From Gemmatimonadota bacterium (GTDB lineage: Bacteria > Gemmatimonadota > Gemmatimonadetes > Longimicrobiales > Longimicrobiaceae): DNA of 35,287 nt. Made by a program: the position numbers and the translations under genes. The notes under the pieces were generated by a model, which saw only the letters and a list, made by a program, of their open reading frames with translations, was not told the DNA's origin and did not search any database. The stretch lies in assembly GCA_007118565.1 (NCBI GenBank), contig SKRI01000056.1:1-35287 (forward strand). Reading direction: 5' to 3'. Within the stretch, counting starts at the first letter, position 1. Each line of letters opens with the position of its first letter. Shown in pieces: positions 1 through 35,287 of this stretch.

Positions 1-1
1 G

Positions 2-742
2 GACGTCCACTGCGGCCGCGGCGAGCCGGACTCGCTGCGGCCGCTCTTCGCGAGGGCTGCCGAGGAGGCCGACGTCCTCCTCCTGGCGGGGGACGTCACC
101 GACCACGGTCGTCCCGCGGAGGGCCGGGCGCTGATCGAGGAGCTGAAGGAGGCGGGGGAGCTTCCCGTGCTGGCCGTCCTCGGCAACCACGACCACGAGG
201 CGGGCGAGCACGACGAGCTCGTGCGGATCCTCACCGACGGCGGCATTCGTCTCCTGGACGGGGAGGCGTGCGAGGTGGAGGGTGTGGGGTTCGCCGGCGT
301 GAAGGGGTTCGCGGGAGGGTTCGGCTCCGCGGTTCTGGAGGGGTGGGGTGAAGCAGTCCTCAAGCGTTTCGTGGACGAGGCGGTGGAGGAGGCGCTCAAG
401 CTCGAAAACGCGCTCGCGCGGCTGACGACGCCCGCGCGCATCGCCCTCCTGCACTACGCTCCGATCCGGGAGACGATCGAGGGGGAGGCGGTGGAGATCT
501 TCCCCTTCCTCGGGACAAGCCGCCTCGAGGACGCGCTCAGCCGGTTCCCCGTCTCCGCCGTATTCCACGGGCACGCCCACATCGGCAGCTTCGAGGGGCG
601 CACCAGGGACGACGTGCCGGTCTACAACGTGAGCGTGAAGGTGCTCGAGAAGACCTTTCCGGACCGGATCCCGATCCACGTCATCGAGGTCCCCTTGGAC
701 GGATCGGACGTCGCCTCCCCCGCAGACCGTCAGAGTGGCTGA
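2..742 (+). CDS. Metallophosphoesterase (5' truncated)
   Basis: This is a calcineurin-like phosphoesterase whose N-terminus lies beyond the left edge; the frame is open from base 2. The metal-binding motifs appear in the expected order: Asp-Val-His at the very edge (motif DxH), LLAGDVTDHG (GDxxD), VLGNHDH (GNHD), a lone His in LLHYAP and the final FHGHAHIG (GHxH). Family knowledge says such enzymes hold two divalent metals and hydrolyse phosphomono- or phosphodiesters. The substrate cannot be read from the sequence. Probably only a few residues are missing, since DxH normally sits within the first 10-15 residues. The protein looks cytoplasmic, with no membrane segment in the visible part. It ends 85 bp before the preferred fumC start and may share its transcript. 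Confidence 0.85.
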   Translation, partial: DVHCGRGEPDSLRPLFARAAEEADVLLLAGDVTDHGRPAEGRALIEELKEAGELPVLAVLGNHDHEAGEHDELVRILTDGGIRLLDGEACEVEGVGFAGVKGFAGGFGSAVLEGWGEAVLKRFVDEAVEEALKLENALARLTTPARIALLHYAPIRETIEGEAVEIFPFLGTSRLEDALSRFPVSAVFHGHAHIGSFEGRTRDDVPVYNVSVKVLEKTFPDRIPIHVIEVPLDGSDVASPADRQSG

Positions 743-826
743 GCCGGGCATTTGCCCGCAGGCTCCGCACCCTTCATACTGGCTTCAGCCCGTCACTCCC
801 AACCCTACGCACCGATGCCCGACGCC

Positions 827-2224
827 ATGAGCACGGAAACCCGCACCGAGCGCGACTCCCTGGGTGATATGCAGGTCCCCGCCGACGCTCTCTACGGCCC
901 GCAGACGCAACGGGCGGTGGAGAATTTCCCGATCAGCGACCTGCGCTTCCCGCGGCGGTTCATTGCCGCGCTCGGAATCGTCAAGCACGCCTGCGCCCGG
1001 GCGAACATGGATCTCGGGGAGATGGATGCGAAGCTGGGAGATCCCATCTCCCGGGCGGCCCGGGAGGTGACCGAGGGGAGGTGGGACGACCAGTTCGTGG
1101 TGGACATCTTCCAGACGGGCTCCGGGACCTCCACGAACATGAACGCGAACGAGGTCATCGCCCGCCTGGCTACCCGGATCACCGACGATGCCGAGGCGCG
1201 GATCCATCCCAACGATCACGTCAACATGGGGCAAAGCTCCAACGACGTGATCCCGACGGCCATGCATGTGGCAGCCCGGGTGGCCATCGCGGAAGAGCTG
1301 CTGCCGTCGCTGGAGCGGCTGGCCGAGGCGCTGGACGCCAAGGCCGAGGAGTTCGACGATGTCGTAAAGAGCGGGCGCACCCACCTGATGGACGCGACCC
1401 CGGTGCGGCTCGGGCAGGAGTTCGGCGGCTTCGCGGCGCAGGTGAGGCACGGCATCCGCCGGGTCCAGTCCGCGGCGGCGGACATGGCGGAGCTGGCGCT
1501 CGGCGGCACCGCGACCGGGACGGGCACCAACCGCCTCCCGGACTTCCCGGAGCGCGCCATCGCCCACATCAGCGACGAAACCGGCATCGAGTTCCGGGAG
1601 GCGGACAACCACTTCGAGGCGCAGGGCGCGAAGGACGCCTACGTCTTCGCCTCGGGCGCGCTCAACACCGTGGCCGTCTCCCTCCTCAAGATCGCCAACG
1701 ACATCCGCTGGCTCGGGAGCGGGCCCACCTCCGGTCTCTCCGAGATCCGGCTCCCGGCGGTCCAGCCCGGCTCGTCGATTATGCCGGGGAAGGTCAACCC
1801 GGTCCTCTCCGAGGCGCTGATGATGGTCTGCTCCAAGGTGATGGGGAACCATGTGACGGTCACGGTGGGCGGTCAGCACGGCAACTTCGAGCTGAACGTC
1901 ATGATGCCCGTCATGGCACATGCACTCCTGGAGTCGATCCACATCCTGGCCACCGGGTGCGACGCCTTCCGCACGAGGTGCGTGGACGGGATCGAGGTGG
2001 ACCGAGATCGCTGCCGCGAGCTGCTGGAGAAGAACCCCTCCATCGCCACCGCGTTGAACGCCCACATCGGCTATGACGAGGCCTCGGCCGTGGCAAAGGA
2101 GGCGGCCGCGAACCGCGAGTCTGTCCGCGACGTGGTGAAGCGGCGTGGCCTGCTCGACGAGGCGAAGCTTGACGAGGTGCTGGACGTGCGGGAGATGACG
2201 GAGCCCGGCGTACCGGGGAAGTAG
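827..2224 (+). CDS. fumC: Class II fumarate hydratase
   Basis: Fumarase C interconverts fumarate and L-malate in the TCA cycle and is a cytoplasmic homotetramer of the aspartase/fumarase superfamily. The 465-residue product has the family's usual length. It starts in the typical way (ERDSLGDMQVPADALYGPQTQRA) and contains TGSGTSTNMNANEV, SGRTHLMDATPV and the signature loop GSSIMPGKVNP at residues 315-325, which carries the catalytic serine. The frame is open further upstream, to a TTG at 752 and an ATG at 815. The ATG at 827 is preferred because it matches the family N-terminus; no start has a clear Shine-Dalgarno. The fabH-like gene follows 30 bp downstream. The iron-independent class II enzyme fits the neighbouring 2-oxoglutarate dehydrogenase genes, which converge on it. 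Confidence 0.95.
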   Translation: MSTETRTERDSLGDMQVPADALYGPQTQRAVENFPISDLRFPRRFIAALGIVKHACARANMDLGEMDAKLGDPISRAAREVTEGRWDDQFVVDIFQTGSGTSTNMNANEVIARLATRITDDAEARIHPNDHVNMGQSSNDVIPTAMHVAARVAIAEELLPSLERLAEALDAKAEEFDDVVKSGRTHLMDATPVRLGQEFGGFAAQVRHGIRRVQSAAADMAELALGGTATGTGTNRLPDFPERAIAHISDETGIEFREADNHFEAQGAKDAYVFASGALNTVAVSLLKIANDIRWLGSGPTSGLSEIRLPAVQPGSSIMPGKVNPVLSEALMMVCSKVMGNHVTVTVGGQHGNFELNVMMPVMAHALLESIHILATGCDAFRTRCVDGIEVDRDRCRELLEKNPSIATALNAHIGYDEASAVAKEAAANRESVRDVVKRRGLLDEAKLDEVLDVREMTEPGVPGK

Positions 2225-2254
2225 CCGCCGGATCGACACCAACCTGAAATCGCG

Positions 2255-3313
2255 ATGAGCAAGACGGCCAGAGTCGCCGGAACGGGGAGCTTCCTTCCCC
2301 CCACCGCGCAGAGCAACGCCGATCTGTACGGCCTCGAGAGCATCCGCCGCAACTTCGACGTGGAGCGCGCCCGCGCCTCGCTTCGGGAGATCGAGGGGGT
2401 AGAGGATCGCTCCCCGGTCGAGGTGTTCGATCTCTGGGCACGGCAGGTGACTGGCATAATCGAGCGCAGGGTGACGCGCCCGGAGGACGGGCATACCACC
2501 GAGTCGATGTGCGCGGAGGCTTCGCGGAGGGCGCTCGAAGCGGCCGGCATGTCGCCGGATGCGCTCGATGCGATCCTGATCGGATCGGTGACGCCATCGG
2601 ACTCCGTACCCAACGCCTCTGCCACGGTGGGCTCGATGATCGGGGCGCCGCGTGCCGGAGGCTTCACCCTGAACGGGGCGTGCACCGGCTTCATCCATGT
2701 GATGGCGACCGGCTACGCCATGATCCGGAGCGGGATCGCGGAGAATGTGCTGGTGTGCGCGGGTGACGTACTCACCCGCATCACCAACTACGAGGACCCG
2801 ACGACCGCCGTCCTCTTCTCCGACGGGGCCGGCGCGGCCGTCCTCACCGCGTCGGGGAACGGCGGCTTTGCGGGCCCGCCGACGCTGAGCGCCGACTATG
2901 CCCGGGAGCACCTCTACATCCGGGGCCAGGGGTGGGAGGAGGCAGACGACCCGAATCCCAAGCTGCGCATGGGTGGAGGTCCCAAGGTGCTGCGGCGCGC
3001 CATCAACGCCATGGCCTCGGTGGCCGAGCGCGCGCTGGAGGAGGCGGGCGCGGACTGGAGCACGGTGGACCTCGTCGTCCCGCACCAGGCCAACCTTCGC
3101 ATCACCCGCGGGCTCGAGAAGCATCTGGCCCTTCCGAAGGGCCGGGTGGTCCACAACATCGAGCGCTACGGAAACTGCTCGGCGGCCACGGTGGGCATCG
3201 CCCTCGACGAGGCGCTGCGGGGGAAGCACGGGGAGGTGCCGCGCCCGGCGCGGGTGGTCCTCACCGCCGTGGGAGGCGGCTACACCACCGGCGCCGCGGT
3301 CATCGATATGTAG
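2255..3313 (+). CDS. Beta-ketoacyl-ACP synthase III (FabH-like)
   Basis: This is a thiolase-fold condensing enzyme of the FabH family, which joins an acyl-CoA starter to malonyl-ACP. The Cys-His-Asn triad is intact: Cys143 in NGACTGF, His277 in VPHQANLRI and Asn307 in YGNCSAATVG, followed by the C-terminal GGGYTTGAA. At 352 residues it is longer than typical FabH (about 315-330). The extra length lies between GTGSFLP (residue 9) and TGIIERR (residue 66), a spacing about 26 residues longer than in E. coli FabH. The arginine that contacts CoA just before TGI in E. coli is Val here. It may therefore use a different starter acyl group or partner; OleA/PqsD-like or secondary-metabolite roles cannot be excluded. 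It lies 30 bp after fumC and ends 22 bp from the convergent PepSY gene. Confidence 0.85.
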   Translation: MSKTARVAGTGSFLPPTAQSNADLYGLESIRRNFDVERARASLREIEGVEDRSPVEVFDLWARQVTGIIERRVTRPEDGHTTESMCAEASRRALEAAGMSPDALDAILIGSVTPSDSVPNASATVGSMIGAPRAGGFTLNGACTGFIHVMATGYAMIRSGIAENVLVCAGDVLTRITNYEDPTTAVLFSDGAGAAVLTASGNGGFAGPPTLSADYAREHLYIRGQGWEEADDPNPKLRMGGGPKVLRRAINAMASVAERALEEAGADWSTVDLVVPHQANLRITRGLEKHLALPKGRVVHNIERYGNCSAATVGIALDEALRGKHGEVPRPARVVLTAVGGGYTTGAAVIDM

Positions 3314-3335
3314 GACGGAAAGTCGGGCAGCGCCG

Positions 3336-4160
3336 TCAGCCGACCGCCTTCCGCCGCCCAAGCCATCGCCGGTACGGTCGGGAGGTCAGCACGAAGAGGA
3401 CGAAGCCGGCGATGATGGTGACGACCGCCAGCACGGACATGATCCGGAGCAGCCAGTTGTTGAAGTCGTCGCGCGTCCGGTAGTCCATGGTGTGCAGCAT
3501 CCAGAAGAAGTCGAAGATCCTCCACTGGGTGTTGCGCACGGTGCGGACGGTGCCGTGCTCGGCGGGAACGTAGGAGCGCGCGCCGGACCGGTGGTCCCAG
3601 TGGACCACCCAGACCGGCGTCGGCCCGCCCCGGAACTCGTGGTGCGGTCCGATGTCCTCCCTTTCCAGCAGCTCCACCCGCGCCACCGGCGCGGTAAAGG
3701 CGGCATCCTCCTCCGCCACCGCCACCGCCTGCTCGCGCGAGAGCGGCGGGAGTGGCTCCCCGGTTGCCGCGTCGGCGAGGTGGGTCCGCCGCTCGGTTTC
3801 CCCGTTCTCCAGGGCGAGATATCCGATCCGCCAGGTGGGCGCTCCGAGCACCCGCAACAGCTCGAGGGAGAAGATGGAGTCGACGGGCTCTGCGATCCGC
3901 TCCAGCGCCGCGCGGGGAGAGGCCAGCTCGACGTCCGCGGCGATGGCGGCGGGTGCTTCGCGCAGGGGGGTGCCGTGGATGTTCTCCAGCCGGGTCCAGG
4001 CGAAGTAGATCCCGCTGATCGTCCAGACGGCGAACTGGATGCCGATCACCAGCCCCATCCAGCGGTGCGCTTTCCGGACGAAGAAGGTGCTGGAGCGGCG
4101 GCGGCCGCCGCGCTGGTCGTCCGCCCCGGTCGGTCGGCCGGATGAAGGGGTCCTCGCCAT
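3336..4160 (-). CDS. PepSY-associated transmembrane protein
   Basis: A 274-residue membrane protein of the PepSY/PepSY_TM type. It has a basic, disordered N-terminus (about 1-28), a first membrane helix at about 33-53 starting with KAHRWMGL, and a large presumed periplasmic part. That part includes a PepSY-like stretch (SREQAVAVAEEDAAF) and WVVHWDHRSG. It then has FFWMLHTMDYR and a second membrane helix at about 236-256, followed by a basic tail. Histidines in the membrane-proximal HRWMG and LHTMDYR motifs resemble haem-ligand positions in PepSY_TM reductase-like proteins, so a redox or metal-related role is possible but unproven. Its ATG lies three bases after the lpd stop, so it is very likely co-transcribed with the 2-oxoglutarate dehydrogenase genes, an odd partner for a membrane protein. 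Confidence 0.75.
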   Translation of the reverse strand: MARTPSSGRPTGADDQRGGRRRSSTFFVRKAHRWMGLVIGIQFAVWTISGIYFAWTRLENIHGTPLREAPAAIAADVELASPRAALERIAEPVDSIFSLELLRVLGAPTWRIGYLALENGETERRTHLADAATGEPLPPLSREQAVAVAEEDAAFTAPVARVELLEREDIGPHHEFRGGPTPVWVVHWDHRSGARSYVPAEHGTVRTVRNTQWRIFDFFWMLHTMDYRTRDDFNNWLLRIMSVLAVVTIIAGFVLFVLTSRPYRRWLGRRKAVG

Positions 4161-4163
4161 CGC

Positions 4164-5549
4164 CTACATGTGGATGACCCGCCCGTCCACCGCCAGCGCC
4201 GCCTCACGAACCGCCTCGGGCAGGGTGGGGTGGGCGTGCACGCTGCGGGCGATGTCTTCGGCGGTCGCCTCCATCTCGATGGCGAAGGCCGCTTCGGCGA
4301 TGAGGTCCGAGGCGCGCGGCCCGAAGATGTGCAGCCCGAGCAGGCGGTCGGTCTCCGCGTCGGCGATGATCTTAACCATACCGTCCGTCTCCCCCATGGC
4401 CTTGGCGCGGCCGTTGGCCAGGAAGGGGAACTTGCCGACACGGATCTCTCCGCGCTCCCGCGCCTCCGCCTCGGTCAGTCCCACCGAGGCAACCTCCGGC
4501 CAGGTATAGCAGACGCCGGCCACGGCCGCATAATTGACATGGCCCGGCTGCCCGGCCATGATCTCCACGGCTGCCACTCCCTCGTCCTCCGCCTTGTGCG
4601 CCAGCATCTTCCCGCCGATGGCGTCACCGATGGCGTAGATCCCCCCCACCCCGGTGTGGTAATTCTCATCGACCTGGATGACGCCGCGCTCCAGCCTCAC
4701 CCCCACCTCCTCCAGCCCCATCCCCTCGGTGTAGGCGCGGCGCCCCACCGCCACCAAAACCACGTCGGCCTCCACCGGATCACCGCCCTCGATCTCCACC
4801 TTCACTCCCTTCTTGGTCTTCTTGGCACCGGTGACCTTGGTGCCGGTGCGGATGTCGAAGCCCTGCTTATCGAGCGCACGCTGAGCTTGCTTGACGATCT
4901 CGTCGTCCATGCCGGGCATGATGGTCTCCGCCATCTCCAGCACGGTCACCTCGGCGCCCAGGCGGAGCCAGACCGAGCCCAGCTCGAGCCCGATGTAGCC
5001 GCCGCCGATCACCGCCATCCGCTTCGGCACCTCGGAAAGGGAGAGGGCGCCGGTGGAGTCGACGATCCGCTCCCCGTCGAACTTCAGGAAGGGGAGCTCG
5101 ATCGGCACCGAGCCGGGGGCCAGGAGGATCTTCTCCGCGGAGACGGTGCCGGTGCCGTCCTCGCCCTCCACCTCGATCTCTGTCTCGGAGGTGAGGCGTC
5201 CGAAGCCACGGATCCACTCGATCTTGTTCTTCTTGAAGAGGCCGGCGATGCCCTTGGTGAGTCCCTCCACTACGCCGTCCTTGCGCTTCTGCATGGTGGA
5301 GACATCCATCGTGGCATCACCCACACCGATCCCGTGCGCCTCCGCCTTGTGCCGGATCTGCTCGAAAAGCTCGGAGGAGTCGAGGAGCGCCTTGGAGGGG
5401 ATGCAGCCCACCCGCAGGCAGGTGCCGCCCAGCCGGGAGTCCTTCTCCACGCAGGCCACCTTCATCCCGAGCTGGGCGGCGCGGATGGCGGCCACGTACC
5501 CGCCGGGGCCGCCGCCGAGGACGATGAGATCGAAGGAGTCTGAAGCCAT
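4164..5549 (-). CDS. lpd: Dihydrolipoyl dehydrogenase (E3)
   Basis: E3 reoxidises the dihydrolipoyl arm of the 2-oxoglutarate (and possibly pyruvate) dehydrogenase complex, passing electrons through a disulfide and FAD to NAD+. The 461-residue protein is of normal length. It has the N-terminal FAD motif LGGGPGGYVAA, the redox disulfide GGTCLRVGCIPSK (Cys44, Cys49), a second dinucleotide fold VIGGGYIGLELGSVW, the FAD-contact YAIGDAIGGKMLAHKAEDEG, and the C-terminal dimer-interface pair AHPTLPE (His440, Glu445). It lies downstream of sucA-sucB on the same strand but is separated from sucB by the LTXXQ lipoprotein gene. The 139-bp leader has no Shine-Dalgarno; the bases just before ATG are pyrimidine-rich. 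Confidence 0.96.
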   Translation of the reverse strand: MASDSFDLIVLGGGPGGYVAAIRAAQLGMKVACVEKDSRLGGTCLRVGCIPSKALLDSSELFEQIRHKAEAHGIGVGDATMDVSTMQKRKDGVVEGLTKGIAGLFKKNKIEWIRGFGRLTSETEIEVEGEDGTGTVSAEKILLAPGSVPIELPFLKFDGERIVDSTGALSLSEVPKRMAVIGGGYIGLELGSVWLRLGAEVTVLEMAETIMPGMDDEIVKQAQRALDKQGFDIRTGTKVTGAKKTKKGVKVEIEGGDPVEADVVLVAVGRRAYTEGMGLEEVGVRLERGVIQVDENYHTGVGGIYAIGDAIGGKMLAHKAEDEGVAAVEIMAGQPGHVNYAAVAGVCYTWPEVASVGLTEAEARERGEIRVGKFPFLANGRAKAMGETDGMVKIIADAETDRLLGLHIFGPRASDLIAEAAFAIEMEATAEDIARSVHAHPTLPEAVREAALAVDGRVIHM

Positions 5550-5688
5550 GGTGAGTAGGAGATCGCGAGCTAGGAGAATTCAGCCTGGGGGCCGCCCATA
5601 AACGTTGAGCGCTACGACCCCCTGCGCCACGCAGGATGGGCGCCGCGTCGAAGGTAGGAAAGGGGAGGGCGAAGCGACAGGCAGGGCG

Positions 5689-6258
5689 TCATCGGTGGTG
5701 GTCGTGGTGCCCGGTGTGCGCGTCGGTACCGTAGCCACGCAACTGCATGTAGCGATCGATCTGGTGCCGGGTGAGGATCTCCGTCGTCTCTAGGTGGGCA
5801 CGGAGGTGGGCATGACGGATGCGCCCCCGCTGCTCCGCGATCTCACCGGTCAGGCGTCGGACCTCCGGCTCCGTGGCGTTCGCACTGGCGAAGAGCCGGT
5901 CGAGCTGCCGCTCCCGCTCCACCAGCGCGGCTCCCACCGTGGAGGCGTCCTCCTGCATCCGCGCGCGGGACGCCTGGACGGCGGTCCGCTGTTCCGCGGA
6001 CAGCTCCAGCTCGGCGGCAAGCTCAAGGACGTGCATGGGGCCGGGAAACCCGTTCAGCTCCGCGGCGAGCGCGAACCCCATGCCGGCGCCTGCACGGTAG
6101 CCGGCGATCTCATCGGCCGAGAGCGCCTTGATCTCGCGGTCGGTGATGGCGGCGTGCGAGGAGGCGGCGGGCGTAGCCGCGGGTGCGCAGGCTGCTATTG
6201 CGGCGAGCAGGGCGAGAGCGAGTGGCAGAGCAGTGCGTCGTGTCGGCGTCATGTTCAT
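5689..6258 (-). CDS. LTXXQ/Spy-like lipoprotein with His-rich tail
   Basis: A 189-residue exported protein starting MNMTPTRRTALPLALALLA, with a lipobox IAAC (Cys24), so a lipid-anchored periplasmic product is predicted. The mature part is helical and shows two LTXXQ-like repeats, LELSAEQRTAVQ and LTRHQIDRYMQL, as in the Spy/CpxP/CnrX-type heavy-metal or stress-sensing families. It ends in HTGHHDHHR, a likely metal-binding tail. Family members act as periplasmic chaperones or metal sensors; which applies here is not visible. The frame extends upstream to 6297, with ATGs at 6273, 6258 and 6252. The start at 6258 gives the cleanest signal peptide. It sits 84 bp after sucB and 139 bp before lpd, on the same strand as both. 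Confidence 0.75.
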   Translation of the reverse strand: MNMTPTRRTALPLALALLAAIAACAPAATPAASSHAAITDREIKALSADEIAGYRAGAGMGFALAAELNGFPGPMHVLELAAELELSAEQRTAVQASRARMQEDASTVGAALVERERQLDRLFASANATEPEVRRLTGEIAEQRGRIRHAHLRAHLETTEILTRHQIDRYMQLRGYGTDAHTGHHDHHR

Positions 6259-6342
6259 GAATTCGCAAGGCATCGATACGCGGGCGGGGCGCAGCACCGC
6301 TGCGCCCCGCCCGCCTCTTCCGGACCGGACCTGCCGGTGGAG

Positions 6343-7608
6343 TTACCCCTCCAGCAGCAGCTCCTCGGGCTCCTCCAGCATCCGCTTGATGGCCACCAGG
6401 AACTGGACCGCCTCCTGGCCGTCCACGATGCGGTGGTCGTAGGTCAGCGCCAGGTACATCATGGGCCGGACCTTGACCTCGCCGTCCACCACCATGGGGC
6501 GCTGGGTGATGTTGTGCATCCCCAGGATGCCGACCTGCGGCGGGTTGAGAATCGGCGTGGAGAGCATGGAGCCGTAAATGCCACCGTTGGTGATGGTGAA
6601 GGTGCCGCCCTGGAGGTCGTCCAGGGAGAGCTTGCCGTCGCGCGCCTTCACCGCCAGGTCGATGATGGCCTGCTCCACCCCGGCGAAGGAGAGGCGGTCG
6701 GCGTCGCGCACCACCGGAACGACGAGCCCCTGGTCGGTGCCGACCGCGATGCCGATGTCGTAGTAGTGCTTGAGGACCATCTCGTCCCCCTGGATCTCCG
6801 CGTTCACGCGCGGGAACTGCTTGAGCGCGCCGATGGCCGCCTTGGCGAAGAAGCTCATGAAGCCGAGCTTCACCCCGTGCTTCTCGTGGAAGGCGTCCTT
6901 GCGGCGCTTGCGGATCTCCATGACCCGGGTCAGGTCCACCTCGTTGAAGGTGGTGAGTGAGGCGGTGGTCTGCTGCGCCTCGACCAGGCGGCGGGCGATG
7001 GTCTGGCGCCGGCGGGACATCCGCTCGCGGGTCTCCCGGTCGGCGCGCCCCGTGTCCGGCTGTTTCGCACCGGGTGCCTGGGCGGCTTTGCGGTCCGCCG
7101 GCGCCTTCGCCGGCTCACCGGCCGGCTGCTGCTCCGCCTTCTTCCCGTCCCCGGAGACGGCCTGCTCCACATCCTCCTTCGTGATTCGCCCGCGCGGGCC
7201 GGAGCCGGTCACCGTGGAGAGGTCGATGTCGTGCTCGGCCGCCAGCCGGCGTGCAGAGGGAGATGTCGAGCCGCCCGCCTCGCCCTCGGCAGCATCGTCC
7301 TTCTCGGTCGCGGCGCCTGCCGGCTGCCTCTCCTCCTTGGGCTCGGCCTCCTTCTTCGGGGGTGCGCCCTCTCCCTCCTCGAGCGTGCCCAGAACATCGT
7401 CCACGCCGACCGTCTCCCCCTCCTGCTTGGCGATCGAGCCGACCACCCCGTCCTTCTGGGCGGCCACCTCGACCGTGATCTTGTCCGTCTCCAGCTCGAC
7501 CAGGATCTCGTCCTTGCTGACGGACTCGCCCTCCTGCTTGGTCCAGCGGCCCACGGTAGCCTCCACGACGGACTCGCCCAGGGGCGGCACCCGAATCTCG
7601 ATCGACAT
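6343..7608 (-). CDS. sucB: Dihydrolipoyllysine succinyltransferase (OGDH E2)
   Basis: E2 core of the 2-oxoglutarate dehydrogenase complex, transferring the succinyl group from lipoyl-lysine to CoA. The 421-residue product has, in order: an N-terminal lipoyl domain (1-80) with Lys43 in [10 protein letters not shown]; an acidic, alanine-rich linker; the E1/E3-binding domain (about 114-150, [20 protein letters not shown]); a second linker rich in Ala, Lys and Pro; and the acyltransferase domain from about 195 to the end, with catalytic His392 and Asp396 in YDHRIVDG. The frame is open upstream to 7866, inside sucA, but the family N-terminus [13 protein letters not shown] fixes the ATG at 7608. 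It lies 47 bp after sucA. A single lipoyl domain is usual for this E2. Confidence 0.96.
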
Positions 7609-7655
7609 GTCGGTGTTGGTTGAAAGCTCTCGGCTTTGAGCGGTAGAGGGAGCCC

Positions 7656-10439
<2,784 letters not shown>

Positions 10440-10786
10440 TCTGGATGGATGATCGGGCGAAGGTGGCGCCGCCTGCCGGCACCACGTGCGAAGCAACCGA
10501 AAGCAGGATAAGCTAACGACCGCTTCGGGAGGTCGCTACCGCGAACGAGCGCGGGGGGACCTTTCCCTGCGGGCACGCGTACATCTGGCATGCGAGGTGC
10601 ACCCCGGGCCAGCGCATTTCCCTGGCCCCGCCAAATCCATGATGCGACGGCGTCCCGCAGCCGGCGTTACCGGCGCGAATGTGGTACGTTGTCGTCCGCT
10701 CCGGTAGCGCCCGGTTGGCGTTCACGCAGTAGCGGTGCCAGCGAATCGCCTCGGATTCGCAGGTCGGTCGAACAACGAGATCTGAG
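10440..10786. promoter_or_regulatory. Divergent spacer between sucA and tamA
   Basis: This 347-bp non-coding stretch must hold the promoters for sucA (leftward) and tamA (rightward). No convincing -35/-10 pair stands out on either strand. Two inverted repeats are visible. GGGCCAG/CTGGCCC occupies 10606-10612 and 10622-10628 with a 9-base loop. GCGAATC/GATTCGC occupies 10741-10747 and 10754-10760 with a 6-base loop, 26 bp before the tamA ATG. No protein-coding reading with family similarity was recognised in it. Confidence 0.5.
10741..10760 (+). repeat. 7-bp inverted repeat in tamA leader
   Basis: A perfect 7-bp inverted repeat, GCGAATC and GATTCGC, flanks a 6-base loop and ends 26 bp before the tamA start. 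It could be an operator or an mRNA leader hairpin. There is no U-tract after it, so it is not a typical terminator. Confidence 0.4.
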
Positions 10787-12964
10787 ATGACGGTTCGTTC
10801 CCCGCGGGGGAAGAGGGGGTACGATCCTCTCGGCTCCGCTATACTGCTCTTCCTCCTCTTGATGATGGCCGGCTGTGCGCCGAACGGCGCCCAGACCGGT
10901 CCGTACCCGCAATTCGCCGATTTCGAGGGACGGGAGGTTCTCGAGGTCCGCTTCGAGGGCGAGCTCCTGCTCCCCCGCGACGAGCTCGCTCGGATTACCG
11001 CCACGCGCGCGACCCGCTGCCAGCTACTCTTCATACCCGTCTGCATTCCGGGCACCAACATCGGACGGGACCGCTACCATCTCGACCTGGACGAGCTGGC
11101 CCGCGACGTCGCGCGGATCCAACTCTTCTACCGTGATCACGGCTATTACGGAACGAGGGTGACCCCCTCGGTCGATCCGACCATGGAGCGGGACGGGGTC
11201 GCGGTCCGCTTCCGGATCCGGCCGGGCCGGCGGGTGGTGCTGGAGGAGCTCGACATCGAGGGGACGGAGGGGATCGTGGAGCCGGAGGCGCTGCGGGAGC
11301 GAATCCCCCTGCGCGTGGGTGAGCCGTTCCGACGGATCGACTTCCTCGCCTCGGTGGATACGATTCAGTCCACGCTCCTGCGCGAAGGGCATGCGTATGC
11401 CCAGGTGCTGCGGAACTTCTCCCTGGACACCATCGCCAATGTGGCCGATGTCCGGTACGAGGCCATCCCCGGTCCGCTCGTGCGGGTCGATACGGTGCTG
11501 GTGGAGGGGGCCGAGCGCCTCGGTGTCCGGGCGGTCCGGGATCAGCTCACCTTCCGTGAGGGTGACATCCTCCGCGCCATCGATCTCAACCGCAGTCAGC
11601 GCAACCTGTACAACGTGGGATTCGTGGCATTCGCCGCGATCGAGATTGCCCCGGACGAAATGCAGGTCGACCCGGACAGGGCGGCCGCCACCGTCCTGGT
11701 GCGGGTGGTGGAGGCCGCCCGCTACCTGGTGGACGCCACCGCGGGTTACGGAACCCTGGACTGCTTGCGGACCAATGCCCGCTGGCTGGACCGCAACTTC
11801 GCGGGATCCGGACGGCGTCTCGATATCACCGGATCGCTCAGCAAGCTCGGGGTCGGCGCTCCCACGGGAGCCGGGCTGGAGAACAGCATCTGTCCCGCGC
11901 TCGAGGGTGATCCGTTCAGCGAGGAGATGAACTACCGGCTCGCGGCGGACTTCGAGCAGCCACGCCTCTTCCGCGCCGGGACGCGGCTGACCGCCGGGGT
12001 GCATACCGAGCGGCTCTCAGAGGCCTTTGCCTTCCAGCGCGAGGCCACGGGGGGGCAGCTCAGCGTGGGCCACCAGCTCACCCTGCACGACGTGGTGACG
12101 ACCACGGCGGAGGTCCAGCGCGGCCGGACGCTCGCCGACCCGGTGGTGTACTGCTTCGGCTTCGAGATCTGTACCGTAGAGGCGCGGGCGCCGCTCCTGC
12201 GAAACCGCTGGTCCAACGCCCTCACCCTCGCCGGCGTCCACGACCGCGCGGAGCGGATCGGGCATACCGAGCGCGGCTACCGGGTGCGCGCCGCCGGCAC
12301 CTACTCCGACCAGTGGATGGGTTCGGATGACCAGTTCCTCCGATTGCTGAGCGAGGGAACGATGTATCGGGAGATCCGCCCCGAATGGGCCATCGCTGGC
12401 CTCCTACGGGGCGGGACCTTCGTCGACGGTGTCATCGGGCCCCAGGGCGGATTCGTTCCGCCGGAGCGCCGCTTCTATGCGGGCGGTCCCAACAGCGTGC
12501 GCGGCTACCCGCGAAATGCGCTCGGGCCCCGTGCCTACGTGACCGAAGGATTCCCGATCGATGGGGAGATCATCCCCTCGACGGATCCCGCCGATATCCG
12601 CGGCTCGGCGATCGGGGGGACGGAAACGGTGGAGGCATCCGTCGAGCTCCGCACCCCCTCTCCCCTCTTCCGCGATGCTGTCCGGCTGGGCTTCTTCGTG
12701 GACGCGGGCCAGGTGTGGGCTCCCGGCTCGCAGCTCTCCGCCGGCTCGGTGCGGGTGACCCCGGGGGCGGGCGTGCGTATCGGCACGCCGATCGGCCCGA
12801 TCCGCATCGATCTCGGCTACAATCCGTACGCCCTCACCAGCGGTCCCCTCTACGTGCGGGACGGGGACGACCTGCTTCTCGTGAATCCGGATTTCCGACC
12901 GCGGGACGAGCGCGGCCGGCTCGGCCGGATCCAGGTGCACTTCGCCGTGGGCCACGCCTTCTGA
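10787..12964 (+). CDS. tamA: TamA/TamL-type Omp85 outer-membrane protein
   Basis: A 725-residue Omp85-family protein that, with TamB, would form the envelope-spanning translocation and assembly module. Three POTRA-like repeats can be traced at about 48-152, 153-235 and 236-312, the number usual for TamA (BamA has five). The beta-barrel follows from about 313 to the C-terminal Phe. It carries the L6-loop motif VRGY at residues 571-574, within YAGGPNSVRGYPRN. The signal sequence ends in MMAGC, a lipobox that would lipidate Cys30. That is unlike proteobacterial TamA but known for the TamL variant of Bacteroidota. The stop overlaps the tamB start by one base (TGATG), which strongly supports the TamA/TamL assignment over BamA. 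Only a weak GAG precedes the ATG. Confidence 0.88.
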   Translation: MTVRSPRGKRGYDPLGSAILLFLLLMMAGCAPNGAQTGPYPQFADFEGREVLEVRFEGELLLPRDELARITATRATRCQLLFIPVCIPGTNIGRDRYHLDLDELARDVARIQLFYRDHGYYGTRVTPSVDPTMERDGVAVRFRIRPGRRVVLEELDIEGTEGIVEPEALRERIPLRVGEPFRRIDFLASVDTIQSTLLREGHAYAQVLRNFSLDTIANVADVRYEAIPGPLVRVDTVLVEGAERLGVRAVRDQLTFREGDILRAIDLNRSQRNLYNVGFVAFAAIEIAPDEMQVDPDRAAATVLVRVVEAARYLVDATAGYGTLDCLRTNARWLDRNFAGSGRRLDITGSLSKLGVGAPTGAGLENSICPALEGDPFSEEMNYRLAADFEQPRLFRAGTRLTAGVHTERLSEAFAFQREATGGQLSVGHQLTLHDVVTTTAEVQRGRTLADPVVYCFGFEICTVEARAPLLRNRWSNALTLAGVHDRAERIGHTERGYRVRAAGTYSDQWMGSDDQFLRLLSEGTMYREIRPEWAIAGLLRGGTFVDGVIGPQGGFVPPERRFYAGGPNSVRGYPRNALGPRAYVTEGFPIDGEIIPSTDPADIRGSAIGGTETVEASVELRTPSPLFRDAVRLGFFVDAGQVWAPGSQLSAGSVRVTPGAGVRIGTPIGPIRIDLGYNPYALTSGPLYVRDGDDLLLVNPDFRPRDERGRLGRIQVHFAVGHAF

Positions 12965-15900
12965 TGGCGGAGGGAATCCGCCGCAGGCGGGCTGCCCTCA
13001 TCGCGGCAGGGGTTCTCGTTGGTCTCCTCCTGCTGGCGCTTCTCTTCTGGGTGGCGCTGCAGGTCACGCCCGATCGGATCACGCGGGATCTCCACGAGCG
13101 GGGACTCGGCCTTCCGCCGGACGCGTACGAGGTGGAGGACGTTCGCATCGGCGGCGCGGCGCGCATCTCCCTGCGCGACGTCGCCCTTCTCGACGACCGG
13201 GGGAACACCGTCGTCAGCGCGCCGCAGGTGAGGTTCGTCTACGATCCCGCCGCCGCACGGCCGGGCGTGAGCGCGGTGATCTCGGACGTCGAACTGATCA
13301 GCCCGGAGGTGCGCCTCGTCCAGGAGGCGGACGGGAGCTGGAACATCGCCCGCGTGGTTCGGATGGAGGCGATGGGGGAGCCGGTCGATGTGGGAGATGT
13401 GGTAATCCTCCAGAACGTGCGGGTCCGGGACGGGCGAGTGACGGTCGCCACCCCGTTCGAGGCGCCCGAGCCCGGCGCCGTCTTCGCCCTCCACACGGAT
13501 GCGCCGCGGCGGGTCGACGGACGGCTGATGGACGTCCGCAACATCTCCGCGCTCTCCGCCGACATCCCCGAGATCCGCATCGGCGGTGAGGCGGGGTGGC
13601 AGGTCGATCTGGCGAGTCTCTCCGCCAGTATCGACGATCCGGACATCCGCATCGCCGAGCTGAGCGGGGTGGCCGGCGGCACAGCCGATGGCGGTGTGCG
13701 CTTCGGACTGCGCCGGCTCCGTACGGACCGCTCCGATATCCGGGGCGAGGGCACGACGCGCCTCACCGCGGCCGGCCCGCAGTTCGATCTCCGGATCACC
13801 GCCGCGCCGCTCGATCTGGCCGATCTCGCCTGGGCCGTCCCGGGGCTCCCGGAGGGGATCGCCACCTTCGCGGCCGACATCCGGACCGTGGATGCGCAGC
13901 GCACCGCCATCGCGCTGCGCGACGCCGATGTCCGGGTGGGTGATTCGCGCGCCTTCGGTCGCATGACGGTCACGCTGGGCGGACCCGCCGGGCCGGTCTT
14001 CCGGGATACCGACCTCCGTTTGGACCCCCTCGAGCTCGACCTCTTCGAGCGCCTCGGGCTCGTGGAAGACCTCCCCGTCACCGGCTCGATCCGGGGGAGC
14101 GTCGTCACGGTGGGGGAGGAAACGGTGGACGACGCCTCCCTGCGGGTCGATCTGACCGCGGACATCGCGGTTCCGGAGGCGCCGGCGGTGGCGCCCTCCA
14201 CGATCCGCGCGGCCGGCCTCATCCAGGTCGGAGCCGAGGGCGCTCCCCTGCGGATGGACGGCGTGAGGGTCGATCTCGCGCCCCTCCGGCTCGCGGCCTT
14301 CGCCCCTCTCGTTCCCGAGCAGGCCGAGCGGATGCGCGGCGTCCTGCGCGGCGGTGCTCTCCTGACCGGTACGCCTTCCGACCTCTCGATCGCTGCCGGG
14401 GAATTCACCTACGAGGTGGGAGATGCTCCGCCGACCCGTTTGGCGGACCTCACCGGGCGGCTACGCACCGAGCCCGAGCTCCGCTACGAGCTGAGCGCGG
14501 TGGCCGATCCCCTCGCGCTCGCCACCCTCACCGAGCAGTTCCCGGCCCTCCCGTTCCGGAGAGCTTCGCTGCGGGGACCGATCAGCATCTCGGGCACGGG
14601 TAGCGCGCTGCAGATGGCGGCGGATCTACAGGGGGAGGCGGGAGCGCTAGACATGGAAGGGGAGCTGGTCTTCACCGATCCCCTCCAGTTCCGGGTGAGC
14701 GCCGATCTCGAGGCCTTCCGTCCGACGCTACTGGTGACCACGGACCTCCCGGTCCAGGCGCCCCTTTCCGGACGGGTGGCGGCCGCCGGGACCACGGATG
14801 ATCTCACCTTCGATCTCGATCTCAGCCAGCCGGAAGGGAGAGCGATTCTGGCGGGCCGTTTCCGCCAGGTCGTCGGTCCTCCCCTCGTGTCGGTGGAGGG
14901 GCGGCTGGAGAACTTCGAGCTGGGCGCCCTGGTCGGTCGGCCGCAGCTCTTCCGGGACCGGATGACGGGACCCATCCGGGTGGAGGGTGGTGGGCGGCAG
15001 CCGTACGCCATGGCCGTCGATCTGGTCGGCCTCGAGAGCCGCCTGCAGGTCGATGGCTGGTTCCAACCGGATGACGTTCCCTCCTACGAGCTCGCGGGGG
15101 AGGTGCGTGGAATCGATCTCGCCGAGCTTCCCTGGGTGGCGGATCTGCCCAGAACCGAGCTGGCCGCCGCATTCGAGATCGAGGGAGAGGGGGGCAGCCC
15201 GGAGACCTTCGCGGGCAGCTTCGCGCTCGTGGCGGAGCCCTCCATGGTCGATGGCTACCTCCTCGAGGTTGCGGAGGTCCGGGGGGAGGTGACCGACAAC
15301 GTTCTCCGCCTGGACACGCTCGCCGTGGCGTACCGGGATGCCCGGATCGACGCCAGCGGGGCATGGGCGCTGGTGGAGCAGGAGGTGGCGGATCCGATCC
15401 GCTTCCGGGTCCAGGCCGCCGACCTCGGCGCAGTGGCCGCGCTCATCCCGCTCGAAGGGTTCACCGAGATGGATCTGGGGGGCGCGTTCCGGGCGGAGGG
15501 TGTTCTCGGCGGAAGCCTCGCCGCGCCGGAGGTCGCCGTCGGCATGGCCGGGCAGAACCTGCGCTACCAGCGCTGGCGGGCCCAGACGCTGGACGCCACG
15601 GTGGTCGCCACCCTCGCGCCGGAGGGGTGGTTCGCGGACGTCGATCTCGAAGCGGACAATGTGGTGCTGCCGGGGGAGGAGCGGTTCGAGGCCGTCCGGC
15701 TCCAGGTCGACATGGATCCGGAGCGGACCGCCCTCGGCCTCTTCGCGCAGCGAGAGGTCGGCACCGATCTCTCGCTCACCGCGGTGGCGGATACCGATGA
15801 GGTGGGGCTCGCCGGCATCACCCTCGAATCCCTTCTGCTGCAACTCGGGGACACGCGCTGGCAGCTCATGCAGCCCGCTCGGATCGGCTGGGCCGAGCCG

Positions 15901-17883
15901 GGCATCGAGGTCGACGATCTGCGCCTCACCCGGTTCGGCGACGTCCCGGGCGAGATCCGCGTCGACGGAACGATCCCCACGGCGGGAGAGGCAGACTTCC
16001 TGGTTGCGGTCACCCGTGTGGAGATGGCCGACATCCGCGCCATCCTCCCCCGCGCGCCCGATGTCGAGGGGCTTCTCGACGCCGAGGTCCGCGTGACTGG
16101 CCCGGTGGAGTCTCCGACGGCTGAGGTGGTGGCGTCCATCGACGGGTTCGGGGTGGGAGATGCGCGGGCCGACCGTATTACGCTCGAGGCGCTCGTCGCG
16201 GACGGGCAGCTCGCAGGGACGGGGGGTGTGCACCTCAACGGAGTCTATGTTCTCGATGTCCAGGCGGTCATGCCCCTGGAGCTTTCGCTCGCCGGGGCGG
16301 TGCCATCGATCGAGCTCCCCGAGGACGGCGCGCTCGACGTGCGGGGCGTCGCGGCAGCGCTGCCGCTGGAGCTCGTCGCGGAGGTCGCTCCCGAGCTCCG
16401 GGAAGGTGAGGGATACCTCTCCGGGGAGTTCAACGTGGCGGGAACGATGGGGGACCCGGTCATGGACGGGTGGGTGGAGATCGATGCCGGCGCCGTCTTC
16501 ATCGAGCCGCTCGGGACGGCCTACTCCGATATCCGGGGGAGGATCGTGCTGGAGAATCAGCAAATCGAGGTGGAGCAGCTCAGAATCCGCAGCCAAGGCA
16601 CCGCGGAAATCCGCGGCAGCATCATCGTGGCCGAGATCGATCGCCCCTATTTTGCCCTCACCGCTGATTTCGACGAGTTCCGCGCCGTGAACCTCCCGGA
16701 TGCGCAGAACGTGACCCTCTCCGGGAGCGTATCGCTGGCCGGTCTCGCTCCGACCACCGTTCTGCGCGGCTCTTTGGTGGTGGACGAGGGATTGATCACC
16801 ATCCCAGCGCTTGCCGGGGACCCCGGGGTGATGCAGCTCGAGGATGTCGATATCGGGCAGGTCGGTGCGGACACCATTCCCGAGATCGTCAGGGCCCCCG
16901 GGGTTCCATTGGTTGGCGACCTGAGGGTGGACGGGCTCGAGGTGGCCGTCGGCGAGAACGTCCGGCTCACCTCCGACGAGGTGCGGATGCAGCTCGGGGG
17001 AGAGGTGATCGTCTTCCGGGAGGCCGAGGACCTGCGCCTCTACGGTGAGTTGACCGCGGAGCGGGGAACGTACACGCTCAACATCGGTCCGATCAGCCGC
17101 GACTTCGACATCGAGCGTGGTCGGATCCAGTTCACGGGCACACCCGAGCTCAATCCGACCCTGGACTTCCAGGCGGTGCACGAGGTCCGGAACATCACTT
17201 CCCCCGGAGCCGGATCGACTCTGCGAATCTTCGTCGAGGTGACGGGAACGGCGCAGCTTCCCGAGCTGGCGCTCACCTCGGACAGCCGTCCCCCCCTTCC
17301 CGAATCGGAGCTCTTCAGCTTCCTGATCTTCGGACGCCCGAGCTTCCAGCTGGGGACGATCGCCGGGGGGCAGCTCTTCGAGGACATCCTCCTCCAGGAG
17401 GTGCTCGGCGGACTCGTCGCCACACAGATCGAGCAGTTCCTGCTCCGCGATCTCGGCCTCCCCCTCGACTACGTGCGGGTGCACACCCGTCCCACGGCCA
17501 TCACCGATCCCTTCGGGCAGACCGCGATCGAAGCCGGCGTGCAGCTCCGTCCAGATCTCTTCCTCACGACGGAGATCGGGGTGAGCCGGCTTTTCGAGGG
17601 AGAGGGCATCCCCAACTTCGGTGCGAGCCTGGAGTGGCAGATCGACGATTACTGGAGCTGGCGGCTCGGGTACGAGCCGCTGATCCGCGACCAGCTCCGG
17701 CAGTTCATCCAGACACCGGCCAATCAGTTCACCACCGACATCAGACGGCGCTGGGAGTACGGATATCCCGAGGAAACGGCGGCCCCCCAGCCGCTCGACC
17801 TGGAGGTGGACGAGCCGATCGCCGACGATCCGACGGACGATCCGGCCGCCGATCCGGTGCCGGCGCGTCCTCCACCGCAATGA
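12964..17883 (+). CDS. tamB: TamB-like translocation/assembly module protein
   Basis: A 1639-residue AsmA/TamB-family protein. It has one N-terminal membrane helix (about 10-31, AALIAAGVLVGLLLLALLF) that would anchor it in the inner membrane. A very long repetitive beta-strand region follows, rich in Asp, Val, Leu and Gly, which in this family forms a hydrophobic groove across the periplasm for lipids or outer-membrane proteins. The conserved C-terminal TamB domain (DUF490) begins at about residue 1450 with FSFLIFGRPSFQLG and continues through DLGLPLDYVRV. An acidic, proline-rich tail of about 40 residues ends the protein. The start codon overlaps the tamA stop, indicating translational coupling, and a strong hairpin terminator follows 41 bp after the stop. 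The frame is open further upstream inside tamA; those starts are rejected. Confidence 0.93.
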   Translation: MAEGIRRRRAALIAAGVLVGLLLLALLFWVALQVTPDRITRDLHERGLGLPPDAYEVEDVRIGGAARISLRDVALLDDRGNTVVSAPQVRFVYDPAAARPGVSAVISDVELISPEVRLVQEADGSWNIARVVRMEAMGEPVDVGDVVILQNVRVRDGRVTVATPFEAPEPGAVFALHTDAPRRVDGRLMDVRNISALSADIPEIRIGGEAGWQVDLASLSASIDDPDIRIAELSGVAGGTADGGVRFGLRRLRTDRSDIRGEGTTRLTAAGPQFDLRITAAPLDLADLAWAVPGLPEGIATFAADIRTVDAQRTAIALRDADVRVGDSRAFGRMTVTLGGPAGPVFRDTDLRLDPLELDLFERLGLVEDLPVTGSIRGSVVTVGEETVDDASLRVDLTADIAVPEAPAVAPSTIRAAGLIQVGAEGAPLRMDGVRVDLAPLRLAAFAPLVPEQAERMRGVLRGGALLTGTPSDLSIAAGEFTYEVGDAPPTRLADLTGRLRTEPELRYELSAVADPLALATLTEQFPALPFRRASLRGPISISGTGSALQMAADLQGEAGALDMEGELVFTDPLQFRVSADLEAFRPTLLVTTDLPVQAPLSGRVAAAGTTDDLTFDLDLSQPEGRAILAGRFRQVVGPPLVSVEGRLENFELGALVGRPQLFRDRMTGPIRVEGGGRQPYAMAVDLVGLESRLQVDGWFQPDDVPSYELAGEVRGIDLAELPWVADLPRTELAAAFEIEGEGGSPETFAGSFALVAEPSMVDGYLLEVAEVRGEVTDNVLRLDTLAVAYRDARIDASGAWALVEQEVADPIRFRVQAADLGAVAALIPLEGFTEMDLGGAFRAEGVLGGSLAAPEVAVGMAGQNLRYQRWRAQTLDATVVATLAPEGWFADVDLEADNVVLPGEERFEAVRLQVDMDPERTALGLFAQREVGTDLSLTAVADTDEVGLAGITLESLLLQLGDTRWQLMQPARIGWAEPGIEVDDLRLTRFGDVPGEIRVDGTIPTAGEADFLVAVTRVEMADIRAILPRAPDVEGLLDAEVRVTGPVESPTAEVVASIDGFGVGDARADRITLEALVADGQLAGTGGVHLNGVYVLDVQAVMPLELSLAGAVPSIELPEDGALDVRGVAAALPLELVAEVAPELREGEGYLSGEFNVAGTMGDPVMDGWVEIDAGAVFIEPLGTAYSDIRGRIVLENQQIEVEQLRIRSQGTAEIRGSIIVAEIDRPYFALTADFDEFRAVNLPDAQNVTLSGSVSLAGLAPTTVLRGSLVVDEGLITIPALAGDPGVMQLEDVDIGQVGADTIPEIVRAPGVPLVGDLRVDGLEVAVGENVRLTSDEVRMQLGGEVIVFREAEDLRLYGELTAERGTYTLNIGPISRDFDIERGRIQFTGTPELNPTLDFQAVHEVRNITSPGAGSTLRIFVEVTGTAQLPELALTSDSRPPLPESELFSFLIFGRPSFQLGTIAGGQLFEDILLQEVLGGLVATQIEQFLLRDLGLPLDYVRVHTRPTAITDPFGQTAIEAGVQLRPDLFLTTEIGVSRLFEGEGIPNFGASLEWQIDDYWSWRLGYEPLIRDQLRQFIQTPANQFTTDIRRRWEYGYPEETAAPQPLDLEVDEPIADDPTDDPAADPVPARPPPQ

Positions 17884-17922
17884 GCGGCGGTGAAGGTGGA
17901 ATGCAGGGGGAGGCACAATAGC

Positions 17923-17955
17923 GAAGGGGGCGGACCGTATCGGTCCGCCCCCTTT
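17923..17955. terminator. Strong bidirectional terminator
   Basis: A perfect 13-bp inverted repeat (left arm 17924-17936, right arm 17942-17954) has a 5-base GTATC loop. It is GC-rich, with AA at the outer left and TTT at the outer right. It lies between the convergent tamB (stop 17883) and coiled-coil lipoprotein (stop 17994) genes, as expected for a terminator used from both sides. Confidence 0.85.
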
Positions 17956-17993
17956 CTCCTGCCACCGGTATTTCGACCGACCGCCGCCCCGGC

Positions 17994-18773
17994 TTACAGC
18001 AGCGGGCGCTCCTCCGCATTCTGGCGGTTGAGGAGCACTCCAACGCTGTCCCCCTCGACCTGGACCGGGACGTTCCAGTATAGCTCCGTGTAGGGAAGGG
18101 TGTAGCGCGAGTGAACCCACCAGCGGCCCTCACGGGGCCGGAAGCGCACCCGGCCGTTGGCATCCGTGGTGTCAGAGATCTCCTCGCGCCCCAAACGGTC
18201 GAGCGTATCCTGAACGATCCGATTATAATCGGCGAAGGCGCGGTCCTCCCACGCCTCCCGGATGGCGCGAATCGAGTCGGCCTGCTCGAGAACCTCGCGC
18301 TGCATTGTGTCGAAGCGCGCGAAAGCCTGGTCCATCTGCTGGCGCATCTCCCGCTCCCGGTTCTCGAGCTGCTCGAACTCACGGAACCGCTGCTGGTACT
18401 GGGGTGTCCCCCGCAGACCCTCCTCCTGCATCCGCTGCGTCTCCTCACCGATCTCGCGTAGACGGCTACGCGCCTGGTTCCAGGCGGTCTCCGCCTCGCG
18501 CCACTCCTGCTCCGCGTCACGGATCTGGTTCTGACGCTCCACGAGGTCCTGCGGGATCTCGGGCTCGGGCTCGGGGGCCGCCGCGGTGAGGGAGTCGAAG
18601 ATGGCGTCGCGATCGAACGGAATGAGGCGGATGGGAAGCTCGGCCAGAGGCAGGGCTTCTCCGGTCTCCATCTCATCGATCGCTGCCTCGACGTAGAGCT
18701 CAGGGCCGGGGCAGGCAACGAGGGCGAGGGAGGCGAGGGCAACGACCGACGCCGTGAGATGTCGCTTCATCAT
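17994..18773 (-). CDS. Coiled-coil lipoprotein with beta-domain ends
   Basis: A 259-residue exported lipoprotein of unrecognised function. The signal peptide MMKRHLTASVVALASLA ends in lipobox LVAC (Cys21). Residues of about 25-60 read like beta strands (ELYVEAAIDEMETGEALPL, then LPIRLIPFDRDAI). A long charged helical region at about 72-175, rich in Glu, Gln and Arg, is predicted to be a coiled coil. The C-terminus (about 190-255) contains DTTDANGRVRFRPREGRWW and YWNVPVQVEG, resembling a carboxypeptidase-regulatory/transthyretin-like fold. The start is ATG 18773, followed at once by a second ATG. CGGAG five bases upstream is one of the few recognisable Shine-Dalgarnos in the window. It lies 95 bp after the second M16 gene, on the same strand. 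Confidence 0.7.
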   Translation of the reverse strand: MMKRHLTASVVALASLALVACPGPELYVEAAIDEMETGEALPLAELPIRLIPFDRDAIFDSLTAAAPEPEPEIPQDLVERQNQIRDAEQEWREAETAWNQARSRLREIGEETQRMQEEGLRGTPQYQQRFREFEQLENREREMRQQMDQAFARFDTMQREVLEQADSIRAIREAWEDRAFADYNRIVQDTLDRLGREEISDTTDANGRVRFRPREGRWWVHSRYTLPYTELYWNVPVQVEGDSVGVLLNRQNAEERPLL

Positions 18774-18868
18774 CACTCCGGGTTGGGCAGAATAGAACAT
18801 GGGAGGCAGGATGGAAGCCAAGCTACGCCGCCATCCCACGATTATCAAGGTCATCGCCGGCCGTTCCC

Positions 18869-20155
18869 TTACGCCTCGTCCTCCTCTCCCGGACGGGAGA
18901 AGGGCCCGACCTGGACCCGCACCGGCTCGGGAAGCCTCCCCGCCGCCTCGCGCAGCCGCTCCGAGCTGATCTCCGCGGGAAGGGGATCGTCGCTCACGCC
19001 GCTCGCATGGAGCAGCCGCAGGCTGGCGATGTGGGCGGCGGCACGCTCCTCTGGCAGGAGGAGCTCAAAGAGGCGCCGCCCGCGGTACTGCCGGTAGGCG
19101 CGCTGGAAGTCGGTGGGGGAAAGCACGTTCCTCCCGAGGTCACGCACCGCCGTGACGAGGCGGTCCTCCCAGCTGTCCGCGTGCTCGGGGGGCACGACGA
19201 TCTCGAGGCGGAGCTCACCGCCGTGACCGAAGGTGCGCACCTGCCCGCGGATGTTGTACACCTCGCGGCTCCGCGGCCCGAAGTCGAACCGGTCCGTGAT
19301 CAGGGCCGCCATCAGGCGGATCGCCTCGAAGTCCGCGTCGGGCGGGAGGAGGTAGCTCGCCGTGATCCAGGTGGTGATGAAGGGGTACTCCGCCCGGACG
19401 GGCTCCTCCTCGGGCTCGAAGGATTCAACCTCGGTCCGAAGGCTCTCGTCCTCTCCGAGGAACGGACGCAGAAACGAGCGGATCTCGTCCGGATCCACCG
19501 GACCGACCACGGCCACCAGTGCCCTTTCCGGCAGGAAGTGCGTCCGGAGATAGGTATCGACCTCATCGGTCGTGAGCCGCTCCACCGTCTCCGCGATACC
19601 TGCCGTCGGCATCCCCCAGGGGTGGTCGTCTCCGAAAACCACCTGATCGGTGATCCGGGTCACCACATCGGTGGGGTTGGGCTCACGAACCCGGAGCTCG
19701 TTCGCGATCGACTCCCGCTCGCTCCGCACGGCCGCGTCCGCGGGAGGATCCCGAAAGAGGGCCACGATGAGCTGCCGCATCGCCTCATGCCAGAGATCCG
19801 GGGCGGCCACGAGGGTGAAGCGCGCCCCACCCTTGTCCACGCCGATCTCTACGCGTCCACCGCGGGCCACCAGCTCCTCCTGAATGGGGGCGATGATGGC
19901 ACGGGCGCTGAGGTGGGCGATCCCCGGCACGTGGAGCGTATCACCTACCGCATCCACCGCCACGAAGATCTCGGAGGCGATGACCGGAGTCCCGGACTCG
20001 GGGACGACCCGGACCCGCTCGAGAAGCACCTCTCGCTCGGCCGCCACCGTGTCGTTCGGTGCGGGCGCCTCCTCCTGACCCTGCGCCGGCACGATGAAGA
20101 GGAGGGCAATGATGGACGATACGCCCACGATCCGAAATGGAGAGATGACGCTCAT
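18869..20155 (-). CDS. M16-family (insulinase-like) protein, no catalytic motif
   Basis: A 428-residue exported homologue of M16 metallopeptidases, with a signal peptide (1-26, ending VPAQG). The two half-domains of the family are recognisable: GIAHLSARAI, SERESIANELRVRE and LPERALVAVVGPVDP in the first, and YPFITTWITASYLLPPDAD with the GHGGELRLEIVVP region in the second. Where active members have HxxEH, this protein has His81-Leu-Ser-Ala-Arg85. The catalytic Glu and the second zinc His are absent, so it should not be a zinc protease. A non-catalytic partner subunit, as in heterodimeric M16B enzymes, is the natural guess. Its ATG overlaps the stop of the upstream M16 gene by four bases, implying coupled translation and probably a 1:1 complex. 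Confidence 0.8.
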   Translation of the reverse strand: MSVISPFRIVGVSSIIALLFIVPAQGQEEAPAPNDTVAAEREVLLERVRVVPESGTPVIASEIFVAVDAVGDTLHVPGIAHLSARAIIAPIQEELVARGGRVEIGVDKGGARFTLVAAPDLWHEAMRQLIVALFRDPPADAAVRSERESIANELRVREPNPTDVVTRITDQVVFGDDHPWGMPTAGIAETVERLTTDEVDTYLRTHFLPERALVAVVGPVDPDEIRSFLRPFLGEDESLRTEVESFEPEEEPVRAEYPFITTWITASYLLPPDADFEAIRLMAALITDRFDFGPRSREVYNIRGQVRTFGHGGELRLEIVVPPEHADSWEDRLVTAVRDLGRNVLSPTDFQRAYRQYRGRRLFELLLPEERAAAHIASLRLLHASGVSDDPLPAEISSERLREAAGRLPEPVRVQVGPFSRPGEEDEA

Positions 20156-21339
20156 CGCTCCAGCGGCTGGGGAGGAAGGTCGATCCGCACCTGTTCGCTT
20201 TCGATCATCTCCCTGAGGGCTTCCTCCACGTCGGCGCGGCGGATCTCGCGGAGCCTCCCGTGGAAGCGATTGGCGCCGTCGGCGGAGCCCGTCCGGTCGG
20301 CGAACCCGCCGATGAGCGCCGCCATGCGATCGGGGGTGCGGGATGAGAAGAGCATCTCCCGGCGCAGGGCCAGCCCCGCCTCACGGACCGTCTCATCCTC
20401 CAGCTCCTCCCCGAGATCCTTGAGGGCGGTATCCAGCAGCCGGCGCGCCTCACCGAGTCGGGGGCCGGGAACGGCGACCACCGCGGCCATGGCCTGTCCA
20501 CGGTGCGTCCACCAATGATCGACCGAGATCTCTCCCTCCGGGAGCAGGCGCCGCAGCCTGTCGCCGAGCAGCCGGGCCGCGATGCTCACCGATGCCGGAT
20601 CGGCATCGGTGACGGGGTACCCGGCGCCGAGCCATCCTCGGGTTGCCTGCGGCTCGGCGAGGGGGGTCTCGTCCGGCAGGTCCTCCTCCGGGGGGAGCGC
20701 GGACGGCCGTCCTTCCGGGAGCCGCGCGAAGGCGGCGCGAACCGCCTCCGGATCCACATCTCCCACCGCCACGACCGTGACGCGCGATGGGTCGTAGAGC
20801 GCGTTCCAGAGCGCCGCGAGGTCCGCATCCTCGATCCGTGCCGCCGAGGTTCGAGTCCCGGGCGCGGGGCGGTCGTCGGGAAAGAGGCGGTGTCGCAGGC
20901 GGGTCCGGACGTGCGCGCCGGCCGTCTCCCATTCGGCGAGCCGCTCGTCACGCAGCTCCCGGTGGACCACCAGGCGTCCGGTTGCCGAGGGCGCCGGCGG
21001 TCGGAGAACGGAGAGCAGCGCCTCCGTCAGCGGGCCGGCCTCCGCCGCCGGACCGGTCACGGTATACACCACCGCGTCCGGGTTCCGCTCATACTGCAAT
21101 CTCCCGCCCGCAGCGCTCACCCTATCGCGGAGCGCGCGATCGTGGAAGTGCTGGAGCAGGTGTCCCGCTCCGGCGTACCCAGGCGGATCGGAAACGGCGA
21201 GCGAAAGGCGGAGGCTGAGCACCGGGACGGCCGGCTGCCGATGGACGATCACCGCCGCGGGCTCGGCCGTCCCGGAGGAGGCGGCAGCGGTGTCCGCCGG
21301 CGCGGTCAGCCCCAGGGCAAGGATGAGAGGAAAGATCAT
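20152..21339 (-). CDS. M16-family protein with HxxQH in place of HxxEH
   Basis: A 395-residue M16-family protein with a hydrophobic, exported-type N-terminus (about 1-19). The motif region reads GAGHLLQHFHDRAL: His60 and His64 are kept, but the catalytic Glu of HxxEH is Gln63. The downstream region that usually supplies the third zinc ligand is present (VVHRELRDERLAEWE). The protein could therefore still bind zinc but should be hydrolytically crippled, since Glu-to-Gln at this site is the classical inactivating change in insulysin-type enzymes. Later segments (SRVTVVAVGDVDPEAVRAAF, then TRGWLGAGYPVTD) are normal for the family. It begins 10 bp after a hairpin terminator and overlaps the next M16 gene by four bases. 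No Shine-Dalgarno is visible. Confidence 0.82.
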   Translation of the reverse strand: MIFPLILALGLTAPADTAAASSGTAEPAAVIVHRQPAVPVLSLRLSLAVSDPPGYAGAGHLLQHFHDRALRDRVSAAGGRLQYERNPDAVVYTVTGPAAEAGPLTEALLSVLRPPAPSATGRLVVHRELRDERLAEWETAGAHVRTRLRHRLFPDDRPAPGTRTSAARIEDADLAALWNALYDPSRVTVVAVGDVDPEAVRAAFARLPEGRPSALPPEEDLPDETPLAEPQATRGWLGAGYPVTDADPASVSIAARLLGDRLRRLLPEGEISVDHWWTHRGQAMAAVVAVPGPRLGEARRLLDTALKDLGEELEDETVREAGLALRREMLFSSRTPDRMAALIGGFADRTGSADGANRFHGRLREIRRADVEEALREMIESEQVRIDLPPQPLER

Positions 21340-21349
21340 TCGGCTATCG

Positions 21350-21387
21350 AAAAAGCGGAGGGAGCGCCCCGACTCGGAGCGCTCCCT
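21350..21387 (-). terminator. Rho-independent terminator after M23 gene
   Basis: On the minus strand, arms AGGGAGCGC (21387-21379) and GCGCTCCCT (21367-21359) form a perfect 9-bp stem with an 11-base loop. CCGC and a run of five T (21354-21350) follow. It lies 68 bp after the M23 peptidase stop and only 10 bp before the M16 start at 21339, so it may also limit read-through into the M16 pair. Confidence 0.75.
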
Positions 21388-21455
21388 GCTTGGCGTCGGC
21401 GACGCCGGCCGTGCGAGGGCGGCTCCCGGTGCGGCCCCGGGAAGCGCCCCCTCCG

Positions 21456-22400
21456 TCAGTCCCGGAGGTCGGCGTCCCAGATGATGAAGTTGAGCGGATC
21501 GATCGGCTCGCCGTCCACGTGCACCTCGTAATGTAGGTGCGGGCCGGTGGCCAGTCCGCTCGATCCGACCTCGGCGATCGTCTGTCCTCGCTCCACCCGG
21601 TCGCCCCGGCGGACCAGGAGACGCGAGGCGTGCGCGTACAGCGTCACGATTCCGTGTCCGTGGTCGATCTCGACGGTTCTACCATACCCTCCGGACTTGG
21701 TTCCGGAGAAGATCACCCGTCCGGCAGCGGGGGCCAGGATCGGCTCTCCGGTCGGCGCCGCGATGTCGATGCCGTTGTGCGGGCGCCGGATGCGGAGGAT
21801 CGGATGACGCCGGTTGGGGCTGAACAGGCTGGTGAGGTGGCCGTCGATCGGCGCCCGGGTCGGCGTTGCTCGCAGGCGCTCCGTGCTCCCGTGCATGACC
21901 TCCAGCGTCTCGTCCATGCTCGACGAGAGCAGGTCGGCACGGCGGAGAAGTGTGGAGAGGTCGTAGGAAGCGGCGAAGGTCTTCTCGCCCAGGGAGGGGT
22001 TCATGGCGTAGAGCGCGGAGGATTCGAGGACCGCGGTCCCCGGTCCGCCGATCCCGACCTGCCGCGTCTCCGCATCGATGGCGGGGAGACCGGCCATCAC
22101 ACGGAACTTCTCGTCCTTGGCAGTGAGGTCCTCCACCCTGGCGGTGAGGGTGCTCACCATGCCGCGCATCCGGTCGACCTCCTGGGCCAGGACCTCGTTC
22201 TGCTGCTGGAGCCGCTCCGCGCGGAGGTGCTGGCTGCTCTTGACGAAGAACCCGGTGGAGAGCGCTCCCAGGATCAGCAGGACGATCGCCGCGATTCCGC
22301 CCGCGAACCGCAGGGACTGTCCGGAGACCTGGACCGACCGAACCCGCTCATTGTCATGCGGGACCAGCATGACCGTCCAACGAGACCGGGGCTTTGACAT
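21456..22400 (-). CDS. Membrane-anchored M23 peptidase (LytM-type)
   Basis: A 314-residue envelope protein with a cytoplasmic N-terminus of about 32 residues, one membrane helix (about 33-53, FAGGIAAIVLLILGALSTG), a coiled coil (about 56-96) and a C-terminal M23 domain (about 187-304). The zinc site is complete: His208 and Asp212 in HNGIDIAAP, and His290 in HLHYEV, with His257 (YAH) and His288 as catalytic histidines. Active M23 enzymes cut peptidoglycan cross-bridges. Coiled-coil M23 proteins of this shape are cell-wall hydrolases, or regulators of division or elongation. It is followed by its own hairpin terminator. It is probably transcribed alone from the 274-bp spacer on its right. No Shine-Dalgarno is seen before the ATG. 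Confidence 0.9.
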   Translation of the reverse strand: MSKPRSRWTVMLVPHDNERVRSVQVSGQSLRFAGGIAAIVLLILGALSTGFFVKSSQHLRAERLQQQNEVLAQEVDRMRGMVSTLTARVEDLTAKDEKFRVMAGLPAIDAETRQVGIGGPGTAVLESSALYAMNPSLGEKTFAASYDLSTLLRRADLLSSSMDETLEVMHGSTERLRATPTRAPIDGHLTSLFSPNRRHPILRIRRPHNGIDIAAPTGEPILAPAAGRVIFSGTKSGGYGRTVEIDHGHGIVTLYAHASRLLVRRGDRVERGQTIAEVGSSGLATGPHLHYEVHVDGEPIDPLNFIIWDADLRD

Positions 22401-22674
22401 GAAATGCGAAGGAGAGATCTGATTCGCCGGCTGAAAGTGGCAGCCGGAGGGGCCGAATGTTTACAAGCGGCGGAAGCTAGAAGGGGGTGGCAACCCTGTC
22501 AACGGAGGGTCCTGTCACCCCAGGAGGGCACGTCATGACGTAAAGGGCGCGTAAGGGTGCTCATGCCAACGGGATGCGACCCCGCTGCATGTCGGTCGCG
22601 GGGCACGAGATCCGAAGGCCGCGCGGAAGGATCCGGTGCCCCTTCCGTGCGCGAACGAACGTTCGCAACGGTGA
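22401..22674. promoter_or_regulatory. Spacer between metG end and M23 gene
   Basis: This 274-bp non-coding stretch should hold the M23 gene's promoter and the 3' end of the metG transcript. Visible structure: a perfect 12-bp palindrome ACGTCATGACGT at 22530-22541; a GGAAGG/CCTTCC hairpin at 22625-22646 without a U-tract; and CGAAC-N4-GTTCG at 22652-22665, which matches the layout of a Gram-positive-type SOS (LexA) box. No promoter hexamers are convincing. Confidence 0.45.
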
Positions 22675-24183
22675 TCACGCTCCCGCAGCGACCTCGGGAC
22701 GGGGAAAGAGCGGGCTTCCCTTCTCCACCCGCCATCCGGATGGATCGAGTGCGGAGAGCTCGTCGAGGGTGGGGAGGGGCCGCTCGCCGGCAACCCTCTC
22801 CCAGAGATCCTCCATCTTCCGCGGCATGTAGGGGGTGAGGAGGACCGCGGCCACGGCCAGCGAGCCGACCAGAGCCCCGAGCGTTTCGTCCAGCTCAGTC
22901 GCGCGCTGCGGGTCCTTGGCCAGCGCCCACGGGGCCGACCGCTCCACGAAGCCGTTCGCCTCGGAGACCAGACCGAAGGCGGCGTCGAGGCCACCCTGCA
23001 GGTCGTTCCCGTCGAGCGCGGTCCGGTATTGCGCCACGGTCGCCTCCCGCACCTCGGCGAGCTCCTTCCCGGCGTGTGCGGGAACGGTCCCGTCCCGGTA
23101 TCGCGCCACCATGGAGAGAGCGCGGCTGGCGAGGTTGCCGAGATCGTTGGCCAGCTCGGAGGTGTAGCGCTCGTCGAAGCGCTCCCAGGAGAAGTTTCCG
23201 TCCCCGTCCCAGGGGATCTCCCGGATGAGGTAGTAGCGCAGCGCGTCCGCCCCGTAGCGCTCTGCCGCTTCCGCGGGGCCCACGAAGGTGCCGGCGGATT
23301 TCGAGATCTTCCGCCCCTCGAGCGTCATGAAGCCGTGCGCCCAGACCTGCTCCGGTAGCTGCAGGCCGGCGGAAAGCAGCATGGCGGGCCAGTACACGCA
23401 GTGGAAGCGGGTGATGTCCTTGCCGATCACATGGAGCGAGGCGGGCCACCAATGCCGGTACGCCTCTCCGGGAAATCCGACGGCGGATAGGTAGTTCGTC
23501 AGCGCGTCGATCCAGACGTAGACCGTTCGCTCCCGGTCCCCGGGCCAGGGAATACCCCAGGGAAGGGCGGAGCGGGAGACGGAGATGTCCTTCACATCCT
23601 CCACCATCCGCCGCACCTCGTTTCGCCGTGCCTCGGGCTGCACGAATCCGGGCCGGCGCTCCAGCAGGTCGAGCAGCTCGTCCCGATAGGCGGAGAGTCG
23701 GAAGAACCAGTCCTCCTCCTCCATCCACTCCACCTCCCTGTGGGGGTGATGGGGGCAGCGGCCCTCCTCCAGCTCATCCTCGGTCTTGTACGACTCGCAC
23801 CCCACGCAGTAGTAGCCGGCGTAGGTCCCGAGATAGAGGTCCCCCCGCGCCTCCATGCGCCGGATCATCTCCTCGACGGCGGCGCGGTGGCGGGGCTCGG
23901 TGGTGCGGATGAAGTCGTCGTAGGAGATGTCGAGCGCCGCCCAGGCGGACCGCCACTCGTCCGCCACCCGGTCGGTCCATTCCTGGGGATCGATTCTCCG
24001 CTCCTGAGCGCTCTCCGCCACCTTGGCGCCATGCTCGTCCATCCCCATGACGAATCGGACCTCGTCACCGCGAAGGCGGCGGTACCGCGCGATGACGTCG
24101 GCTCCCACCTTTTCGAGGGCGTGTCCCACATGGGGCCGGCCATTGGCGTAGTCGATGGCCGTGGTGATGTAGAATCTCGACAC
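22675..24183 (-). CDS. metG: Methionyl-tRNA synthetase
   Basis: Class I aminoacyl-tRNA synthetase that charges tRNA-Met. The 502-residue product has the HIGH-type motif HVGH (18-21), a knuckle insert with zinc ligands (YYCVGCESYKTEDEL, then RCPHHPHREVEW), the KMSKS-type motif KISKS (292-296) and a helical anticodon-binding domain to the end. It lacks the C-terminal EMAP/Trbp111-like dimerisation domain of the long E. coli form, a common short variant. The start is GTG at 24183, six bases after the ricT stop, so translation is probably coupled; no Shine-Dalgarno is visible. The MSRFYITTAIDYANG beginning matches the family. It is the last gene of the dnaE-accA-ricT-metG cluster. Confidence 0.96.
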   Translation of the reverse strand: MSRFYITTAIDYANGRPHVGHALEKVGADVIARYRRLRGDEVRFVMGMDEHGAKVAESAQERRIDPQEWTDRVADEWRSAWAALDISYDDFIRTTEPRHRAAVEEMIRRMEARGDLYLGTYAGYYCVGCESYKTEDELEEGRCPHHPHREVEWMEEEDWFFRLSAYRDELLDLLERRPGFVQPEARRNEVRRMVEDVKDISVSRSALPWGIPWPGDRERTVYVWIDALTNYLSAVGFPGEAYRHWWPASLHVIGKDITRFHCVYWPAMLLSAGLQLPEQVWAHGFMTLEGRKISKSAGTFVGPAEAAERYGADALRYYLIREIPWDGDGNFSWERFDERYTSELANDLGNLASRALSMVARYRDGTVPAHAGKELAEVREATVAQYRTALDGNDLQGGLDAAFGLVSEANGFVERSAPWALAKDPQRATELDETLGALVGSLAVAAVLLTPYMPRKMEDLWERVAGERPLPTLDELSALDPSGWRVEKGSPLFPRPEVAAGA

Positions 24184-24189
24184 GAACCG

Positions 24190-25116
24190 TCAGTGGGAGG
24201 TGCGCGGGCGGTTTTTCCGCTTTCCATCCGCCGGCGGGGAGGAGGCCCGCGACTCGGCGGTCTCGCGCTTCAGGTCGGCCAGGGAAATGTCCCGCCTCTC
24301 GCGCTCGGTGTCCATAAGCGTGATCCGCTCGCGCCAGATGTCGATCCCCACGACCTTCTCCTCGCCGCGCGCCGTGCGCAGGATGCGTCCCTCGCGGGGG
24401 AAGCGCTTGCGCGCCTGGAGGTAGGCATCGTGCTCGTAGGTGAGGCAGCACATCAGGCGGCCGCACGTTCCCGAGATCTGCTGGGGGTTGAGGGAGAGGT
24501 TCTGGTCCTTGGCGATCTGCAGGGAAACCTGCTTCGGCTCACGGAGCCAGGTGGAGCAGCAGAGCTCCCGCCCGCAACGGCCGATCCCGCCGAGGAGCGC
24601 CGCCTCGTCCCGCACGCCGATCTGCCGGAGCTCGATGCGGGTGCGGAAGGTCCGGGCCAGGTCCCGGACCAGCTTCCGGAAATCGACGCGGCGCTCGGCG
24701 GTGAAGTAGATGCGCAGCTTGTTGCGGTCCCACTGCCACTCGGCCTCCGCCACCTTCATGCGGAGACCGTGCTCCTTGACGATCTTCCGGGTCTGCCTCC
24801 GAACGCGCTCCTCGTCCGCGCGGAGGACGTGCAGTGACTGCACCTCGTCCTCACCCGCCCGCCGCAGGACCCGCTGGCCGGCGCCGCTGTCGTCCTCACA
24901 CCCGCTGCACTTCTTCACAGCCACCGCTCCGATCGAGCGGATCCGGCCGATATCCCGTCCCCGCTCCGCCCCGACCAGCACGTACTCCCCCGGCTCGAGC
25001 TCCTCGTCCGCGTAGCCGTAGTATCCGCGGCGCGTTCCCTTGAACTGCACCTCGGCGAGCCGGGGCGCGTCCTCCGGCACGGAGCGGGGCTGCATGATCG
25101 GTAGCGGCTGGAACAT
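24190..25116 (-). CDS. ricT: PSP1/RicT (YaaT)-family regulator
   Basis: A 308-residue PSP1-domain protein. In Bacillus, RicT (YaaT) works with RicA and RicF as an iron-sulfur-containing complex that guides RNase Y processing and affects phosphorelay signalling; the partners are not in this window. The family cysteines are present: KKCSGCEDD, IGRCGRELCCSTW and ISGTCGRLMCCLTYEHDAY. The PSP1 core lies around YFTAERRVDFRKLVRDLA. The last 30 or so residues are basic and disordered. ATG 25116 (MFQPLPIMQ) is preferred over a start at 25191 inside accA; 25095 is an alternative. It is followed by metG six bases later. B. subtilis yaaT also lies a few genes from metS, so the neighbourhood seems old. 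Confidence 0.88.
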   Translation of the reverse strand: MFQPLPIMQPRSVPEDAPRLAEVQFKGTRRGYYGYADEELEPGEYVLVGAERGRDIGRIRSIGAVAVKKCSGCEDDSGAGQRVLRRAGEDEVQSLHVLRADEERVRRQTRKIVKEHGLRMKVAEAEWQWDRNKLRIYFTAERRVDFRKLVRDLARTFRTRIELRQIGVRDEAALLGGIGRCGRELCCSTWLREPKQVSLQIAKDQNLSLNPQQISGTCGRLMCCLTYEHDAYLQARKRFPREGRILRTARGEEKVVGIDIWRERITLMDTERERRDISLADLKRETAESRASSPPADGKRKNRPRTSH

Positions 25117-25172
25117 GGGGTGCCGGGGTCTGCAAGAAAAACGAACGATCGACCGGGGAGACGGATCCGGAG

Positions 25173-26138
25173 CTAGCTCCGCGGATGCCACTCCCCCATG
25201 GCAAAGTATTTCTCCAGACGCTGTTCATGCAACTCCTCCGGGGACAGCGACTTCAGCTCGTCGAGCGTTTCCCGGAGCACGCCGTGGAGGGCCTCGGCCG
25301 TGGCATCCGGGTCCGCGTGCGCCCCGCCCGTCGGCTCCTTGATGATCCGATCGATCACGCCGAGGTGGTTGAGATCCGGCGCGGTGAGCTTGAGAGCGGT
25401 GGCCGCCTTGTCCCGCTCCGAGCCGGATTTCCAGAGGATGGCGGCGCAACCTTCCGGGGAGATCACCGAGTAGACGCTGTTCTCCATCATGAGGATCCGG
25501 TCGGTGACCCCGATGGCGAGCGCGCCGCCCGAGCCTCCTTCGCCGATGATGACGGAGATGGTTGGAACGGTGAGCGCCGCCATCTCCCTCAGGTTGCGTG
25601 CGATGGCCTCCGCCTGCCCCCGCTCCTCCGCGCCGAGACCCGGGTAGGCGCCGGGGGTGTCGATCATGGTGAACACCGGTCGACCGAACTTCTCGGCCAG
25701 CTTCATGAGCCGGAGGGCCTTCCGGTACCCTTCCGGGTGCGGCATGCCGAAGTTCCGTTGCAGGTTCTCCTTCATGTCGCGGCCCTTCTGATGGCCGATG
25801 ACCATGACGGACTCCCCGTCCAGCCGGGCCCATCCCGCCACGATCGACTCGTCGTCGCGGTACATCCGGTCGCCGTGCAGCTCGACGAAGTCGGTGAAGA
25901 TCCGCTCGAGGTAGTCGAGGGTGTAGGGACGCCGGGGGTGCCGGGCCACCTGGACCCGCTCGATGGGATCGAGGTTCTCGTACGTCTCGGTCTGGAGGGA
26001 TTTCAGCTTCCCCTCCAGCGACTCCATCTCCCCTGTGACGTCGAGCCCCTTCTCCCGCGCCATGTGGCGGAGCCGGTCGATCTGCTCCTCGACCTCGGCG
26101 ATCGCCTTCTCGAAATCCAGATGCGCTACGGTTGCCAT
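25173..26138 (-). CDS. accA: Acetyl-CoA carboxylase carboxyltransferase alpha subunit
   Basis: Alpha subunit of the carboxyltransferase that moves CO2 from biotin to acetyl-CoA, making malonyl-CoA for fatty-acid synthesis; it needs AccD, which is not in the window. The 321-residue product has normal length. It has the N-terminal coiled segment [17 protein letters not shown] and the crotonase-fold core with [52 protein letters not shown] and [13 protein letters not shown]. It starts three bases after the dnaE stop; dnaE-accA adjacency is also seen in E. coli. There is a weak GAG but no clear Shine-Dalgarno. Confidence 0.96.
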
Positions 26139-26141
26139 GAA

Positions 26142-29100
26142 TTATCTCGCTTCGCTCGATTGCGGCTGACTTGCTCCGTTGGATGCGCCGGAGGAGGCCG
26201 GAGCCCTCACCAGACTCACGCGATCCTCTCCCAGAAGCTCGCGGAGCTCGCCCACCAGCGTCTCGGTGACGGCCACCCGCACGCTCCGCGACCGGAGGCG
26301 CGGGGAATCCGGTCCGGCCGGCGCGCCATTCCCCGCCGATCCGTTCCGCCAGGTCACGAAGAGCGGCGCCGGACCCCGGTGCCTGTCCATGCACGCCCGG
26401 GCAGAGGTGAGTGCTGCGGCTTCCGTACCAGCGGCGCCGAGCTCAACGCAGATGCCCACGAGACCGCGCTCGCGCAGGGTGGCGAGGGGAACCGCGTCAT
26501 CGAGGAATATGGGAGGATCGTCCTCGTCCCGCTCCCGTCCCGAAACCCCGCCCCGGAGGAGCACCGGGGTATCCTGCGCCAGGACGTCCCTGTTCTGGGC
26601 CCAGGAATCCTTGAAAGCCAGCACCGTCGCCGTCCCGTGGAAGTCCTCCACGGTGATCCGCCCCCACTCCGAGCCGTCGCGCTTGGAGATCTGCCGTGAC
26701 GCCTCGGTGATCACGCAGGCCAGCTCGACCTTCCGGTCCCGGTGCTCGGAGAGGTTGCCGGTGTTGACGCTGTCGAAGAGCGCCACCTCCTCGCGGAACT
26801 TGTCCAGGGGGTGACCGGAGATGAAGAATCCGAGGATCTCCTTCTCGCGGGTCAGCCGCTCCCCCTCGCTCCACGGCTCGATATCCGGGAGGGGCGGCGC
26901 ATCCATGGTGGGGGCGTCCTCGTCGGCCCCCCCGATCAGGTCCCCGAAGAAGTTGGCCTGCGAGCTCTCCGCCTCACGCTGCATTGCCTGGGCGGCGGCG
27001 TAGGACATGTCGAGCCCGGCGATGAGGCTCGCGCGACCTCCGCCGGGGGCGAAGCCGTCGAGCGCCCCCGAGCCGATCAGCGCTTCGAGCACCCGCTTGT
27101 TGCAGAGGCGGAGGTCGATCCGGGTCAGCAGGTCGAAGAGATCCTCGAACTGTCCCTCCTCCTCGCGGGTCTCGATGATGGAGCGCACCGCGCCACCCCC
27201 GACGCCGCGGATGGCGCCCAGCCCGAAGCGTACCTGGCCCACGCCATCTCCCACCACGGTGAACTTCCAGTTCGATTCGTTCACGTGCGGGGGCAGCACC
27301 TCGATGCCGTCGCGGCCGAGGCGCGGCAGGCAGCGTCCCATCTCCCGACAGTGGGCGATGTAGGCCACCACGTCGTCCGTCTTGTCCACCACCGACGACA
27401 TCAGCGCGGCCATGAACTCGGCCGGGTAGTGGCACTTGAGCCACGCCGTCTGATAGGAGATGAGCCCGTACGCCGCCGAGTGGCTCTTGTTGAAGCCGTA
27501 GCGGCCGAACGCCTCGATCTGGTCGGCCAGATCCTGCACCGTGCGCTTGTCGTGGCCGCGCTCGACCGCCTTCTCCCCGAACTTCCCGAGCTCCCGGGAG
27601 ATGAGCGCCGCGTCTTTCTTGCCCACTGCCTTCCGGAGCACATCCGCCTCGGCGAGGCTCAGCCCCGCCAGCGTCTGCGCGATCCGCATGACCTGCTCCT
27701 GATAGACGATGACCCCGTAGGTCGGCTCCAGGATCTCCTTCAGATCGGCGTGCGGATACTTCACCTCTTCCTGCCCGAGCTTCCGCCGGATGTAGACCTG
27801 GTCCATGCCCATGTCGAGCGGGCCGGGACGGATCAGCGCGTTGGTGGCGATGAGGTCGTCGAACCGGTCCGCCTTCATGGCCCGGAGCTTCTCCGTGGCC
27901 AGCGCCGACTCGAACTGGAAGACGCCGGCGGTGCCGCCGCGCGCCAGCATCTCATAGACGGCCGGGTCGTCCATGGGGACGTCCTCGATCCGGCCGTACT
28001 CCTCGCCCGTCTCGGGGTGGCGAAGCGCGCCGTGCCGCGCCACCACCGAGGTCACCGCATCGGCGACCACGGTGAGCGTCTTGAGCCCCAGGAAGTCCAT
28101 CTTCAACATGCCCGCCCGCTCCAGGCAGTTCATGTCGTACTGGGTCACGATCACGCTCTCCCCGCTTCCCCCCGATCCCTTGGTGGATTGGGTGGCCACC
28201 GGGACGTAGTCGTCGAGCGGGCCGGGGGCGATGACCACGCCGGCGGCGTGGACGCTGGCGTGGCGCGAGAGCCCCTCCAGCACCTCGGAGTAGTCGATGA
28301 GGCGCCGGTAGCGCTCCTCCTTCTCGTACAGCTCCCTGACCTCGGGGACCTTCTCCTTCGCTTCGGATACGGTGAGGGAGTAGGCGGGTCCGCTCGGGAT
28401 CAGCTTGGCCAGCCGGTCCATCTCCGCCGGGAGGAAGCCGAGGGTGCGCCCCACGTCGCGCACCACGGCGCGGGACTTCATGGTCCCGAAGGTGATGATC
28501 TGCCCCACGGCGTCACGGCCGTACTTCTCCCGGACGTACTCGATCACCTCGCCCCGGCGCTCGTAGCAGAAGTCCACGTCGATGTCCGGCATGGACACGC
28601 GCTCCGGGTTCAGGAAGCGCTCGAAGAGGAGATCGAACTCGAGGGGGCAGAGGTCGGTAATCCAGGTGCAGTAGGCCACGATCGAGCCGGCCGCCGACCC
28701 CCGGCCGGGCCCCACCGGAATCCCCTGCTCCCGCGCCCACTTGATGAAGTCGGCGGTGATCAGGAAGTAGCCGGAGTAGCCGAGCTCGGTGATGACGCCC
28801 AGCTCGTACTCGACCCGCTCCACGACATCCGGCCGGGAATCGAGCAGGGTTTCGCGGAGGGCATCGGCGTCCGGGGCCTGCCCGCCATCGCGAGCCGCCG
28901 ACGTTCCGTACCGCTTCCACGCCCCCTCCCACACCTCGCGGCGGAGAAGCTCGGCCTCGTCCGCGACCTCCTCGGGGAGGGGGAAGGCCGGAACGTGGTA
29001 CTTCTTCTCGAACTCGAGGTCGACCTCGTCCGCGATCCGCAGCGTGTTCTCCAGGACGTCGGGCCGACCCGGAAAGCGCTCGGCGATCTCCTGGTGGTTC

Positions 29101-29831
29101 TTGAAATAGAGGTTGTCGTCGTACTTCAGACGATTGGCGTCCTCGAGGTCCTTCCCCATGCCGATGCAGCAGAGGACGTCGTGCGCGGCGTGATCGTCCC
29201 TGCGCAGGAAGTGCACGTCATTCGTGGCCACCATCGGGAGGTCGAGCTTGCCGGCGAGCTCGAAGATGCGCTCGTTGAGGAGGTCCTGCCCGGGGGAGTC
29301 GTGCCCCTGGACCTCCAGGAAGTAGCGACCATCGAAGAGGTCGGCGTACCAGGCGGCGGCCTGCTCGGCCTCGTCCCACCGGTCCTCGAGCAGGTGCTGC
29401 GACACCTCGCCCGCCAGGCAGGCGGAGGTAACGATCAGCCCCTCGGAGTGCCGGGCAAGCACCTCCCTGTCAATGCGCGGCTTGAAGTAGAAGCCCTCGG
29501 TGTAGCCGATGGAGGAGAGCTTGGAGAGGTTGCGGTACCCCGCGCGGTCGCGAGCCAGGAGGACGAGGTGGTAGTACCCCTTTTCCCCCTTGGTCTTGGT
29601 GCGCTCGCGGCGGTCGCCGGGTGCCACGTACGCCTCCATACCGATGATCGGCTTGATGCCGGCCTTCCGCGCCTGCTCCTGGAAGGTCCACGCCCCGTAC
29701 ATGCATCCATGGTCGGTGAGCGCGAGCGCCGGTTGCTCGAGCTCCTGGGTCCTGCGGATCAGGTCGCCAATCCGGTTGGCGCCGTCCAGGAGGGAGTATT
29801 CGGAGTGGCAGTGCAGGTGGACGAAGGACAT
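26142..29831 (-). CDS. dnaE: DNA polymerase III alpha subunit
   Basis: The replicative polymerase (DnaE1 type), 1229 residues. The N-terminal PHP domain starts FVHLHCHSEYSLLDGAN and continues with LTDHGCMYG, IVTSACLAGEVS and MVATNDVHFLRRDD. Its metal-ligand motifs look intact, unlike in E. coli, where several are lost. The polymerase core includes GPGRGSAAGSIVAYC, the catalytic PDIDVDF (415-421), and SVHAAGVVIAP with GFNKSHSAAYGLISYQTAW further on. A C-terminal OB fold (VELACVITEASRQISKRDGS) and a short Ala/Ser-rich tail end the protein. ATG 29831 gives the exact family start MSFVHLHCHSEYS; no Shine-Dalgarno precedes it. It is the first gene of the dnaE-accA-ricT-metG cluster. Confidence 0.97.
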   Translation of the reverse strand: MSFVHLHCHSEYSLLDGANRIGDLIRRTQELEQPALALTDHGCMYGAWTFQEQARKAGIKPIIGMEAYVAPGDRRERTKTKGEKGYYHLVLLARDRAGYRNLSKLSSIGYTEGFYFKPRIDREVLARHSEGLIVTSACLAGEVSQHLLEDRWDEAEQAAAWYADLFDGRYFLEVQGHDSPGQDLLNERIFELAGKLDLPMVATNDVHFLRRDDHAAHDVLCCIGMGKDLEDANRLKYDDNLYFKNHQEIAERFPGRPDVLENTLRIADEVDLEFEKKYHVPAFPLPEEVADEAELLRREVWEGAWKRYGTSAARDGGQAPDADALRETLLDSRPDVVERVEYELGVITELGYSGYFLITADFIKWAREQGIPVGPGRGSAAGSIVAYCTWITDLCPLEFDLLFERFLNPERVSMPDIDVDFCYERRGEVIEYVREKYGRDAVGQIITFGTMKSRAVVRDVGRTLGFLPAEMDRLAKLIPSGPAYSLTVSEAKEKVPEVRELYEKEERYRRLIDYSEVLEGLSRHASVHAAGVVIAPGPLDDYVPVATQSTKGSGGSGESVIVTQYDMNCLERAGMLKMDFLGLKTLTVVADAVTSVVARHGALRHPETGEEYGRIEDVPMDDPAVYEMLARGGTAGVFQFESALATEKLRAMKADRFDDLIATNALIRPGPLDMGMDQVYIRRKLGQEEVKYPHADLKEILEPTYGVIVYQEQVMRIAQTLAGLSLAEADVLRKAVGKKDAALISRELGKFGEKAVERGHDKRTVQDLADQIEAFGRYGFNKSHSAAYGLISYQTAWLKCHYPAEFMAALMSSVVDKTDDVVAYIAHCREMGRCLPRLGRDGIEVLPPHVNESNWKFTVVGDGVGQVRFGLGAIRGVGGGAVRSIIETREEEGQFEDLFDLLTRIDLRLCNKRVLEALIGSGALDGFAPGGGRASLIAGLDMSYAAAQAMQREAESSQANFFGDLIGGADEDAPTMDAPPLPDIEPWSEGERLTREKEILGFFISGHPLDKFREEVALFDSVNTGNLSEHRDRKVELACVITEASRQISKRDGSEWGRITVEDFHGTATVLAFKDSWAQNRDVLAQDTPVLLRGGVSGRERDEDDPPIFLDDAVPLATLRERGLVGICVELGAAGTEAAALTSARACMDRHRGPAPLFVTWRNGSAGNGAPAGPDSPRLRSRSVRVAVTETLVGELRELLGEDRVSLVRAPASSGASNGASQPQSSEAR

Positions 29832-30032
29832 CGAGGCGGAGCGTGGAGGTCAGGTGGCTGCGACGGGGTGAATATGGCGGATGGAGCGCACGGCGGACAA
29901 GGGTTCCACGGATGGCGACCCGAGGGGGAGTTGCGTCGTCAAGACATTGCGTGGCAAAAACCTGCAGCGATCGTATCGGCCGGAAAATCGAACGACCTCG
30001 AGGCTCGATCGACGCTCGGCGGCCGCGACGGC
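29832..30032. other. Spacer between phnE-like gene and dnaE
   Basis: This 201-bp non-coding stretch should hold the dnaE promoter and the 3' end of the phn-like transcript. A TTGACG hexamer is present on the minus strand at 29942-29937, but nothing like a -10 follows at the right distance. The only structure of note is the imperfect hairpin at 29984-30011. Confidence 0.4.
29984..30011 (-). terminator. Possible weak terminator after phnE-like gene
   Basis: On the minus strand CGATCGA (30011-30005) can pair with TCGTTCG (29995-29989) with one T/T mismatch, around a loop containing the palindrome CCTCGAGG. ATTTT follows at once (29988-29984). It lies 22 bp after the phnE-like stop. The stem is short and interrupted, so this is tentative. 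Confidence 0.4.
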
Positions 30033-30854
30033 TCAGCTGGCCGGCCTGCGCCTCCGCGGCCGCGCAGCGCTGCTCCGGGAGGGCACCAGGAAGCGGTCCC
30101 GCACCAGCACGCTCAGGTAGTCGATCACCAGGATGGTGACGAAGACGGCCAGCAGGAGGGTCAGTACGCTCTGATAGCGGAAGACCGTCAGGTAGTTGGC
30201 GATGTAGAAGCCGATCCCCCCCGCGCCCACGAACCCGAAGATCGAGGAGGCGCGGACATTGTGCTCGAACATGAAGAGGATCTGGCTGAGGATGTGGTTG
30301 GCCGACTCCGGCAGCACCACGTAGCGGATCAGCTGCACCCGCGAGGCACCCGCCGACCCCACCGCGTGGATCGCGGCCGGGTCCATCCCCTCGATCGACT
30401 CGTACTGGAGCTTTCCGAGGTATCCCACGGTGTAGACCCCCGCAGCCAATACCCCGGCGAGCGGACCGAGACCGACCGCCACCACGAAGAGCACCGCCCA
30501 GAGGAGTGCCGGCAGGGTGCGGATGCCGGCGAGCACGACACGCGCGGGTACCGTCACCCCCCGTCCGAAGATGTTGCGAGCGCCGAGCAGGCCGAGAGGG
30601 AGGGCCAGGACGGTGCCCATGGCCGTGCCGAGAAAGGCGATCTGGAGGGTTTCCACGATGGCCTCGACGGCGACTCCGACCAGGGTGGTGTCGGGGGGAA
30701 TGGCCTCTCCCAGGATCTGGAAGAGGTTGCCGATGCCTCCCAGCCGGCCGGGCCGGATCTCGAGCGCGAGCGCCGACCATGCGGTGAGGGCAAGGAGCAC
30801 CGCCGCCACGATCAGCGGGGCGAAGTTGCGGTGGCGGGGCGGGGGAGGGGTCAT
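30033..30854 (-). CDS. phnE: PhnE-type ABC transporter permease
   Basis: A 273-residue inner-membrane permease of the phosphonate/phosphite ABC importer family. Membrane segments are visible at about 12-31, 62-88 (VEAIVETLQIAFLGTAMG onward), 105-145 and 210-250. The cytoplasmic coupling loop (EAA-like) reads GSAGASRVQLIRYVVLPESA. The segment NVRASSIFGFVGAGGIGFYI is highly typical of PhnE. The C-terminus is basic. It lies 76 bp after the phnC-like gene and completes the substrate-binding protein, ATPase and permease set. The family name describes the transporter type; the true substrate could be phosphonate, phosphite or another ligand. No Shine-Dalgarno is present. Confidence 0.88.
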   Translation of the reverse strand: MTPPPPRHRNFAPLIVAAVLLALTAWSALALEIRPGRLGGIGNLFQILGEAIPPDTTLVGVAVEAIVETLQIAFLGTAMGTVLALPLGLLGARNIFGRGVTVPARVVLAGIRTLPALLWAVLFVVAVGLGPLAGVLAAGVYTVGYLGKLQYESIEGMDPAAIHAVGSAGASRVQLIRYVVLPESANHILSQILFMFEHNVRASSIFGFVGAGGIGFYIANYLTVFRYQSVLTLLLAVFVTILVIDYLSVLVRDRFLVPSRSSAARPRRRRPAS

Positions 30855-30930
30855 GGTGCGACGAGCCGGATCACGGCGTCGCCCGGCGTGGAATGCTCAC
30901 TATGGAAGGGGTGCCGGTTCCGGCGGAGCG

Positions 30931-31791
30931 TCATGCAGCGGCGACGCCGCGAAACAGATCGCGGAGCCGCGTGTCGTCGATCTCGCTCCCGTTCACCTCG
31001 CACACCTTGCACCCCTCGCGAAGCACGGTCACGCGGTCGCAGAAGGTACGCGCCACCTGGAGGTCATGCTCCACCATGAGTACGGTCATGCCGAGCTCGC
31101 GGTGCGCCTTGTCCAGCCCGCGCAGCACCTGCTCCGCGGTCACGTCGTCCAGCTCGGAGAGGAACTCGTCGGCCAGCAGGATCTCGGGACGCTGGACGAG
31201 GGCACGGGAGATGGCCAGCCGGCGACGCTCTCCCCCGGAGAGCTGATGGGCCAGGCGGTCGGAGAGATGGGAGATGCCGGTCGCCTCGAGCGCCTCGTGC
31301 GCGGCGCGGTATTCCGCTTCGGGGAAGAGGCCCAGCCAGGAGCGGATCTCCCCGACCCGGTGCAGGCAGCCCATGAGGGCGTTCTGGAGCACGGTGGCGC
31401 TGCTGACGAGCCCCAGGTTCTGGGGTATGTACCCGATCCGCGCGCGTAGCTGGCGGTGGGCGCGCTTCCCGTTGACCGGGGTTCCAAGGGTGGCGACGGT
31501 GCCGTGCTCGGTGGGGACCAGCCCCTTGAGCACCTTGAGGAGCGTGCTCTTCCCGGAGCCGCTCGGCCCCACGATGGCGTGCCTCTCTCCCTGACGGACG
31601 TTCAGGCAGACCTGCTGGAGCGCTGGCGCCGACTTCCCGTACCGGACCCAGACGTCGCACATCTCGATCGCGGAGCAGGGGGGCACGGTGACCGGTGCTC
31701 CACCCGCATCCCGGCCTCCCTGCCCGAGCACCGGGAGGGGGGGTGAGGCGGAGGCCCGCCCGGCCGAGTCGATGTCTGTCGCGACCTTCAT
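30931..31791 (-). CDS. phnC: PhnC-type ABC transporter ATPase
   Basis: A 286-residue ATPase driving the importer. All ABC motifs are present: Walker A GPSGSGKST (75-83), Q-loop Gln124 (YIPQNLG), signature LSGGERRR (184-191), Walker B ILLADE (204-209) with catalytic Glu209, D-loop SELDD, and H-loop His242. The usual Pro after DE is Phe (DEFLSELDD). About 40 residues rich in Gly, Ala and Pro precede the ABC domain, which is unusual for PhnC. The ATG at 31791 overlaps the phnD-like stop by four bases, which supports this start despite the extension; an internal start such as the Met at residue 44 is possible. Family knowledge predicts a homodimer bound to two PhnE subunits. Confidence 0.88.
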   Translation of the reverse strand: MKVATDIDSAGRASASPPLPVLGQGGRDAGGAPVTVPPCSAIEMCDVWVRYGKSAPALQQVCLNVRQGERHAIVGPSGSGKSTLLKVLKGLVPTEHGTVATLGTPVNGKRAHRQLRARIGYIPQNLGLVSSATVLQNALMGCLHRVGEIRSWLGLFPEAEYRAAHEALEATGISHLSDRLAHQLSGGERRRLAISRALVQRPEILLADEFLSELDDVTAEQVLRGLDKAHRELGMTVLMVEHDLQVARTFCDRVTVLREGCKVCEVNGSEIDDTRLRDLFRGVAAA

Positions 31792-32744
31792 CGTCTATCT
31801 AGGAACTGTTGATGCAGTCCGGGTAGCGCACGCACCGCCCGTCCGAAGTCTCCGAGGTGCTCCTCCGTCGTCGTCTCGGTCACCCCCACCACGCCGTAGA
31901 GGTCGCGATAGATGTCGGGCCGCTCCTCGGTCAGCGCGACCATCGCCTGCACGAAGGCGGCGCGGCGCGCTTCCGGCAGGTCGGACGAGACCACGATCGG
32001 GTGCGAGGGCACCCGGCCGAACCGCACGAACGGTCGCACGCGCTGCCGGTCCTCTTCCGAGAGGAACCGCTCGGGGGCGTCGTCCGCGCCGAAGGCGGCG
32101 TCCACCTGCCCGCGGACCAGCAGCTCCATGGCGGCCTTGTAGCCACCGGCCATGGTGTAGCTGGCGAAGGTCTCCGAGAGGGCACGCTGGAGATCCGGGA
32201 AGTCGTTCCCGGCGGGCGTGATGAGCCCGTCGGAGATCATCGCCCCGATCGGCATCACGAACCCGGAGCTTCCCGTCCAGCTCGTGTGCGCCACCCGCTT
32301 CCCCACCAGGTCCTCGAGGCCCTCCACGTCGGAGTCGCGCAGCGTGAAGCCCTCGGCCCAGTAGAACGTCTCCCCGCTTTCGCGAATCTCGGCGAGCACC
32401 ACCTCGACGCCGGCGCGCTCGTGCGCGATCCATGCGGGCGCGGCATCCATGAAGGCGGCATCTAGATTGCCGAATCGCAGCGCCTCGATCAGCGGCTCGT
32501 ACGCGGTCGGTATCGAGACCTCGACCGGCACGCCCATCCGCTCTTCCAGGAAGGAGGCGAGGGCATCGGCTCGCGTCGAGAACTCCTGCGCCCGCTCCGC
32601 CGGGAGGAAGCCCAGGCGGAAGGGTGCTTCCCGGCCCTCCCCCTGGCCGCAGGCCGACAGGAGGAGCAGCGCCGTGGTAACGGCCGCGACGAGCATGAGC
32701 GGTCGCGGCCGCCGCACTTGGAAGACTTTGAAAATCATTCTCAT
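31788..32744 (-). CDS. phnD: PhnD-type substrate-binding lipoprotein
   Basis: A 318-residue periplasmic binding protein of the phosphate/phosphite/phosphonate family. It has a twin-Arg-containing n-region (QVRRPRP), a hydrophobic stretch and lipobox LSAC (Cys32), so it is predicted to be tethered to a membrane. The mature part contains FRLGFLPAERAQEFSTRAD, IEALRFGNLDAAFMDAAPAW, KRVAHTSWTGSSGFVMP and LVRGQVDAAFGADDAPERF, all typical of PhnD-like proteins. The frame is open to 32792; ATG 32744 or 32738 gives the best signal peptide. The start codon lies just downstream of a plausible -10 box, so the transcript may be nearly leaderless, and it is overlapped by a Fur-box-like sequence. The substrate cannot be deduced. 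Confidence 0.87.
   Translation of the reverse strand: MRMIFKVFQVRRPRPLMLVAAVTTALLLLSACGQGEGREAPFRLGFLPAERAQEFSTRADALASFLEERMGVPVEVSIPTAYEPLIEALRFGNLDAAFMDAAPAWIAHERAGVEVVLAEIRESGETFYWAEGFTLRDSDVEGLEDLVGKRVAHTSWTGSSGFVMPIGAMISDGLITPAGNDFPDLQRALSETFASYTMAGGYKAAMELLVRGQVDAAFGADDAPERFLSEEDRQRVRPFVRFGRVPSHPIVVSSDLPEARRAAFVQAMVALTEERPDIYRDLYGVVGVTETTTEEHLGDFGRAVRALPGLHQQFLDRR
32729..32743 (-). promoter_or_regulatory. Fur-box-like operator
   Basis: The minus strand reads TGAGAATGATTTTCA. Against the 7-1-7 Fur consensus TGATAATnATTATCA it matches 12 of 14 fixed positions, symmetrically six per half-site. It lies immediately downstream of the proposed -10 box of the phnD-like gene, where a bound repressor would block transcription. 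It overlaps the first codons of the preferred phnD start, so part of the match could be coding coincidence. Confidence 0.5.
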
Positions 32745-32752
32745 GTAGCTGC

Positions 32753-32780
32753 AATATAGTTGCCGGTGGGGATCCCGCAA
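32753..32780 (-). promoter_or_regulatory. Putative sigma70 promoter of phnDCE-like operon
   Basis: On the minus strand a TTGCGG -35 element (32780-32775) and a TATATT -10 element (32758-32753) are separated by 16 bases. The -10 is AT-rich in otherwise GC-rich DNA. Initiation would fall around 32746, within a few bases of the ATG at 32744. Confidence 0.4.
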
Positions 32781-32795
32781 CGGCTTTTTCACGAT

Positions 32796-32824
32796 TTGCC
32801 GGGGCGTTCAACCCTCCGTACGTT
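32796..32824 (+). promoter_or_regulatory. Possible promoter of amidohydrolase pair
   Basis: On the plus strand TTGCCG (32796-32801) and TACGTT (32819-32824) are 17 bases apart. The -35 match is fair and the -10 match weak. A perfect 10-bp palindrome TGTCCGGACA (32825-32834) follows directly. Then comes an 8-bp hairpin, CCGCGGAG/CTCCGCGG (32837-32844 and 32853-32860), in the presumed leader. Confidence 0.3.
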
Positions 32825-32908
32825 TGTCCGGACACCCCGCGGAGCCGCCGCTCTCCGCGGACCCCGCGGGAAGCACCGCCATCATTCCGCTGGACAAGGA
32901 GACCCTCG

Positions 32909-34300
32909 ATGAAGCGTGCACTACCTTTTGTGGCGCTGGGCGCTTTCGCCTGCGCCCCGGCCGCCGCTCCAACCCCGGAGGCGCCGGCGCCGGAGGGCGA
33001 GCGCCCCCTCCGCGAGGCCCACGCCTCCACCTACGAGCCCTTCACCTCCGGGCCGACGCTGATCCGCGGCGGAACGGTGATGACGGCGGCTGGCGATGTC
33101 TTCGAGGGAGGCGACGTGCTGATCGTGGATGGCCGCATCGCCGCGGTCGGACGCGACCTGGAGGTCCCGGCGGGTGCCCGCACCATCGACGCGGCAGGGC
33201 GATACGTGACCCCCGGCATCATCGACACGCACTCCCACCTGGGCGTCTACGCCAGCCCCGGCGATCAGGCGCACGCCGACGGGAACGAGATGACCCGTCC
33301 GGTGACCGGCCACGTCTGGGCCGAGCACGCGGTGTGGCCGCAGGACCCGGGCTTCCCCCGGGCGCTGGCGGGGGGCATCACCTCGCTCCACATCCTCCCC
33401 GGGTCGGCCAACCTGATCGGCGGTCGCGGAGTGACGCTGCGCAACGTGCCCGCCCGCACTACGCAGGCGATGCGCTTCCCCGGCGCGCCGCACTCCCTGA
33501 AGATGGCGTGCGGCGAGAACCCCAAGCGAGTGTACGGCAGCCGCAACCAGGCGCCGATGACCCGCATGGCCAACATCGCCCTGACCCGCGAGGCGTGGAT
33601 CCGGGCGGCCGAGTACCGGGACCAGGTGGACCGCTGGGAGAACGGGGATCGGACCGGAACTCCGCCGACCCGCAACCTGGAGCTGGAGACGCTGGTCGAC
33701 GTGCTGCGCGGCCGCATCCTGATCCAGAACCACTGCTACCGAGCGGACGAGATCGCCAACCGGCTGGAGATCGCCCGCGAGTTCGGGTACTCGATCCGCT
33801 CCATCCACCACGGCGTGGAGGCGTACAAGGTGGCCGACATGCTCGCCGAGGAAGGGGTCGGCGTCTCGATCTGGGCCGACTGGTGGGGCTTCAAGCTGGA
33901 AGCGCTGGACGCCACGAACGCCAACGCCGCGCTGACCCACCAGGCGGGCGTGACCACCGTCATCCACTCCGACGACGCCATCGGCATCCAGGTGCTGAAC
34001 CAGGAGGTGGCCAAGGCGCTCGCCGCGGGCCGCGAGGCGGGGATCGACATCTCCGACGACGAGGCGCTCCGCTGGATCACCGCCAACGCCGCCTGGACGC
34101 TGGGCGTCGAGGACGAGGTGGGCACTCTGGAGGAGGGCAAGCGGGGCGACGTGGTCATCTGGTCCGCGCACCCCTTCAGCGTCTATGCCCGCGCCGACCA
34201 GGTCTTCCTGGACGGCGCGCTCCTGCACGACCGCACCGATCCGGCGCGGAACCCGATCACCGACTTCGAGCTCGGCATCTTCTCCGGGGAAGGCAATTGA
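32909..34300 (+). CDS. Exported amidohydrolase (metal site intact)
   Basis: A 463-residue amidohydrolase-superfamily enzyme of the imidazolonepropionase-like group. It has a signal peptide (MKRALPFVALGAFACAP, possibly a weak lipobox AFAC) and an Ala/Pro/Glu-rich linker to about 40. The small beta-sandwich follows (LIRGGTVMTAAGDVFEGGD onward), then the TIM barrel. Metal ligands are all visible: His108 and His110 in DTHSHLG, Lys198 (HSLKMACGEN, a candidate carboxylated lysine), His275 (IQNHC), His300/301 (SIHHG) and Asp355 (VIHSDD). Substrates of this group include cyclic amides and X-Pro or other dipeptides; which applies here is unknown. It has a clear Shine-Dalgarno, AAGGAG at 32896-32901, seven bases before ATG. 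The stop overlaps the next gene's start by one base. Confidence 0.88.
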   Translation: MKRALPFVALGAFACAPAAAPTPEAPAPEGERPLREAHASTYEPFTSGPTLIRGGTVMTAAGDVFEGGDVLIVDGRIAAVGRDLEVPAGARTIDAAGRYVTPGIIDTHSHLGVYASPGDQAHADGNEMTRPVTGHVWAEHAVWPQDPGFPRALAGGITSLHILPGSANLIGGRGVTLRNVPARTTQAMRFPGAPHSLKMACGENPKRVYGSRNQAPMTRMANIALTREAWIRAAEYRDQVDRWENGDRTGTPPTRNLELETLVDVLRGRILIQNHCYRADEIANRLEIAREFGYSIRSIHHGVEAYKVADMLAEEGVGVSIWADWWGFKLEALDATNANAALTHQAGVTTVIHSDDAIGIQVLNQEVAKALAAGREAGIDISDDEALRWITANAAWTLGVEDEVGTLEEGKRGDVVIWSAHPFSVYARADQVFLDGALLHDRTDPARNPITDFELGIFSGEGN

Positions 34301-35287
34301 TGCGCATCACCCGTACGCTCTCAGTGGCCGCCCTGACCGGCGGCCTGATGCTCGCCGCGGCGCCCGCCACGGCGCAGGGCACCTTCGCCATCACCGGCGG
34401 CACCGTGCACACCATGACCGGCGCCTCCATCGAGGGCGGCACGGTGCTGGTTCAGGACGGCCGGGTGGTGGCCGTGGGCCGAGACGTCTCCATCCCCCAG
34501 GGCGCCGTCCGCATCGACGCGACCGGGCGGCAGGTCACCCCCGGCCTCATCGACTCCGGCACCCAGGTCGGGCTGGTGGAGGTGGGCGCCGTGGCCGGCA
34601 CCGTGGACCGCGACATGGTCACCGGCCCGCGCGAGGACCTGCGCTCGCAGATCCGCGCCGCCTTCACCGTCACCGACGGCATCAACCCGAACAGCACGGT
34701 GATCCCGGTGACCCGCATCGCCGGCATCACCACCGTGGTCTCCCGCCCCGGCTTCGGCCTGGTGGCGGGGCAGGGCGCCGTCATCGACCTGGCCGGCCGC
34801 ACCCTGGACGAGATGGTGGTGCGCTCGCCGAGCGGCATGTTCGTGCGCATCGGCGAGGGCGTCTCCCCCATCACGGGCGCCCGCGGGGCCACCATGATGA
34901 TCCTCCGGGAGATGCTGGAGGATGCGCGCACCCTCACCCCGCGCACCTACGAGCGCGGCGCGGTGCGCGAGTTCACCGCCAGCCGGCTCGATCTCCTCGC
35001 CCTGCAGCGGGTGCTGAACGGGGAGATGCCCATGGTGATGGAGGCGCACCGGGCGAGCGACATCCTGGCTGGCCTGCGGATGGCCGACGACTACGGCTTC
35101 CGGCTCGTGCTCACCGGGGCCACCGAGGCATGGATGGTGGCCGACGAGCTCGCGGCCGCCGATGTGCCGGTGGTGGTGAAGGTGATGCAGAACCTCCCCG
35201 GCTCCTTCGAGCGGCTTGGCGCCACCTTCGAGAACGCGGCGCGGCTCCACCAACGGGGCGTGCGGGTGGCGCTGACCAGCGGGGACA
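34300..35287 (+). CDS. Exported amidohydrolase-like protein lacking HxH (3' truncated)
   Basis: The first 329 residues of a second amidohydrolase-family protein; the right end lies outside the window. A signal peptide (about 1-27, MRITRTLSVAALTGGLML, ending TAQG) is followed by FAITGGTVHTMTGASIEGG and the family segment QVTPGLIDSGTQVGL. Aligned with the upstream protein's GIIDTHSHLG, both metal-binding histidines are replaced, by Gly87 and Gln89. A later His (MEAHRASD) remains. It is therefore probably not a normal binuclear hydrolase and may be a non-catalytic partner. The ATG overlaps the stop of the upstream amidohydrolase (TGATG), and GGGGAAGG lies just before it, so the two proteins should be made together. 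Confidence 0.82.
   Translation, partial: MRITRTLSVAALTGGLMLAAAPATAQGTFAITGGTVHTMTGASIEGGTVLVQDGRVVAVGRDVSIPQGAVRIDATGRQVTPGLIDSGTQVGLVEVGAVAGTVDRDMVTGPREDLRSQIRAAFTVTDGINPNSTVIPVTRIAGITTVVSRPGFGLVAGQGAVIDLAGRTLDEMVVRSPSGMFVRIGEGVSPITGARGATMMILREMLEDARTLTPRTYERGAVREFTASRLDLLALQRVLNGEMPMVMEAHRASDILAGLRMADDYGFRLVLTGATEAWMVADELAAADVPVVVKVMQNLPGSFERLGATFENAARLHQRGVRVALTSGD

Follow-up and report, generated by a model that had tools for sequence, protein, structure and literature searches.

Transferrins (PF00405; serum transferrin, lactoferrin and melanotransferrin) are secreted proteins with two lobes and many disulfides, and we take D63, Y95, Y188 and H249 of transferrin to be its four iron ligands. 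Proteins of the FbpA type bind Fe(III) in the periplasm through tyrosines and a synergistic anion and feed ABC import, often under Fur control. The PhnD-like fold is known from the binding proteins PtxB, HtxB and PhnD and from ArrX and AioX, which are sensors of arsenic oxyanions (PMC5908839). The genes called 'phnCDE' in ammonia-oxidising archaea (AOA) have been described in print as serving phosphonate or phosphate uptake, as serving 'a different substrate' or as non-functional (PMC13018155, PMC12753310, PMC7490402), the last two options being possibilities raised in a 2020 comparative study, which noted that AOA have phnCDE but no C-P lyase (PMC7490402). Shafiee et al. (2019) found N. maritimus SCM1 to be without known iron-specific transport genes and inferred reductive uptake (PMC6776035). 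In the open-licence literature that we searched, by title and opening of the abstract, nothing links AOA phnCDE or PhnD-type proteins to iron import, which is no proof of novelty, as subscription papers were mostly outside the search; passages of PMC7785015, PMC9381506, PMC8788347 and PMC9239043 gave no result.

The locus described here lies in a 35,287-nucleotide stretch of DNA (the window) from a Gemmatimonadota bacterium (GCA_007118565.1, contig SKRI01000056.1). Our main reading, which we consider likely at a probability of roughly 0.78 and which has no biochemistry behind it, is that its phnD-like operon encodes an ABC importer for ferric iron whose binding protein has a PhnD scaffold and a transferrin-type site, and that the repressor is Fur in bacteria and a regulator of the DtxR type in archaea. 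Computed results are the operator sites with their degree of conservation, the alignment of the ligand positions, the fold and the pairing of sufC with phnD. From the combination of a Fur-like site, four transferrin residues and archaeal counterparts that look iron-regulated, we infer that an iron uptake system has probably gone unrecognised here.

Importer genes and residues aligned with transferrin

The three importer genes and the codons of interest in the binding protein are as follows.

31788..32744, minus strand: PhnD-fold lipoprotein of 318 aa, the proposed ferric-iron-binding protein with transferrin-type ligands; lipobox-like LLLLSACG identified by eye
30931..31791, minus strand: PhnC-like ABC ATPase; best NCBIfam match ABC_phnC at 198.8 bits, below the cut-off of 266.1
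30033..30854, minus strand: PhnE-like ABC permease; 239.3 bits, above the NCBIfam PhnE cut-off of 216.7
32445..32447, minus strand: D100 codon, aligned with transferrin Asp63
32361..32363, minus strand: Y128 codon, aligned with transferrin Tyr95
32262..32285, minus strand: T154-G161 codons (TSWTGSSG), the loop aligned with transferrin T120-G127
32139..32141, minus strand: Y202 codon, aligned with transferrin Tyr188
32001..32003, minus strand: H248 codon (in VPSH), aligned with transferrin His249

The binding protein meets the cut-offs of PF12974 (146.1 bits against 27) and TIGR01098 (130.6 against 112.05) and does not meet that of the PhnD equivalog TIGR03431 (113 against 261.1); an archaeal orthologue likewise satisfies TIGR01098 and PhnE. 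The first-pass annotation had called these genes a phosphonate-type ABC importer, and the family matches (PF12974, PhnC-like, PhnE-type) uphold that assignment. The binding protein also matches the Pfam Transferrin family, PF00405, at E 1.5e-6 (28.1 bits against a cut-off of 20.3), and no Pfam solute-binding family beyond these two is matched at E<=1e-3; some orthologues match NMT1 families weakly. The function we propose is the same as that of FbpA, AfuA and FutA, but these belong to another binding-protein family, whereas the window protein matches PF12974 and PF00405 only.

When profiles of the binding protein and of the N-lobe of human transferrin were compared (probability 96.1, E 3e-9), D100 paired with D63, Y128 with Y95, Y202 with Y188 and H248 with H249; the residue letters used were checked. 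The anion loop aligned with that of transferrin without gaps, Thr120 being kept as T154 and Arg124 being replaced by Gly158. The binding protein thus shares with transferrins the fold, the order and positions of the D, Y, Y and H residues, the anion-loop Thr, the VPSH motif and a GFxMPIG motif that corresponds to GWNIPIG. It differs from them in being prokaryotic, in having genes for an ABC permease and an ATPase alongside its own, in the Arg124 to Gly change, and in being a single-lobed lipoprotein whose lone Cys, at position 32, lies in the lipobox-like motif. The presence of four transferrin-type iron ligands is shown as aligned positions; the geometry of the site and iron binding are inferred.

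A sequence search of the PDB with the binding protein returned PtxB, PhnD and many transferrins, and a six-row profile retrieved melanotransferrin and ovotransferrin at E of about 1e-13, behind PtxB and PhnD. The AF2 model (mean pLDDT 85.5, pTM 0.78), which is confident past the first 37 residues, has PtxB (5o2k_E) as its top fold match, at Z 27.2 and with an rmsd of 3.0 across 256 residues; it matches the E. coli PhnD structure 3quj_D at Z 23.5 (rmsd 4.8 over 252 residues) and the holo ovotransferrin N-lobe (1iej) at Z 23.2 (rmsd 3.8 over 260 residues). ArrX and AioX share the PhnD-like fold at Z 23-25, but are sensors, whereas here the gene sits in an importer cluster with an iron-type operator. 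PtxB, HtxB and PhnD have in common with the window protein the overall fold, the phnC- and phnE-like neighbours, the oxyanion loop and the Tyr at the Y128 position. In contrast, the profile alignments place Gly at the D100 position in both PtxB and E. coli PhnD; at Y202 and H248, E. coli PhnD shows Glu and Asp, and PtxB a gap and Tyr.

For conservation we used 46 distinct strong orthologues (score >300; 4 bacterial and 42 archaeal), drawn from the 85 strong places of the archaeal family search and from the scan loci. D100 is kept in 45/45 (the region is missing from one fragment), Y128 in 45 of the 46 (the exception, L003, has Y127-N128 in its place), and Y202 and H248 in all 46, as are the loop residues T154, S155 and T157-G161. 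Because 43 columns are invariant in this set, and many others nearly so, conservation alone does not single out the four residues; comparison with other members of the family does. Across 15 weaker Gemmatimonadota relatives, D100 is never present, Y128 is found in 9 of the 14 that align there, Y202 in 1 of 10 and H248 in 0 of 9, and none of the 15 carries the full D/Y/Y/H set. As PtxB and E. coli PhnD also have the Tyr at the Y128 position, without the other three residues, Y128 is a family residue, and the likeness to transferrin therefore rests on D100, Y202 and H248.

The Pfam Transferrin model separates the groups in a similar way, matching 12 of 20 chosen orthologues (E<=1e-3) versus none of 10 chosen other PhnD-like proteins, the latter being nine of the 15 weaker relatives and a Martelella protein (the six relatives with short or long frames were left out). 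Over 395 genomes of the phylum it matches in the window's genome (G000) alone, despite orthologues in genomes G355 and G395, which may score too low or may have escaped that first look. The D/Y/Y/H rows form one group in the tree with support of 99/100; long branches leave the topology beyond this clade unsure.

Between the two groups we observed a middle tier with S or G at the D100 position and Y/Y/H kept. It is made up of the Martelella protein, eight paralogues from archaea and, as far as its visible parts show, a broken copy from Natronococcus. The archaeal paralogues (L080-L087) are second-tier PhnD-like proteins with S/Y/Y/H replacing D/Y/Y/H, and the archaeal genome G462 has three matches in all. 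The G/Y/Y/H importer of the Martelella sp. AD-3 plasmid (L045, 1-6711) lies near mntR, cytochrome c peroxidase, SCO and PCu(A)C genes, and proteins similar to it occur on plasmids of Roseovarius, Phaeobacter and others. On Natronococcus occultus SP4 plasmid 2 (L044, 3767-4794) the PhnD-like gene is interrupted, with its pieces in two frames and one TAG; it is flanked by a metal-dependent transcriptional regulator and by annotated ATPase and phnE genes, and its visible parts keep GGY and VPSH. A search of viral contigs with a two-sequence alignment as query gave 40 candidate stretches and no relatives, and 777 plasmid records held only distant relatives, all below 60% identity.

Fur-box-like operators in Gemmatimonadota

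The start of the importer operon carries the following elements, each identified in the sequence.

32743..32729, minus strand: Fur-box-like operator TGAGAATGATTTTCA, which overlaps the start codon of the binding-protein gene
32753..32758, minus strand: -10-like hexamer TATATT
32775..32780, minus strand: -35-like hexamer TTGCGG, with a 16 bp spacer to TATATT

On the minus strand the ATG (32744-32742) follows TATATT by 8 bp, and the gap from TATATT to TGAGAATGATTTTCA is 9 bp. TGAGAATGATTTTCA agrees with the Fur consensus, TGATAATnATTATCA, at 12/14 fixed bases. The first-pass annotation had described a plausible -35/-10 pair followed by a Fur-like palindrome with this 12/14 match, which held in the sequence and in a genome scan; its further suggestion that the short spacing makes the phnD mRNA leaderless or nearly so is compatible with the spacing and remains a prediction, as there are no transcription-start data.

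Within the window, counting both strands, the TGAGAATGATTTTCA site is the single place with three or fewer mismatches to the Fur consensus, against a chance expectation of 0.13. Over the whole of G000 (2,915,116 bases in 306 contigs, 93.6% complete), perfect TGANAATNATTNTCA occurs once, at the importer start, and with up to one mismatch it occurs at four places, the reversed control at none. Measured against TGAGAATNATTCTCA, TGAGAATGATTTTCA has one mismatch, tied with three other sites as the four best in the genome. The reversed control is a lenient one because it holds TTA/TAA, which is scarce in this GC-rich genome.

The four one-mismatch sites precede the importer gene, a TonB receptor gene on contig C95, a small gene on C102 and a small cysteine-rich ORF on C168. 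The C95 receptor has a Plug domain and shares 60% identity over 65 aa with a receptor of another Gemmatimonadota genome, G404. The C102 small gene adjoins a Rieske-type gene (named by eye). On C168 (L026) we observed two Fur-like palindromes within about 410 bp (627-641 and 1021-1035), near the cysteine-rich ORF and a TPR-like ORF of unknown role (named by eye). At up to three mismatches, Fur-type sites number 30 in G000 (reversed control, 1), and most of the neighbouring frames lack annotation. Three-mismatch sites lie 31 bp before the fur frame (C143) and 51 bp before the sufC frame (C201; sufC was named by eye from its likeness to an archaeal protein), and they are weak evidence, since three mismatches is a level reached at 30 places in the genome. 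G000 encodes three FUR-family proteins, and the one on C143 (L020) scores best with Fur models yet below their cut-offs. We consider Fur control of the importer operon likely; Fur binding and iron-dependent expression are inferred. Two amidohydrolase-type genes, at 32909-34300 (Pfam) and 34300-35287 (by eye) of the window, diverge from the importer; with only about 165 bp between the Fur-like box and the start of the first, they too might come under its influence.

Strong orthologues were found in two further genomes among the 395 of the phylum, G355 (79% complete) and G395 (82% complete), and in G404 through a scan of GTDB contigs, so that within the sampled genomes orthologues are rare in Gemmatimonadota, the window's own phylum. 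Each has a palindrome at its operon: in G355 the imperfect palindrome TGAGAATCAAACTCA lies 15 bp upstream of the ATG, in G395 TGAGACTCGTTCTCA lies 3 bp upstream of the ATG, and in G404 TGAGAACGATTCTCA precedes a TonB receptor gene that heads a receptor-phnD-phnC-phnE cluster (receptor, binding protein, ATPase, permease). Sites with up to two mismatches to TGAGAATNATTCTCA number 7, 1 and 3 in G355, G395 and G404 (reversed controls 2, 0 and 0); the sole G395 site is the one at the importer gene, and one of the seven in G355 and one of the three in G404 fall at the operon. With so few sites per genome (expected per 120-bp stretch, 4e-4 in G355, 5e-5 in G395 and 1e-4 in G404), a palindrome at the operon of each relative is unexpected. 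A -10-like hexamer, identified by eye, stands 3-6 bp before the box in these three operons, and 3 to 9 bp before it across all four. Because the box lies outside the importer coding sequence in the three relatives, coding demand cannot explain the palindrome. The check that the first-pass annotation had proposed, a scan for the same palindrome upstream of orthologous operons beyond what coding would demand, was thus passed at 3/3 of the other Gemmatimonadota loci with upstream sequence.

Archaeal orthologues and a DtxR-like operator

A profile search of 200 genomes from the family of a Nitrosopumilus MAG, the Nitrosopumilaceae, gave a match in 105, of which 83 were at E 2e-84 or better. These archaeal orthologues are very likely the AOA 'phnCDE' of the literature, an identification not made by locus tag. 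Most of the archaeal genes have a TATA-like TTTAAATA and then TTAGCTnnnnCTAA shortly upstream of the ATG. The palindrome TTAG-N6-CTAA was present in 36 of 40 upstream stretches (each made up of the 150 bases upstream of the open frame and the first 180 bases of the frame) and absent from the other four, with a mononucleotide-shuffle mean of 0.41; the 40 stretches are related in sequence and are therefore not independent. On general background, this palindrome looks like a DtxR/IdeR box. A pattern with fixed TATA spacing matched only 5 loci because the spacing varies.

Exact TTAGCTNNNCCTAA occurs 43 times in 25 genomes that were picked for carrying the importer gene, and 39 of the 43 copies lie before either sufC (25) or phnD (14), the remainder being one before a SufB-like ORF (named by eye) and three elsewhere. 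Three further archaeal genomes have the sufC and phnD pair among their sites, and in one archaeal representative NCBIfam confirmed the identity of SufC. The wider class TTAGSNNNNSCTAA gave 10 sites in three archaeal genomes versus 27 for the reversed control; the class as a whole thus shows no enrichment, the exception being its TTAGCTNNNCCTAA form at sufC and phnD. Since the two different operators, bacterial and archaeal, also both precede sufC, the same importer is tied to an Fe-S assembly gene in two domains.

A Fur-type pattern was tried as the archaeal phnD operator and rejected: in two archaeal genomes it matched at 16 and 12 places, with no site at phnD, and only one of the two (G402) is informative, because the contig of the other (G403) starts inside the gene. 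Genome G462 encodes a protein with PF01325 and PF02742 domains that NCBIfam calls MntR, for which there are no binding data. The same genome carries two related palindromes, TTAGCTTATGCTAA, before a TroA/ZnuA-type binding protein named by eye (L136, 1501-1514), and TTAGCCTAGGCTAA, flanked by an MntR-type regulator and a multicopper oxidase identified by eye (L133, 1501-1514), which could possibly mark a second metal regulon in AOA.

Proposed mechanism, rival substrates and implications

We propose that in iron-replete cells metal-loaded Fur would sit on the palindrome over the promoter start region and block transcription, and that under iron starvation the operon would be made. The lipoprotein would then close round Fe(III) through Asp100, Tyr128, Tyr202 and His248, as in transferrin, with a small oxyanion (carbonate or phosphate) in the TSxTGSSG loop completing the iron coordination, and the PhnE-like permease and PhnC-like ATPase would move the iron inward. 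Passage across the outer membrane may use a TonB receptor, which in G404 is encoded beside the importer and here is perhaps the C95 receptor headed by a Fur box. In Nitrosopumilaceae the orthologous operon would play the same role, and it would share with sufC a repressor of the DtxR/IdeR type. With no binding, uptake or expression data to draw on, we infer that iron is bound and transported, which anion takes part, that the operon is repressed and which repressors act. The suggestion of the first-pass annotation that the importer may serve iron is supported, and is strengthened by the four aligned transferrin-type ligands and by the archaeal DtxR-like operator shared with sufC, the substrate itself being an inference. 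Among the findings that count against iron are that the nearest fold and profile match is the phosphite-binding PtxB, that the oxyanion loop is kept, and that Arg124 is replaced by Gly.

The rival that survives best, a variant that overlaps the main reading and remains possible, is that an Fe(III) chelate (citrate, pyrophosphate or a siderophore) is imported whole, with the protein touching only part of the iron. For it speak the conserved oxyanion loop, the TonB receptor with FecA-like and siderophore-receptor-like matches, albeit below model cut-offs, that leads the cluster at L040, and PDB titles that include transferrin with iron citrate and with iron pyrophosphate. Against it, an octahedral site is already complete with four ligands from the protein and a bidentate anion, and archaea lack the outer membrane that such a receptor needs.

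A second rival, which we regard as unlikely, is an importer of phosphate, phosphite or phosphonate whose expression is tied to iron through iron-phosphorus cross-talk, iron not being the substrate. In its favour are the top rank of PtxB in both structural and profile comparisons, the TIGR01098 and PhnE cut-offs met here and in the archaeal orthologue, the oxyanion loop residues invariant in 46/46 orthologues, and a 2025 paper suggesting that AOA may use PhnCDE for phosphate (PMC12753310). Against it, D100, Y202 and H248 are nearly invariant and never occur together in the weaker relatives, and the operators, a point of difference from PtxB, HtxB and PhnD, are of an iron type, common to fur, sufC and TonB receptor genes. 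The C-P lyase gene phnJ, the sole marker of phosphonate or phosphite catabolism that we tried, was found in 0/10 genomes, some of them incomplete, with a positive E. coli control. The alternative raised in the first-pass annotation, that the importer links phosphorus and iron supply, is thus weakened and not excluded.

That the metal is manganese, copper or another ion is very unlikely: the reading draws on the G/Y/Y/H distant relative beside mntR and cytochrome c peroxidase on the Martelella plasmid, but D/Y/Y/H is the ferric set of transferrin, the archaeal operator is common to the Fe-S assembly gene sufC, and the TroA/ZnuA-type gene of G462 has a different palindrome. That the palindrome is a chance match from the codons for MRMIF, as its overlap with the start codon in G000 might suggest, is all but excluded, since the box precedes the coding sequence in three relatives whose N-termini differ.

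The ferric-importer reading bears on iron acquisition by marine AOA, an open question for which a substrate, site residues and operators are now proposed, and the palindrome picked out in the first-pass annotation is real and more important than was supposed. If the reading is true, a group of 'phosphonate transporter' annotations moves to iron. The family also provides, in prokaryotes, a relative of the transferrin lobe in which, by alignment, the iron ligands are present. In a bolder reading, which we put forward tentatively and with the balance tilted slightly against it, marine AOA and some Gemmatimonadota share a high-affinity ferric importer with a single-lobe prokaryotic transferrin, and animal transferrins descend from this branch; were this so, the D/Y/Y/H ferric site would predate eukaryotes, rather than having arisen anew in animal transferrins.
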